Of a stretch of 64,000 bases of DNA, positions 1 to 64,000 are shown piece after piece. The notes beneath the pieces were generated by a model. That model searched no databases and was not told where the DNA came from. It saw only the letters and a program-made list of their open reading frames with translations. A program made the position numbers and the translations under genes. Source of the stretch: Promethearchaeota archaeon (GTDB taxonomy: Archaea > Asgardarchaeota > Thorarchaeia > Thorarchaeales > Thorarchaeaceae); contig WJMJ01000131.1 in assembly GCA_014728035.1 (NCBI GenBank), forward strand, positions 117,381 through 181,380, given 5' to 3'. Each line of letters starts with the position of its first letter. Position 1 is the first letter of the stretch.

Positions 1-71
1 GCGAACGGTTTATAACTATAGTTAATTCTGAGAGTATATTAATCTGACTCTCTGGTAGTGGTTACTAACAA

Positions 72-1331
72 TCATTCTGGCAGATATTTGTCAGCAGATT
101 CACGATAGACCTTCTCTTCGGTCTTGTGAGCTCCTGGAGTATCCAACTCAACATCTCTATAATCAGATCTGTCCTGAGATAAGATACTACGGAATACTTC
201 GTGTTGGATTATCATTCTCTGCACCTCATTACTACCCGTCCAAATTGTAGCAAGTCTAGCATCGCGATATAAGCGTTCTATAGGATAGACATCTGTATAC
301 CCGATACCACCCAAAATTTGCATTGCTTCGTGTACAGCCTTAAAGCCTGCTTCAGTTGCATACACCTTAGCTTGTGATACCTCTTTTCTGCACCATGCTC
401 CCGTATCAGCTACTTTTGCGGCATGATATACAAGGCCACGAGCAGCATCAAGTTCAGTAACACAATCAGCAACTTTGAAACTAATGCCTTCGTATCTACG
501 AATAGAATGTCCAAAGGCTTCACGCTTATCAGCATATCGAGCCGCTATTTCTATCGCTGCACGACCCATACCAATTGGCCCAGCTGCTGAAGTGAGTCTT
601 TCTGGAACCATCATGGCATTGAATACATCCGCTCCCTCGTTCAGATTACCGATGATTCGAAACGGAGGAATCTCAATATTGGACATGACAATTCTTGCAG
701 CACCCATCCCCCTACATCCCATTAGTTCATATTCTTCTTCGACCTCCACTCCATCATCACGTTCGACTACAAATGCCGTAAGGGATTTGTGGGGTTTTGC
801 ATCAAAATCAGTTTTTGCATAAATGAGAAAATAGTCTGCTCCAATTCCTCCGGCTACAAATCGTTTCTGGCCGTTTATGATATACGAATCACCATTTTTG
901 ATAGCAGTTGTATTTGTGCCGAAGAAATCAGATCCACCCCTAGGTTCTGTCAGTCCCTCACCACAAATCAACTCACCTTTTATAGTAGGAGCCAAGTATG
1001 TTTTCTTTTGTTCTTCAGTGCCAAATTTGTTAATACCTTCTCCAATTATACTTGGGAGAGAGTATGCACATCCGAGCGCTATACCAAGAACCCCTATCTC
1101 TTCGATCGCTAGCATTTCGGAAACCCATCCAAGACCACGTCCACCATAATCTTTTGGAAAACGGAGGCCTAGAATATTTGCCTTGCCAGCATCTCTAATG
1201 AATTCATAAGGATACTCTTTCTCTTTAGAGTCCATTTTTAGCAGTAAAGTTCGGTCTACATTATCGCGCACAAAAGTACGGATTTCATCACGTATCTGTT
1301 TCTCATCTTCAGAGAGCAATACTTCAAACAT
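72..1331 (-). CDS. Acyl-CoA dehydrogenase family protein
   Basis: Full-length ACAD-like protein (LSEDEKQIRDEIRTFV, GLTEPRGGSDFFGT, RYADKREAFGHSI, QILGGIGYTDVYPIERLYRDARLATIWTGSNEVQ). Start set to MFEVLLSEDE rather than the ORF-track M. Confidence 0.93.
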   Translation of the reverse strand: MFEVLLSEDEKQIRDEIRTFVRDNVDRTLLLKMDSKEKEYPYEFIRDAGKANILGLRFPKDYGGRGLGWVSEMLAIEEIGVLGIALGCAYSLPSIIGEGINKFGTEEQKKTYLAPTIKGELICGEGLTEPRGGSDFFGTNTTAIKNGDSYIINGQKRFVAGGIGADYFLIYAKTDFDAKPHKSLTAFVVERDDGVEVEEEYELMGCRGMGAARIVMSNIEIPPFRIIGNLNEGADVFNAMMVPERLTSAAGPIGMGRAAIEIAARYADKREAFGHSIRRYEGISFKVADCVTELDAARGLVYHAAKVADTGAWCRKEVSQAKVYATEAGFKAVHEAMQILGGIGYTDVYPIERLYRDARLATIWTGSNEVQRMIIQHEVFRSILSQDRSDYRDVELDTPGAHKTEEKVYRESADKYLPE

Positions 1332-1356
1332 CTTTCTCATCCCACAAGACTTAGAA

Positions 1357-1698
1357 TTATGCACCACGTAGTAAAGAATCTAGTGTCTCTGATGAGCCAC
1401 TTTCTCGTTCTATATGAATTGCATTTCTTGGACAAACAACTTCACAAACAAGACAAAGAATGCAATCAGCATCTCGAACAGGGTCTACCACACGACCATG
1501 ATCAGGAGAAAGCCATACTGAAAATACCTTTGTTGGGCATGCAGGAACACATTTCATACATCCATTGCAGGAGGCAAGATGTACTCCAGCCGTTTTGCCA
1601 TGAATGCACTCTGAACCATCAGGGCTAACCCATACAGGATGCCCACTATGTTCGCCCGTACAGTTCCATCGTTTGCGGAATTCCTTGTCAATTGGCAC
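1357..1698 (-). CDS. 4Fe-4S ferredoxin-type protein
   Basis: Two Cys clusters: CNGCMKCVPACPTKVF and CILCLVCEVVCPRNAI. Overlaps or abuts the acyl-CoA dehydrogenase gene. Confidence 0.85.
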   Translation of the reverse strand: MPIDKEFRKRWNCTGEHSGHPVWVSPDGSECIHGKTAGVHLASCNGCMKCVPACPTKVFSVWLSPDHGRVVDPVRDADCILCLVCEVVCPRNAIHIERESGSSETLDSLLRGA

Positions 1699-1744
1699 AT
1701 CAGGATAATGTGTTCCTGAACTTATAGTCTATTTGGGAAAATAC

Positions 1745-2170
1745 TCAAAAGTCACCTAGACGATTTTCACCTTCTATCTGTTGGAGCGGAGTCAAATTAA
1801 TGCTAGCCTCCAATGTCCCAAGATATGCTCCTTCACTGTCACGAATTGCAATGTACCGAATCAAAACTTTCCTTGGTTTATCACCAACAGGAAGGTCTAT
1901 CCAGAAATCAATTTGGTCTCGTTCACCAGATTTAAGCTTCTTGAGTACTTTTTCTACCTTATCTAGACTATCGGATGGATGGCACATTCGAACATTTCGT
2001 CCAATCACACCAGGGCCTCTTTTAAATATCCGAGTGCCGTGTTTGTTCCAAAAGAGAACATCATCCTCTGCATCAATGACTGAAAATTCCACTGGAAGTA
2101 CATCTAACATACTCGCCAAGAAATCAGTGTTCATTTCATCAAGTGCGTGGATAAGCGGTTTAATTGTCAT
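1745..2170 (-). CDS. PAS-domain sensor-like protein
   Basis: PAS-like sequence (LPVEFSVIDAEDDVLFWNKHGTRIFKRGPGVIGRNVRMCHPSDSLDKV). Confidence 0.75.
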   Translation of the reverse strand: MTIKPLIHALDEMNTDFLASMLDVLPVEFSVIDAEDDVLFWNKHGTRIFKRGPGVIGRNVRMCHPSDSLDKVEKVLKKLKSGERDQIDFWIDLPVGDKPRKVLIRYIAIRDSEGAYLGTLEASINLTPLQQIEGENRLGDF

Positions 2171-2198
2171 AGTATAATAAAGTGAAAACCATCACTTA

Positions 2199-2594
2199 TT
2201 GTTCTTTTCACTAATCAATCTTTTCAGATCAAGAGTATATTATTTGAGATATTGTAGATTCAATACGATTCTTCTCAAAGAAATAGCACCTTTTGCATCT
2301 ATAACATATAGGAGTGTTTCATATAATAAAAACACGATACCGTTGTCCTATAGATTAGATCCTAATCCTGATAAATTATCACGAGAAGATATTCTTTCAT
2401 TAGTTTCATTTTGTCCTCTTTGTGGAAATAAATGGCCAAAGAAACAATACATTTGTTCAAATGGCCACTGTGGAGTAAAGGTACGCATTGAGCCCAAAGC
2501 CCATAACTGGTTTCTATTTTATCCGAAGCATAATGGATGGGTGTATCTGGAAAGACGACTGCCAAGGATTTCGGAGGGAGAAAACAAGAGTTAG
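2199..2594 (+). CDS. Hypothetical zinc-ribbon-like protein
   Basis: ORF with CPLCGNKWPKKQYICSNGHC. The true start is probably internal to the ORF. Confidence 0.4.
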   Translation: MFFSLINLFRSRVYYLRYCRFNTILLKEIAPFASITYRSVSYNKNTIPLSYRLDPNPDKLSREDILSLVSFCPLCGNKWPKKQYICSNGHCGVKVRIEPKAHNWFLFYPKHNGWVYLERRLPRISEGENKS

Positions 2595-2665
2595 TGAGAA
2601 GACTAATTACATGGATTTTATACAATATCACAATCAATAGCATGGGATGTGCAAGGTGAAGATAA

Positions 2666-3154
2666 ATGACTGACGTTTTCATCCGATATCAAACAACAAC
2701 AGGAATAGAAAAGACAGTCAAATTCGATACGGCAGAAACCAAAATCAATTTAGACCTTCGGGATATCCAGTCAATTGACCTTTTACCACTTATTTGGTGT
2801 ACAAGTTTGCAGGACTTGAGCCTTAGAAATAACCAAATTGTTCATCTTGACCTGACACCATTAGCAAAATGCAAAAGCCTCATCTGTTTAGCTCTGAATA
2901 ATAACAAAATAGAATCCATTGATTTTAGCCCATTGTCAAGTTGTAAGAAGCTTGAGGAGATTTTCCTAAAAAAGAACAATCTCTCACGCATAGATATATC
3001 GCCACTCTTTCAGTGCAGTAACCTTCAGACATTTGAAATCGACGAGTCAGTTTCAATGACAGCAAATATGCTACTAAGATCAATCGGAAATTGGCCATCA
3101 GTACTAGTACAACAATATGGGAAGATACTCTGGAAAGTTCCACGAAAAAGCTGA
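2666..3154 (+). CDS. Leucine-rich repeat protein
   Basis: Repeating LxxLxLxxNxIxxLDLxPLxxCxxL units. Confidence 0.8.
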   Translation: MTDVFIRYQTTTGIEKTVKFDTAETKINLDLRDIQSIDLLPLIWCTSLQDLSLRNNQIVHLDLTPLAKCKSLICLALNNNKIESIDFSPLSSCKKLEEIFLKKNNLSRIDISPLFQCSNLQTFEIDESVSMTANMLLRSIGNWPSVLVQQYGKILWKVPRKS

Positions 3155-3159
3155 TGGTA

Positions 3160-4194
3160 TCAAAATATTGGAAGTATAACTAAGAATGCGAATACCATCA
3201 GACCAAAAATAGCTGATATAGGTACGGTAATAATCCAAGATATAACGATAGAACGAATCTGATCTTTTTTGATTGGTGTCTGCGAAATCCATCCCACAGC
3301 TATCAATGCGGCAACGAGAACATGAGTACCACTTAGCGGCAATCCAAAATACGTCCCGACAAACATAACCATCGAAACGGAAACACTTGCAGATAATGCA
3401 GAAGAGGGGGAGAGCGTAACTACTTCTGTAGAGAGTGTTTTGATAACCTTTCGGCCAACTACTACTAACCCGAAAGCCATTCCAACTCCTCCAACTAAGA
3501 GAGGAATCACAATACCTGGAAACACAAATGGGCCAAAGAAGACAGGCTCTTGAAAATCAGGTAGAGCAGTTAAGGGAGCTACTGCATTAGCAACATCATT
3601 CCCACCTCTACTTAGTGAGGTGATAATCAAGAAGACTGCAAGACCATAAGCAGCCAGTTCTTCTTGACGCTCACGCTGTGCCAGACCTGGCGCTCTAGAT
3701 TGGATTCGCCGAACTCCTTTGAATACCACTGCAGCAATGCCAAAACCAACAACGGGAGAAATGACCCATCCAGCAAGAATCTCGACAATCACATTCCAAG
3801 AAATTATCTCCATGCCCCAACCAGTCAACCCAAAAAACGGAGCGGATGCAGCCACACCAATAACTGAGCCGACTATACATTGTGTTGTGCTAATCGGAAG
3901 TCCTTTTGTTATAGAAGCAAGTAGAAGCCAAATTGCCATTGAGATAAGAACTGCAAACATCATTGTAGTCGTTAATTGTTGACCACTAATCAAATCAGAC
4001 CCTACTTTCTCAGAGACCCCACCACCAAGTGATAAAGCTCCGATAATATTGATGACCGCACCTATTGCAACAGCTGTGGTTACTGAAAAAACCTTAGCCC
4101 CAACAGCGGGACTCATTGTTTCATCATTGCTTCCAATCGCAAAAGCCACAATAAAGCCAATGACCAGTAATAGAAGAAGAATGACTAAATCCAC
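3160..4194 (-). CDS. Inorganic phosphate transporter, PiT family
   Basis: Multi-TM protein with GSNDETMSPAVGAK and GGNDVANAVAPL signatures. Confidence 0.9.
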   Translation of the reverse strand: MDLVILLLLLVIGFIVAFAIGSNDETMSPAVGAKVFSVTTAVAIGAVINIIGALSLGGGVSEKVGSDLISGQQLTTTMMFAVLISMAIWLLLASITKGLPISTTQCIVGSVIGVAASAPFFGLTGWGMEIISWNVIVEILAGWVISPVVGFGIAAVVFKGVRRIQSRAPGLAQRERQEELAAYGLAVFLIITSLSRGGNDVANAVAPLTALPDFQEPVFFGPFVFPGIVIPLLVGGVGMAFGLVVVGRKVIKTLSTEVVTLSPSSALSASVSVSMVMFVGTYFGLPLSGTHVLVAALIAVGWISQTPIKKDQIRSIVISWIITVPISAIFGLMVFAFLVILPIF

Positions 4195-4218
4195 TAGAAT
4201 GTCACACTCTTATCTTTT

Positions 4219-4887
4219 CTAGGAATATTTGGTAGCTAATGCACGAATGTAATCAGCAGTTGCTTCTGTGCGTTCCGCAACCAGTAATATTCTATGAGAC
4301 ATTCCATGAAACAGAAGTAGATTAGGAGCTTCGTGGTTTTGTTCAGTAAGAAGTGCTCCCAACAGATCGAATTGTATGTCCCGTGCCTCTTCTCTTACAT
4401 CTTCAACTTTATGACAGAACTCAACCGATTTAGAGAAATTGGTGAAAAGGAACTTGACTGCGTCTTGAAGTAAATCAGTACAATTCCAACATTTCTCAGC
4501 AATTTTGACAATTGCTTCAGGAGGTTTAGACTTTCGACCAATCGCCATCATTCTTACAGCTTCTTCAGCAGCATCGACAATATCATCCATCATCTCGACA
4601 AGTTTGTGGCGTTCTTGGGTCTGTTGAGGGAGATAGGCATGTTTGGGAAAGATGGATTCGACTAGCTCGTCCTTCAGTTCGTCCGCATGTCTTTCTATTG
4701 TGATTATCTCTTCTTCTCGAGCTAATAGAGTTTCTAGATCTCCATCGAACCAAGCCTGTGCACTCTGGTGTAATTTGGCACTAGCAGCTTGAAGGGCTTT
4801 GCTAATTTTTAGCATTAATTCATCTGCTTGTCTTCTTAATTCCTTATCGCCGCCACGGAATATTTTGGAAAACGCCATGATAACCAC
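4219..4887 (-). CDS. DUF47 / PhoU-like phosphate transport accessory protein
   Basis: All-helical DUF47-like sequence (EEIITIERHADELKDELVESIF), adjacent to PiT. Confidence 0.85.
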   Translation of the reverse strand: MVIMAFSKIFRGGDKELRRQADELMLKISKALQAASAKLHQSAQAWFDGDLETLLAREEEIITIERHADELKDELVESIFPKHAYLPQQTQERHKLVEMMDDIVDAAEEAVRMMAIGRKSKPPEAIVKIAEKCWNCTDLLQDAVKFLFTNFSKSVEFCHKVEDVREEARDIQFDLLGALLTEQNHEAPNLLLFHGMSHRILLVAERTEATADYIRALATKYS

Positions 4888-4940
4888 AATGTAACACGAT
4901 TATTGGTATCCTCACTTATAATCTTCATCCAAGCATAGTT

Positions 4941-5939
4941 CTATAGTTCAACTGCACCAATAGAATCCATATCACCAACGACTTCAAGTCCAGCATTTGT
5001 TCCTGTGCCTTCAAATAGCAGCTTGCGGCTGGTTTTTGTGAGCTCATAAAATCGAATACTAATCTTAGAAGTAAGACTCTCAATAATTCGTCCGGACATC
5101 GAGCCTTGGACTGGAGACCTAAGTGTTGCACCATCAGCACGTGAGGCATCAACCATAATAGCATATTTTTTATCACGTACTTGAAATCTAACGTTTTTTT
5201 CTGATACACGAATTTGAGATATCCGAGCCCCAGTGTAAGTTGTGAATCGGTATATTGTATTATCATAGAGAAGTCCAATTAGAAATCCAGGAAATTGAGA
5301 GCCAAACCAAGGAATCGTAGCAATTGATGATGAAAATGAAACTCTAGGTTCTTGAAAATGATTAGATTGCATCCAGATCCAAGAGCTAGGGAAACCTTGA
5401 CCCCAGTCCTTCTCTAAATATCCACGACCATCAGTGAAATCAATCTTGCTTCCATTGATCGTCAGAACTCCTTCTATGGAATGATCGAAGCTAAGTATAC
5501 CATGAAGGCATTGTAATCCAGGAACAAAACGAAATATTCCCATAGCCCCTGGAGAAAATGTTGTTACAGGCCAAGGAATAATGTTTTTGAAAATCAGGCT
5601 CCCTTCAACATGTTGGTCATCATTTCTGATTGCTAGTTTGATTCCATTTAGTGAAAATCTGCTATTCTCAACTTGGATGTCAAAAGAATGCTTAGCACTT
5701 GAGAAAGAATCTAGTGGGTAGCGATGGTAAGTAGCAGAGGCATCATTTCCAGTCAACACCTGGATAAAAGAATGTCGTGAGCCATCAAGCCCTCCAAAAC
5801 TCACACCAGGAATAATGGCATACGAGTGCTTCCGGGATTTATCAACTATTTTGAAATACCATCCCTCAAAGTAACCATTCATTTCCTTTTTCCCCTGATA
5901 CATCTCAGGTTTCCAATAGGTACGCAAAGCATGAAACAT
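4941..5939 (-). CDS. Tocopherol cyclase-like family protein
   Basis: GYFEGWYFKIVDKSRKHSYAIIPGVSFGG, DFTDGRGYLEKDWGQGFPSSWIWMQSNHF, typical of the tocopherol cyclase-like family. Confidence 0.75.
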   Translation of the reverse strand: MFHALRTYWKPEMYQGKKEMNGYFEGWYFKIVDKSRKHSYAIIPGVSFGGLDGSRHSFIQVLTGNDASATYHRYPLDSFSSAKHSFDIQVENSRFSLNGIKLAIRNDDQHVEGSLIFKNIIPWPVTTFSPGAMGIFRFVPGLQCLHGILSFDHSIEGVLTINGSKIDFTDGRGYLEKDWGQGFPSSWIWMQSNHFQEPRVSFSSSIATIPWFGSQFPGFLIGLLYDNTIYRFTTYTGARISQIRVSEKNVRFQVRDKKYAIMVDASRADGATLRSPVQGSMSGRIIESLTSKISIRFYELTKTSRKLLFEGTGTNAGLEVVGDMDSIGAVEL

Positions 5940-6047
5940 TTAACCACCAGTTAGTCAATAAATAAGGACTAGATGCATATCTATCATTAGGTCATGCCGA
6001 ATTCTTCATAGGTAACCTCACAGAATCCTATACGAAGAGGTATTAAC

Positions 6048-6863
6048 TTGAAAACAGGTCTGAAAGGTAAGCATGCTGTAATCACGGGTGCAGCAAGTGG
6101 AATAGGTTTTGAAACTACCAAAAGACTCCTTGCAGAGGGGGTCAATATCACAGGAACATACCATAGTTCCAAGAAAGGATTAGAAGAGTTAATCGAACAT
6201 TGGCAGGATCATCTTCAAATAATCCAAGCTGACGTCAGAGATGAAGCAAGTGTACAAAATCTGTTTCGCCTAGCAAACAAAGCATTTGGAAGAGTTGATA
6301 TTTCCATCGCAAATGCAGGTATTGCCAATCACGAAGGAGTAGCAATTCAAGATATGACTCTTGAGCAATGGGATAGAATAATTTCTGTAAATCTGACTGG
6401 CGTGTTTCTTACTGCAAAGTACTTCTTCAAAAACCTAGAAACATATCCTGAGGAACAAGCATCGCTTATACTTATCGGATCAACTGCTGGTATCTTTGGT
6501 GAAGCTTGGTATTGTGATTACGCATCAACAAAAGCAGGTCTCAAAGGTCTCATGCTAAGTCTGAAGAACGAGATAGTCCATCTTGCAAGAAAAGGGAGAG
6601 TGAATATTGTGAACCCAGGTTGGACTGTCACACCAATGGCAGAAGAAGCTCTAACCGAAGAAGAAAGTGTAACCCGAATCCTTCAGACCCTCCCTATGAG
6701 GAAAGTTGCATTACCAAAAGATATAGCGAACGCAATTCTGTACTTGGCTTCAGATGAATTAGCAGGTCATGTGAGTGGACAGTCCATAACAGTAGCAGGA
6801 GGTATGGAAGGTCGTCTACTATTTGTCCCGTCAGACATAGATCCATCACGCGCAAGAGGTTAG
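6048..6863 (+). CDS. Short-chain dehydrogenase/reductase
   Basis: TGAASGIG, NAGIAN, and YASTKAG catalytic motif. Confidence 0.93.
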   Translation: MKTGLKGKHAVITGAASGIGFETTKRLLAEGVNITGTYHSSKKGLEELIEHWQDHLQIIQADVRDEASVQNLFRLANKAFGRVDISIANAGIANHEGVAIQDMTLEQWDRIISVNLTGVFLTAKYFFKNLETYPEEQASLILIGSTAGIFGEAWYCDYASTKAGLKGLMLSLKNEIVHLARKGRVNIVNPGWTVTPMAEEALTEEESVTRILQTLPMRKVALPKDIANAILYLASDELAGHVSGQSITVAGGMEGRLLFVPSDIDPSRARG

Positions 6864-6867
6864 ATTC

Positions 6868-7623
6868 TTGAGTTTTGATGAAATTGCTATAGCATATGAC
6901 AATGCAATAAACTGGGAGAGCAGACTAGATAGAGAGATTCCATTCATCATCAAATCACTCAAAGATGAAGAGGCGGCAAAAATCCTAGACATAGCATGCG
7001 GATCTGGGCGTCATGCAATAGAACTTGCATCCAGAGGTGCATATGTGATTGCATTTGACAACAGCAGCTCTATGATACAACAAGCAAAGAATTTTGCAGA
7101 CTCGGCAAACTCAAGTCCACGTTTTCTCATTTTGGAGATGCTTGAGATGGAAAAGGAGGTCTCTGAATCCTTCGACCTAGCTTTGTGTCTAGGAAATTCT
7201 TTAGCTCTACTAAATGATTGGAATGAAGTAGAACATGTAATTCGAACGGTTCGAAACCTGCTAAACCAAGAGGGAAAATTCATATTTCAAACTCTCAACT
7301 TCACAGAGATAATTAAAAACGATTTTCGACTCTTTCCACTGAAAAGAGGATATACACCTAGTGGAAAAGAAATTGTTTTTGGCAGATTCTTTGACCACGA
7401 TACAAATAGCCAACAGACTCATCTGATTATGTCATCTTTTGTTAAAACTGGTAAAGAGTGGACAGTAACTTCCTCCAAACAAAAGATTCTAAGAATACAG
7501 AAGGAGAATATCGAAGAAATATTACTAAGAGCAGGATTCAATCAAGTAGAATTCTACTCTGATTATAACAAATCCTCTTTTGTACCTACAACTAGTCGAA
7601 GTATGATTGTACGAGCTCAATAA
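6868..7623 (+). CDS. Class I SAM-dependent methyltransferase
   Basis: ILDIACGSGRHAIELASRG motif. Starts with TTG. Confidence 0.88.
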   Translation: MSFDEIAIAYDNAINWESRLDREIPFIIKSLKDEEAAKILDIACGSGRHAIELASRGAYVIAFDNSSSMIQQAKNFADSANSSPRFLILEMLEMEKEVSESFDLALCLGNSLALLNDWNEVEHVIRTVRNLLNQEGKFIFQTLNFTEIIKNDFRLFPLKRGYTPSGKEIVFGRFFDHDTNSQQTHLIMSSFVKTGKEWTVTSSKQKILRIQKENIEEILLRAGFNQVEFYSDYNKSSFVPTTSRSMIVRAQ

Positions 7624-7630
7624 TTGGTAT

Positions 7631-8638
7631 TCAATCATTATTTGATTGAGTCTTGACAACAATAGCGATAATAATTGTAACCCCAACACCAACAGCTAGA
7701 ATTCGAGTAGAATCAAATAATGAAGGAGGTGAAGTAGGAGTGGGACTGGTCGGAGTAGTTGTAATGGAAGATATTTCAATCAATCCAATTGTCGGATCGT
7801 ATGTGAGAGTTTCATTGAAATAGGGGAAACAGAAGTAGATTTGTTCACCATTGTTTTGTGGATTCGCACCATTTACACTCGCAGTTACTCCGACTGTCTG
7901 AGAGCTGACCTCAGCAGTAGAGGGGTAAGATAGATATCCATTATCAAAGGAAACATTTCCTGCACCAGTAGCAACTGTGGGTCTATTCAACTGGCCGCTA
8001 GAATGCTGACCAATACTAATCACTATTCCAACTGCAAGACTATTGTTGGTATTATGCCAATTCCATCCAGAGAGAATTACATCAAATTTCAAAGATGCAT
8101 TTTTTGAGACTTCAATGTGATTTACCAATACTATCTGAAGACTGGGTTGTTGCGGCCCGAAACTTCCCGGAGAACTGGCAAGTTCAAAGTCTAATTGAAC
8201 CACCTCACCAGATTCTTCTTGAGTTACAAAGTTACTAAAAGTCCAAGTTCCAGACTGGAGTGCTATAACCGAACCAACAACTACATCACTGTCATGGGTA
8301 TAACCACCATCGCTATTGGTATCGGTATATTCAAACATTCTTACGAAGAGAACATGATAATCAGTCGTGTTCTCAACTATATCATAGAATCTATAATGTG
8401 GTGATTGGGAACCCATAAGAAAAAGACCAAACGATCCATTGCGTACATCAAGTCCAGTTGCATCTAATGTATAATCAATACCAAATGGAGAAGCAGCTGC
8501 CCAAGAGAGAGAAACCAGTAAGGTCAATACCGCAATAGTACACACTGATATAGGTCTGGACATAGCTATACACAATTCAATATTGCACAAATGCATATAA
8601 TAAGACTGCTTCCTGCGTTCATTAGGAGTTGAATTCAC
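7631..8638 (-). CDS. Secreted/membrane-anchored hypothetical protein
   Basis: Signal-like N-terminus, large extracellular region, C-terminal TM. Similar in order and motifs to the ORF at 9612-10589. Confidence 0.75.
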   Translation of the reverse strand: MNSTPNERRKQSYYMHLCNIELCIAMSRPISVCTIAVLTLLVSLSWAAASPFGIDYTLDATGLDVRNGSFGLFLMGSQSPHYRFYDIVENTTDYHVLFVRMFEYTDTNSDGGYTHDSDVVVGSVIALQSGTWTFSNFVTQEESGEVVQLDFELASSPGSFGPQQPSLQIVLVNHIEVSKNASLKFDVILSGWNWHNTNNSLAVGIVISIGQHSSGQLNRPTVATGAGNVSFDNGYLSYPSTAEVSSQTVGVTASVNGANPQNNGEQIYFCFPYFNETLTYDPTIGLIEISSITTTPTSPTPTSPPSLFDSTRILAVGVGVTIIIAIVVKTQSNND

Positions 8639-9477
8639 TGGATCAAGATACCATAATGGACAAGATGTTCAATGCGCTTGCTCATAAAATCAGACGGAAA
8701 ATAATCGTCATGGTTGGTAATCAGGGCTCCGTCACCTATACGGATCTTACGAAACTAGGTCTTGAACCAGGCACTCTCTATCACCATCTTGATATCCTTG
8801 TAAAATCCGAAGCTGCTATTCTCATACAGGGAAAGAACAAGCAATACTCTCTTACTGATCTAGGAGAAGCAGCTCTTAGTGTTATTTCACAGGGAGAAGA
8901 CCAAACATCTTGGACCATAAGAGAACATAATACTTCTGGAACAATTCCTAAAAAGATAGCAGATTATGTTGGGATGAAGCCTTTGACCATTCGGATACAA
9001 AGAGACCCTTGGAGATTTGTTATTGAGGTGATTCTCTTCCTAAGTGTATATGGGTATCTTGCATCTGAAGTGGCACTTCTGCCTTTTCTATTGTTCTTTC
9101 TTGAGGGGACTTTTATTTCAGGGATAACAATCATAGCAGCACTAGCTTCATGGATAATCACATATCTGCTTGTAGAAATTCTTTCGATGATAATCCTGAA
9201 GAAACGAGAGCCATCTCGCGGGTTATTTATGGCAATACCACTTGCATTTGTTCCTCATTTCTTGATAGAACTGTTATGGTACATTGCACCTGCAAGCGCA
9301 CCATTCACAGGTTGGCCTCTCACAATTGTTCTAACAGGAATAATTTCATGGAGTACGTATATACTCACAGTGGCAGTAGCGAGAGCAAAAAAGGTGAGAC
9401 TATCACGAGCAGCAATGATTACACTAATTATTACAAACCTTAACCTGTTTCTTTTGGCACTAATTACGGGATTCTAA
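8629..9477 (+). CDS. ArsR-like winged-helix regulator fused to a multi-TM domain
   Basis: HTH region (NALAHKIRRKIIVMVGNQGSVTYTDLTKLGLEPGTLYHHLDILVKSEA) followed by about 4 hydrophobic segments. Confidence 0.75.
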   Translation: MNSLDQDTIMDKMFNALAHKIRRKIIVMVGNQGSVTYTDLTKLGLEPGTLYHHLDILVKSEAAILIQGKNKQYSLTDLGEAALSVISQGEDQTSWTIREHNTSGTIPKKIADYVGMKPLTIRIQRDPWRFVIEVILFLSVYGYLASEVALLPFLLFFLEGTFISGITIIAALASWIITYLLVEILSMIILKKREPSRGLFMAIPLAFVPHFLIELLWYIAPASAPFTGWPLTIVLTGIISWSTYILTVAVARAKKVRLSRAAMITLIITNLNLFLLALITGF

Positions 9478-9611
9478 CAATCAAAGTAGTAAATAGTCAA
9501 AGTGGTACTACATCTGAAGAATGATGCGGTCGCTAAGAGAAATCGAAGTCAGTTCGGTAAATCCCGAAGTGGTATTTCCACAAACGCGGAATAGAACTAT
9601 TATATATCCAT

Positions 9612-10589
9612 TTGAGTAAACCATTCATGGTGTACAACCTTATGAAAGATAAGAAAATATTAATCGCCTTTGTAGCATTCGTGCTTCTGGCAACTGTTCC
9701 ATTTGTTGCAGCTCAACAGAATGGACCAGATTATGGTCATAGTAATGGTGTGGCTTCGGTGACCACAGATAACATTGGTCTCAAAGTCACAGCTACTAAT
9801 CAAGTTCCACATTTCCACTTCTGGGATGCAAATGATAGCACACCAGGAGCTGATTATCATGTCATGTTTAGCAAGTTTTTCGAAGCTAATGATACTGATG
9901 ATGACGGTACATACACACCAGGAACTGATCAGCGAGTATACGACCCCTTGACACTTCCATCTCTTGGTTGGGAATTTAGCGGATTCGAAACAGAAGGCAA
10001 TCCAACTGAGAAGATCCACTTCAACTTCACATCAACAGAAACATTTACACCACAAGGACCCCCAACTCTTGCGGATACTGGACCCCCAACAAGCATGGAC
10101 ATAACCATTAAGATTCTCGTACACATTGATTTGGCAAACGATAACGAAATGAAATTCGATATCATGCTCGATGGCTGGGATTGGACATACGACGATTCAA
10201 TTCTTGTATTCCAATTTACAATTTCTGAGAGCCAACATGGAGAAGAAAATGGTACAGCAGAACCAACTAATTTCCAGGGACAGAACGGAAACTTCACGTT
10301 TGGTAACGCATACATGGAAACTGCTCAAACTGCCACTGCAGGAAATGAAACTGCTCCTCAGACAATTCAGGTCAGAGCTAGTCATGGAAGTTCAGAAGCT
10401 GGTGAAACCGGTGAATCCGTATATATTGCCTTTGAGAACTTTGGAAACGAATCGTTATACTACGATCCCACTCTAGGTATTGAATCGGACGGATTTACTG
10501 GAATCATAGACTACAATACACTCCTAATCATTGCTGGCGGTGCAACTGTTATTGTATTGATAGCAATCGTGCTCAAGATGAGAAAGTAA
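9612..10589 (+). CDS. Secreted/membrane-anchored hypothetical protein
   Basis: Signal peptide (ILIAFVAFVLLATVPFVAAQQ), beta-rich extracellular region, C-terminal TM (LLIIAGGATVIVLIAIVLKMRK). Paralogous to 7631-8638. Confidence 0.8.
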   Translation: MSKPFMVYNLMKDKKILIAFVAFVLLATVPFVAAQQNGPDYGHSNGVASVTTDNIGLKVTATNQVPHFHFWDANDSTPGADYHVMFSKFFEANDTDDDGTYTPGTDQRVYDPLTLPSLGWEFSGFETEGNPTEKIHFNFTSTETFTPQGPPTLADTGPPTSMDITIKILVHIDLANDNEMKFDIMLDGWDWTYDDSILVFQFTISESQHGEENGTAEPTNFQGQNGNFTFGNAYMETAQTATAGNETAPQTIQVRASHGSSEAGETGESVYIAFENFGNESLYYDPTLGIESDGFTGIIDYNTLLIIAGGATVIVLIAIVLKMRK

Positions 10590-10614
10590 TTTTCTTGAAC
10601 AACAGATAGATAAT

Positions 10615-10654
10615 GTTATGCACATGTCAGAGAATCGCTCTGCCTTTGCATAAC
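10615..10654 (+). terminator. Nested hairpin downstream of 9612-10589
   Basis: GTTATGCA...TGCATAAC outer stem with inner CAGAG-aatcg-CTCTG, followed by a T-rich stretch. Confidence 0.6.
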
Positions 10655-10686
10655 ATAAATTATTTTTTAAAACAAAGAAATAAGAC

Positions 10687-10706
10687 CGGACAGAATAATC
10701 TGTCCG
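10687..10706 (-). terminator. Hairpin downstream of 10728-11012
   Basis: CGGACAGA-ataa-TCTGTCCG perfect 8-bp stem, T-rich flank on the minus strand. Confidence 0.55.
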
Positions 10707-10727
10707 ATCATGATGACTTCACTGCTT

Positions 10728-11012
10728 CTAACGAAAGAGCATAGTAAGTTGCATACCTATTATTGATTCAACTCCATGCCGTTCAACAGCTTTTTGAATT
10801 GTTTTAGGTTCAACGTGATAGAGCGTCTTCCGCATATCTTGTAAATTCGGAATCCGTTGAACCATTCCAGTTTTTAGTAAGCGCTTCAGCGCAAACGCAA
10901 CCGTTCGGGCTGGAATTTTAGCAAACTCACGAATTTGTTTAGGGGACATAGGACCTTTTCGTTGAAGTAGATGCAGTATTTTGAAGGAGCTAGGTGGTAG
11001 ACTCTTTGCCAT
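10728..11012 (-). CDS. MarR-like winged-helix regulator
   Basis: LQRKGPMSPKQIREFAKIPARTVAFALKRLLKTGMVQRI winged-helix pattern. Confidence 0.75.
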   Translation of the reverse strand: MAKSLPPSSFKILHLLQRKGPMSPKQIREFAKIPARTVAFALKRLLKTGMVQRIPNLQDMRKTLYHVEPKTIQKAVERHGVESIIGMQLTMLFR

Positions 11013-11023
11013 ATTGATTCCTC

Positions 11024-12715
11024 CTATTCATCTGGTCGTGATATGGATCGCATTCCAGACCAAAGGAAACCGATACCTGCAATGATAAGAATCATTGGAC
11101 CCCATAGAGCAAAAAGCCAGCCAAATCCAGTAGGACCTAATATCTGCTCTAGCAAAATATCAAGGTCTAAGATACTAAGAACTATCAGAGCAATAATTGA
11201 AGACATTATTGCGAACATTGGCACCATTATCGAAGTCATGACATTGGTTTGATGGGCGGGAGACTTTGTATCATCATAATCTGGATTATTTGCTGTAACT
11301 CCAATAGCCACCATTGTCGCCCCTACAGCGATAAGATATCCAATACCAAAAAGTGTCATTGCAACCCATATGTCCAAACCGGTTACCAAAGTAATAACAA
11401 TCACAGCTATCGAGGTAAGAACAAAATCAGTTAGAAAAGCGGATAGCGTCCTAGCTTTAACATAATCAGATGCTCCAGACGGAGTTCCTTGAAGAATCCA
11501 TAGTTGTTTCTTACTCTCAAGAAAACCTACACCAGCATGAGGAAATGCACCAATTAATGCGAACATTATTCCAAAAATACCTATCAGTTCAAGAGGGGTT
11601 TCTGCAAGGTTGTTGTCAGTAAAGAGTGTCATAAACACAGGTAGAATTATTGCAAGTGCTAGTCCATAGAACATCTTGGACAAGTTCTGTGCCTTCCTGA
11701 AATAATCCTTCATATTGATTACTACAAGTGTTCCGAAGTGTCCCTTCAGGATGGAACGCACACCTCTAAGGAAAATATTCTCTTCACCAGTAGTACTCAC
11801 GACTTCAGTCCGAACTCCTGCACTTATTGTAAAAATGCGATCAGCACTTACAATTCCAATGATAGTGATGAGGGCCAAGAAACCAATCATGAGAGTCGCA
11901 CTAACCATGAAATCCAAGTACAAAACTGATCTGAACAGTTCAATCTGCGGCAAAGTTAGACCTATACCATTGTAAGAGATTGCCAACCAGCTAATTGTAT
12001 CTGCACTCCAGGTGAAAGGAAGAAACAGAAATATTTCTAGTCCAAGAATATCCGATACCAAAGGAGCAGCATACATTATGAGATACATTGGAACGATTGC
12101 AATAATCCCCATAATCATTGACATTGCTTTTGCCAAGTCATTCCCACGGGAGGAATCCCCCAGACGCGATTGAATCAATGACGTGATATACTTTGATAAC
12201 CACAACACACCGAATACGTTGAGAAAAATTGTGCAATATATTAGAATTGACCCAACTACCGATACCTCAAATGCCATCAAAAACGGAGATAGCAGAAGAG
12301 GCGCTAGTATCAATGCAACAAACCCATAGAGAGGAGTCCACCCAAAGAAACCACCAACAAGGATATCTCGTGTGCGAGTATTGTTGCTTAGAAAGATCTC
12401 CCAGTGTCCAATCTTTATCTCTTCAAGCGATTGTGCCAAAGGAAATAACATCAATGCCAACCAAAGAAACATAATAACTGACCGCATAAGACCTGGAAAA
12501 ATACCTATGAGGAGTGATCTTAGCTCTATCAGAGGTATGATAGAGGTCAATATACCATTTATCAAAAACGGTGCCACTAAGGTGGCCCAAATGATTCCTA
12601 AAGCAAATAGACTTCCTGTGATAAGATATCTATGTTTTCTAAACTTCACTGTGAGAACATAGAAGTCTGCTTTTGCGATACTAAGCCATGTTCCAGACAA
12701 TGGCTTCACCTCCAC
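11024..12715 (-). CDS. ABC transporter permease
   Basis: About 12 hydrophobic segments. Overlaps the adjacent ABC ATPase gene. Confidence 0.8.
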   Translation of the reverse strand: MEVKPLSGTWLSIAKADFYVLTVKFRKHRYLITGSLFALGIIWATLVAPFLINGILTSIIPLIELRSLLIGIFPGLMRSVIMFLWLALMLFPLAQSLEEIKIGHWEIFLSNNTRTRDILVGGFFGWTPLYGFVALILAPLLLSPFLMAFEVSVVGSILIYCTIFLNVFGVLWLSKYITSLIQSRLGDSSRGNDLAKAMSMIMGIIAIVPMYLIMYAAPLVSDILGLEIFLFLPFTWSADTISWLAISYNGIGLTLPQIELFRSVLYLDFMVSATLMIGFLALITIIGIVSADRIFTISAGVRTEVVSTTGEENIFLRGVRSILKGHFGTLVVINMKDYFRKAQNLSKMFYGLALAIILPVFMTLFTDNNLAETPLELIGIFGIMFALIGAFPHAGVGFLESKKQLWILQGTPSGASDYVKARTLSAFLTDFVLTSIAVIVITLVTGLDIWVAMTLFGIGYLIAVGATMVAIGVTANNPDYDDTKSPAHQTNVMTSIMVPMFAIMSSIIALIVLSILDLDILLEQILGPTGFGWLFALWGPMILIIAGIGFLWSGMRSISRPDE

Positions 12716-13476
12716 GCAAGAAGAGATTTACGGTCCATCTTTCCACCGACTATCTTCAGATAAGCTTCTTCCAAATTACCTGTATTAGTTCTGTCAATTA
12801 TTTCTTGAGGTGACCCCAGAGTCACAAGTTGACCTTGATTCAAAATGCCTATAACATCGCAGACATCTTCAGCAAAATCTGTCATATGTGTGCATATGAA
12901 AAAACCAGTGTCAGTTTCTTCAGCAAGCGCTAAAATCAAATCTTTAACTAAAGCACTAGCTGAGGGATCAAGTCTTGCAGTTGGCTCATCTAGAAAGACC
13001 AATTTTGGTTCATGGAGAAGTGTCGATGCCACCAATACTTTTTGTTTCATTCCAGAAGAGTAGGACTCTAATAGGTCATCTTGACGGCCCCCAAGTCCCA
13101 AAATAGAGAGGAGACTATCTATCCGACGAGTAAGTGCAGCACCACTTCTTTTATTGAGTGCACCAATCAGTTCAAGGAACTCTCTTGCAGATAGTTTTGA
13201 GTAAAGTCCAGGAGATTCTGGAAGTATTCCAGTAGCCGCTTTGACTTGATCTCGGTCAGTAGAGATGTTAAATCCGCAAACTTCTGCAGTGCCACTTGTT
13301 TGTTTTAGTAGACCGGAAAGAATTCGAACGGTAGTAGTCTTCCCAGCACCGTTAGGTCCAAGGAAGCCAAATCTGCCACCGGTCTTCATCTCCAAATCTA
13401 GATCACGAACAGCTTGAACAGAGCCAAAGCTCTTACTCAAGCCGCGTGTGCTAATGCATATTCCATTCTGTACCAT
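12706..13476 (-). CDS. ABC transporter ATP-binding protein
   Basis: Walker A GPNGAGKTTT, signature YSSGMKQK, Walker B LVFLDEPTARLDP. Confidence 0.95.
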   Translation of the reverse strand: MVQNGICISTRGLSKSFGSVQAVRDLDLEMKTGGRFGFLGPNGAGKTTTVRILSGLLKQTSGTAEVCGFNISTDRDQVKAATGILPESPGLYSKLSAREFLELIGALNKRSGAALTRRIDSLLSILGLGGRQDDLLESYSSGMKQKVLVASTLLHEPKLVFLDEPTARLDPSASALVKDLILALAEETDTGFFICTHMTDFAEDVCDVIGILNQGQLVTLGSPQEIIDRTNTGNLEEAYLKIVGGKMDRKSLLAWR

Positions 13477-13499
13477 TATGTTTCACGTAATTCATATTA

Positions 13500-13578
13500 G
13501 TAAATCTTTACCAGATTTCTATGCAATATACTAAGAGTTTAAATATAAATCTTTACCATAAAGCATGTAAAGAATTAC
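13500..13578. promoter_or_regulatory. Three operator-like repeats of consensus GTAAA-N2-TTTAC
   Basis: gtaaatctttac (13500-13511), ataaatctttac (13545-13556), gtaaagaattac (13567-13578), in the divergent intergenic region. Confidence 0.5.
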
Positions 13579-13618
13579 CATAACCCTGATATGGGATGAT
13601 GAAAGAGAAAAACGAGGA

Positions 13619-14182
13619 ATGAAAATGGGATTGCTTTCAACTCACGAGGCTATTGTTTGGTGGGAATTTCAACAAGGAAAACCCACAGGAGAAATAGCTA
13701 GTGAGTATGAAGAAGAGAAAGAGTATCCGGAGTATGTTAGACAAATACTTGAGGAAGAAGCAGGATCTACAGCTTCCTTCAAAGATGCAGCATATGTGTC
13801 CAGAGTGTTGAATAGAGCAAGGAAGAAAATCAAGAAAGCACTCGAAGATCAAGGGAGAAGTCATAGACTGGACATAGAAAGTGTACAGGATTACAAGGGT
13901 CTCCTGATGGGCTTTGATTATCAGGCTAATGCACAAGTCTACATCGTATTCACTATGCAACTGGGAAATGTTGTTTGGTACAAACACGACTCGTATGCGG
14001 GAAAATTATGTCCTGAATGTCCGAAAGAGTCCGAATGTCGAGAAACTCTTGATATTATCATTAAAGAGTACAACATCGAACTACGTCCGGATCAAGAACA
14101 GCTCCCTATGACTCAGCAATCCATTGCAGTATTTACAAAACTTGCAGCAAAAGAGAATCCTCGTTACAAAAGAAGTACATAA
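13619..14182 (+). CDS. Hypothetical HTH-like protein
   Basis: Sigma/HTH-like N-terminal region (LSTHEAIVWWEFQQGKPTGEIASEYEEEKEYPEYVRQIL) and CPECPKESEC motif. Divergent from the ABC ATPase. Confidence 0.6.
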   Translation: MKMGLLSTHEAIVWWEFQQGKPTGEIASEYEEEKEYPEYVRQILEEEAGSTASFKDAAYVSRVLNRARKKIKKALEDQGRSHRLDIESVQDYKGLLMGFDYQANAQVYIVFTMQLGNVVWYKHDSYAGKLCPECPKESECRETLDIIIKEYNIELRPDQEQLPMTQQSIAVFTKLAAKENPRYKRST

Positions 14183-14197
14183 TGGATGTGATGTGAA

Positions 14198-14998
14198 GTG
14201 GGTCGGGATTACGAAGCAGAAACGGGAAAAGTCATAAAACCCCCATTGGAAACAATGGCTGGAAAGACGTTCAAACCAGCGCCAGCCTTTAGGAATAAGC
14301 TCTGGTTCACAGTACTATTTGTTACCTTTATCATATGGGTAATGATAATAGCAACATTCTATTTTGCTAGCAGCTTGGTAAGTTGGTTAGGTTATAATTA
14401 CTCTCTTGAGCAATTCCTTGGTCTTTGGCTTGTTCAGATTACCTACTGGTATTGGATCATTTCGCTGTTTTGGATTGTTCCTCTCTTGATATTCATACCA
14501 ATCTATATTGACAGAATCGAGTACTCTGTTCGAGCTGAATCAGGAGAGAGTCTTCCAGAGATATATGTGAAGAAGGGACTCATAGATATAACCGAAAAAC
14601 ATGTGCCTTTCAGAGCAATAACCAATCTTACCAATAGAACTGGACCTTTTGACAGACTGTTCGGCATTGGAAATATCGAGATTGAAACTGCTGGATATTC
14701 TGGTTCTATGCAGACGGGCCCTGAAGAAAAAATCGAAGGTATTCTCTTTCATGATGAATTGCGAGACTATATGCTTCAGGAGATTCGCAAGTTTAAGGCA
14801 CCCTATGCAACAACAATGGAAACAGAGGAGGATTTTGAAGAAACGGAATCAAAAGGGAGTCGCTTTGAAACATCTGAAATAATTTTGGTGCTTCAAGATA
14901 TCAAAGCTGTGCTGGAGAAAATAGATAGCAAACTGGATTCTTACAATGATTTTCAATCCGATATCAGGGATATCAAAGAAGAATTACGGAGAAAGTAA
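14198..14998 (+). CDS. bPH2 (YdbS-like) PH-domain membrane protein, copy 1
   Basis: Two TM segments followed by IYVKKGLIDITEKHVPFRAITNLTNRTGPFDRLFGIGNIEIETAG. GTG start. Confidence 0.8.
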   Translation: MGRDYEAETGKVIKPPLETMAGKTFKPAPAFRNKLWFTVLFVTFIIWVMIIATFYFASSLVSWLGYNYSLEQFLGLWLVQITYWYWIISLFWIVPLLIFIPIYIDRIEYSVRAESGESLPEIYVKKGLIDITEKHVPFRAITNLTNRTGPFDRLFGIGNIEIETAGYSGSMQTGPEEKIEGILFHDELRDYMLQEIRKFKAPYATTMETEEDFEETESKGSRFETSEIILVLQDIKAVLEKIDSKLDSYNDFQSDIRDIKEELRRK

Positions 14999-15002
14999 GA
15001 AA

Positions 15003-15779
15003 ATGACGGAAAGAAAAGCAAAGGTGATTAAACCACCTGTTGAGAAGATAACAAGTGGAAGGGTGTTCCACCCTGATAATAGATACAAATACAAGATGTG
15101 GATAGAAATATTCCTCGTGGCGTTTGTAATCTATATTCTACTAGTGGGATTCTGGGTTGGAATGGGCTACTTCATAGAAGTCGTAGATAATGACGTGACA
15201 CCTGCACAATTCTGGGCGTATATCGCAGAATGGTGGTGGCCGGTGAATTCTGCATTTTGGTTAGTCATGATGGTTTGGATGATTCCAGCAATAATTGCGG
15301 TTCCAATCTACTTCAAATCATTCAGCTATTCGGTTATCAGCGAAAAAGGCGAAACGATGCCAGAGATTTTCACCAGGAGAGGTATCATCAATGTGACTGA
15401 GCGACATGTACCCTTCAGAACAATTACTAACATTTCCTCTAAGGCCGGAATACTTGATAGAATACTAGGAATAGGTTCTGTAGAAATTGAGACCGCAGGA
15501 GGATCAATCAGAAGTCCAGGACAACCGGGCCCTGAAGAGAAGATAGAGGGCGTCATGTACTATGAAGAAGTACGAGATTTTATCTTGAGAGAGTTGAGAA
15601 AGTTCAGAGATCCATATGTAACAGGAACTGAACTAGTGACTCCCAGAGCTGAACATCCAGTTCCGGTGCTTGAGGATACACTTGATGATGATATACTTCG
15701 AACATTGAGAGACATCCGAAATAGTACAGAGTGCCTTCCAGAAATTCTAGAATTGCTCAAAAAGTTGAGCAAAAGATAA
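15003..15779 (+). CDS. bPH2 (YdbS-like) PH-domain membrane protein, copy 2
   Basis: TRRGIINVTERHVPFRTITNISSKAGILDRILGIGSVEIETAGG. Clear tandem paralog of 14198-14998. Confidence 0.82.
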   Translation: MTERKAKVIKPPVEKITSGRVFHPDNRYKYKMWIEIFLVAFVIYILLVGFWVGMGYFIEVVDNDVTPAQFWAYIAEWWWPVNSAFWLVMMVWMIPAIIAVPIYFKSFSYSVISEKGETMPEIFTRRGIINVTERHVPFRTITNISSKAGILDRILGIGSVEIETAGGSIRSPGQPGPEEKIEGVMYYEEVRDFILRELRKFRDPYVTGTELVTPRAEHPVPVLEDTLDDDILRTLRDIRNSTECLPEILELLKKLSKR

Positions 15780-15789
15780 TCTTTGCATG

Positions 15790-15815
15790 GGGAATGCAGT
15801 GCATTCTGCATTCCC
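15790..15815 (+). terminator. Perfect 10-bp hairpin after the PH-domain operon
   Basis: GGGAATGCAG-tgcatt-CTGCATTCCC. Confidence 0.5.
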
Positions 15816-15906
15816 GCTAAAGGAGTGAATCAAAGAAAATGATAATAGACAATGATATCTGGACAATATTATGGGATGAAAGACGATGTCAACAAGGAGA
15901 ATCATA

Positions 15907-15978
15907 ATGAAAGCGTTGTTACTGATGGGAGTTGTATTTTTCTTTGTATTTTATCTCCTATTATACTTCAATAAGTAG
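15907..15978 (+). CDS. Putative 23-aa membrane microprotein
   Basis: MKALLLMGVVFFFVFYLLLYFNK*, preceded by AAGGAG-like SD. Start overlaps the stop of the preceding 22-aa ORF (TAATG). Confidence 0.4.
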   Translation: MKALLLMGVVFFFVFYLLLYFNK

Positions 15979-15994
15979 GAAGTAGTTTTACAAA

Positions 15995-16822
15995 TCACAA
16001 GTTAGTTCTTTGTTTTACTCTATTATATGGGAAAATAATGTTACCTTCATGAAAGACGACCATCTCGCCAGGATTAAACTCAATCCAGTCTTCAGCTGTT
16101 AACGCTCTAGTTACAATTACATAACCTGATTCTTGTTGGTCAGATTCGAGGTTGCCACTCTGGACATCAAGGATTCCAAAGGATTCATCCTTCCGTGTAA
16201 ATTCAATAGAACCAGTTGGAACAGATTTCGGGAGGAATCTTAGTCCATTATTATGTTGTTGCTCATCTGAATAACAAAACAGAAAGGGACCATTGGTTAG
16301 CATACAGTTGAAAGTGTTGTCCGAGTCATTGATCTCTTGAAATATTTCTTGGAGCTTCTCAAAATCGGGAATCTTCCACGAAGATACATCTTCATCAGCA
16401 ATTGCATCCAAAATATAACAGAATGCATGTTCGGAGTCCGTTGTGCCAATTGGGTGATATACTCCAAGCTGTAATTTTTTAAATTCGTTAAGAGTTCCAT
16501 TGTGAGCAAAAGCCCATTCCTGAATACCACTTTGTGTGGTGACTTGTCGATAGAACGGATGAGTGTTGGCATAGCTTCGCACGCCTTCAGTAGACCTACG
16601 AACATGACTTACAAAAGTCGTGGAAGTTGGATATACTTCAGCAAAGTCAAATAGTTTACTTGATTTAGCTGAAATTGGCTCTTTCAGAATACGTAGAAGT
16701 AATTCGTGATAAAAAGCTAGTCCCCAACCATCAGGATTTGGCTCTCCACGCAATTGAAATATATCCAGAGATATTCGTGGGCTTACAGGCGAATCAAAAG
16801 ATAAACCGAGTAGATCACACAT
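15995..16822 (-). CDS. Class II glutamine amidotransferase (YafJ-like)
   Basis: N-terminal MCDLLGLSFDSPVSP places the nucleophile Cys at position 2. RGEPNPDGWGLAFY, FVSHVRRSTEG, FAHNGTLN. Confidence 0.9.
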   Translation of the reverse strand: MCDLLGLSFDSPVSPRISLDIFQLRGEPNPDGWGLAFYHELLLRILKEPISAKSSKLFDFAEVYPTSTTFVSHVRRSTEGVRSYANTHPFYRQVTTQSGIQEWAFAHNGTLNEFKKLQLGVYHPIGTTDSEHAFCYILDAIADEDVSSWKIPDFEKLQEIFQEINDSDNTFNCMLTNGPFLFCYSDEQQHNNGLRFLPKSVPTGSIEFTRKDESFGILDVQSGNLESDQQESGYVIVTRALTAEDWIEFNPGEMVVFHEGNIIFPYNRVKQRTNL

Positions 16823-17134
16823 ACACTCAGTATATGTGTATACCTGATAAGGTCTACTCTCAGAAGTATCTAACAAAAATACAACCGAAGGAATTCAGAT
16901 ATACCACACTAATAAAAAAACGATGAGTTAACAAATACAACAATATAGACCCGTTCTCGAAAATTATGTCTATCATGGAGGTGCTGTCCAATTACATTTA
17001 ACCAAGGCGGAGTGGACTTGGCAATTTTTGGTAAAAGTAGCCCATAGTAGATTGCTGCTCCTGAGATAACCTATGGGATAGTTCAAACACCACAGACTAA
17101 TCAAATCTTTAACTATTGCCAAATAAATTGACTA

Positions 17135-17983
17135 TCAAAAGAGGGATTTGCTCCAGATAGGTGTTTTCTTAACATAAGGGCTCAACAGCATTAGTATTGT
17201 TCCTATTGAGGACAGAACAATCACATCTCCAACAAACCATGCATAAAATGCAGATATTGCACCATCAAAACTAGAGATGTTGAATAAATAGAATGTGAAT
17301 GCACCTGGAATAGCTGAAGCGAACGAAGCTAATAATACACCAAAAATGAGGAAGCCAATCCAATTCGTTCTTTTTTTGCCTTTCTCAAATAGTGCAACCA
17401 ACGCAATCCCAGCAATTCCCGTTGTAAAAGAGGCAAATAGAAGGATGTTTCCAAAAGTTGGAATGACAATAGATAAGATCACAAGCAAAAATGTGATGAT
17501 TGCAACTAATAGAAAACCGATTCTTCCTCTCGGGCTAGGTTCAAAATCAGGTTCAATAAGGAAGATATAGATTGCTAAAATGGGCATAAGTGCTTCAGAT
17601 GCATCAGCGAGACCCCAAACTAGAGACCCGACGATACCTAATGGTGTCGTGAGAATGCCAAGAATCACACAAGACACATACCCCACAACTACACCCCAAC
17701 CCCGCATCCAATAAGCTAACGGAACGTATATAGCAGCTGCGATGTAAAGATAACTGATTCCGGCCATGTTGGAAGGTAGAGATACGACCGCAGAGATTGC
17801 AACAACTGTTGCTACTGCAGTAAAAATCAATGCGATTATTCCACGAAGCAGAATCATATTGTCTTTCATGAAAGAGCTGGTCATTATATGTACACCTTGC
17901 AAAGATTCCTTGAAACACAGCATCTCACGATTTGTATTAAATAAATATAGGAGGAATGCATTATATTCTCCGGCGCCATGCAA
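17135..17983 (-). CDS. Multi-TM hypothetical membrane protein
   Basis: Six or more hydrophobic segments. The start is probably MTSSFMKDN inside the ORF. Confidence 0.65.
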   Translation of the reverse strand: MHGAGEYNAFLLYLFNTNREMLCFKESLQGVHIMTSSFMKDNMILLRGIIALIFTAVATVVAISAVVSLPSNMAGISYLYIAAAIYVPLAYWMRGWGVVVGYVSCVILGILTTPLGIVGSLVWGLADASEALMPILAIYIFLIEPDFEPSPRGRIGFLLVAIITFLLVILSIVIPTFGNILLFASFTTGIAGIALVALFEKGKKRTNWIGFLIFGVLLASFASAIPGAFTFYLFNISSFDGAISAFYAWFVGDVIVLSSIGTILMLLSPYVKKTPIWSKSLF

Positions 17984-19274
17984 TCGTGATTACTACTACT
18001 GCGACTAACACAGAGCCTGCTACTACGTAAGGAAGTAGAGATACCAAGTCTGGTGTATATTCAGTAATGGTAGTTGTTGGAAGAGGGGGAGCTTGGGGAT
18101 AAAATGACACCATCAACTGGAATATGTCCGTATTATCAAGCACTTCATTGGACATATCATCAAAGATTGAACCATATCCATAGATAGGAACGTTTACTGC
18201 AGTATGTCCAGAACTACTCCAAGTGACATCTATTTGGTCCACTCGGTCAGCACGTAATTGTCTTTTTTCCTCTTCAGTATTCTCGTCGCTAGGCAGAGTT
18301 GAGTCCAAAGTATTACTATTCACAATCAATCCACCAGTTTCATGATCCGCAGTAACAATCAACATTGTATCATCATGAGTAACAGTATAATGCAACGCAA
18401 CTTCTACCGCTTTGTCGAATGCAATCGTATCAAGTGCATTCTGAACTTTGTTATTATCATGGCCCGCATGGTCAATTCTTCCTCCTTCAACCATAAGAAA
18501 GAAACCATCCGTATCTTGTGATAGAAGTTCAAGTGATTTGTTAGTCATCTGTGCAAGAGAAGGGATGACCGTCAATTCACGGTTTAACTCATAGTCCATA
18601 TGAAAATCTGAAAATATTCCAAATAGCTTTCCTTCACTTACCATATTCATTTCGGATAGATTCTGTACGAAAGAATATCCTTTATCCTGCATTGTAGTGA
18701 TATTGGCATTAGAAAAATAATGAAGTCCACCACCCAATAGTACATCTACATTTGCAGAATCTATTATTTGCTTGGTAATAGTATTGTACGAGTTCCGGTC
18801 ATTTATGTGAGTCATAAATGCGGCTGGAGTCGCATGTTGGATATAACATGTGGAAATCACACCAGTGGATTTATCGAGTCGCTGAGCAAGCTCAAGAATG
18901 GTTTCCAAATTATGACCATCTGGATCCTTTGAGATAACACCATTATCCGTCTTCACACCAGTTGCAATTGCGGTTGCAGACGCTGCAGAGTCAGTAATCG
19001 ATGAATCTGCACTGTGTGTCGTCACAGACGAGTTAAACGGAAGACTCTCCATAACAAGTTGGCCATCTACACCTTTCTCTACCCATCGAGCAAGTTTGAC
19101 CTGTTCAAAACCCATACCATCTCCAATCATCAAAATGATATTCATACCATTTTCATGTTCTTGATTAACGGATGATACAGGAGCTGCCATTGAGATTGAA
19201 AACATCAACATTAGGACTATCGATGTTGTAACAACATGACCTTGAATACGGAGAAACCAACCTATAAGAGCCAT
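17961..19274 (-). CDS. Alkaline phosphatase family protein with C-terminal TM
   Basis: IILMIGDGMGFEQVKLARW, HSADSSITDSAASATAIATGVKT, VTADHETGG motifs. Confidence 0.92.
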   Translation of the reverse strand: MALIGWFLRIQGHVVTTSIVLMLMFSISMAAPVSSVNQEHENGMNIILMIGDGMGFEQVKLARWVEKGVDGQLVMESLPFNSSVTTHSADSSITDSAASATAIATGVKTDNGVISKDPDGHNLETILELAQRLDKSTGVISTCYIQHATPAAFMTHINDRNSYNTITKQIIDSANVDVLLGGGLHYFSNANITTMQDKGYSFVQNLSEMNMVSEGKLFGIFSDFHMDYELNRELTVIPSLAQMTNKSLELLSQDTDGFFLMVEGGRIDHAGHDNNKVQNALDTIAFDKAVEVALHYTVTHDDTMLIVTADHETGGLIVNSNTLDSTLPSDENTEEEKRQLRADRVDQIDVTWSSSGHTAVNVPIYGYGSIFDDMSNEVLDNTDIFQLMVSFYPQAPPLPTTTITEYTPDLVSLLPYVVAGSVLVAVVVITIAWRRRI

Positions 19275-19333
19275 AGATAGTATTAGAATAGTGGTTTAAT
19301 ATTACTGTTATCAAATAACACCAAAATCCAATA

Positions 19334-19636
19334 TTATAATGGTATTAGTCGTGTCACGGTCGAATCAGTTCTAATTGCATTCAATCTGGCCGATAAGCGA
19401 ATATAATCTTCATCACTATGTAGCTTCTCAATTGTGGACCTGTATTCTTCCTCATCTTTGTATTCAGACATATAATATGTATGAACAGGCTTGTTCTTAT
19501 CACGCCAATATCCAATAATTTTTACACCATGCTTATGGTATATTTTGATAAATTCAGACCTGAGATCATCAAGTTCGCCAATATCGTCTTCTGAAACACT
19601 AGTTCTGTATAGCATTACTAAAGCCATCTTCATCAT
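19334..19636 (-). CDS. NIPSNAP/dimeric alpha-beta barrel-like protein
   Basis: Small ORF with NIPSNAP-like pattern (LRSEFIKIYHKHGVKIIGYWRDKNKPVHTYYMSEYKDEEEYRSTIEKL). Confidence 0.6.
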   Translation of the reverse strand: MMKMALVMLYRTSVSEDDIGELDDLRSEFIKIYHKHGVKIIGYWRDKNKPVHTYYMSEYKDEEEYRSTIEKLHSDEDYIRLSARLNAIRTDSTVTRLIPL

Positions 19637-19685
19637 ATTAACAATAGTTAATACAGTTATAGATGTTTCTGTTGAAAAGATATTA

Positions 19686-19710
19686 AGAGTCCGTACACCT
19701 TACGGACTCT
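19686..19710 (-). terminator. Perfect 10-bp hairpin downstream of 19719-20207
   Basis: AGAGTCCGTA-cacct-TACGGACTCT. Confidence 0.55.
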
Positions 19711-19718
19711 AAGAAGTG

Positions 19719-20207
19719 TTAGAGGTCAGAAGGATCACATACAATATCTGCCCCTGTTTCACCTTTAACTGATTGTAAAGGCTGCATCTGAATTATACGA
19801 ACTAGCTCCTCTAAGTCAGCATGATGACGTTCTTCATCTTTTCTAAGGTGTTCTAGAAGAAGCTCTCCAAGAGGATCGGTCATTTTTTCAATTGCTTTAT
19901 CAAGAAGATCTATCATTCGTGATTCTTGTTTTTTGAAAGACTCAAGGTCTCGGGATAACTTTACTCGATCAATATAACGTTGAACTTTTGCACTCCATGC
20001 ATCACACGGAGTATCCATAAGCATCTCGATAAGACCTTTGAGGAATTCTTTATGTTTCCACGTATCAAGCCTCATTTCCATAAAGACCAGTCGTACAGCA
20101 GTTTCGTGTACTCGCTCTTCAGCATTTTCCAAATCATTCAAGAGATTTTCTTCAACAGACACTTGATCTTGTAGAATCTCGATTAGTTCATCATTTCCTT
20201 TAGCCAT
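19719..20207 (-). CDS. Ferritin-like/rubrerythrin-like helical protein
   Basis: All-helical with ENLLNDLENAEERVHETAVRLVFMEMRLDTWKHKEFLKGLI and LRKDEERHHADLEELVRI. Confidence 0.65.
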   Translation of the reverse strand: MAKGNDELIEILQDQVSVEENLLNDLENAEERVHETAVRLVFMEMRLDTWKHKEFLKGLIEMLMDTPCDAWSAKVQRYIDRVKLSRDLESFKKQESRMIDLLDKAIEKMTDPLGELLLEHLRKDEERHHADLEELVRIIQMQPLQSVKGETGADIVCDPSDL

Positions 20208-20494
20208 AGGTACACTCTCTTAACATTCGATTACACATTCAGCACGAAATCGAAAGTTATGTTAAAATTTGTAACTTATTTATATAATGCAAGTCTTTTA
20301 CGCGATTATAGTGTTCAAGGACGCACAACAATTACGATGAACGGACCTTTTATAATTCGAATAGCAATGAATGTACTTTGGTATTTTTGAAACAGCTTCA
20401 ATATGTACAATCCCAATGAGACTTATCTGATGAGATATGGAAGATATTCATGATATACAAAAGATAGACAATGAAACCATATATTAAATAACGA

Positions 20495-22810
20495 GTGTGT
20501 GGAATGATGCGAGTTCTGCAAGTTGATGATGATGAAATGACTTTGTTCATTTCATTAAAACATCTTGAAAAGAATATCCCTGGAATCGATTTAATACAAA
20601 TCAAAACTGCGAAAGAAGCTCTTGAGAAGTTGGAGAGTGCCCAGTTCGATGCAATAATATGTGATTATCAGATGCCAGGTATGGATGGACTGGAATTACT
20701 AGACATCATTCGGAAAAAAAGAGTTACAATCCCTTTCATTATCTTCACAGGCAAAGGAAGAGAAGAGGTTGCAATAAATGCATTAAATCTTGGAGCAGAT
20801 TATTATGTTGAGAAAAGAGGGGATGCCAAAAGTCAGTATGCAGAACTCGCACATGTCTTGAAAAGAGTTATTGCACATCACAAGTCAAAAACAATGTTGG
20901 AGCAAGAGAGGAAAAGAACCCAAAAGTACCTTGATGTAGCTGGTGTAATTCTTTTGGCTCTTGATACAAAGGGCAATGTGACTATGATTAATCAGAAAGG
21001 TTGCGAGATATTAGAACTGACGAAAGAAGAAATTATTGGAAAGAACTGGTTTTCCGAGTTCTTGCCAAAAGGTCAACAAGATGAAATCTTCAAGATATTC
21101 AAAGATATAATGAACGGAAGAATATCTGAGCATGAGTACGAAGAAGGAGGGTTGATATCAAGAGGGGGGGTGGTGAAAACGATTGCATGGAATAATACTC
21201 TTCTTTATGATGATGAGGGAAATGTGATTGGGACGCTTTCTTCTGGCATGGATGTTACAGAAATCAAAAAGACCGAATTTCGACTCAAACGTGCATTAGC
21301 AAAAGTAGAGAATCATCGTCAATATCAAGAGTTGCTATTTGAAGCAGCTCGGTCAGTTCTAACAAACATGGTATTCGATAACGCATCAAAAGAGGTATTT
21401 GAAGTATGTAAAACACTCACTGGGGCTCGATCGGGTTTCATTGCATTGCTTTCTGAAGATGGGACAACAAATGATAATATCTTAATAGATGGAGGTGGGG
21501 AGGAATGCAAGGTTGACCCAGAATTACCAACTATTATCAGAGGTTTGCGAAAAGTCGCATACCAGGAATGCAGATCAGTTTATGATAACAGCTATATGGA
21601 AAGCAAATGGACTAAATATATGCCAGAGGGCCATGTAGCATTGTATAATGTCTTGCTAGTTCCACTGATCATCCGAGATGAGGCTGTAGGATTAATCGGT
21701 CTAGCAAATAAGCCAGAACCATTTACTGAAGACGATGTGAAAACAGTAGAGGTGTTGGCTGAAATTGCTTCAGTCTCATTGGAGACTGATAAAAATAGAG
21801 AAGCCCTAAAAGAGAGCGAGGAAAGATTTCATACCTTTTTCAGTAATGCTCCATTTCCAGCTGCAGTGTTAAACGAAGAGGGGCGGTTCCTTCTATGTAA
21901 TCAAGAGTTAGAGAGGTTCTTGGGTTATTCACAAGAAGAGTTTCGCGAATTTAGCTTCATAAATATCACCCATCCAGAGGATATAGCAATAGACCAAGCT
22001 TTGTTTGAAGAAGTGCAAAAAGGTGAACGTGACTCCTACGTAATAGACAAGAGGTATATACGAAAAAATGGAGAAATAATCTGGGGGAGATTAGGTACAT
22101 CAGTAGTACGTGATGGGTCAGGTGGCTTGAAATATGTATTTGGAATCATCTCTCGTACAGGAGAACGTAAACCACCGCCAGCTACAAAGAAAGAGATGGT
22201 TCAAGAGGTTAGTGAGCTAGTACACTCGGTGTCCCATGATTTGAGAGGAAGTATCAGCAATATCGCAGGTCTTGCAACCCTATTTCAAGAAGAACAAGAT
22301 TCTAAGTATATTGAAAAACTGGTGCATATAACAAAGAATATGCAAGATTTGCTTAACCGATTTGTAGAACTAATTGATGCAGGACTTGTTACAGAGTCGT
22401 TAGAGCATATTAACCTCAATGAGCTAGTTGACAATCTTGCCCAAGACATAATACCAGACCATATAAATTTCAGACGAGAGAATCTACCAAATGTGATAGG
22501 AGACCCTGTTCGGGTTGAACAATTGTTCAGAAATCTATTTGTCAATGCAGTTGAACATGGTAATCCGACATCAATCAGAGTATATTCAAAAAGCCATGAT
22601 GATGGATTTGCTATTTTTGTTTCCAACAATGGAGACCCAATCCCTATAGAGTATGCCAAGAAGATATTTTCTAGAGGTTTTACCACAAAGGAGCACGGTA
22701 CTGGAATTGGACTGACAATCGTTCAACGAGTTGCTGAAGCTCATAACTGGCAGATAAATCTTGAGAGTGTAGATGAACCTACTTTCAGGATATTCATTCC
22801 AATGCGATAG
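20495..22810 (+). CDS. Hybrid sensory protein: receiver-PAS-GAF-PAS-histidine kinase
   Basis: Receiver (VLQVDDDEMTLFISLKHLE...IICDYQMPGMDGLELLDIIR), PAS and GAF regions, HisKA-like HSVSHDLRGSISNI, HATPase LFRNLFVNAVEHG and GTGIGLTIVQRV. Confidence 0.92.
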   Translation: MCGMMRVLQVDDDEMTLFISLKHLEKNIPGIDLIQIKTAKEALEKLESAQFDAIICDYQMPGMDGLELLDIIRKKRVTIPFIIFTGKGREEVAINALNLGADYYVEKRGDAKSQYAELAHVLKRVIAHHKSKTMLEQERKRTQKYLDVAGVILLALDTKGNVTMINQKGCEILELTKEEIIGKNWFSEFLPKGQQDEIFKIFKDIMNGRISEHEYEEGGLISRGGVVKTIAWNNTLLYDDEGNVIGTLSSGMDVTEIKKTEFRLKRALAKVENHRQYQELLFEAARSVLTNMVFDNASKEVFEVCKTLTGARSGFIALLSEDGTTNDNILIDGGGEECKVDPELPTIIRGLRKVAYQECRSVYDNSYMESKWTKYMPEGHVALYNVLLVPLIIRDEAVGLIGLANKPEPFTEDDVKTVEVLAEIASVSLETDKNREALKESEERFHTFFSNAPFPAAVLNEEGRFLLCNQELERFLGYSQEEFREFSFINITHPEDIAIDQALFEEVQKGERDSYVIDKRYIRKNGEIIWGRLGTSVVRDGSGGLKYVFGIISRTGERKPPPATKKEMVQEVSELVHSVSHDLRGSISNIAGLATLFQEEQDSKYIEKLVHITKNMQDLLNRFVELIDAGLVTESLEHINLNELVDNLAQDIIPDHINFRRENLPNVIGDPVRVEQLFRNLFVNAVEHGNPTSIRVYSKSHDDGFAIFVSNNGDPIPIEYAKKIFSRGFTTKEHGTGIGLTIVQRVAEAHNWQINLESVDEPTFRIFIPMR

Positions 22811-23008
22811 TTCAGATTGCGAATTGGACCAAGATAGACTGATTGTAAGATTATTTCAGAAAGAGAAATGTATTTTGACATGCCATTTTGATGAGTTAAA
22901 TATCTCAAATTCTATGGCTTTAATAGATTCGATTCGCCATGTGGTATCAGAAGAACACAAAACACCCAGAGCATGCCCACACAAACCACACCAAATCCCC
23001 CCACAACC

Positions 23009-23037
23009 GCGCCGCGTTCTGCGGCGCACCTCTTTTT
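23009..23037 (+). terminator. GC-rich terminator-like hairpin with T-run
   Basis: GCGCCGC-gttct-GCGGCGC followed by acctcTTTTT. Confidence 0.55.
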
Positions 23038-23122
23038 CAGAGTTTCAGGAATTCGGATTCAATGTTTCATTTGCATTGAGTTCATAAAAGGTTGAAACGT
23101 CGTATTATAAAGACGGATTAGA

Positions 23123-23875
23123 ATGCCTGATGAAAAAGTAAGAAAACAACCACACTATGGACACTATGCACTACAGTGGATGGGCTACACCGTGTTTTTC
23201 ATGTACCTTGTTGCAGTGATATTATCATACCTATATCTCGTTCTAGCTGGTGTTATTGTTGCTATCTTTGGAACGTATCTCATAACTTCATATATGATCG
23301 GGCTTCGTATATTGGACCAACATAATCCCTTCCCCCCACCAAAAACACTTAAGCTCACTGGAGAGGAACATGTCTTAGATATCGGCTGTGGACTTGGAAA
23401 AATGACAGTTGGTATCGCAAAGAAACTGACCACTGGAAAGGTCACTGGACTTGACCTCTGGGTAAGTGCTGAGATTCCTGGTAACTCACCAGAGAGAGCT
23501 AAGAAAAATGCACAGCTAGAGGCCGTAGAAGATAGAGTCGAATTTGAAAGTGGCGATGTTAGATCCATGCAGTTCAACGATTCCACTTTTGACGTTGTGA
23601 CTGCTCTCACTTTGATGAACAATATCAGAGGTCATGAAGACAAGATGCTTGCTCTTTCTGAGATCTTACGTGTATTAAAGCCAGATTGCCAATTCTTACT
23701 GGTTGAAGTCCCCCGAGACCGTTGGGGAATGCTTATGGTAACTCCATTGATGTACTGGAGTATGCTAAAGAAAGAGCAATGGATAGAGCTCCTTGAAGAA
23801 GTAGGATTTGTAGACATATCATACGAAAGATACAGAAAAATGACCACAATCCTAGCAAGAAAACCAGCTAGGTAG
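23123..23875 (+). CDS. SAM-dependent methyltransferase with N-terminal TM segments
   Basis: VLDIGCGLGKMTVGIAKKL, EILRVLKPDCQFLLVEV, preceded by two hydrophobic helices. Confidence 0.88.
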   Translation: MPDEKVRKQPHYGHYALQWMGYTVFFMYLVAVILSYLYLVLAGVIVAIFGTYLITSYMIGLRILDQHNPFPPPKTLKLTGEEHVLDIGCGLGKMTVGIAKKLTTGKVTGLDLWVSAEIPGNSPERAKKNAQLEAVEDRVEFESGDVRSMQFNDSTFDVVTALTLMNNIRGHEDKMLALSEILRVLKPDCQFLLVEVPRDRWGMLMVTPLMYWSMLKKEQWIELLEEVGFVDISYERYRKMTTILARKPAR

Positions 23876-23948
23876 AATACCAGACTGTTATCATAGGCCT
23901 AGCTGGCGACGATTTACATTCTTCAATTGGATATACTACTAGAGATAA

Positions 23949-24458
23949 TCAGATGGTATCTAACTCAGAGAGAAGATATTTCTTGTTTCCTTCTTTTTCA
24001 ATCTGCTTAGCTGACTTCTTTGCCAGTTCGAAGTATTTCTTGAAATCGTCAGCATCCCGGTCGATTAGGGAATGTGCTCTAGCTAATGCCTCATAGGCAA
24101 ATGAGAGGTCGAAGTCACCAATCCCATTCTCTTCACAGATTTCAAGGCTGCGATTTGCATGATACATAGCGGCTTTGGGTAGTTCTAGTAGCGCATAAAC
24201 ACGAGATATCTGCCATTCTCCACGTGCCAGATTAACTGGTCCTGTTCCTTCCTCACCGGATTCTACTATTACTCCCCAATGATAGCGTGACGCATGAGCT
24301 GAGTGAATCATATCATCATTGTCAGCTCGAGTCCTATCTGCTCCCTTGTCAATCAAGTCCCATGTACGATTAAAGAGACTCTTTGCCATCTTCTTATGCC
24401 ATTCTAATTCCGATCTTTCGTCTGTCATGGAATATACTCCATTCAGTACATGACTCAA
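23949..24458 (-). CDS. TPR-like helical hypothetical protein
   Basis: Helical repeats (RVYALLELPKAAMYHANRSLEICEENGIGDFDLSFAYEALARAHSL). Confidence 0.6.
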   Translation of the reverse strand: MSHVLNGVYSMTDERSELEWHKKMAKSLFNRTWDLIDKGADRTRADNDDMIHSAHASRYHWGVIVESGEEGTGPVNLARGEWQISRVYALLELPKAAMYHANRSLEICEENGIGDFDLSFAYEALARAHSLIDRDADDFKKYFELAKKSAKQIEKEGNKKYLLSELDTI

Positions 24459-24676
24459 TGAAGCTTATAATAACCACTATTCTGCCACCTTCACAAGTAT
24501 GAGGACGAACATACTACGCCTGCCACCCATAAACGAATACAACTGTAGAACAAGATATTCACTAAGATAGGTTGCGGACGTGACGACTCAAAACAAAATA
24601 GTCAGCGAGGAACACAAGCACACAGACATATAAGATTGTAAACAAATAATGTATACGTATACTAAAGCGATTACAT

Positions 24677-24919
24677 GTGATGCTAATGACAGTATCGTCG
24701 GTTAGACTGACAGAGGAAGAGAAGGCCTTTCTAGAGAGACTTGTTGCTGAGGGGAGATTTGAATCCATTAGTGAGGCACTAAAGGCTGGAATATACCAGT
24801 TGATGAGGGAAGAGAAACTCCAACAAGTACCGTGGCAGACTTGTGATGATGTGAGACGGTATTTTGCAGATCGGGAAAAGAAACTGAAGGGGCTTGAAGA
24901 GGAACATGAAGAAGAATAG
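24677..24919 (+). CDS. Ribbon-helix-helix antitoxin (ParD/CopG-like)
   Basis: VSSVRLTEEEKAFLERLVAEGRFESISEALKAGIYQLM. Overlaps the downstream PIN gene. Confidence 0.8.
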   Translation: MMLMTVSSVRLTEEEKAFLERLVAEGRFESISEALKAGIYQLMREEKLQQVPWQTCDDVRRYFADREKKLKGLEEEHEEE

Positions 24920-25376
24920 GATATATCTGGAGGCCTCGGCACTATGGAATCTTTTCTACGGCGAACCAGGAGAAAATCTTGTAGAATATCTACTTCTTCA
25001 TAATGAGTACCTCTGTCTAACGTCAATCTGGAGCCAACTTGAGATACATAGAGGAATTCAGAAACGTATCAATCAGTCAGAGATAACCTCTGAAGAGGGA
25101 ACAAATCTTAGGATATACATAGATACCCATCTACAACAACTGACTACCAGACGAAGGTTGGAACAGGTTCCAGTAGTTGAGGAGCATGTAGAACTCGCCA
25201 AGTCGTTGATAGTGGAATGCAATCTCTATGCATCCGATGCATTACATGTTGCTACTGCTCTGAACAATGCATGTGAGACGATCTTTGTGGATGACTATCA
25301 TATGGAGCGACTGCATGACCGAATTGCCCCACGCCTGCGTATCATGAGGACTTCAGCAGAGATTGAGGATATATGA
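24906..25376 (+). CDS. PIN-domain toxin (VapC-like)
   Basis: IYLEASALWNLFYGEPGE, YASDALHVATALNNACETIFVDDYHM. Start codon chosen as an internal M (KKNRIYLEAS). Confidence 0.78.
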   Translation: MKKNRIYLEASALWNLFYGEPGENLVEYLLLHNEYLCLTSIWSQLEIHRGIQKRINQSEITSEEGTNLRIYIDTHLQQLTTRRRLEQVPVVEEHVELAKSLIVECNLYASDALHVATALNNACETIFVDDYHMERLHDRIAPRLRIMRTSAEIEDI

Positions 25377-25636
25377 AACAGATATCTGAACAAGTGACGT
25401 AATGTACAACCGCCCGCACCTCACGTTTTCTGGACATGCTCGCAATACCTATAATGAGTGTTTGAAGTACGATTTGTGCCTGTACTATCAGACACAAAAC
25501 GAATGCGCAATATGTTCTTGGACTTCCACACAATCATTCAAAGACCGAAAATACCCAGCAAATGGTCGTAGGAAAGAAAACATGTGAATATTTTTTAGTA
25601 TTCATACTAGTTAACAAGGTAAGGAAGTGGGAGATT

Positions 25637-27466
25637 ATGAAGAGATACAAATCAACTTTTGAGAAACTTATTCGACTTCGTAGATATGGAGAGATTGAGG
25701 CCCTCTGTGACAGGCTAATCCAGAACGAGGGGTGGAATGCAATCAGGTCTCTGTTTGCTGACTTGCCGGTGATGGATCATGCCCCCAAAGGATTCACAAT
25801 GATAGACAAAGAAAAGGCATACATTGCAAAAGCAATACTTCAAGATAGGGACAAATTATACCATGTGCGTGGGGGAGAATTCGTTTTGGGAATCCCCTTA
25901 GGAAAAATGCGGGATGCACTGGTCAAACTGTATAGGATAGAGTCAATCAAAGGTATAGATACACCTCTATTGGAGCTCAGTCTCGATTTGAACCCAGACA
26001 ACCTTGAAGAATTACGTACTCAAATCATACCAATATGTATTGAACATTTACTCGACCAAATCAAGACCAAAAACACGTTCTTCTTGGATTTTGAAGAGAT
26101 TGCATCATCACTATATGCAAGCATTATTCCAAACTTGATAGATGCTCGGAAGCAAGAAATTGAGGCGCTTGAAGGGGATAACGATATCAATGAATTGCTT
26201 CAGACATATTACGGATTTGAGGTTATAATAAGAGGGACGATACCAAGATACAATCGTGAGATCCCTAAAGGCCTGAAGCAGAAAACTGACAGTCTCTTCA
26301 GATTGATGAAGGTGAAAGGTACTATTACCAGTGAGGATCTACTCCCTCGAACCAGTCTTTTCCAGCACTGCTCTAAGTACTCAGCATTTCTACTGAATCA
26401 GATTGTTGAGATCTCCATTAGATCGAAACGAAAAAGAGCAAACTCTCTTAGAACTCTGGGATACTTGGGCGATTCACGCGCTATTCCATACATCATGCAC
26501 ATGTTCAATTCATATAACACCAGTTCGGAACACAAACATAAAGCTTTAATCAGAACAGTAATTGAAACTCTGGGAAACATTGGATGTGTCGAATCACTGA
26601 GAGTTCTAAGGGAGCATATCGATAAAATCCATCCGAACACACGAAAAGCTTTTGCTAAGATGGCCTTCTCAGACCCAGAGGAAGTGAAATCACTTCTTGA
26701 AACAATATACAAAATGGGAAGAAAACAGGCTAGTATCATAATTGAAGAGCTATGGAGACTAGAAGACTCCAGTGTGATTCCCATTTTAGAATGGGCACTA
26801 AAAAAACGGGATGTTAGGTCATTTTGTGCAATCCGAGCACTGAAATTATCTGGTGTACAGGGAAAACAAGTTCTGCTGGATCAGGGAGAACACATACCTG
26901 AACTAATGCTGGAAAGAAAATATCTCCGTGAGCTATCGTCTTCCAGAATAGGGTGGGACCTATTCCAATCACCAGGATTCTTTAGAGGAATGATGGAACT
27001 TCTTGAATACCCAGAAAAGGTCATAAAAGTCCCCAACGAAGTTTGGCGAAGGAGCCGACCAGAGTGGAAGGAGGAGTTCGCTAAGCCACTTGCCCAAGCA
27101 ATAAGAAGAGCAGACAAGATCTTCATACAGCTAGTACTTTCTATACCAGAAGGATATTTCCAATATCAGGACCTACAAGATGCAATGAACGAATCTCGGG
27201 AAAAGCTCATCACTCATATGAAGGACGAAAGAAGTTTGAGGGGAACGCTTAGACATATTGGTTATGGGAAAGCAGTTGATATCTGTATCAGATACCCAGA
27301 GATCGCTCAAGATGAGGAGATTGCCAAACTGGTTCTTCAAACTTTTGCAAAGGAATTTGAGAGACCAATATCGGTCAGAGAAGAGAGAATCGAGAAAATC
27401 AGACAGAACAAATGGCTCAGACAAAGTCCTTACTTTGAACTGATTGTAGAAAAGACAAAGAAATGA
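25637..27466 (+). CDS. HEAT-repeat-like helical protein
   Basis: RTLGYLGDSRAIPYIMHMF...VIETLGNIGCVESLRVLREHI...ALKLSGVQGKQVLL repeats. Start at MKRYKST. Confidence 0.7.
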   Translation: MKRYKSTFEKLIRLRRYGEIEALCDRLIQNEGWNAIRSLFADLPVMDHAPKGFTMIDKEKAYIAKAILQDRDKLYHVRGGEFVLGIPLGKMRDALVKLYRIESIKGIDTPLLELSLDLNPDNLEELRTQIIPICIEHLLDQIKTKNTFFLDFEEIASSLYASIIPNLIDARKQEIEALEGDNDINELLQTYYGFEVIIRGTIPRYNREIPKGLKQKTDSLFRLMKVKGTITSEDLLPRTSLFQHCSKYSAFLLNQIVEISIRSKRKRANSLRTLGYLGDSRAIPYIMHMFNSYNTSSEHKHKALIRTVIETLGNIGCVESLRVLREHIDKIHPNTRKAFAKMAFSDPEEVKSLLETIYKMGRKQASIIIEELWRLEDSSVIPILEWALKKRDVRSFCAIRALKLSGVQGKQVLLDQGEHIPELMLERKYLRELSSSRIGWDLFQSPGFFRGMMELLEYPEKVIKVPNEVWRRSRPEWKEEFAKPLAQAIRRADKIFIQLVLSIPEGYFQYQDLQDAMNESREKLITHMKDERSLRGTLRHIGYGKAVDICIRYPEIAQDEEIAKLVLQTFAKEFERPISVREERIEKIRQNKWLRQSPYFELIVEKTKK

Positions 27467-27901
27467 TTCAGATAGTTCCAAGTGAGATTTCTCTATTTGC
27501 GTACATCTACGTGACGTGAATCCCAAGGATATCTAAGTGCACACAGTTTATCATTCTAGTAGAGTCGATAAGAGAATAGAACTGCTTCATTTTTGCAACA
27601 CAGAGAAGATCTAGAACAACAACAAGGTGGAAATATATCCGGTACAGCCTGAAAAAGACATCAATCAGATTATCCTATTTTATCAATCAACTATCTAAAC
27701 AAGTTAAGTATTGCGATTCATGTCCGTTTCTATTGGGAAGAACAACTCACGTCATCCTCAATAGGTTAGAAATAGTGATGAATTGCCGTCGCCAACAGTA
27801 AGCGGACTGAGTTTACTCAATAGTCGGTTATAGTCAGTAAAACTTCATCGTGGACACATTGGGGGTGGCCGAAACTGCTTGCAATAGTTAGATCACTATA
27901 C

Positions 27902-27967
27902 AGGATATAGCATATCCTCTACAGAGGACAAAGACTGCAAAAGAAAAATAGTCTGCGAGGATGATGA
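27902..27967. repeat. Direct repeat, distal copy of the 23S 3' spacer/processing sequence
   Basis: aggatatagcatatcctctacagaggacaaagactgcaaaagaaaaatagtctgcgaggatgatga. 65/66 identical to 29178-29243. Confidence 0.95.
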
Positions 27968-27974
27968 GTTGTAT

Positions 27975-29189
27975 CTATTCAGCATCCTCTATTGTTTCAT
28001 GAAGAAGAGAAATCACACCCTTAAGAGACTCAACTTCGCGTTTGAGCATAGCCGTGAATTCCCTCGAATCTTGCAAATCCTCGTAGGGAATTGTTTTAGA
28101 TATTTGAAACCTACCATAAAGATCGATTCTATCCTTTCCAGAATACTTCTTTTCAATATCGGAAAGAGTGAAATCGCATTCCTCAGGAACTAGTCCATAT
28201 ACGGAATACCCTTCTTCAGTTTTCTTTAGGGATTCTACAAATTCTTCATAGTCCAGAACCTTCATTGAAATTTTAGGTAATGGTCCTTTTCGATGAACTC
28301 TGAAATATATTTTGAATCCATCTGGTTTCATTTTGAAAGCGAGAATTACTTTAGATTTCCATTTCTTAGATCTGAATTCTAGATTTTCGAAGGCCAGGTG
28401 TCCAGATTGTTTTTTGTCTAATTCATCAATATTCTTCACCAAAGATGCGATATAGGGTTCTAAGTTGAATAACTGACTCCTAACAGACAGATATCCCGAG
28501 ATATCTTCATTTTTGATCCCACTAAAGGAATTCATTTTCATTTTCTCCAAAATACGTTTAGTTTCCTTGAATAGAAAGGTAGATACAGCTTGTTCACACG
28601 AATTCGGGATAGAATCCGACTTTGTGGATTTATCAGATTCAATGAGACTGCTCAATGCTCTGTGCAGATCTTGCCATAGCATGATATCCACCGATTCTTT
28701 AGGGACTCCCTGCTTTGCAAGGACAGAGAGAATATCCTTTTTAGATTGACTAGTCTGGTCTGCAGTGACTAGAAGTCGGATATCACGATTCTTGTATCTG
28801 GTTTTTAGATCGTCATAGTATTTTCTGAGTTGGGAACTCTTCCCAGACGCGGCGTCGTGTTCTGATTTGACTTTGCTCTCAAATCCAATGACAATTTCAT
28901 CCCCGATCAGAAGACCGTCAATACGCCCATGATCAAGTGTTTCTTGGGAATGAATTATAAAATCGCAGTCCAGTCCCTTAAGTTTATCAAAGCCCAATTT
29001 GCAAAAAAGGGCCTTGCGCCTAGCAATATCAATCTTCTCAAGTACGGCCAGAAACCAGTTAGTAAGCTGGTCCTCGTTTCTTTTGTGAGGTTGATACAAG
29101 AGAGTTAGCCCCATCAATACCACCGTACAAGAAGAGTGTGAATCAGGGTTGATATAAACAAATTCAGGATGTAATTGAGGATATGGCAT
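27975..29189 (-). CDS. PD-(D/E)XK-like nuclease protein
   Basis: NEDQLTNWFLAVLEKI ... GRIDGLLIGDEIVIGFESKVKSEHDAASGKSSQLRKYYDDL gives D...(F)ExK nuclease motifs. Start at MPYPQLHPEF, or possibly MGLTLLYQPHKRNEDQ near 29111. Confidence 0.75.
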   Translation of the reverse strand: MPYPQLHPEFVYINPDSHSSCTVVLMGLTLLYQPHKRNEDQLTNWFLAVLEKIDIARRKALFCKLGFDKLKGLDCDFIIHSQETLDHGRIDGLLIGDEIVIGFESKVKSEHDAASGKSSQLRKYYDDLKTRYKNRDIRLLVTADQTSQSKKDILSVLAKQGVPKESVDIMLWQDLHRALSSLIESDKSTKSDSIPNSCEQAVSTFLFKETKRILEKMKMNSFSGIKNEDISGYLSVRSQLFNLEPYIASLVKNIDELDKKQSGHLAFENLEFRSKKWKSKVILAFKMKPDGFKIYFRVHRKGPLPKISMKVLDYEEFVESLKKTEEGYSVYGLVPEECDFTLSDIEKKYSGKDRIDLYGRFQISKTIPYEDLQDSREFTAMLKREVESLKGVISLLHETIEDAE

Positions 29190-29243
29190 ATCCTCTACAG
29201 AGGACAAAGACTGCAAAAGAAAAATAGTCTGCGAGGATGATGA
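29178..29243. repeat. Direct repeat, proximal copy at the 23S 3' processing region
   Basis: aggatatggcatatcctctacagaggacaaagactgcaaaagaaaaatagtctgcgaggatgatga. Contains small inverted repeats GAGGATATG-g-CATATCCTC and CCTC-taca-GAGG. Confidence 0.95.
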
Positions 29244-29299
29244 TCCACGATACACAGTAGTACACGTTCTACCCTTGGCAACTCTAGGTACTGGCGAGT

Positions 29300-32640
<3,341 letters not shown>

Positions 32641-32719
32641 CATGTAACCGGCACAGTATTGCCTGTTACCAAGGAGTGTATCTACTTCATTTCTACTTCA
32701 TAGTTGTGTATGTTTGTGT

Positions 32720-32731
32720 ATCATCATCCTC
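32720..32731 (-). promoter_or_regulatory. 5' strand of the candidate pre-23S processing stem
   Basis: RNA-sense GAGGATGATGAT, exactly complementary to ATCATCATCCTC at 29233-29244 beyond the 23S 3' end. Confidence 0.7.
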
Positions 32732-33197
32732 TGCAGTCATAGTGGTTGGTTACCCACCATTGACCGTTCCCCAACACGAAAGACTACCTATTTCGGGTCA
32801 TGATCTAGCGAAGGACCACTTCGCGTCTCAGACTAATACTTATTCAGTACCATTACCCTAGTCGGGTCATGCTGGTTATTGGAACATGTATTACGCAATA
32901 CCCTAGCCAGAGGCTGTGGGTGTGCGCTCGTCGGTCGAACCGAAGTAGCAATTTAAACGTTGCTATGTGTCCTGACCGATTTGTAATAAGCCAACATCGG
33001 TTTGGCGCTAAACCAGAATAACCATGCGACGAATTTGCCAGCAATAGATGCCACGTCGCAAAAGGCCTCTCTAACCAATGCAAGCAAATGTATCCCGTAG
33101 CATTTCAAAATAAACTTTTTGCCGCGACGAAGGAAGTTCTCCCGCACTTAGGAGATATTCAGAGAAACTAATTGGCACACTATGGCGGCATCTGTTT

Positions 33198-33605
33198 TTA
33201 CAAGTTTCTCGTTTTGAGGTATGCAGAAACACACCGTCTAACAAGACCGGCTAAGGAAAATATCCAGGACAGAAACGCCAATCCAAGAAGGAGATCAATC
33301 TCAGGTCCGAAAACCAACATAAGAAACGATACCAAGGGAACCGATAGAGCCATTGTGAGAATGCCAACGACCAAAAACAGGTGAAGAGTATGAGACGAAT
33401 CACTCTTGCTCCGAGCCCATGTGACAAGGGAGCCCATACCCCTAATAGCCAGTTCTGAGCCATTAAGACGAGAGACATATGCTCTTTGAAGAACATGAAC
33501 AACTGTACCTATGAGATACTGTAAAAGAGCTATGAGAAACAACAAACCAGATGTTGTGAAGGAATCAATTGACCAGGCCATATGAGCTGAGCTGGTCAAA
33601 AGCAA
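33198..33605 (-). CDS. Small multi-TM hypothetical protein
   Basis: Three to four hydrophobic segments. Lies between RNase PH and 23S. Confidence 0.5.
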   Translation of the reverse strand: MLLTSSAHMAWSIDSFTTSGLLFLIALLQYLIGTVVHVLQRAYVSRLNGSELAIRGMGSLVTWARSKSDSSHTLHLFLVVGILTMALSVPLVSFLMLVFGPEIDLLLGLAFLSWIFSLAGLVRRCVSAYLKTRNL

Positions 33606-33622
33606 TTTGATTCTTTCCGTTA

Positions 33623-34333
33623 TTACAAATCAGTGTCTAATGTATCAGTTTGGATTTTTTGGAGGTCGGATATCCCTTTCACTGCAAGGTCCAATAGTTC
33701 ATCTAATGCGGACCGGTTGAATGTGCCATCTTCGCCAGTTCCTTGAACTTCAACAAATTCATCATCACGCATGACGATATTCATGTCAACAGACGCAGAA
33801 GAGTCTTCAATATAACAGAGGTCTAATAGACACTCATCATCAACTACTCCAACACTGACTGCAGCAACCTGTCCAATAAGAGGCAGTTCGGAAATCATAT
33901 CCAAATCAACCATTAATTGTAGAGCATCACAAAGTGCAATATAGGCACCAGTGATGGATGCGGTTCTTGTTCCGCCATCAGCTTGGATTACATCACAGTC
34001 TATCCGAATTTGGTGTTCACCAAGGTCACCAAGACTAACAGCAGCCCGAAGAGACCGGCCAATCAATCGCTGAATTTCTTGGTCGCGACCACTGATTCTA
34101 TTCCTCCTGGTACGCTCATTGGTTGCGCGAGGGAGCATTCCGTATTGTGCAGTGACCCACCCCTTTCCAGTTCCATTTAGCCAACCAGGAACATCTTCTT
34201 CCACAGTTGCAGTACAGATAACTTGGGTGTCACCAGTCTTAATCAGTACAGACCCTTCAGGATGTTTAAGAAAGTCACGAGTGATATCTACTGGTCTCAA
34301 TTCATCATTCAATCTACCGTCAGACCGGGCCAT
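33623..34333 (-). CDS. rph: Ribonuclease PH (bacterial-type)
   Basis: MARSDGRLNDELRPVDITRDFLKHPEGSVLIKTGDTQVICTATVEEDVPGWL...GWVTAQYGMLPRATNERTRR...DCDVIQADGGTRTASITGAYIAL. Confidence 0.93.
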   Translation of the reverse strand: MARSDGRLNDELRPVDITRDFLKHPEGSVLIKTGDTQVICTATVEEDVPGWLNGTGKGWVTAQYGMLPRATNERTRRNRISGRDQEIQRLIGRSLRAAVSLGDLGEHQIRIDCDVIQADGGTRTASITGAYIALCDALQLMVDLDMISELPLIGQVAAVSVGVVDDECLLDLCYIEDSSASVDMNIVMRDDEFVEVQGTGEDGTFNRSALDELLDLAVKGISDLQKIQTDTLDTDL

Positions 34334-34465
34334 ATTAACCACAATATGGTTGAACATATTGTCTGCTATTAACGCTATTGACGTGTAGTCACCAAATAGC
34401 TTTATTGATAAAAGAGGAAACAATACAATGAGATTGATGTAAATAACATTGGAGCGACCAAAATA

Positions 34466-35488
34466 ATGATGGATGTTCGTGGCAGATTCAACACCGCCCT
34501 AAAAGATACAGTCGAAGAATGGAAAAAGAAGGATACTGTGAAAGGCGTATATGTTCATGGCTCATACGTGAAAGGTATAATCTCACCGAATTCAGACCTT
34601 GACCTCTGTGTAATTATGGAGGCAGATGAGGCTCCCGCACAACTACTTGCGAAGTATAAAGGTGTCATGATCGATATGACTTTCTTCACCCCTGAAGATG
34701 TACAAGATGTGGTCGAGGGAAACACCCACGATATGGTTAAGATTGCTTCAGTAGTAGGTCAGTTACGAAATGCAGAAGTGCTATACGATAAAGAGGGAAA
34801 ACTCAAGAGTTGGCAGAAGGATGTTTCAACATATCAATGGCCCAAGGAATCAATCCAAACAGCAAAAACTGAGGCGATAGAAGCTTTACAAAGTGCGTCA
34901 GCCTTTGCTGCAGAAGAAGACATAATCAGTGCTGTTTACGAAATAAGAGAAGGCCTTTTTGAACTTGGACGAGCAGTGTTGATGAAGAATAATAATTTCT
35001 GTGTGATTAAACCTGCTGAAATTCTTACAGAAATTCGAATGATGGACCCAATGACTTACCAGCTGTTCCTCAGAACGTTCAAACTCAAAGGACTAGGAGA
35101 GAATGAGCTTCTAGACATGCTAGAGGATATCAAAGCATGGATCAAGAAGGCTGAAGAGTTATTTGATGCTGAATCATCTGACATTGCGGCAACAATCATC
35201 CTATCGGATGCGCAGAGATCCACGTTCAGTGCGATTAACCTAACACTAAATGGAGATTATGAGTTAGCAGTATTTGAGCTAAGACTAGCAATACGAAAAC
35301 TGGGACAGGCATTGCTCGCAATATCAGGAGAAACAACTTTCAATGCACGTACATTTATCAGTGATATAAAAGAGCATGAGCCAAATTTCTATAATAACAT
35401 CTTAGTGAAATATGGAGCTTACGAGTTTCATCCGAAGGGTGTGAAACGAAGTATTGGAGAAGCAGAATTCATAGCAAAAAGAATATGA
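34466..35488 (+). CDS. Nucleotidyltransferase (MNT-like) with C-terminal HEPN-like helical region
   Basis: VYVHGSYVKGIISPNSDLDLCVIM is the GSx..SDxD nucleotidyltransferase motif, followed by an extended helical domain. Confidence 0.78.
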   Translation: MMDVRGRFNTALKDTVEEWKKKDTVKGVYVHGSYVKGIISPNSDLDLCVIMEADEAPAQLLAKYKGVMIDMTFFTPEDVQDVVEGNTHDMVKIASVVGQLRNAEVLYDKEGKLKSWQKDVSTYQWPKESIQTAKTEAIEALQSASAFAAEEDIISAVYEIREGLFELGRAVLMKNNNFCVIKPAEILTEIRMMDPMTYQLFLRTFKLKGLGENELLDMLEDIKAWIKKAEELFDAESSDIAATIILSDAQRSTFSAINLTLNGDYELAVFELRLAIRKLGQALLAISGETTFNARTFISDIKEHEPNFYNNILVKYGAYEFHPKGVKRSIGEAEFIAKRI

Positions 35489-35528
35489 GACTGAAGATTG
35501 ATATGGGAGCTGTTGTTTTTCTACAAAA

Positions 35529-36077
35529 GTGGTGACAATGTCCGAATCCGATGTAGAAGTGATAAAACTCATGAGTGTTGCGCTAAATTACGAGAAACAA
35601 CTTGTCCTTAAGACAGAGATTGAAGCATATCACAATGCCACAAATTATGTGATAGAACAAATTCTTAAAATCAGAAAGAAGAAAGCGTCCGAAATAATTG
35701 AAGCAATTGGTGATGAATTCTCTGAAAAGTTCGATTCCCGCACAGCATATTTGAAAGATGTGGTCAAGACCGCTCGTGTTACAATTGGAGAGCACAAACA
35801 GAAAGCAAGATGGAGAAGGGATTTGAAGAATAAAGTTCCCAAATTCAAACCAAATATCATGATTTTCTCAGCACCACTGATAGAGATTTCACATGAAGCA
35901 GCATTTCTCACTGTCAAGAGTGGAGAACAGAAAGCAATTCCATTCGATAAGCATAGCAGAAACAAGAACAAAGAGATACTTTCTGAGATTATAAAAGACC
36001 CAAAGAAAATGGATAGAGTACGGTTAATGTGGAATAAAGAAGGTTACTTCAATGTTGACATCCGTGTATTCAGATAG
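35529..36077 (+). CDS. Hypothetical protein
   Basis: 182-aa ORF with Lys-rich helical region. Ends overlapping the convergent WD40 gene. Confidence 0.55.
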   Translation: MVTMSESDVEVIKLMSVALNYEKQLVLKTEIEAYHNATNYVIEQILKIRKKKASEIIEAIGDEFSEKFDSRTAYLKDVVKTARVTIGEHKQKARWRRDLKNKVPKFKPNIMIFSAPLIEISHEAAFLTVKSGEQKAIPFDKHSRNKNKEILSEIIKDPKKMDRVRLMWNKEGYFNVDIRVFR

Positions 36078-36975
36078 TCCAGCATTTCAATGCACCTGAG
36101 AATTCAGTTGTGTAGAACTTCTTACCTTTCGAATCCCAAGACACTCCACTTACTCCAGTAGGAAGTTTCTGGTGGATAGATTCACTGAAGTCGTTAGCCC
36201 ATAATTGAATTGTTGTATCATAGCTCGAAGTGAGTAAACTTGAATCGGACGGATTGAAGCTGATTGAGCTGACTACATCAGTGTGACCATCAAGAATTAT
36301 TGGTTTTCGGTCATTAACTAAATCAAGAATAACAACGGAACCGTTGTGAAGGCCTAATGCAGCTTTTGTGTGTTCTGGAGATATAGCAAGAGATCGTATT
36401 CTATTATCACTCTGAAATATATTTTCCACTAACTCATATGATGATAAATCCCACAAGTTACATTTGCCAGACCAAGACGCCGTAATTAATTTGCTATCCC
36501 CAGCATAGAAAGCAAGACCAGAGATGTCACGCCGATGAAAATGAAGATTTCTAATGCATTTGAGTTTCTTGAGAGAGAATAACTTGACCAGACCATCACG
36601 AGTTCCTGCGACAGCTTTTGAAATAGTCGAGTCTACTGCAAGAGCTTTGATATCACAACTATGACGAAGGAGATGACTCTCCTTGAACTTCTTTGACGCT
36701 AACCACATTCTTGCGGTTCCATCCCAGCTGCTCGATAAGAGGTGAGATCCATTTTCAATAAAAAGCAGTGAGGAAATCATCTTTTCATGGCCGCTCAATG
36801 CAAGACGAGGTTTGCGAGTTTTGGAGTTGATAATGATGATTTGCCCATCGAGACTGCCGACCGCAACGAGATTCTTTGTAGGACTGACCGAAACACAGGT
36901 TAATGGTACAATTTGAGAGCTAGTTGGAAGGTAGATTGTAGTGGCCTGCATACTTGTCACTCCGAATATTATCAA
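36070..36975 (-). CDS. WD40 repeat protein
   Basis: Repeats such as LSGHEKMISSLLFIENGSHLLSSSWDGTARMW and LDGHTDVVSSISFNPSDSSLLTSSYDTTIQLW. Confidence 0.93.
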   Translation of the reverse strand: MIIFGVTSMQATTIYLPTSSQIVPLTCVSVSPTKNLVAVGSLDGQIIIINSKTRKPRLALSGHEKMISSLLFIENGSHLLSSSWDGTARMWLASKKFKESHLLRHSCDIKALAVDSTISKAVAGTRDGLVKLFSLKKLKCIRNLHFHRRDISGLAFYAGDSKLITASWSGKCNLWDLSSYELVENIFQSDNRIRSLAISPEHTKAALGLHNGSVVILDLVNDRKPIILDGHTDVVSSISFNPSDSSLLTSSYDTTIQLWANDFSESIHQKLPTGVSGVSWDSKGKKFYTTEFSGALKCWTI

Positions 36976-37014
36976 TGCATAGTTATTCGTTTACAAGATA
37001 AAAAGTCTAACCAC

Positions 37015-38073
37015 TTACTGTTGACGACGAATAATAAAGTAAGAAACAATAACAAGAGGTATTGCGATAAGAATAACAAGAAAATCTAAAGGGGTTTCTT
37101 GTGGAAAATCAGAAACATCGGGGAGATAATCAACAACGAAGACTTCAACCACGCGACCTACTGCTTGTAAACTGGCTGCACTACATTTATCGGGTGTATC
37201 CTCAATAGTATGCCAAGTGGATGGAAAGGGGTAATGAATTAGATCAACTGCTGGAATATCTGCATCTAGGAAAGGAATATGGTCATCTGTTATTCGTCCA
37301 CCAGTTTCATTGAGGAAAATACTATCATAGCCAAACTCGTGGGCTATCGACCAAATGGTGTTTTGCAAAGAGGGGAATTGCATCGAGTTCTGCTCTTTTG
37401 GAATGCGCAGGTTTGCATCTCCAACCATATCTAATAGAACCATAGCTGCAATTGAGTCAATTCGGTCAGCAGATAGTTGGCTAACAAAATATCTTGAACC
37501 TTGAATCCAATCCCAGCCATCAATATTCCCAGAGTCTTCTGCATCAAAGAATACTAACTCGACATATGAACGAACAGCTTCAGGCAATACTTTCGCAAGT
37601 TCAAGAAGTACTGCCACGCCACTTGCACCATCATTTGCTCCAAGAACAGGCAAATTATGATTTGCAGGATTGGGATCATTATCAGCTTTAGGTCGTGTGT
37701 CATAATGGGCTCCCAAAATCATGGTAGAGTTAACTTCCGGACCCCATCTTGCGAGTATGTTGCTGCAAAGTGTTTCTTGATAAGTGAAATTCTGTAGAAT
37801 AACCTCCCAGCCATTGAGTTCAAGTTTATCTACAATATAAGATCGACAGTCACTGAGATTTTCTGACCCGGGAGGACGTGGTCCAAAATCACATTGGTCG
37901 TAAATATATTGAAGCGCCTCTTCTCCATTGAAAACGGGACTATAGTCATCACCGATAACCACAGGTATGTGTGGGATACCCAGCAAGAAAATGATGAGAA
38001 GCGACGAATATTTCAAAGATACACCATCAAATTCTGTACCAACGTCCCCTAAGAATCTTTTTGATAAAATCAC
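37015..38073 (-). CDS. M28-family zinc peptidase
   Basis: ILGAHYDTRP, GANDGASGVAVLLELA, VFFDAEDSG, and C-terminal TM. Confidence 0.9.
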   Translation of the reverse strand: MILSKRFLGDVGTEFDGVSLKYSSLLIIFLLGIPHIPVVIGDDYSPVFNGEEALQYIYDQCDFGPRPPGSENLSDCRSYIVDKLELNGWEVILQNFTYQETLCSNILARWGPEVNSTMILGAHYDTRPKADNDPNPANHNLPVLGANDGASGVAVLLELAKVLPEAVRSYVELVFFDAEDSGNIDGWDWIQGSRYFVSQLSADRIDSIAAMVLLDMVGDANLRIPKEQNSMQFPSLQNTIWSIAHEFGYDSIFLNETGGRITDDHIPFLDADIPAVDLIHYPFPSTWHTIEDTPDKCSAASLQAVGRVVEVFVVDYLPDVSDFPQETPLDFLVILIAIPLVIVSYFIIRRQQ

Positions 38074-39287
38074 GTAATATAAGACCTAATCTTGCTTCTC
38101 AACAATCTTGGCAATTCCCGGGGCAATAGACGAAGTGCGGTAGCTGGAATATCACCATATCCAATCTCACCTCTAGCAACTTTAGCCATAATTTCAGCTG
38201 CTAATGGATGACCGTTAATTTTAGAAAGGAGTCTATCTACAAGTACAGAACTCTGAGGTCCAGCCCATTCCGCCATCCCAAAACTGGATCCGAACACATC
38301 ATGACATAGATTATGATATTTAGAAAGATACTGTTCATCGTGGCGATTAGCACTGATAGCATCCGAAATAACTTGTGCGGCAAACACTCCAGATTGCATG
38401 GCATATGCAATCCCTTCGCCCATCATAGGATCAACAAATCCAGCAGCATCTCCAACTAATATCACACGATCCAAAACATTCTTGTGTTTTAATCCATCCG
38501 CACCCAAGAAAAACGTTCGCAACTTTTCAGGAACCAGTTCAATATTTGCTTGGTTTTCGATGTGCTTACAGAAATCATAGAATTTGGGACGGAGTGGAAG
38601 TATATCGATCCCAGGGCCCGCAATACCAATAGCTAGATGTTCTCGTTTTGGAAAAACCCATCCATAACCCAGTTTGCCCTTTAGAGGTTGAATTGATAAG
38701 ATGTGAGGGTTATTGTCGGTACCTTTTGCAACACCCTCTTCACCAACATAAAAATCAGACTCCATTCCAAGACCATGACGGGTCAAATCTTTTCTTTTAG
38801 GACGCAGACCCAAAGATCTACTGATCACCGAATTAACTCCATCCGCACCAATCAAAAATAATCCTCTAATATCAGCACCATTTTCTAGTTTGACACAAGC
38901 AGAATGCTCTGACACTTGAGCACTTACAACACGGGAGTCTTCCATCAAAATAACCCCAGCATCTTCTGCTCTTCTAGCTAAAAATTCATCAAACTTATTA
39001 CGAAATACAGTAATGCCAATCAACTTATCAGATACAAATTCAACAGTTGAAGAACTACTAGGAATTTGGAATTTTAAACCATAGATTTTTTGCTCTATGA
39101 TCTCGGTTGGCAGGTTTCCATTTATGACTTTTAATCCACGAAACATTACTGCACCGCCGCAAGGTTTCTCGCGAGGCAATACGAACTTTTCAATAAGAAT
39201 AGTATCTAGATTTCGTTTAGCACATTCATAAGCTGCAATAGACCCAGCAGGTCCAGCCCCCACAACAATGACATCATATTCAGTCAA
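38070..39287 (-). CDS. Geranylgeranyl reductase family FAD-dependent oxidoreductase
   Basis: DVIVVGAGPAGSIAAYECA, EKFVLPREKPCGGAV, VILVGDAAGFVDPMMGEGIAYAMQSG. Confidence 0.93.
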   Translation of the reverse strand: MTEYDVIVVGAGPAGSIAAYECAKRNLDTILIEKFVLPREKPCGGAVMFRGLKVINGNLPTEIIEQKIYGLKFQIPSSSSTVEFVSDKLIGITVFRNKFDEFLARRAEDAGVILMEDSRVVSAQVSEHSACVKLENGADIRGLFLIGADGVNSVISRSLGLRPKRKDLTRHGLGMESDFYVGEEGVAKGTDNNPHILSIQPLKGKLGYGWVFPKREHLAIGIAGPGIDILPLRPKFYDFCKHIENQANIELVPEKLRTFFLGADGLKHKNVLDRVILVGDAAGFVDPMMGEGIAYAMQSGVFAAQVISDAISANRHDEQYLSKYHNLCHDVFGSSFGMAEWAGPQSSVLVDRLLSKINGHPLAAEIMAKVARGEIGYGDIPATALRLLPRELPRLLRSKIRSYIT

Positions 39288-39367
39288 ACTACTCTCTCCA
39301 AAACTGATTAGACAGATATCGAATCGTCTATCAAAACCTTTTTACAAAGGAATAAAAATTTGACGAC

Positions 39368-40003
39368 TCAAATATCACGACATTTTTCACAGCCAGGCCT
39401 TGGACGAAGACCCAACCGCCGCATTATTTTGCCACCAGGTAAATCAGCCGATGTATCTTGTTCAGGAGTAATTTGAACGTCCACTTCTCTTGTTCCAACT
39501 TGCTCAAATCCATATGCCATAATCAACATCTGAGAAGGGGTATTTTCTTCGTAGACCTCACAATAGACCTCTTCAACCCCAGCATCTAGAAAGTATTTTG
39601 ATGCACGTTTTATCAGAGCTGTAGCAATCCCTTTTCTTCTACGAGATGGGAGAACGCCAATACCAGTAATTTCTCCATACACTGAATCCTCTTCCTTTTC
39701 AACAAAACATGCAATGAATCCAGACAGTTTGCCCCATAGTTCTGCTACAAAAATACCCTCGGTATCGAGTTTCTTTGCTTGCTCGAGATTTATGGGGCAA
39801 AATGGGTCAGGAGACGCAAGAAAACATCTGTTGTAAAGGTCTACAAAGGATTCCAAATCATCATGTACCAATTTGCGTACATGAATGTAATTAGGAATAG
39901 TCTTACTATCCCACCATTCTTCAGCCAAGTCTAATGCTACTTTCGCCTCAGCCTTCATTATGAGATAAGAACGGGTGACACCATCCAAGTCAGACTCTGA
40001 CAT
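39368..40003 (-). CDS. GNAT family N-acetyltransferase
   Basis: EITGIGVLPSRRRKGIATALIKRASKYFLDAGVEEVYCEV. Confidence 0.9.
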   Translation of the reverse strand: MSESDLDGVTRSYLIMKAEAKVALDLAEEWWDSKTIPNYIHVRKLVHDDLESFVDLYNRCFLASPDPFCPINLEQAKKLDTEGIFVAELWGKLSGFIACFVEKEEDSVYGEITGIGVLPSRRRKGIATALIKRASKYFLDAGVEEVYCEVYEENTPSQMLIMAYGFEQVGTREVDVQITPEQDTSADLPGGKIMRRLGLRPRPGCEKCRDI

Positions 40004-40052
40004 CTATCAATCTCCATGTTCAATGAAATATCTACTAATAACAATCTGTCGA

Positions 40053-40823
40053 TTATTCACCCAGTTCAACTATGGAGTCAATAGCATTTACCGTAGCTTG
40101 TATTTCTTTTTTAACAGCTTCAATCAGAAGGGGATGTTGTTCACCTGACTCTTCAGATGTGTCCTCTTGTTCTACCTTTGGGTCAGAATGGAGATTGCCA
40201 TCAACTGCAAGAATAGAGCCAGCAAAGAGTCCTTTCGTATATGCGAACGTATAGAGCAGCGAACTCTCCATTTCGATGCATTTCACCTTTGTACGGGTCC
40301 ACAGGTCTAGTTGGTCAGTATGTTTTGCAGCATAATACACATCACTTGTCCAACAAATACCTTGATGCACTCGTTCTTTGGGCAGAATCTCATTTATTTT
40401 CGAGTACAACGAGTTAAAGACCACGGGAGATGGAACTGCTGGAAATTCGATTGGAGCATAGTTCAAACTTGTTCGTTCGTCTCTTATGCATCCGATGGGA
40501 ACTACGACATCTCCGGTCTTAACAGAGGGGTCAATACCACCACATGAACCAACACGTATTAGATATTTAGCTCCCAGATTTGCCAGCTCTTCAATACAAA
40601 TATGAGTTGAAGGTGTTCCAATTCCAGTTCCAGATATAGTTACAGCAGTTCCTTTCGGGGTATATGCACGATACGTTACAAAACCACGATATCGAACAAT
40701 TTCTTTGGCATCTTTCATCTCAGCTGCAATCTTCGGAACCCGGTCTGGGTTCCCAGTTATGAGGGTGAATTTTTCAACGTCACCTTCACCTACTCGTAGA
40801 TGGGGTTGTATCCTTCTTTTCAT
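40053..40823 (-). CDS. Uridine/purine nucleoside phosphorylase family
   Basis: LITGNPDRVPKIAAEM, GIGTPSTHICIEELANLGAKYLIRVGSCGGI, CIEMESSLLYTFA. Confidence 0.92.
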   Translation of the reverse strand: MKRRIQPHLRVGEGDVEKFTLITGNPDRVPKIAAEMKDAKEIVRYRGFVTYRAYTPKGTAVTISGTGIGTPSTHICIEELANLGAKYLIRVGSCGGIDPSVKTGDVVVPIGCIRDERTSLNYAPIEFPAVPSPVVFNSLYSKINEILPKERVHQGICWTSDVYYAAKHTDQLDLWTRTKVKCIEMESSLLYTFAYTKGLFAGSILAVDGNLHSDPKVEQEDTSEESGEQHPLLIEAVKKEIQATVNAIDSIVELGE

Positions 40824-41224
40824 CAGCACCACAGCAATATTGGAATGTACTATCTGCTTTTGACTCTTAGGCTCTTTCGTTTTTGGTGAAAATCACCTAT
40901 GAGGAGTTTCAATTTTAGAGATAATACAGTCAAGACATAACCATTTTTCATTGATTAAGAAGGATCGACCAAAAGACGGGGAGCTTGTACTGCAGATATC
41001 ACAGGAACGAAATCGGCTCTCATAATTCTCTGTCAGAAAGACAATTAGCAATGAAATCAATTTCTTCCGAGCATGTACATATTGCAAAAGCCCACATCCA
41101 ATGGTAAATACCTCATGGAACCTTATTAGCACCACAAATAAGGTAAATACCAAACATACTTTTGTGCAACCTCCGACATTTTTCCTCGACTGGCAGGTTA
41201 ATACCAGTTAGGACGATGTAGAAA

Positions 41225-41599
41225 ATGAGTGTGGATTTTACATACTACTGTTATCGCTGCGGAGGCAAGAATACGCTTAATCTCCCAGCACCAAATGCAC
41301 CAGCATATCATCACCAAGATTTGACTTGTAATAATTGCGGTGATGGCACAAGAGTTCTTGTAAGTCACTGCCCCAATTGTAGCAACCAATATGTCTACTG
41401 GATAGACGATTTACATATTCCAAATCTGGTACAGGGATTTGCAAAGTATATGGTACATAACATGCAGGCCATGATAGATAAAGCGGCACAACAAGGAGCA
41501 AGAATCAGCATAGACACCCCCGAAAAGTTTCCTATCAATGCAGCATGTCCTTGTGGGGCTAAATTCTCAATCGATATAGAAATTCCAGATTTAGACTGA
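41225..41599 (+). CDS. Zinc-ribbon-containing hypothetical protein
   Basis: CYRCGGKN...CNNCGDGTRVLVSHCPNCSNQYVYW and a third CPCGA cluster. Confidence 0.7.
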   Translation: MSVDFTYYCYRCGGKNTLNLPAPNAPAYHHQDLTCNNCGDGTRVLVSHCPNCSNQYVYWIDDLHIPNLVQGFAKYMVHNMQAMIDKAAQQGARISIDTPEKFPINAACPCGAKFSIDIEIPDLD

Positions 41600-41628
41600 T
41601 ATTCACAAGAGTGGTTCGCGAAAATGAT

Positions 41629-42282
41629 TCAGCAACCACTTTCTTTCCTTTTTTGCATGCCTTTAAGAGAAGAATCACACACAGGACGTACAGGACACTC
41701 TTCACACCGCGAGTTTTTTCTCAGACAAACTAGCGAGACCAGGTCAATAATTCCAAAGTAGAACTGTGGTTTATGCGGTGCTCCGAATGTATTCATAAAT
41801 GACCAAGCTTGTTCATTATACGCATTTTTGAATTGTAATGAAAACACCCGATTTAGAAAATGAAGAATATTCCCATCAACAAGAGGAACTGAATAATGAA
41901 AAGCAAAATTCCTCACTGCATTTGCCACATACTTTCCAACACCTGGAAGGGATACAAGGTCTTTTTCACCGGAGGGAACAAGCGAATCAAAATCGGACTG
42001 GATGATTTTTGCAGTTGTGACAAGATGTTTTGAGCGAGTGTTTTGTAGCCCAAGAGAAGAGATAGTTGTGGACACTATTTCAACATTGGCAGATGCCAAT
42101 TGATCAACAGTTCCATATTCTACAATAAAATCGGAATATAATCTTGCGACTGCTTGAGCAGTGGTACGACGTAGCATCATCTCTGCAATAAGAATATGAA
42201 AAGCATTGTCGGTAGAACGCCATGGAAATGACCGTCCGAATGAGGAGAACCAAGATAGTATTAGTGAGCGAGTGCGGTTCAT
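41629..42282 (-). CDS. HhH-GPD base-excision DNA glycosylase (MutY/Mig-like) with 4Fe-4S cluster
   Basis: LPGVGKYVANAVRNFAFHYSVPLVDGNILHFLNRVF and CLRKNSRCEECPVRPVC. Confidence 0.87.
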   Translation of the reverse strand: MNRTRSLILSWFSSFGRSFPWRSTDNAFHILIAEMMLRRTTAQAVARLYSDFIVEYGTVDQLASANVEIVSTTISSLGLQNTRSKHLVTTAKIIQSDFDSLVPSGEKDLVSLPGVGKYVANAVRNFAFHYSVPLVDGNILHFLNRVFSLQFKNAYNEQAWSFMNTFGAPHKPQFYFGIIDLVSLVCLRKNSRCEECPVRPVCDSSLKGMQKRKESGC

Positions 42283-42338
42283 TCGCTCATTTGAAACAGG
42301 GAATCTTGTCAGCTGGAATCACCTCGATAACTTGAATT

Positions 42339-42893
42339 TCAGCGGAGAGAATCGATTATTTCAACAACCTCATTTATCGAACTAACTACAGTCACGCCCT
42401 CCATCTTACGCAACTTCTCTACATTTTCCAAATCTATTGCTCTTGTTCGAATTTTCACTTCTTGTTCGTCTGGAGTCAATGTAGTGATTGTGCCAGGGAA
42501 TTGGTCAACAGGAAACAGAATAACACGAGTGCTGCCTTTCAAAGTTTGGGCGACTGCATTAGTAAGAAGAGTATCCTCAATTCCATATGCAATCTTAGCA
42601 GAAGAGTTTGCAGTGAGTGGTGCAACAACCAACAAATCATACTTACCGACCTGTAAGGGCCCAGCGATGAATGGTACATTAGCATTGACTTCAACCTTGA
42701 CAGTATCGAATGCTTGTTTGACTCGATCCCAAAGTTTGTACCAATGAAGAACTTGTTTCCCAGCTTTTGAAATGAATACATCAATTTCTATAGTGGAATC
42801 TTCGAATAAATGCAGCATGGCATCAATAGTCTCTTTGATCTTATCACCTGAGCCAGTTATTCCCCACGCAATCTTCAACGTTATCAAATTCAT
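42339..42893 (-). CDS. Archaeoflavoprotein AfpA-like
   Basis: KIAWGITGSGDKIKETIDAM..., VAPLTANSSAKIAYGIEDTLLTNAVAQTLKG, VILFPVDQ. Confidence 0.85.
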   Translation of the reverse strand: MNLITLKIAWGITGSGDKIKETIDAMLHLFEDSTIEIDVFISKAGKQVLHWYKLWDRVKQAFDTVKVEVNANVPFIAGPLQVGKYDLLVVAPLTANSSAKIAYGIEDTLLTNAVAQTLKGSTRVILFPVDQFPGTITTLTPDEQEVKIRTRAIDLENVEKLRKMEGVTVVSSINEVVEIIDSLR

Positions 42894-42974
42894 GTGGTAA
42901 TATTCACAAAAATACATACGTATTGGATGAAATCAATTATCAGATAGAGAGTTTATGATATCAATGTGAGTTCT

Positions 42975-43955
42975 ATGAAGAGTGTAAGTGTGGGAATTAC
43001 GACCAACATGCAAATTTCTGCTACATCATGGATTGCAAAGAACGCAAAAAGCCTTGGGGCAAATGGTATTTGGATTGGAGAAGATATAGACCTGGGCCAA
43101 GAGATATTCTCTCTTACTACCTCAACTATTATGCAATCAGAGGGGATCAAAATAGGGACTGGAATAGTTCCAATAACAATACATAACATGTCAACCCTTG
43201 CCCGGGTAGGAAAAACACTCAACATCCTAAGCAATGGGAGATTCATACTAGGATTAGGTATTGGGGGAATCCAAGACCTAAAATCAAAGCAAATTTCGGT
43301 GAACAAACCAGTAACCGCATTGAGAAGAACAGTCCGGAGTTTGCGAAGTCTCTGGAAAGGAAAAACTGTTACAAGTAAACATGAGTATTCACATCTTGAA
43401 GACTACAAACTAAAAATCAAGAGCCCAATGGATATCCCGATTTTTCTTGGTGTGAGGGGTCCTCAGATGTTGAAACTTGCGGGGGAGGAAGCAGATGGAG
43501 TTATTCTTTCAGGCCCAGTTGAGTATTTGAAAAACGCCATAGATATTGTGGACAAATCTGCTGAATCAAACAGAAGACCAATTCCAAAAAAGGTCGGCTG
43601 GTTAGCTACTATTCCAACATCAGACAAGGACGTGAAAATTGCAAAACGAGTTGTGTCGCTCATTGTTGCAGATACTCCACAAAGTGTAATTGAAAAATTG
43701 GATGTTGATTTAGAATTAGTAGAAATAATTAGGCAAAAGGTCTCAAAAGAAGGGCCCAAAGCAGGAATACCGTATGTTACAGAGGAGATGATGGATGTGT
43801 TTGCAGTTAGTGGAACTACCGATCAAATGGTTGACAAATATGAAAATCTCTGGAACATGGGAATCGACGATGTGGTTTTCGGTCCACCGTTTTTTGGGGA
43901 TTGGAGAAACAAAATGAAAGAGGTATTTCAGGAGATTAGAGAAAGAGAAATGTGA
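42975..43955 (+). CDS. LLM-class (F420-dependent-like) oxidoreductase, Mer-like
   Basis: GANGIWIGEDIDLGQEIFSL, RFILGLGIGG, LKIKSPMDIPIFLGVRGPQMLKLAGEEADGVILSG. Confidence 0.9.
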   Translation: MKSVSVGITTNMQISATSWIAKNAKSLGANGIWIGEDIDLGQEIFSLTTSTIMQSEGIKIGTGIVPITIHNMSTLARVGKTLNILSNGRFILGLGIGGIQDLKSKQISVNKPVTALRRTVRSLRSLWKGKTVTSKHEYSHLEDYKLKIKSPMDIPIFLGVRGPQMLKLAGEEADGVILSGPVEYLKNAIDIVDKSAESNRRPIPKKVGWLATIPTSDKDVKIAKRVVSLIVADTPQSVIEKLDVDLELVEIIRQKVSKEGPKAGIPYVTEEMMDVFAVSGTTDQMVDKYENLWNMGIDDVVFGPPFFGDWRNKMKEVFQEIREREM

Positions 43956-43961
43956 GAACAT

Positions 43962-45404
43962 TCAATTGATGTATTGAGATAGGTCTAAACTCTCAGGATT
44001 TGTTGTCCATCTATCATTCTTCTTTTCCCAATGCTTTAACAAATCAAGAGTTGAACGAGACCCTTTTTGTTTAAGGGTCATAATAGACTCGACGGATTCA
44101 ACTCCTTCATATTGTTCTAGATTCCGCATTAGTTGATAGTAATCAACCTGATGATACCCAGGTACCTGAATCCAGACTACAATGCCACGATCGGACAAGT
44201 ATGATAGACTCTTTGGGAAAAGCTCCAAAGCATGGGAGATTCGTTGTATCCATTCGCCATTACAAAGAATCTCAAAACAGAAGTTATTTGGTAATCCAAG
44301 GCTACCCCACGAGGTATGTGGAAGCAAAATCCCATTGCGTTTGCATCGTCTGATAGAACGAGAGATGAAGCGCACATCATACTCAAAATTTCTCAGAGAG
44401 AGAAACTTCTTGATTTCACTTGGAGGGGCCCGGATATCCATACGATACTGACATGAAATTTCAAAATCCGAAACTCGTATTTTAGCATTCTTTCCATTAC
44501 AATATAGAAGATTTGGTTCGATATCTGAAGATAGCATTCCATCGGGATGAAGAAACTGAGTGGCAAGTTCTGGAAATTCCCAAATATCACCAGAGTACAA
44601 ATCCATATTGTAATGAGTACCACAAGCACGCATGGAGTGCACACTCACATGACTGAATATTTCATCTTTTAGCAAATCAATACTACCAATGAAATTTCTA
44701 AAATTAGCTGATGTATAAGGGAACATAAATGTGGCATAGCCATAGTCAGACATTGGTGTTTTGAGTATGGATTTTGTGTGAGGAAACCGTGCGAATCCAT
44801 CCTCAACTATATCCCAAGAAATACCATTCTTTAGCCGAAAGAACATCAAAGATGAATGGATTCCAAATGCACTATTATCAATTAAAGCTTGAAAACGAAG
44901 AGAAAAGTTTTCATTGAGACGTTTAAGAACACGAGAAACTGTTCTAGGAGCAATAGACAGAGATTCTGCTGCTTCAGAAACAGTACTAAGAGGGTTTTTT
45001 TGAAAATATATCAGACTCTCTAAATCAAAAGAAGAAATTGGAACATCATCCATCAGAAATGCAAAGTTCATTGCTGAGCGGATTGCATCAAGATTAGTAA
45101 GATTGTATTTCTTCAATGTTTCAAGATTAGATAGTATTTTTTGGATGTACACATCACGAATGGGAATCATTGTCGGATCCATTGAAACCTTAACAGATTC
45201 AGGATTCGACTTCATTTTCTCAACAAGTTTGACTGCATCTTCTACTGAAAGAGTTCCCGCATAAATTGCCAAGTATATTCTTAGTATGTCTAGATAATAT
45301 TTTGCAGAAGGATCATCTACGGCTGGAATTAGATGGTCGTAGGGTGTAGTATATTGTTCTTGAATACTATCAGTTGTCAATTTTTCTTTCCCTCTTTCTG
45401 ACAA
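43962..45404 (-). CDS. Large HTH (Lrp-like) transcription regulator
   Basis: LIYFQKNPLSTVSEAAESLSIAPRTVSRVLKRLNENF within 480 aa. In tandem with 45431-46462. Confidence 0.68.
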   Translation of the reverse strand: MSERGKEKLTTDSIQEQYTTPYDHLIPAVDDPSAKYYLDILRIYLAIYAGTLSVEDAVKLVEKMKSNPESVKVSMDPTMIPIRDVYIQKILSNLETLKKYNLTNLDAIRSAMNFAFLMDDVPISSFDLESLIYFQKNPLSTVSEAAESLSIAPRTVSRVLKRLNENFSLRFQALIDNSAFGIHSSLMFFRLKNGISWDIVEDGFARFPHTKSILKTPMSDYGYATFMFPYTSANFRNFIGSIDLLKDEIFSHVSVHSMRACGTHYNMDLYSGDIWEFPELATQFLHPDGMLSSDIEPNLLYCNGKNAKIRVSDFEISCQYRMDIRAPPSEIKKFLSLRNFEYDVRFISRSIRRCKRNGILLPHTSWGSLGLPNNFCFEILCNGEWIQRISHALELFPKSLSYLSDRGIVVWIQVPGYHQVDYYQLMRNLEQYEGVESVESIMTLKQKGSRSTLDLLKHWEKKNDRWTTNPESLDLSQYIN

Positions 45405-45430
45405 GAGATAACCTCGTCATGACAATTTAG

Positions 45431-46462
45431 TCATTTATCGGACGAATGAATCATTTGTTGCACAACCCCTTCTAATCCTTTTCTAATTAAGTCTTCAGAG
45501 ATGACAAAAGGAAACAGGATAGAACCAGAAGGGTCCAAAACAGATACTGTGGTAGATATTGCAAACCAGTCAATTGAAGATGGCAAATCGATGTAAACCA
45601 TTGTAAGGGTATTACCCATTGCCACACGAGTTCTAGGATAACTGTTCAATTGAGCAATAAGAGTTCGTACAACATCAGAAGAAGGAGGTGCCTTGAAAAC
45701 CAAAGCAACCCGTTGTGCAAGATTCAGGCCTGTTAGATGTACATAAGGAGTAACTATTTTTTCTCGTACTTCATTTATTCTACGTCTGATAGTACGGTCT
45801 GATGGTGGTATTACATCAAAGATTTCAAACCAATGTAATACTTCTCGCGTATTTGCAAAATAGTTCTTTTCCAATGCAACTGCAACAATTGACAATTCGA
45901 TATTTGATGGTGATGGAGAGCTTATTTCTACAAGTAGATTTTCAGGAATGATATCAACATAGTCCTTGGTTGCATGGATAACAGCTTCAAGTCTGAAAAA
46001 ATCTGTGATGTTCCAGCTCGTCCCATTAAATCTTCCAAGATTCAAAAACTGACCTTGATGAATCAATGGCGAGAAAAGAAGGGACCCAGACAGAGACTCC
46101 TGAAACTCAGCGAGCTTAGAGCGAAAGTGGCCTACCTTTGGTCCAAGAGGGAATACAGTTTCAAAAATAAGAATGGATTCCATTGATGCTGTTACTGCGG
46201 AAGGTGCAAGAGAAACGACAAATGGGTTTTGCCGTAGCCAATCTTCAACCTCACGTAATTTCAAGGGTTCATCTTGAGTGAAAAAAAGACCAACAAAAGG
46301 AATCAGACCTAATTCACCATAATTAATCATTCCACGTACAGACAGATTATGCACCTGTTCAAGTTGTCGCCATATCTGACTCACTGCTGAACGAGTAATT
46401 CCAAGATCCCTTGCAAGTGCAATCGGTCTTTTGGATGGGTCTAATACTAGACGATTAAGCAA
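45431..46462 (-). CDS. HTH (Lrp/AsnC-like) transcription regulator
   Basis: LNRLVLDPSKRPIALARDLGITRSAVSQIWRQLEQVHNLSVRGMINY. Confidence 0.72.
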   Translation of the reverse strand: MLNRLVLDPSKRPIALARDLGITRSAVSQIWRQLEQVHNLSVRGMINYGELGLIPFVGLFFTQDEPLKLREVEDWLRQNPFVVSLAPSAVTASMESILIFETVFPLGPKVGHFRSKLAEFQESLSGSLLFSPLIHQGQFLNLGRFNGTSWNITDFFRLEAVIHATKDYVDIIPENLLVEISSPSPSNIELSIVAVALEKNYFANTREVLHWFEIFDVIPPSDRTIRRRINEVREKIVTPYVHLTGLNLAQRVALVFKAPPSSDVVRTLIAQLNSYPRTRVAMGNTLTMVYIDLPSSIDWFAISTTVSVLDPSGSILFPFVISEDLIRKGLEGVVQQMIHSSDK

Positions 46463-46805
46463 CTTCAGCTCTGATGAGGTTAGAGTTCGAGTGATGATAG
46501 TGCCCTCCTCAAATGACCATTTGTTTAGTTGACACCAATATAAACTGTCGTGTTCTTGTAAATACTATTTGTTTCAAGTTTGAGGGTATAATAGAATCAA
46601 GCTAGAAGGCATCTCCATGCATTTCTACAGTCTTGTTATCTGAACGACTCATTATAGTATAGAGGACACTCATTCTATATCATGACATGAATCATGCGTA
46701 GTGTTTCTAGTATTCACTATCGATGCAAATGTCACGACTCCGAATAGGTAATTGAGGAGGTGAACTAGAATAACTGTTGACCATATCAAAGCTGCAATCG
46801 AAGAG

Positions 46806-46907
46806 ATGACGGACAATCGAACTCTACTAAGATTACTATCGATTGGGATTGTGAAGGGAGTTTCACTAATTGTGCAAGTGCCCTGTGAGGATGTTTGTCC
46901 CTTTTGA
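46806..46907 (+). CDS. Putative micro-ORF (33 aa from ATG; 45 aa if ATA at 46770 is used)
   Basis: (ITVDHIKAAIEE)MTDNRTLLRLLSIGIVKGVSLIVQVPCEDVCPF*. Strong SD GGAGGTGA at about 46756-46763. Confidence 0.35.
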   Translation: MTDNRTLLRLLSIGIVKGVSLIVQVPCEDVCPF

Positions 46908-46931
46908 GATGTATATTCTTAGAGAGAAAAG

Positions 46932-47012
46932 ATGGCATCAACTCGTAGTAGTTTTGTGGTAAAATTACCAATTCGGGGATTCACATTCAAAATGGAGGAG
47001 AGAACAGAATGA
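46932..47012 (+). CDS. Putative micro-ORF (26 aa)
   Basis: MASTRSSFVVKLPIRGFTFKMEERTE*. Stop overlaps the next ATG (ATGA). Confidence 0.35.
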   Translation: MASTRSSFVVKLPIRGFTFKMEERTE

Positions 47013-47047
47013 ATCCTGATGAAAATCCAGAAACTGAGCCATGGTAA
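47009..47047 (+). CDS. Putative micro-ORF (12 aa)
   Basis: MNPDENPETEPW*, preceded by GGAGGAGAG SD-like sequence and coupled by ATGA overlap. Confidence 0.3.
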   Translation: MNPDENPETEPW

Positions 47048-47085
47048 GAAATGAATCAAAAATAGAAAATGAATGGAGTGATTGA

Positions 47086-47340
47086 ATGATAAGATCAGAC
47101 CTAGCATTGAACCCAATCATAAATGCAGATATGCAAGAGAACGGCAGAGAGGTAGATATCTACAATGATCCAAAAGTTGTTAGATTGGTGGCATTAAATC
47201 TTGAACTAGCAGTGAAAAATTTAATGGCGTCACATAACCCACCAGAGTGTCTTGTTCTAACTGCAGAAATTTGTACTCATAGATTGTTTGCAATGCCAAC
47301 AAAAAATGGAGATGTAAAAGTAATAGTATTCGAACTTTAG
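47086..47340 (+). CDS. Small hypothetical protein (84 aa)
   Basis: ORF followed by a perfect terminator-like hairpin at 47355-47375. Confidence 0.6.
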   Translation: MIRSDLALNPIINADMQENGREVDIYNDPKVVRLVALNLELAVKNLMASHNPPECLVLTAEICTHRLFAMPTKNGDVKVIVFEL

Positions 47341-47354
47341 AAATCCGAAAAATT

Positions 47355-47375
47355 TGGGAGAGTACAACTCTCCCA
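47355..47375 (+). terminator. Hairpin with T-run downstream of the 84-aa gene
   Basis: TGGGAGAG-tacaa-CTCTCCCA then caaattctcTTTTT. Confidence 0.65.
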
Positions 47376-47497
47376 CAAATTCTCTTTTTATAAATCAACA
47401 CGAGAGGTGAATAAATAGCTCGGCGTGAAATTATGATGTGAGCTTTCAGATAAGATAGTCGATCATTAGTAAGCATCAAAAAATCAAGGTTTCAATT

Positions 47498-48886
47498 ATG
47501 ACCGAGGTAACACAGGAAGCAGTACCAACAGCCAAAGATAATGAAGTTTCCAAAATTGACCAGAAATCAAATCATTGCGCTGAACAACAAGTAGTAGGTA
47601 TTAGAGAAGCACTAAAAGAAATATTTGCTTGGAAGAACTACAAGATATACGTCAGCACTGCTTGGGTATTCAATGCGTTCTTTGTCATGCAAGTCTATCT
47701 GAATCTCTACTTACGTTACATCGGATGGGACTACCTAACAATAGGAGTTGTCACGTCAATTTCTATTTTTGCAATCACTATTACTAGGTTTTTGAGTGGA
47801 TACGTTGGGGATACCGTTGACAGAAAAATGCTATCTGTTTCAGCAATGGTTATGATGGGGATATACTTTCTTCTGATGGGAATATCTACCGAATTTCTGA
47901 TAGTTTTTACAGCTCTACTTGTTTACTCTTTACAAGATATTGCACGAGGGGGATCGTCAGCATATATCATGGAAAACATACCCAAAAAACATGGAGGATT
48001 AGCAGTATCGATGTTTAAAATTGGAGGGGCATTTGGCATCCTAACTCTAATTGTATTCGGTATGCTAATTCCAGTACTTGGTTTTGTTGATGGATTCAGA
48101 GTCATATCGATTACAGGAGGGGTATTGCTTCTTGTTTGCAGCTGTATTAGAGCAAAATATCTTGACGCTAGCGAAAAACAAGAGTCCTCTATTGAACTCT
48201 CAATATTAAGGGATTTTATTAGTGAGAATAAACGAGCAGCCATACTGGCAATGAAAGTGATGCCAGGTGTACTTATCATAATGGCTCTTGATGCTACCAG
48301 TGACAATCTTTTTCGATTCGCCTCATTAATCTATACAAACGAATTTCTAGGAGTTTCTGTTGATTCTATTAATCTAATGATTCTTTTACCATTATTCATT
48401 TCAATACCACTTCTTTTAAAAATAGGAAGATTTAGTGACACGAAAGGAATCAAAAAAGCAGCAATGCGCATTTATGCCATTATGCCAATTTGTGCATTAT
48501 TGCTTGTGATTGCACCAATAATTCCAATATGGCTGCCACTTGAAAATATAGCATCTTTACATCTTGTATTTGGACTCGAAGTTGTTTTCACCACGCCATT
48601 TCTAGCTCTCGCATTGAAATCGTTGAATGATATCTTGTGGGGAGTGCTCATTTTCACAATCATCCAAAAGAATCTTCCTAAAAGAGATACTGCCAAAACA
48701 TTAGGAATTGTAACAATAATAGGATATCTAGCAAGTGGACTCGCACCGTCGATAGGCGGAATTCTTTTTACATTCTTCAATCCAACCATGTTATTCTTTG
48801 TTGTGATTGGTTTGAACATGATAATTCTGATTGTGATAGCCAAGATACCATTAGAAACAAACACATCATTGATTGAAAGCACGTAA
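47498..48886 (+). CDS. MFS transporter
   Basis: About 12 hydrophobic segments and MFS-like GYVGDTVDRKMLS loop. Confidence 0.85.
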   Translation: MTEVTQEAVPTAKDNEVSKIDQKSNHCAEQQVVGIREALKEIFAWKNYKIYVSTAWVFNAFFVMQVYLNLYLRYIGWDYLTIGVVTSISIFAITITRFLSGYVGDTVDRKMLSVSAMVMMGIYFLLMGISTEFLIVFTALLVYSLQDIARGGSSAYIMENIPKKHGGLAVSMFKIGGAFGILTLIVFGMLIPVLGFVDGFRVISITGGVLLLVCSCIRAKYLDASEKQESSIELSILRDFISENKRAAILAMKVMPGVLIIMALDATSDNLFRFASLIYTNEFLGVSVDSINLMILLPLFISIPLLLKIGRFSDTKGIKKAAMRIYAIMPICALLLVIAPIIPIWLPLENIASLHLVFGLEVVFTTPFLALALKSLNDILWGVLIFTIIQKNLPKRDTAKTLGIVTIIGYLASGLAPSIGGILFTFFNPTMLFFVVIGLNMIILIVIAKIPLETNTSLIEST

Positions 48887-48940
48887 TTTATCACCCACTG
48901 GCATAACCGTAGTACTGCAATAAGACTGAGAGAGATATGA

Positions 48941-49576
48941 ATGAACGCTGAAAGAAATGCCCAGATAGTGTTAGATGCTCTCAAAAAAGTATATCCTGAT
49001 GCACCCAAGACATACCTGAATTGGGATAATCCGTTCCAACTACTAATATCCACTATACTATCAGCAAATACTACAGATGCATGTGTCAACAAAGTCACAC
49101 CTAACCTATTCAAAAACTATCCTACTCCAAGAAAACTGATGAACGCATCTCAAGAGGACGTAATAGAACTGATTCGGCCATGCGGAACATACAATAGAAA
49201 ATCAGAATATATCATAAGTTCGGCTAGAATGCTGGTAGAAGAATTTGAGGGCAAGGTTCCAAAGAGTATGAATGATCTAGTAAAACTCAAAGGGGTTTCA
49301 AGAAAGACTGCAAATGTCGTACTCTCGGTAGCTTTTGGAATTAATGAAGGAATAGTTGTTGATACACATGTGAAAAGGGTATCAAAACGACTGGGACTCA
49401 CTGAAGAAAAATATCCAAAAAAAGTGGAAAGAGATTTGATTGCAATACTACCAGAATCTCTATGGTATGAATATGCTCGTCTTATTGGAGCACACGGACG
49501 ACAGACATGTAGTGCTCGTTCACCAGATTGTTCAAATTGCGCTGTGAATGAAATATGTCCTTCAGCACAAATATAG
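48941..49576 (+). CDS. nth: Endonuclease III
   Basis: LISTILSANTTDACVNKVTP, LKGVSRKTANVVLSVAFGINEGIVVDTHVKRVSKRLGLT, C-terminal 4Fe-4S Cys cluster. Confidence 0.93.
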   Translation: MNAERNAQIVLDALKKVYPDAPKTYLNWDNPFQLLISTILSANTTDACVNKVTPNLFKNYPTPRKLMNASQEDVIELIRPCGTYNRKSEYIISSARMLVEEFEGKVPKSMNDLVKLKGVSRKTANVVLSVAFGINEGIVVDTHVKRVSKRLGLTEEKYPKKVERDLIAILPESLWYEYARLIGAHGRQTCSARSPDCSNCAVNEICPSAQI

Positions 49577-49662
49577 AAATGTCGTCAAGACGTGAAACTG
49601 AAAAGGGGAGTAATTTCTCACAATACATACATCTTGATAGAAAATTCAAAGGTGATTATCTG

Positions 49663-50967
49663 ATGATACATATCAAGTTCATACGTGAACATCCCGACCT
49701 TATTAGAAAAGATCTCAAGAAGAGAAGAGATCTTGACAAAATCAAAGATTTCGAGCGTCTACTTGAACTAGATGAGAAAGTAAGAGCTCTAAACAGAGAG
49801 ATTCAAGACCTGAGAACCCAAAGGAACAGTCTCTCGAGAGAAGTAGGAAAAATCAAAAAATCGGGAGGAGATGCATCATCTATAATCGAAAGGGTCAACC
49901 AAGTAAACGATGATATTAAACAGACTGAAGACCATGCTGAAATATTGGAAAATGAACTTATAGGTATACAAATGCGGATTCCTAACATCCTTCATGAAAG
50001 CGTTCCATATGGAGACGATGAGGAAGACAACGTGGTTGTTAGAAAATGGGGAGGGCAACCCACCTTCGATTTTGATATTCAAAGCCATGTTGACCTCTTG
50101 GAACCGCTTGATATTGCAGATATTCCTCGTGCAGCCAGAATTGCAGGCTCAAGATTCTACTATCTCAAAAATGAGCTTGTGTTAATTGACTTAGCAATGC
50201 AACAAATGGCACTTCATATGCTTGTAAAGAAGGGATACACACCAATCTATCCACCATTCATGATGAGAAGAGAACCATACGAAGGAGTCACAGATCTAGC
50301 AGATTTTGGAGATGTGATGTATAAAATTGAGGGCGAGGACCTCTATCTCATTGCTACTGCAGAACATCCGATGGCGGCTATGTATATGGGAGAAATATTT
50401 GAACCTACTGAACTGCCAATTAAACTTGTAGGGGTCAGTGCGTGTTTCAGAAAAGAAGCAGGAAGCCATGGGAAGGACACAAAGGGCATATTCCGAGTAC
50501 ACCAATTCAGTAAGGTAGAACAATTTGTGTTCAGTCATCCTGATGAATCATGGAAAATTCATGAAGAATTATTGAAGAATGAAGAGGAATTCTTCCAAGC
50601 ACTAAAAATACCGTATCGAATTGTAAATGTTTGTACTGGAGATATTGGAATTGTCGCTGCTAAAAAATATGATTTAGAGGCATGGTTCCCAGGACAAGAG
50701 AGGTATCGAGAAGTAGGCTCATGTAGCAACTGTACATCGTATCAAGCAGTCAGACTTGGAATAAAATATCGAATTAAGAAAGGTGGCACGGAGAAAGATT
50801 ACCTACATACACTAAACAACACAATGATGGCAAACCCAAGAGCGATTGTGACAATACTGGAAAATTATCAGAGGGAAGATGGATCAATAAAAATTCCCAA
50901 AGCACTCCAAAAATATTTACCAGCAGGAATGAAAGAGATAGTGCCAAAAGAAAAGGAGCAAGAATAA
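49663..50967 (+). CDS. serS: Seryl-tRNA synthetase
   Basis: Coiled-coil N-terminus and class II motifs (GVSACFRKEAGSHGKDTKGIFRVHQFSKVEQF, EVGSCSNCTSYQAVRLGIKYR). Start at MIHIKFIREHP. Confidence 0.95.
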   Translation: MIHIKFIREHPDLIRKDLKKRRDLDKIKDFERLLELDEKVRALNREIQDLRTQRNSLSREVGKIKKSGGDASSIIERVNQVNDDIKQTEDHAEILENELIGIQMRIPNILHESVPYGDDEEDNVVVRKWGGQPTFDFDIQSHVDLLEPLDIADIPRAARIAGSRFYYLKNELVLIDLAMQQMALHMLVKKGYTPIYPPFMMRREPYEGVTDLADFGDVMYKIEGEDLYLIATAEHPMAAMYMGEIFEPTELPIKLVGVSACFRKEAGSHGKDTKGIFRVHQFSKVEQFVFSHPDESWKIHEELLKNEEEFFQALKIPYRIVNVCTGDIGIVAAKKYDLEAWFPGQERYREVGSCSNCTSYQAVRLGIKYRIKKGGTEKDYLHTLNNTMMANPRAIVTILENYQREDGSIKIPKALQKYLPAGMKEIVPKEKEQE

Positions 50968-50998
50968 ACTTACTCCATAAATTGTTGGATACACTTTA

Positions 50999-52225
50999 CT
51001 AGAGGCCCTGTTCCAAGGTCATCTTGATAGCTTCATCGATAGTGTTCTGAAGAGCTGGAGGTAAGTCTGGGGCTTGTAATTGAATGAAGCCTTGCACAAT
51101 TAGAGACGTTGCCTCATCTTCTTCAAGCCCGCGACTCATAAGATAGTTCAATTGATCAGCACCAACTTTGCCAACGGTTGCTTCGTGACTCAATTCAACA
51201 CCTTCTGCAGATGCATCAAGGATAGGAACAGCTACTATCTTTGCGGTATCACTTAAGAGAAGCCCATTACATTCAAGTCGAGCTTTAACGCCTTCAACAC
51301 GTCCTTGCAAGTCACCGCGTGCAATAATTTCAGAGTTCTCAGTAGCTATGGTGCGAGATATTACCTTGCCGCTAGTACCATTAGCTTCAAGGACAAGAGA
51401 ACCACCAATATCATAGACGGAATCTTTTGTTCCATAAACAACTGAATATAGTTCTGCACGAGCATTTCTCCCAATCAGTCTAACCTTTGGATAAGATTGG
51501 ATGGATTTGATAGGGCTCAATACGGCATAGCTAGAAACAAAGACTCCATTTTCCTCAACTATCGCAGCAGATCTAGGGCGAACATCAACGGCTTCATTCC
51601 ACTTGTGAACCATTGTGAAGGTCATCCGTGCATCCTTTTTCACATAGAATTCAGAAACTCCGAGATGCAATGAGCGTTCCACCGATGAAGGGGTAGCACA
51701 GCCTGTGACAATGTGTAGCTCTGACCCTTCTTCTGCTATGAGAATATTATGAACGTTCTGAGCAAATTGTTTCTTCTTCATTACTAGACATGTCTGAACC
51801 GGCATCTGGATTTTCTTTCCAGGTAAAGCACGAATAAAGTAACCATCGTATTCTTCGAGCTCACTTCGAGCAGTATACTTGTCCGTATCTACTGATACTG
51901 CATTCCATAAGTATTCTGATAACCAGTCATATCTTTCAAGTGCCTCGGAAATGGGAAGTACTTCAAGTCCCTCTTGAGTCATCAAGACATCTGCTAGGAT
52001 GCTTTCATTATCAAATTGGGCAAACGAGCCAGAAACATCTTTTTGATCTGGGTCAAATCCAACTTCTGCAACCAAATCTCTATCTTCTTTAGAAATCTGG
52101 TCGGATTTAATGGATTGAGCTGAACCGCCATATTGAAAACCATCCAGATCAATATCAGAGCCATACTTAGCTTTTCGGTCTATTGCACTTTTTGCCTTCT
52201 CTTTTTGTTCTGTAGATGTCATCAT
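50999..52225 (-). CDS. SufB/SufD-like Fe-S cluster assembly scaffold
   Basis: SufBD fold sequence (GSELHIVTGCATPSS, DARMTFTMVHKW, LEANGTSGKVISRTIATENSEIIARGDLQG, LSHEATVGKVGADQLNYLMSRGLEEDEA). Adjacent to sufC. Confidence 0.92.
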   Translation of the reverse strand: MMTSTEQKEKAKSAIDRKAKYGSDIDLDGFQYGGSAQSIKSDQISKEDRDLVAEVGFDPDQKDVSGSFAQFDNESILADVLMTQEGLEVLPISEALERYDWLSEYLWNAVSVDTDKYTARSELEEYDGYFIRALPGKKIQMPVQTCLVMKKKQFAQNVHNILIAEEGSELHIVTGCATPSSVERSLHLGVSEFYVKKDARMTFTMVHKWNEAVDVRPRSAAIVEENGVFVSSYAVLSPIKSIQSYPKVRLIGRNARAELYSVVYGTKDSVYDIGGSLVLEANGTSGKVISRTIATENSEIIARGDLQGRVEGVKARLECNGLLLSDTAKIVAVPILDASAEGVELSHEATVGKVGADQLNYLMSRGLEEDEATSLIVQGFIQLQAPDLPPALQNTIDEAIKMTLEQGL

Positions 52226-52998
52226 TATACCTCCAAGGAAACTTCAGAAAGAAATCTCTCATAGCCTTTCTCAGCTAATACGGGAATGTCACTCATATCA
52301 CCAGTATACACCAGTTTCCCTTGTTGTAGAATATAGACAGTATCAACTTCTAGAAACTCGAGGATGTATCTATGATGACTAATAACAACCATAGTGGTAT
52401 TTCCTTTCTCACGTATTGCTTTCAATTCACGTCCGACAAGTTTCAGAGAATCGTAATCCAATCCACTATCAGGTTCATCAAGAAACATGATTTGGGGATG
52501 CATAGATAATACCTGAAATAACTCAGATCGTTTCTGTTCGCCACCTGAAAATCCATCGTTCAGATCTCTATGAGCGAGATTAGCAATGCCTAATCGATCG
52601 AAATCCTCATACAGCTCCATTCTACAGGAGCATGCTACGCCCATGAAATGATCACTAGGCTCTTTACATTCATACTCTGGGCAAATTCTACATATGAACT
52701 CATCAAGTTGGACTCCAGGAATCGAAGGTGGCGACTGAAAAGCGTATGCGATTCCCATTTGAGCTCTCTGTGTGATATTCTTATCAAGCAATGATTCGCT
52801 ATTGAATAGAATATCACCACCATCAATCTTGAACTCGGGAAGTCCCATTATTGCTTTTGCTAAAGTTGATTTTCCAGAGGCATTTGGCCCGAGAACAGCG
52901 TATACCTTCCCGCGTTCAAATTCTAACGTCACACCATCAAGAATTCGAGTTCCATTAATACTAACTCTAAGGTCATGTGTTTCAAGAAGCGGATTCAT
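52225..52998 (-). CDS. sufC: SufC-like Fe-S assembly ATPase
   Basis: GPNASGKSTLAKAIMGLPEFKIDGGDILF, FSGGEQKRSELFQVLSMHPQIMFLDEPDSGLD. Confidence 0.94.
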   Translation of the reverse strand: MNPLLETHDLRVSINGTRILDGVTLEFERGKVYAVLGPNASGKSTLAKAIMGLPEFKIDGGDILFNSESLLDKNITQRAQMGIAYAFQSPPSIPGVQLDEFICRICPEYECKEPSDHFMGVACSCRMELYEDFDRLGIANLAHRDLNDGFSGGEQKRSELFQVLSMHPQIMFLDEPDSGLDYDSLKLVGRELKAIREKGNTTMVVISHHRYILEFLEVDTVYILQQGKLVYTGDMSDIPVLAEKGYERFLSEVSLEV

Positions 52999-53091
52999 TC
53001 CATCATCCCCACAAGCTGTTAATTATTGTTAACTATAAAAGACTATGAATGGGGCAAATACTGTAATAGAATCAGGTGAAGATTTCAGTTA

Positions 53092-53562
53092 TCAGTTATC
53101 TTCAATCTGAGAGAGCAACTGGATTACCTTCTTTGATGACCAAGCAACATAGTCTTCGCAACGGTCTCGAACTGGTTCTTGTTTCAATCTCAGCTTTCCG
53201 GCAGGATTCAGTTCTCCTCGATCCATAGCTTTCAGATGCCTGCAATCGGTGGTTCCCCAAGATTCAACAAATTCCATAAGAAACTGATTGCCAACACTTC
53301 TTCCCAGACTTCTACGTTCTTTGAATGTTTTTGCGTCTTCTGTACCATCTGTGCCAAAAGCTAATCCAAGACAAATGATGGCACCACTTGCAGCCCCACA
53401 AATCTGACCACTTCCACATATACCTCCACCACATAAGGATGCAACTCTCATAGAAGAGGAATTGAATGCATCAATGGGATGGTCCTTGTTGACTCGTACA
53501 ACAACACTTTCAGCACAGTTCAGTGAGTTTCCATGCATTTTTTCCATGTAAATCCCAGTCAT
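53092..53562 (-). CDS. C_GCAxxG_C_C family redox protein
   Basis: NCAESVV...SLCGGGICGSGQICGAASGAIICLG. Confidence 0.82.
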   Translation of the reverse strand: MTGIYMEKMHGNSLNCAESVVVRVNKDHPIDAFNSSSMRVASLCGGGICGSGQICGAASGAIICLGLAFGTDGTEDAKTFKERRSLGRSVGNQFLMEFVESWGTTDCRHLKAMDRGELNPAGKLRLKQEPVRDRCEDYVAWSSKKVIQLLSQIEDN

Positions 53563-53616
53563 CCGACCATATCATAGACATGAAAAAGGTTCGGATTCAT
53601 TCATTAACTATTAGGA

Positions 53617-54792
53617 GTGTTCCAAATGAATAACTCAGTTCCACTCATGACCGCAGCAATACGTGGAAAGCAAAACGAAGTTCAGGCAATTCTAGATAGA
53701 GGAGAGAATCCAAATCAGAGTGACGACTTTGGAAGAACTGCAATAATATATGCTGCATCTAAGAGTGAATTCGACATCATCAAGATATTAGTAGATGCAG
53801 GTGCAGATGTTAACAAACAAGATAAGGAGGGCTGGAATGCACTGATGGTGGCTACTAATGAGGGAGAAATAGACATTGTGAGATATCTTATAGAACAGGG
53901 GGCTGATGTAAATAGTAGAACCGTAGGAGGACAATCAGTTCTTCAACTTGCTGTTGCAACAGGAAAACAGGAAATCACCAAACTATTAATCGAGTGTGGA
54001 TCAAATCCTGGATATGTTAGACCAGATGGATATACGGTACTAATGGCTGCAGTGCAAGGAGAGGATATTCAAATTATACAAGGATTGCTGACAGACTACA
54101 AGCTGGATATTAATCGTGAACAACCAGATGGTTGGAATGCATTACGATATGCAGTAGATACGGGAAATACAGCTATAGTGAAGACACTTTTGGAACACGG
54201 CGCAGACCCCAATTGGTCGAATAAAAATGGTTACTCCCTACTGGTAATAGCAATAGAGAATGGCTTGCCAGAAATAGCTCATTTGATTATCAAACATGGA
54301 GCTCAAATCAATACAAGATTTGGTTCCGGTTGGACCGCCCTCACTCTAGCATCTCAAAAAGGACAAGCGGATATTGTCACCAAGCTCATTGAGAATGGAG
54401 CAGATATCGATATCCAGTTAGATTCGGGACAGTCAACATTGATGACAGCAGCCTCAAGTGGAAAACAACAAATTGTAGATATTCTAATTGAGAGAGGTGC
54501 AAATATTCATCTCACAAGAAAGGATGGATATACCAATCTCATGGCAGCTGCAGAGGGAGGGCTAACCGATTTCGCACAATATCTAGTTGAGGAAAATATA
54601 GAGATAGATGAACAGACAGAATCCGGAGCAACAGCATTAATGATAGCTGCTCAAAGAGGGAATGTAGATTTTGTCAAACTTCTTCTTGACAATGGTGCAA
54701 GCCCCAGTATTCAAGACAACTTTGGGAAAGTGGCAAAAGACTACGCCAAGATGAACAAACATGAAAATATTGCGACTATGCTTAGCTCCTAG
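53617..54792 (+). CDS. Ankyrin repeat protein
   Basis: About 11 repeats of the type GWNALMVATNEGEIDIVRYLIEQGADVNS. Confidence 0.95.
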   Translation: MFQMNNSVPLMTAAIRGKQNEVQAILDRGENPNQSDDFGRTAIIYAASKSEFDIIKILVDAGADVNKQDKEGWNALMVATNEGEIDIVRYLIEQGADVNSRTVGGQSVLQLAVATGKQEITKLLIECGSNPGYVRPDGYTVLMAAVQGEDIQIIQGLLTDYKLDINREQPDGWNALRYAVDTGNTAIVKTLLEHGADPNWSNKNGYSLLVIAIENGLPEIAHLIIKHGAQINTRFGSGWTALTLASQKGQADIVTKLIENGADIDIQLDSGQSTLMTAASSGKQQIVDILIERGANIHLTRKDGYTNLMAAAEGGLTDFAQYLVEENIEIDEQTESGATALMIAAQRGNVDFVKLLLDNGASPSIQDNFGKVAKDYAKMNKHENIATMLSS

Positions 54793-54844
54793 TATCATCA
54801 CGCTTAAAACGGTCTATATCCGAAAACTCAATGGGTTATAGTCA

Positions 54845-55315
54845 TTGACAGAAGTCCAGCAATCATTTGAGAGGTTAATCTCCCTGGCAATAGAGAGGGA
54901 GGTAGAAGCTTATGAATTCTACACAAAGGCTGCAGAGGAAGCAACTCTTTCTTCATCAGCGAAACTGCTCAAGGAGCTTGCAGAACAAGAAGTATCTCAC
55001 AAGGAAAAGCTTGAGAACGCTCTAAAAGAGGGCGTGTGTGGTACTTTCGAATGCAAGACAGAAGCAGAATTTGAGAAATTAGACTTGGGAAAATACTTAG
55101 TGGATGTACCATTAAAACCAGATTCATCACCTCAAGATATCCTTGTGGTAGCAATTAAGAGGGAAGAAGGAGCGTATGATTTCTACAAATCACTATCAGA
55201 ACTGACCAGTGTGTCAGCACATAGAACGGTTTTTGAAACATTAGCTGAAGAAGAGCAAAAACACAAAGAACGTCTGCAGCAGATGTACGACGAGGTTTTC
55301 TCACCAGACATGTAA
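54845..55315 (+). CDS. Rubrerythrin/ferritin-like protein
   Basis: AIEREVEAYEFYTKAAEEA...ELAEQEVSHKEKLE and second ExxxxxFY...EEEQKHKERL. TTG start. Confidence 0.85.
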   Translation: MTEVQQSFERLISLAIEREVEAYEFYTKAAEEATLSSSAKLLKELAEQEVSHKEKLENALKEGVCGTFECKTEAEFEKLDLGKYLVDVPLKPDSSPQDILVVAIKREEGAYDFYKSLSELTSVSAHRTVFETLAEEEQKHKERLQQMYDEVFSPDM

Positions 55316-55320
55316 TAATA

Positions 55321-55341
55321 GTAAGGGCCGTTGGCCCTTAC
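55321..55341 (+). terminator. Perfect 9-bp hairpin
   Basis: GTAAGGGCC-gtt-GGCCCTTAC between convergent genes. Confidence 0.6.
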
Positions 55342-55355
55342 TTTAACAATAAACA

Positions 55356-56633
55356 CTAATTCTTATGCAGTTTTGGAGCCGCAATGAAAGTCAAACCTTT
55401 CTTAGTTAGCTCTTCAGCTGTTCGGTTCAAAGCATGATGCTTGTCCAGATAATTTCTAAGCATCTTTGGCATATCTCCCGATTCGATAATTTCACTCTTA
55501 TCGCGGAAATAATCAAGGATATCACTGGGGTGATCACGAGTGACATCAATCTCAGGAATTCCTCCCTCATGTTTCGCACTTATATTCTTGACATGATCAG
55601 CTAATTCAACTAATTCTTCAGTACGGTCGTAGGGTTGACGTACAATAGATTTGTAGGTTTCAGTAATGTGATGTTCTAAGCGAACCACATCTTCAAACCC
55701 AAAATCGTCCCGAATGAAAGCTGCGAGTTCTATGGTGGATTTATCCACACTGTTTGATAGATTGAATCCAATAAGGGGAGTCGTACCATCAGGCCGACTA
55801 AATAATTTCGCGGTCAATAATGTCCAAAGACAAGCATATGGATTATCATTGCCCATGAATACAGAAATTTTGAACTCCAAATCAATACCTAATTTATACA
55901 GTATATAACCAACAAGAACACTTCCAGGATTGATGTTTAGAACTTGCTTTACCCCATAAGTTGTATAATAATGCAGAAATTCATCAGCCCATTTTAATAC
56001 ATAATCATTGGGCATGCCAACTCCACCAAAGTATCCAGTAATTGTTTCTGGTCCACCAAGATGAATATTTACAGGAGCTCCATCTGGGCCAGGTGCAGTC
56101 CCCTTGGTATCAAGAGTTTCAACGTAGGATGAACCTAAGATTTGCATTGCAGCAGCAAAAGCCACAATATCGTCATCTTGTGTCTGTTCCTTCATTTTTC
56201 TAACGCGGATAAATCGCCCAGGCATAAGTTCTTCCTTGTCAATTGCCTGCTTTGCCTGTTCAATAAGCCAAGGAAAATACTGACACGCACTTATCTCAAG
56301 AGTTACTGCAAAACTATCATCGAAGCTCATTGATTCTGCCTTATCACCCAAAACCTTCTGACGGAAATCTGAAATGCTAATGAAAGCACCTTTATCACGC
56401 TGTTCTTGAAGCCATTTCAAGTCAGCCAAGTAAGGAGATTTCTTCTTCTCCAAAACAGCAAGTAGGTGTTCCAACCTGCGAGCTTCTGCAGCTTTCTTAT
56501 TGATTTCTTCTACCCCTCCGTATTTTTCAATTATCTTCAGTAATTCGGTAATCAGAGGGTTATCCTCATTCAGGAGAAAATCGTTTATTGCTTCGAGTTG
56601 TGTAGCATCGATTCTTAGCTTTTCTCTGTCCAT
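55356..56633 (-). CDS. Conserved hypothetical protein (430 aa)
   Basis: Long ORF with globular composition. No family recognised. Confidence 0.6.
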   Translation of the reverse strand: MDREKLRIDATQLEAINDFLLNEDNPLITELLKIIEKYGGVEEINKKAAEARRLEHLLAVLEKKKSPYLADLKWLQEQRDKGAFISISDFRQKVLGDKAESMSFDDSFAVTLEISACQYFPWLIEQAKQAIDKEELMPGRFIRVRKMKEQTQDDDIVAFAAAMQILGSSYVETLDTKGTAPGPDGAPVNIHLGGPETITGYFGGVGMPNDYVLKWADEFLHYYTTYGVKQVLNINPGSVLVGYILYKLGIDLEFKISVFMGNDNPYACLWTLLTAKLFSRPDGTTPLIGFNLSNSVDKSTIELAAFIRDDFGFEDVVRLEHHITETYKSIVRQPYDRTEELVELADHVKNISAKHEGGIPEIDVTRDHPSDILDYFRDKSEIIESGDMPKMLRNYLDKHHALNRTAEELTKKGLTFIAAPKLHKN

Positions 56634-56795
56634 TTCAAGACCATCCAATATGTTCGACTATTGATAATAAGCCAAGATAGCCCAATACTTGATTATTAAA
56701 AAACGATTCTGAAAGAACATTAAACATGTAATTGGTATAAAAATTAAATTGTTGAAAGTGAAACTGAGCATTACTGAAATACGTTCGCAAATGAA

Positions 56796-57383
56796 TCATT
56801 CAGCTGTCTCGAATACTTGTAATTCTTTGAAAGAATCACCATCTCCAAATATTGGAGATATATCACGAAGATATGAGCGAAACTTTGGACCAACTAATCC
56901 TACAAAAATTCCACCAACAGTCACTTGAATCCAATTGATACCAAGAAGTTCTTCCCAGGCTGCAATTTCACCAAACATAATGCTCTCAAAGAAAAAATAT
57001 CCCGCCAACATAGCTAAAGCACCAAGAACAATTCCAATAACATCCATGATACTAAGGTTATGAGACCTTCTCGCCTGTAGACTGAAGGCACCCACGATGA
57101 ACCCCTCCAGACCCTTGACAAGCAAGGTGATTGGAGCAAAAGGTATGAAGCCCAAAGCAACATCTGCCATCGCAGATCCAAATCCACCAGCTATTAGACC
57201 ACCTATTGGACCTAGAAGAAGACCACTGAGCATCACCATTGTATCCCCAATATTTAGATATCCAGAGGTTGTTGGAAAAGGAATTGCAACAACCGCAGTT
57301 ACAACAGTGGTAAGAGCTGTAAATAACGCCAATAAGACGATATACAATGTGGAATTTGTGGTGCTTGAGCTAATTTTTTCCAT
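56796..57383 (-). CDS. ECF transporter S-component-like membrane protein
   Basis: GYLNIGDTMVMLSGLLLGPIGGLIAGGFGSAMADVALGFIPFAPITLLVKGLEGFIVG. Confidence 0.8.
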   Translation of the reverse strand: MEKISSSTTNSTLYIVLLALFTALTTVVTAVVAIPFPTTSGYLNIGDTMVMLSGLLLGPIGGLIAGGFGSAMADVALGFIPFAPITLLVKGLEGFIVGAFSLQARRSHNLSIMDVIGIVLGALAMLAGYFFFESIMFGEIAAWEELLGINWIQVTVGGIFVGLVGPKFRSYLRDISPIFGDGDSFKELQVFETAE

Positions 57384-57463
57384 ATGAATTACTCACCGAG
57401 TTTAAACAAGTCATGCCTCTAAACCGCAATATATAACTTTGGGCCTATATATAGGTCATAATA

Positions 57464-58960
57464 ATGACCTCTTTCATAAAAGAAATGTTCTGCACCGAAT
57501 GTGAAAACAGGTACTCTGAAAAAACACAGCGAAAAATTTGCAATATCTGTAAAGAAGTATTGGAAGTCAGATACAATTACGAAGCAGCAAAAGAATCCAT
57601 GACGAAAAGGACAATCAAAAAAAGACCAAGAGGTATTTGGAGGTATTTTGAGCTTTTACCACTAATAGACAGGAGAAATGTCATTTCTCTTGGAGAAGGA
57701 CAAACCTTTCTGCATCATTGCAATTCACTTTCTGAAAATCTAGGTATTCCCAATCTCTTATTGAAGAACGAAACAACCAATCCTACAGGCTCATTTTTAG
57801 ACAGAGGAAGTAGTGTTGAAATATCAATAGCCAAAGAAAGAAAACAATACAAGATCTGTTGTGGTTCAACAGGGAATCTTGCTGCTTCTGTTGTTGCTTA
57901 TGCTGCTAAAGCGTCAGTTAGTTCAAAGGTATACATGGCACAGAAGGGGCGTATTGATATTGGAAAGTTCTATCAAATATTGGCATATGGTGCTGATGTT
58001 GAGATTGTAAAGACCAGAAAAGAAGCTATCTCGCTTGCATCACAAAAAGAGCCGATTTGTCATTCAATAACCTCATACAATCCACATTTCTTGGAAGGGA
58101 CGAAAACACTTGTCTTTGATCTTTGTGAACAACTAGACTGGAAAACGCCAGATTGGATAATTACTCCAATGGGAAGTGGTGGAAATATTTCAATGATCTG
58201 GAAAGGAATACTTGAACTTCAAGAAATGGGATTAATTGGATCAGAAACACCTAAACTAATTGGGACACAGGTGGAAGGTATTTCTCCAATAGTGGACGCA
58301 TTCAAAAACGGTCAAAAAACGGTAAGACCCTCTAGTGGAAAACCCAATCTTGCAATGGATATTGGAGTTGCAGAACCGGTATGTGGAAATAAGGCATTAG
58401 AGGCAATTAGAAAATCAAAAGGACTGGCAATTGATTTGACAGATAAAGAAATCATACAAAGTGTTAGAGACCTTGCCAGAAAAGAGGGAATATTTGCAGA
58501 ACCTGCATCAGCCACAACAATTGCTGCACTAAGAAATCTAGTAGCAGAACAAGTAATCAACCCAAATGATGTAGTGGTGTGTATGATAACAGGTACGGGG
58601 CTGAAATCACCAGAGATAGCTGAATCTTTTGTGCAAGGACGTAAAGATATTGGACATCTTCTAAGTAAATTTGAAGGACGAAAGTATACTACAGAGATTG
58701 GACGAACAAAAGTCTGTATTCTCAGATTACTTTCTCTAACAGATTCATACGGGTATGCTATTTGGAAAAACCTGTCAGAATCATATGGAATACAGATTTC
58801 AATCCCAAGTGTCTATCAGCATCTTACTGAACTTTCAAGAGGTGGATTGATTGTAGAAATTAAAACAATACTATCCCCAGAAAAGAGAGTTAGAAAATTC
58901 TATGACTTGACCGAGAGGGGGAGATGGACACTTGCTCAAATTGAGAAGATATCTGAATAG
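57464..58960 (+). CDS. Threonine synthase-like PLP enzyme fused to C-terminal PadR-type HTH
   Basis: PLP-fold region (LLKNETTNPTGSFLDRGSSVEISIAKE, CGSTGNLAASVVAYAAKA, GSGGNISMIWKG). C-term GRTKVCILRLLSLTDSYGYAIWKNLSESYGIQISIPSVYQHLTELSRGGLIVEI is PadR-like. Confidence 0.85.
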   Translation: MTSFIKEMFCTECENRYSEKTQRKICNICKEVLEVRYNYEAAKESMTKRTIKKRPRGIWRYFELLPLIDRRNVISLGEGQTFLHHCNSLSENLGIPNLLLKNETTNPTGSFLDRGSSVEISIAKERKQYKICCGSTGNLAASVVAYAAKASVSSKVYMAQKGRIDIGKFYQILAYGADVEIVKTRKEAISLASQKEPICHSITSYNPHFLEGTKTLVFDLCEQLDWKTPDWIITPMGSGGNISMIWKGILELQEMGLIGSETPKLIGTQVEGISPIVDAFKNGQKTVRPSSGKPNLAMDIGVAEPVCGNKALEAIRKSKGLAIDLTDKEIIQSVRDLARKEGIFAEPASATTIAALRNLVAEQVINPNDVVVCMITGTGLKSPEIAESFVQGRKDIGHLLSKFEGRKYTTEIGRTKVCILRLLSLTDSYGYAIWKNLSESYGIQISIPSVYQHLTELSRGGLIVEIKTILSPEKRVRKFYDLTERGRWTLAQIEKISE

Positions 58961-59053
58961 ATTGAGATAAGCGAAGTGTTTTAACTGAGGGCGAGTAATG
59001 CCTAGTGGGCAATTTAGCTACATGCCCGATGTCGAAATATAGAGGAAAGAGAG

Positions 59054-59428
59054 ATGAGTTGGATTCAAACTGATGATTGGAAAAACGAAAAACATGTACC
59101 TGTAATTGAAATCGAGAAAAAAGGAGATAACTTGTATCATATCATTATCTCAGTAGGAAAGGAAATACCCCATCCTAACACAACGGCACACCATATCAAA
59201 TGGGCAGATGCATTCTTTTTGCCAGAAGGAGAGAAATTCCCTGTTGAGATAGGCTATTGTACCTTTGATCACCATGGCGAATCGACAAAAGGAGCGGATA
59301 CAAGCAAAATGTACTCTGAGCCTTATGCAGTATTTGCTTTCAAAACCGAAAAGCCAGGAACAATAATGGCCACTTCATATTGCAACATTCACGGCCTTTG
59401 GAAAAGCGAAACTAAACTCAAGTTATAG
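59054..59428 (+). CDS. Superoxide reductase (neelaredoxin/desulfoferrodoxin-like)
   Basis: EKKGDNLYHIIISVGKEIPHPNTTAHHIKW, TFDHHG, YCNIHGLW. Canonical SOR His/Cys ligands. Confidence 0.9.
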   Translation: MSWIQTDDWKNEKHVPVIEIEKKGDNLYHIIISVGKEIPHPNTTAHHIKWADAFFLPEGEKFPVEIGYCTFDHHGESTKGADTSKMYSEPYAVFAFKTEKPGTIMATSYCNIHGLWKSETKLKL

Positions 59429-59441
59429 AAACAATACGAAA

Positions 59442-59466
59442 TCTGATCTGGTATTGCCAGATCAGA
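59442..59466 (+). terminator. Perfect 10-bp hairpin after SOR
   Basis: TCTGATCTGG-tattg-CCAGATCAGA then ccttatcTTTTT. Confidence 0.65.
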
Positions 59467-59487
59467 CCTTATCTTTTTGAACTTACT

Positions 59488-59733
59488 CTAACTAGCTTGT
59501 TCTTGTAGATGAGCATCCCATATGGTGTCCCCATCAGTCAAACCAGTAGCAACTACCCGTTTGCCAAGAGAATGAGCAAAGCTACCAAGGTCGTAATCAC
59601 GAGCAACCGCTTCATGGGGCTTGATAGCTGCAAGTTCATATTGCATACCATCATCGGTTGTGATGACATAACGATTCATAATTTTTGAAACTAATCCAAC
59701 AATCTCAATTTCTTCCAGACCACTATTCAACAT
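59488..59733 (-). CDS. Small hypothetical protein (81 aa)
   Basis: ORF with beta-rich OB-like pattern. Confidence 0.5.
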   Translation of the reverse strand: MLNSGLEEIEIVGLVSKIMNRYVITTDDGMQYELAAIKPHEAVARDYDLGSFAHSLGKRVVATGLTDGDTIWDAHLQEQAS

Positions 59734-59849
59734 GGGATGTCACTCTTCTTCAGAAGGTTCTTTCTCTCAATGGAAAGTGGTGGCTATCCAATATAACCTC
59801 ATTTGATGTATTATTTCTTATGACTGGTTTGTAAATTCGCGCGAATCGA

Positions 59850-60452
59850 TTAGGTTCGCGAAGGAGCCTTGATGATCCATTTTACCAAGTCTACATTCAT
59901 TGCATTTTCTTCAACAAATCGTTCTTGGTATTCGGGATTCTTTAATTTTAACCAGACATGTTGAGCACCCAAGTCGAAACCCACAACACGTATTGCATCT
60001 TGAATCGGTTTTGGACGGAACGCAATAGCACTTCCAATCAGCGAGATAATGAAAATACTAAGCAATCCAACATACCAGAGATTAAGCCCTCTGCCTACCG
60101 AAAGATCGTTTCCAGAAATAAATGTTGCAAAAAGAACTACTGAAAATAGAATACCATTGAAACACACACAGGTACTTCTAAACCTACAATCACTCTCGTC
60201 ATAGAAATAATGGTCTTCACAAACCGGAATAAGGAAAGTTCGAGTTTCAGGAGGTTTGAAACCCAATCGTCTTCTTTGTGATGGTGTGAACCCAGGTCTA
60301 TGTGATGGAGTAATGTACTCTTTTTTTCCGGGAACTATTGTGACACGTGTTTTTTTAGTGGCAGGTTCAGTACATACAGGACATATCTTTGGGAATCGTA
60401 TTTTTTCTTGGCGTATCCGAATAATTGGTTCATCAAATACAATCTTACTCAT
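59850..60452 (-). CDS. Hypothetical membrane protein with CPVC motif
   Basis: ICPVCTEPATKKTRV and two TM helices. Confidence 0.55.
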   Translation of the reverse strand: MSKIVFDEPIIRIRQEKIRFPKICPVCTEPATKKTRVTIVPGKKEYITPSHRPGFTPSQRRRLGFKPPETRTFLIPVCEDHYFYDESDCRFRSTCVCFNGILFSVVLFATFISGNDLSVGRGLNLWYVGLLSIFIISLIGSAIAFRPKPIQDAIRVVGFDLGAQHVWLKLKNPEYQERFVEENAMNVDLVKWIIKAPSRT

Positions 60453-60561
60453 ATTACACCACCGGGGACAACCATCAGTAAGAAACTAGCTAAATTAGTG
60501 TGTCGAAACAAGTAAGACGCTTGCAACCAATCATAGTAGAAACATACCATTTGCGTGCAAA

Positions 60562-61221
60562 CTAAGATGGTGTTCGAGCTTTCAGGAAACCTTGTTCTAC
60601 AAGCTCGCAAACAATATTATGGAAACCAGGACAAAGACTCCATCGCATTTCAAACTCACAGTTTTCACAAGTTTTCAGGAGTTCCAATGAACGTTTGACC
60701 ATCAACAGAACTACAAAACCGAGGTATAAAAGGTAGATTACGACAACTTTCTCAGTAAAGAGATAATCAATTGTCCCTCCAGCAATCAGAATTGATAGAC
60801 TAACGAGTGCAAAGGAGAAGCTCAAAAGAAACTTCTTTGCTATTCGAATTGGTTGCCTCTTATCAAAACCAGAGATAGTGATTAGAAGATACAAAAGAAG
60901 ACCACCAATACCGGAATAGAACATAAGAAATCTATTGTAAGACACTATTCGAAAAAGCCAGAGAAAAAAAAGTGGTAGAAAAGAAAGGATGAAGAAAAGA
61001 GAATTTAGAAAACATCCCATACAAAGACGTCGATTTCTTAGTTTGATAGTATGTTCAGAAAACTCAGCACATGAAGGATGATGAGAAAGTAAAAAGGGAC
61101 TCGTGATTGATAAAAAAAGACGAAGACGCGCAAGAATCGATTTTATTTCGAATTCAAGCCGTCCCCGAGATTTGTCATTTATGACTTTTTTACAACCTCG
61201 CTCGTCTTTTAGTGCGTTCAT
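60562..61221 (-). CDS. DUF2085-like membrane protein
   Basis: HPSCAEFSEHTIKLRNRRLCMGCFLNSLFFILSFL followed by several TMs. Confidence 0.55.
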   Translation of the reverse strand: MNALKDERGCKKVINDKSRGRLEFEIKSILARLRLFLSITSPFLLSHHPSCAEFSEHTIKLRNRRLCMGCFLNSLFFILSFLPLFFLWLFRIVSYNRFLMFYSGIGGLLLYLLITISGFDKRQPIRIAKKFLLSFSFALVSLSILIAGGTIDYLFTEKVVVIYLLYLGFVVLLMVKRSLELLKTCENCEFEMRWSLCPGFHNIVCELVEQGFLKARTPS

Positions 61222-61257
61222 GTATAGTCCCTATTCATCAAACTAATCCGATTAGTA

Positions 61258-61650
61258 CTATGGCCCTGGAATTAATGGTAATGCGGAAAAGATTGCAAGA
61301 CCTAGCAGTAAAGCTAGTAGAATTACAACTACAATTACAATAATTATCGTAATAATCCAAGCAACAATCGCACCACCCCAACCAACATCATGGCGGCTTT
61401 TGATAACATACCACTGAAGGATAATTGCCAGACAAAAGATGAAGATACCACCAGGAAGTAGTAATATCAAATAAGTCAAAGCGATAATGAAAGCGGTAAC
61501 GAATGTTGATCCTAAATCTCTATTCCTTCCGTGAACTGGGCCAAGTGCAAGACCTAGACAAAAGCCATAGATAAGGAATGCAACAACAAAACCAATGATA
61601 GCAATGGTTCCAATTACTCCGAGCGCGGCAATAAGCCATTCTAACTGCAT
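61258..61650 (-). CDS. Small multi-TM hypothetical protein
   Basis: Hydrophobic 130-aa ORF. Confidence 0.55.
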   Translation of the reverse strand: MQLEWLIAALGVIGTIAIIGFVVAFLIYGFCLGLALGPVHGRNRDLGSTFVTAFIIALTYLILLLPGGIFIFCLAIILQWYVIKSRHDVGWGGAIVAWIITIIIVIVVVILLALLLGLAIFSALPLIPGP

Positions 61651-62474
61651 TTCTCAAACTCCTGAATTTAGATAGTCTTTCAAATCACCTTCAGAGATAA
61701 AAGCATACTGGATAATCTTCAATGTATGAACAATAAGATAAGAATTGCATTTCAGGTCCTTGATTTTCATTATGGATATCTTTAGATTATGGAAAAAAGA
61801 ATTGCTTAAAGATAAACCAAAAACTAGGCTTCGAAGAAACGGGGAGATTTCACCAAGCCGCATTATCTAAGAGTGCATGTATTGGTCTACTAACAAGGTC
61901 TCGAATATACATATGCTGGCGAGTTCAGGGAGGGATATTCTCCAAGAACTCAAGTTGATACGCAGGATTAGGTTGAAACCACTTCGCGCTCGGGAATTGA
62001 GGAGAGATGATCACGACGAGACGTCCAAAACTGGATGATGCTCTCACGTACTGCAACACCATCGAAGATACGATTCAAAACAGTACAGATTGTGTCATGT
62101 GAATCGTCTTCCACATAGTTTTCAGTTTTCATCATATTCATTTCACATGCAGGGCATTCCATTTTCTATACTCACCTAATATGTATGTAGATTGTAATAA
62201 TAAAGGACAGATGTTTAGCGCAATCACCAAAGGAGCAATTTCGACAAAACTGGCTTTGAAAAACGTCAGATGAAAAAAAACAATAAATGCATGTTTATTG
62301 CTCAATACTTCCGAATATCACAAGAGAAAATCCGTATAATTATGGATTTAGTACTCGGGAGTATCCAGAGTTGTTAGAGTGAATCCATATGGATAAGAGT
62401 ATTAGACAATCTAGAAGTAGCGCTGAAGAAACATATTATATTATAAATTAGAGAAATAATATCTGGAAAAAGAT

Positions 62475-63332
62475 ATGACAGCATCCAGAACTGCAATAAA
62501 GGAAAAGATACTCTTAATTTTAGACCGGATGCCATGTCATGGATATGATTTGCTCGATTCATTAAACGGATATCATCGAAATCTAAGACTAACAACACTG
62601 TATAGATGGCTTCATGAAATGGAATCAGAGGGTCTTATTATTAGTTCAATGGAACCAGGTCTCACAGGTCCCAAACGCCGAGTATATCATCTTGGTCCAA
62701 GAGGAGAGTCAAAGCTTCGAGAGATTCTAAGAAGTGCAATAGAGGTCTTACTTCATTTCTTTAGTGCATATAGAGGATTCCTAACTGAAGACATCCAAGA
62801 TAATTTTGAAAAAGAAATACAAGCATCTTCATCGGGGAGAATCTTGCTAGTAGCTAATCCAAGATTAAATGAACCCATTATCAATATCATAAGATATCTT
62901 CTTACAAAATGCAGTAACAAATCAATTGATGCCATGGGTGATGTGGGATTGCTTAGAGTCTATGAAATCGACTACCGACAAGTGGAGGGAGTTGCACATG
63001 ATATGCCAGTTTCTAGTAACCGTTATTCGGAGATCTGGTTGAGCGGCACCTCAGATGCTAAAATGCTACCAATAATAATTGCAGAGTGTAAAAGGGCTCT
63101 AAAACCGGGAGGAGTTTTACGTATAATCGCACCATTTGTGTTTTTTGATGAGCCAACCGAACCAACACTAAGTGAATTCATTCGTGTTACGTCAGTACAA
63201 CTTTTTCCCGATTTGGGAATAGTAGAAGGCACGGAATTATCAAGTATTATCAATGAGCAGTTCCAGGATTATGGTATATCTGAAGTATTTCCGGGTTTGG
63301 TTTTATTTTGGGCGGTAAAAAATAAGATGTAG
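62475..63332 (+). CDS. PadR-family HTH fused to degenerate methyltransferase-like domain
   Basis: KILLILDRMPCHGYDLLDSLNGYHRNLRLTTLYRWLHEMESEGLI (PadR). C-terminal IIAECKRALKPGGVLRIIAPFVFF resembles the late strands of class I methyltransferases. Confidence 0.65.
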   Translation: MTASRTAIKEKILLILDRMPCHGYDLLDSLNGYHRNLRLTTLYRWLHEMESEGLIISSMEPGLTGPKRRVYHLGPRGESKLREILRSAIEVLLHFFSAYRGFLTEDIQDNFEKEIQASSSGRILLVANPRLNEPIINIIRYLLTKCSNKSIDAMGDVGLLRVYEIDYRQVEGVAHDMPVSSNRYSEIWLSGTSDAKMLPIIIAECKRALKPGGVLRIIAPFVFFDEPTEPTLSEFIRVTSVQLFPDLGIVEGTELSSIINEQFQDYGISEVFPGLVLFWAVKNKM

Positions 63333-63362
63333 TATTAATACTCGGATTATAAAGAAAAGAAA

Positions 63363-63379
63363 AGGGGACAGAGTCCCCT
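63363..63379 (+). terminator. Short perfect hairpin between convergent genes
   Basis: AGGGGAC-aga-GTCCCCT. Confidence 0.5.
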
Positions 63380-63396
63380 GTATACTAAAAATGGTT

Positions 63397-64000
63397 CTAC
63401 TTTTGCCTCATCAGGACATATCCACCAACGAGGATGACCACTGCAGCGCCAACAGCGCCAGCAATAAGAGCCATCATAACATCAGGTGCAAATGTATCGG
63501 TAGGTCCATCGGGGACATCTGGATGCTCAATACCGTAGAAGTAGTTGGGGTTGTATTCGAGTTCTGTGAACTCACCGTCAACGGACTCAGATACGGTAAA
63601 TGGACCAGAGGTGACAAAGAATTCCTCGTCAGGGTCAGTTGGGTCAGGATCCCACTCGTTCCAAGTTGGGAAGCTTGGGTCGGTGAAGATGTGCTTAGGT
63701 AGGATAGGCTTGTATGAGACCGTGTGCAGGTGCCAATATGATTCCGTATCAAACTCTACAACGAGTGTGTAAGGAGTCTGGGCATAAGCTGCTGCGAGGT
63801 CTGTCAGGTCTACACCATAGGGATTACCTGACGAATCACGATAGAAGTTCAATGAGAATGCGGCATCCTCTGCAGTAATAGGAGTACCATCGGTCCAGGT
63901 TGCGTTCTGGATCATATTGAAGGTAAACCTAGTGTGACCATCAGGTACTGCTGGGTTGTCGTCATGGGTCTCAGTTGTGAAGTCTTCACAGAGCCAGTTG
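63397..64000 (-). CDS. ABC transporter substrate-binding protein, SBP_bac_5-like, with C-terminal TM anchor (partial, runs off the window end)
   Basis: NMIQNATWTDGTPITAEDAAFSLNFYRD...YKPILPKHIFTDPSFPTWNEWDPDP...TSGPFTVSE, C-terminal TM VMMALIAGAVGAAVVILVGGYVLMRQK. Open reading continues to 64000. Confidence 0.85.
   Translation of the reverse strand, partial: NWLCEDFTTETHDDNPAVPDGHTRFTFNMIQNATWTDGTPITAEDAAFSLNFYRDSSGNPYGVDLTDLAAAYAQTPYTLVVEFDTESYWHLHTVSYKPILPKHIFTDPSFPTWNEWDPDPTDPDEEFFVTSGPFTVSESVDGEFTELEYNPNYFYGIEHPDVPDGPTDTFAPDVMMALIAGAVGAAVVILVGGYVLMRQK

Follow-up and report, generated by a model that had tools for sequence, protein, structure and literature searches.

Trailer duplication behind the 23S rRNA gene

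The 64-kb stretch of Thorarchaeal DNA analyzed here (the window) raises the question of how a single protein-coding gene came to lie between two nearly identical copies of the sequence that trails a 23S rRNA gene. The archaeal 23S rRNA gene occupies positions 29309-32631 on the minus strand and is full length (Rfam RF02540, 2418 bits, model positions 1-2987). The proximal repeat (R1; 29178-29243, minus strand) begins 65 nt beyond the 23S 3′ end and consists of the 3′ part of the predicted pre-23S processing stem, the T-rich tract ATTTTTCTTTTGCA, and the 45 nt beyond that tract. Most of R1 is native trailer in the sister genome G001 too, the contig of which stops 79 nt past the 23S reference point; relative to this point, the window repeat spans +31 to +96. 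Alignment of the distal repeat (R2; 27902-27967, minus strand) identifies it as a copy of the 23S trailer that matches R1 over 66 nt with one mismatch (98.5% identity, spacing 1276, blast E 1e-25), exactly as the initial annotation of this locus had recorded. Just outside the repeat ends, identity falls to 18% and 22%, which is the level expected by chance, and no other direct or inverted repeat of at least 40 bp was found in the 64-kb window. The 23S gene is itself interrupted, at 29809-30065 (minus strand) in the peptidyl-transferase region, by a 257-nt insert that is probably an archaeal rRNA intron and is absent from G001, which reads ACTTACCCCAGGGGTAACAG there; further inserts occur in other Thorarchaeal 23S genes, for example those of G004 and G032 near the equivalent of window position 29677.

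The segment inserted between the repeats (27968-29177, minus strand; 1210 bp) comprises its own TATA-like box (TTTATATC at 29152-29158, about 18 bp within the insert), one gene, and 7 bp that separate the stop codon of that gene from R2. The longest open reading frame (27975-29255) has a listed GTG start at 29255 that precedes the repeat; the ATG at 29114 is a better start and yields a protein of 379 aa (27975-29114, minus strand). With this revision, the earlier statement that the repeats bracket a single gene on the 23S strand stands, as does the reported closeness of its stop codon to the distal repeat, the distance being 7 rather than 8 bp. The absence of a local integrase was likewise borne out, the insert being a single nuclease gene. 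The suggestion of a tandem-duplicating cassette fared less well: the sequences that follow R1 and R2 are unrelated (22% identity), and tandem duplication followed by loss was rejected on the grounds that these flanks are unrelated while the repeats are 98.5% identical.

The proximal copy had been said to contain, and the distal copy for the most part to keep, the 3′ strand of a pre-23S processing stem, and cofolding supports this. The leader CUGC-A-GAGGAUGAUGA is predicted to pair with the trailer UCAUCAUCCUCGCAG, and R2 retains the 3′ strand of this stem, its pairing with the leader reaching -51.4 kcal/mol compared with -41.6 +/- 2.9 kcal/mol for shuffled sequences. According to this folding model, R2 could compete for the 23S leader. 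A canonical bulge-helix-bulge (two 3-nt bulges around a 4-bp helix) was not resolved in the predicted long leader-trailer stem. The inclusion of the 3′ strand of the processing stem in the duplicated stretch recalls archaeal pre-rRNA processing and 23S circularization (PMC12918454; PMC7758197), of which the available portions of these accounts treat RNA maturation only and describe no DNA insertions.

The nuclease-like gene and a probable older cassette

Assignment of the inserted gene to the PD-(D/E)XK nucleases is weak yet consistent with the annotation first given: the match to Pfam PDDEXK_4 (E 4e-4, 20.9 bits) lies under the curated cut-off of 22.3, and a D...ESK motif (IDGLLIGDEIVIGFESK) is recognizable by eye. 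Comparison of the protein sequence with the PDB gave no relevant match, and an AF2 model built from the single sequence (pLDDT 41) was unusable. The gene is present in a single copy in its own genome, so that the source of this cargo was probably foreign DNA; it may be passenger cargo, and its function is perhaps defensive. A selfish element driven or recognized by the nuclease, as had been proposed, was rejected, since the cargo at comparable sites elsewhere is different and unrelated and no relative of the nuclease was detected in 231 other Asgard genomes, phages, IMG/VR, or GTDB contigs; the search for the pair of repeat and nuclease at other loci ended with the same absence of the nuclease from those 231 genomes. 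The further proposal, that the rRNA-processing endonuclease cuts the element out, found no support.

The window also holds a candidate third copy of the 23S trailer, R3 (TCCTCGCTGACTATTTTGTTTTG; 24585-24611, minus strand), which is decayed and no more than suggestive; its local score is 42, whereas nothing else in the 18 kb compared, on whichever strand, scores above 31, and its blast E is 0.012. It lies beyond a gene for a HEAT-repeat protein (25562-27466, plus strand; Pfam HEAT_2, E 1e-6), which is situated between R2 and R3 and probably entered as cargo with an older cassette. Next to R3 is a VapBC-like pair (24677-25376, plus strand), also probable older cargo, that is composed of an RHH antitoxin (24677-24919; ParD_antitoxin, E 3e-4) and a PIN toxin (24894-25376; PIN, E 8e-8). 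VapBC pairs are recurrent cargo in relatives, and the combination of R3 with the HEAT-repeat gene and this typical cargo suggests that the window probably holds two cassettes.

Recurrence at rRNA 3′ ends in related genomes

Copies of the 23S tail lie downstream of the 23S gene in a series of relatives, with lengths and identities of 127 bp and 88% in G011, 98 bp and 96% in G004 (together with four weaker copies), 102 bp and 91% in G028, 366 bp and 84% in G016, 72 bp and 89% in G022, 131 bp and 98% in G061, and 82 bp and 91% in G068. When the tail and trailer were modeled from sequence alone and the model was run over 47 genomes of the family, it returned 22 matches in G011, 13 in G021, 7 in G023, and 6 in G004. 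On contigs that bear the 23S gene, every copy lies downstream of that gene and on its strand, and the genes between the copies are unrelated. Five copies follow the 23S gene of G023, at 1.5, 2.7, 3.5, 4.2, and 6.9 kb, and contig C103 of G011 carries at least nine over 25 kb, all in plus orientation. Copies on contigs that lack an rRNA gene, as found in some genomes, may reflect broken assembly or secondary sites. The array of G016 (L052, 2-8182) is surrounded by large genes for leucine-rich-repeat proteins in tandem and inverted arrangement.

A same-strand downstream copy was present at 10 of 27 Thorarchaeal 23S ends that are followed by at least 1.5 kb of sequence (the window and one 28-bp match left out), compared with none of 197 other window tiles (p 1e-10), which are unmatched to the rRNA ends in transcription level. 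In other Asgard families the frequency is lower than in Thorarchaeota, with copies downstream of 8 of 38 23S ends versus 5 of 222 tiles (p 8e-5). It should be noted that the genomes are mostly MAGs and that the loci read in detail were partly picked for having copies. Outside Thorarchaeota, genome G203 has an intact 23S gene followed by a 301-bp copy (92% identity) 2 kb downstream and then by a third copy. Non-Thorarchaeal 23S-tail arrays include those at L127 6223-9397 and L128 1404-7110 (genomes G203 and G190), and at L128 at least four copies are present on a stretch where no 23S gene was detected. When the 3′ ends of tRNA genes were taken as a control, 1 distinct case was seen among 17 loci. 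A 30-bp segment of the 3′ end of a tRNA-Gly gene in G022 (L053, 8672-8779) is repeated exactly about 3.8 kb downstream and represents an ordinary att-like island footprint. Searches of the open-access literature brought up no account of insertions at archaeal rRNA ends.

In the relatives that were examined, the 16S gene is located apart from the 23S gene, and the same pattern is seen at the 16S 3′ end. The 16S trailer recurs several times in G011, 8-17 kb downstream of the 16S gene, and on another contig in G021, while G004 has three 16S-trailer copies at 92-94% identity with a common right edge after TTTTGCA; no such copies were found in G016 or in G023, the contig of the latter being short. 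The recurrence at 16S genes indicates that insertion is targeted to where an rRNA transcript ends and not to any single 23S sequence. Moreover, a VapBC-like pair in the 23S array of G011 (L058, 9821-10535) is homologous to one in the 16S array of G004 (L143, 15762-16516) from just upstream of the TATA box to the stop codon, and this unit is flanked by 23S tails in the former and by 16S trailers in the latter. The same unit is thus accompanied by the local rRNA sequence at each site, indicating that the repeat derives from the target. Several other cassette genes recur in the arrays of different genera. The same VapBC-like cassette is present in the 23S array of G021 as well (L091, 942-1369), where 2.4 kb of array DNA interrupts the PIN gene and the two halves overlap by about 55 bp at about 80% identity; this locus was considered as a second long target duplication, inside vapC, and was left unused because at such identity the halves may be two different genes.

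Anatomy and polarity of the arrays

At array sites the rRNA gene stays intact with a complete tail and trailer, and the start of the insert coincides with the T-rich termination region or follows closely behind it (in G165, TTTTTTTTT). A right edge at T-tracts was also observed in G206, G203, and G061 and at the 16S gene of G004; in the window, the right edge of the duplication lies 45 nt past the T-tract. The distal copy starts at a tail position that varies from about -229 to +31 relative to the reference point, and it continues across the terminator into older sequence. The length of the duplication therefore differs between events, from 66 to about 370 bp, by virtue of its variable left edge. 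No core sequence is common to the copies, that of the window covering +31 to +96 while others end at +2, and no shared insert termini were seen.

That DNA was inserted at the 23S 3′ end with target duplication, as the initial annotation had suggested, is supported by relatives that differ in cassette number at the same place. The loci of G028 and G014 are collinear over 2.4 kb (77% identity), with one additional cassette of about 1.1 kb in G014 that separates the 23S trailer from the old tail, the latter being preserved from about -66. The comparison with relatives for empty loci thus yielded sites with fewer (G028) and more (G014) cassettes; a single-copy empty state was unreadable in the sister genome G001. 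G004 and G023 have their distal cassettes in common and in the same order, including one with a peptidase M28-like gene, and each has three differing cassettes between the shared ones and the 23S gene. The rRNA-proximal position of lineage-specific cassettes indicates that new insertions enter on the rRNA side, and in the comparisons that were possible the arrays are polar and fossil-like. G029, of the same genus as G004 and G023, has lost most of the array.

Similarity of the copies to the rRNA tail decays monotonically with distance in G023, whereas in G004 and G061 it does not, and some copies are closer to each other than to the present 23S gene. Both G061 and G004 have copies in which the tail part matches the 23S gene of the same genome and the adjoining trailer part has diverged, which suggests that gene conversion was restricted to the rRNA portion. 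Such copies, with a 23S-tail part that is 96-97% identical to the genome's own 23S gene and a diverged trailer, are located at L071 4978-5036 and L044 3378-3475. Because gene conversion is limited to the tail, the decay signal is blurred, and the use of similarity decay as a clock was rejected in view of this and of the non-monotonic decay in G004 and G061.

Cargo and enzyme inventory

The cassettes are gene-sized and often consist of a single gene or a toxin-antitoxin pair with its own promoter. A total of 114 array ORFs encode PIN and HepT proteins, ABC transporters, AAA proteins, methyltransferases, nitroreductases, and peptidases. None of them is a recombinase, as judged from the 25 commonest of their 74 Pfam families. 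About half of the cargo genes are on the strand opposite to the rRNA, including a 4-kb ABC-transporter block. Cargo often begins a short way upstream of a promoter, and its last stop codon is often followed by no more than 3-10 bp, so that the ends are neater than those of random fragments would be; for 9 of 43 same-strand genes the stop codon is within 10 bp of the next copy, where 7% would be expected (p 0.004). Perhaps these neat cargo ends result from trimming of non-coding sequence under selection.

No match to Phage_integrase, Resolvase, or RVT_1 was found in G011 (99% complete, with 22 copies), G021, or G023, and PF00589 is absent from these three genomes and from G016. The genome from which the window derives (G000) has one PF00589 match, on another contig. 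RVT_1 was detected in 4 of the 47 family genomes, none of which is array-rich; two RVT_1 reverse-transcriptase genes, rare in the family, are located on contigs C106 and C136 of G000. That neither such an enzyme nor a common core was found weighs against systems of the integron or island type and also against retrotransposition, and the cargo promoters and opposite-strand operons weigh further against the last of these.

Possible mechanisms of gene capture

The reading that we favor, with a probability of about 0.5, is that the 3′ ends of Asgard rRNA genes are a hot spot where DNA is captured serially, with long target duplication, and that the nuclease gene represents one of the cassettes captured there. 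The enzymology of capture can be proposed from sequence features. A replication fork or a DNA end would stall or break at the terminator of the heavily transcribed rRNA gene, foreign DNA would be joined or copied in at this point, and synthesis would restart further back in the rRNA tail, through staggered-break filling or template switching, such that the intervening stretch would be duplicated. The right edge would correspond to the stall point and the left edge to a variable restart point. The rRNA gene would survive with its own tail and trailer intact, only events of this kind would persist, and later homologous recombination between tails would partly homogenize the copies and could delete cassettes. 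Counting against this model are the non-monotonic decay, the closeness of some copies to each other, the neat cargo ends, and the position of the window edge 45 nt beyond the T-tract.

Filler-DNA capture and template switching with long direct duplications are known processes, as in staggered-nick repair, FoSTeS/MMBIR, and homology-facilitated illegitimate recombination. The loci described here resemble their products in that an insert lies between long, variable direct duplications and no dedicated enzyme is apparent; to the best of our knowledge, however, these processes are not known to recur at rRNA terminators and build arrays there. Unlike insertions of DNA transposons, which have a short target duplication of fixed length and terminal inverted repeats, the inserts are bounded by duplications that vary between 66 and 370 bp, and no termini common to the inserts were seen.

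It is possible, as a tentative extension, that Asgard archaea have a dedicated and previously undescribed gene-capture system that acts on rRNA transcription termini. Such a system would operate without a recombinase of the integron or phage type, would add genes on the rRNA-proximal side, would leave a chronological record of tail copies, and would amount to an integron analogue at both 16S and 23S genes.

Campbell-type homologous recombination would require no special enzyme either: excised circles of a gene and an rRNA tail would re-enter conserved tails by a single crossover and spread between related cells. A single crossover yields exactly the order homology-cargo-homology without any recombinase, the tails are well conserved across the family, and homologous cassette genes are found in the arrays of different genera. 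Because homologous exchange between tails is active (G061, G004), re-integration of circles is a serious rival to, or partner of, break capture. It leaves unexplained, however, the new gene-tail fusions with ever-different left edges and the VapBC unit that has 23S tails in one genome and a 16S trailer in another, and the 66-bp repeats of the window are short for efficient recombination; as the origin of the arrays it appears unlikely.

An integron-like or genomic-island-like site-specific system would entail a recombinase acting in trans on the folded or duplex rRNA tail, the copies being attC or att sites. The likeness to integrons and CALINs is apparent in the tandem single-gene cassettes, the same-strand repeats, the toxin-antitoxin-rich cargo, the stop codons near the next repeat, and the apparent addition at one, rRNA-proximal end, and integrons have been reported as enriched in Asgard archaea in a study of archaeal integrons (Ghaly et al., 2022; PMC9668308). 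However, the arrays of array-rich genomes are accompanied by neither IntI nor another recombinase, with Phage_integrase and Resolvase families missing from the three copy-richest genomes, and they are anchored on the rRNA gene whereas integrons lie beside an integrase. The repeats derive from the tails of 16S as well as 23S genes, with variable extent and no common core, and the tails, judged by eye, do not look like attC palindromes. Such a system is thus improbable. Genomic islands and proviruses enter the 3′ ends of tRNA and tmRNA genes by means of tyrosine integrases. In these islands, too, the 3′ end of a stable RNA is the target, is kept intact, and is duplicated at the far side, but the att core is short and fixed where the rRNA duplication is variable (66-370 bp), and the rRNA cassettes contain one or a few genes, carry no integrase, and reflect many serial events.

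An RNA-templated origin, in which a reverse transcriptase would start at the rRNA 3′ end, copy a 5′-truncated tail, and switch template before insertion of the product at the rRNA locus, would account for the common 3′ edge at the transcript end, the variable 5′ edge, and the stop codons near the junction, but is very improbable given that array-rich genomes lack RVT_1, that cargo includes upstream promoter sequence, and that about half of it, the 4-kb ABC-transporter block included, is on the opposite strand. Misassembly is unlikely to explain the pattern in general, and neither it nor a simple tandem duplication of the rRNA end and the downstream gene with subsequent loss is a credible origin, for although MAG contigs often break at these repeats, the pattern is found in about 20 independent assemblies, including the one-contig genome G022 (2.58 Mb), cassettes are shared in the same order by two species, and the sequences after R1 and R2 share only 22% identity despite 98.5% between the repeats.

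Implications for gene acquisition in Asgard archaea

Asgard archaea, which are related to the ancestors of complex cells and are relevant to the origin of eukaryotes, carry many genes of mixed origin, yet little is known of how they take genes up. If foreign genes are stacked in order at a hot spot behind rRNA genes, the arrays would provide a dated record of gene acquisition and would explain where toxin-antitoxin and other accessory genes gather. Such a hot spot would also suggest that breakage or repair where heavily transcribed genes end is a means of gene uptake without a mobile element.
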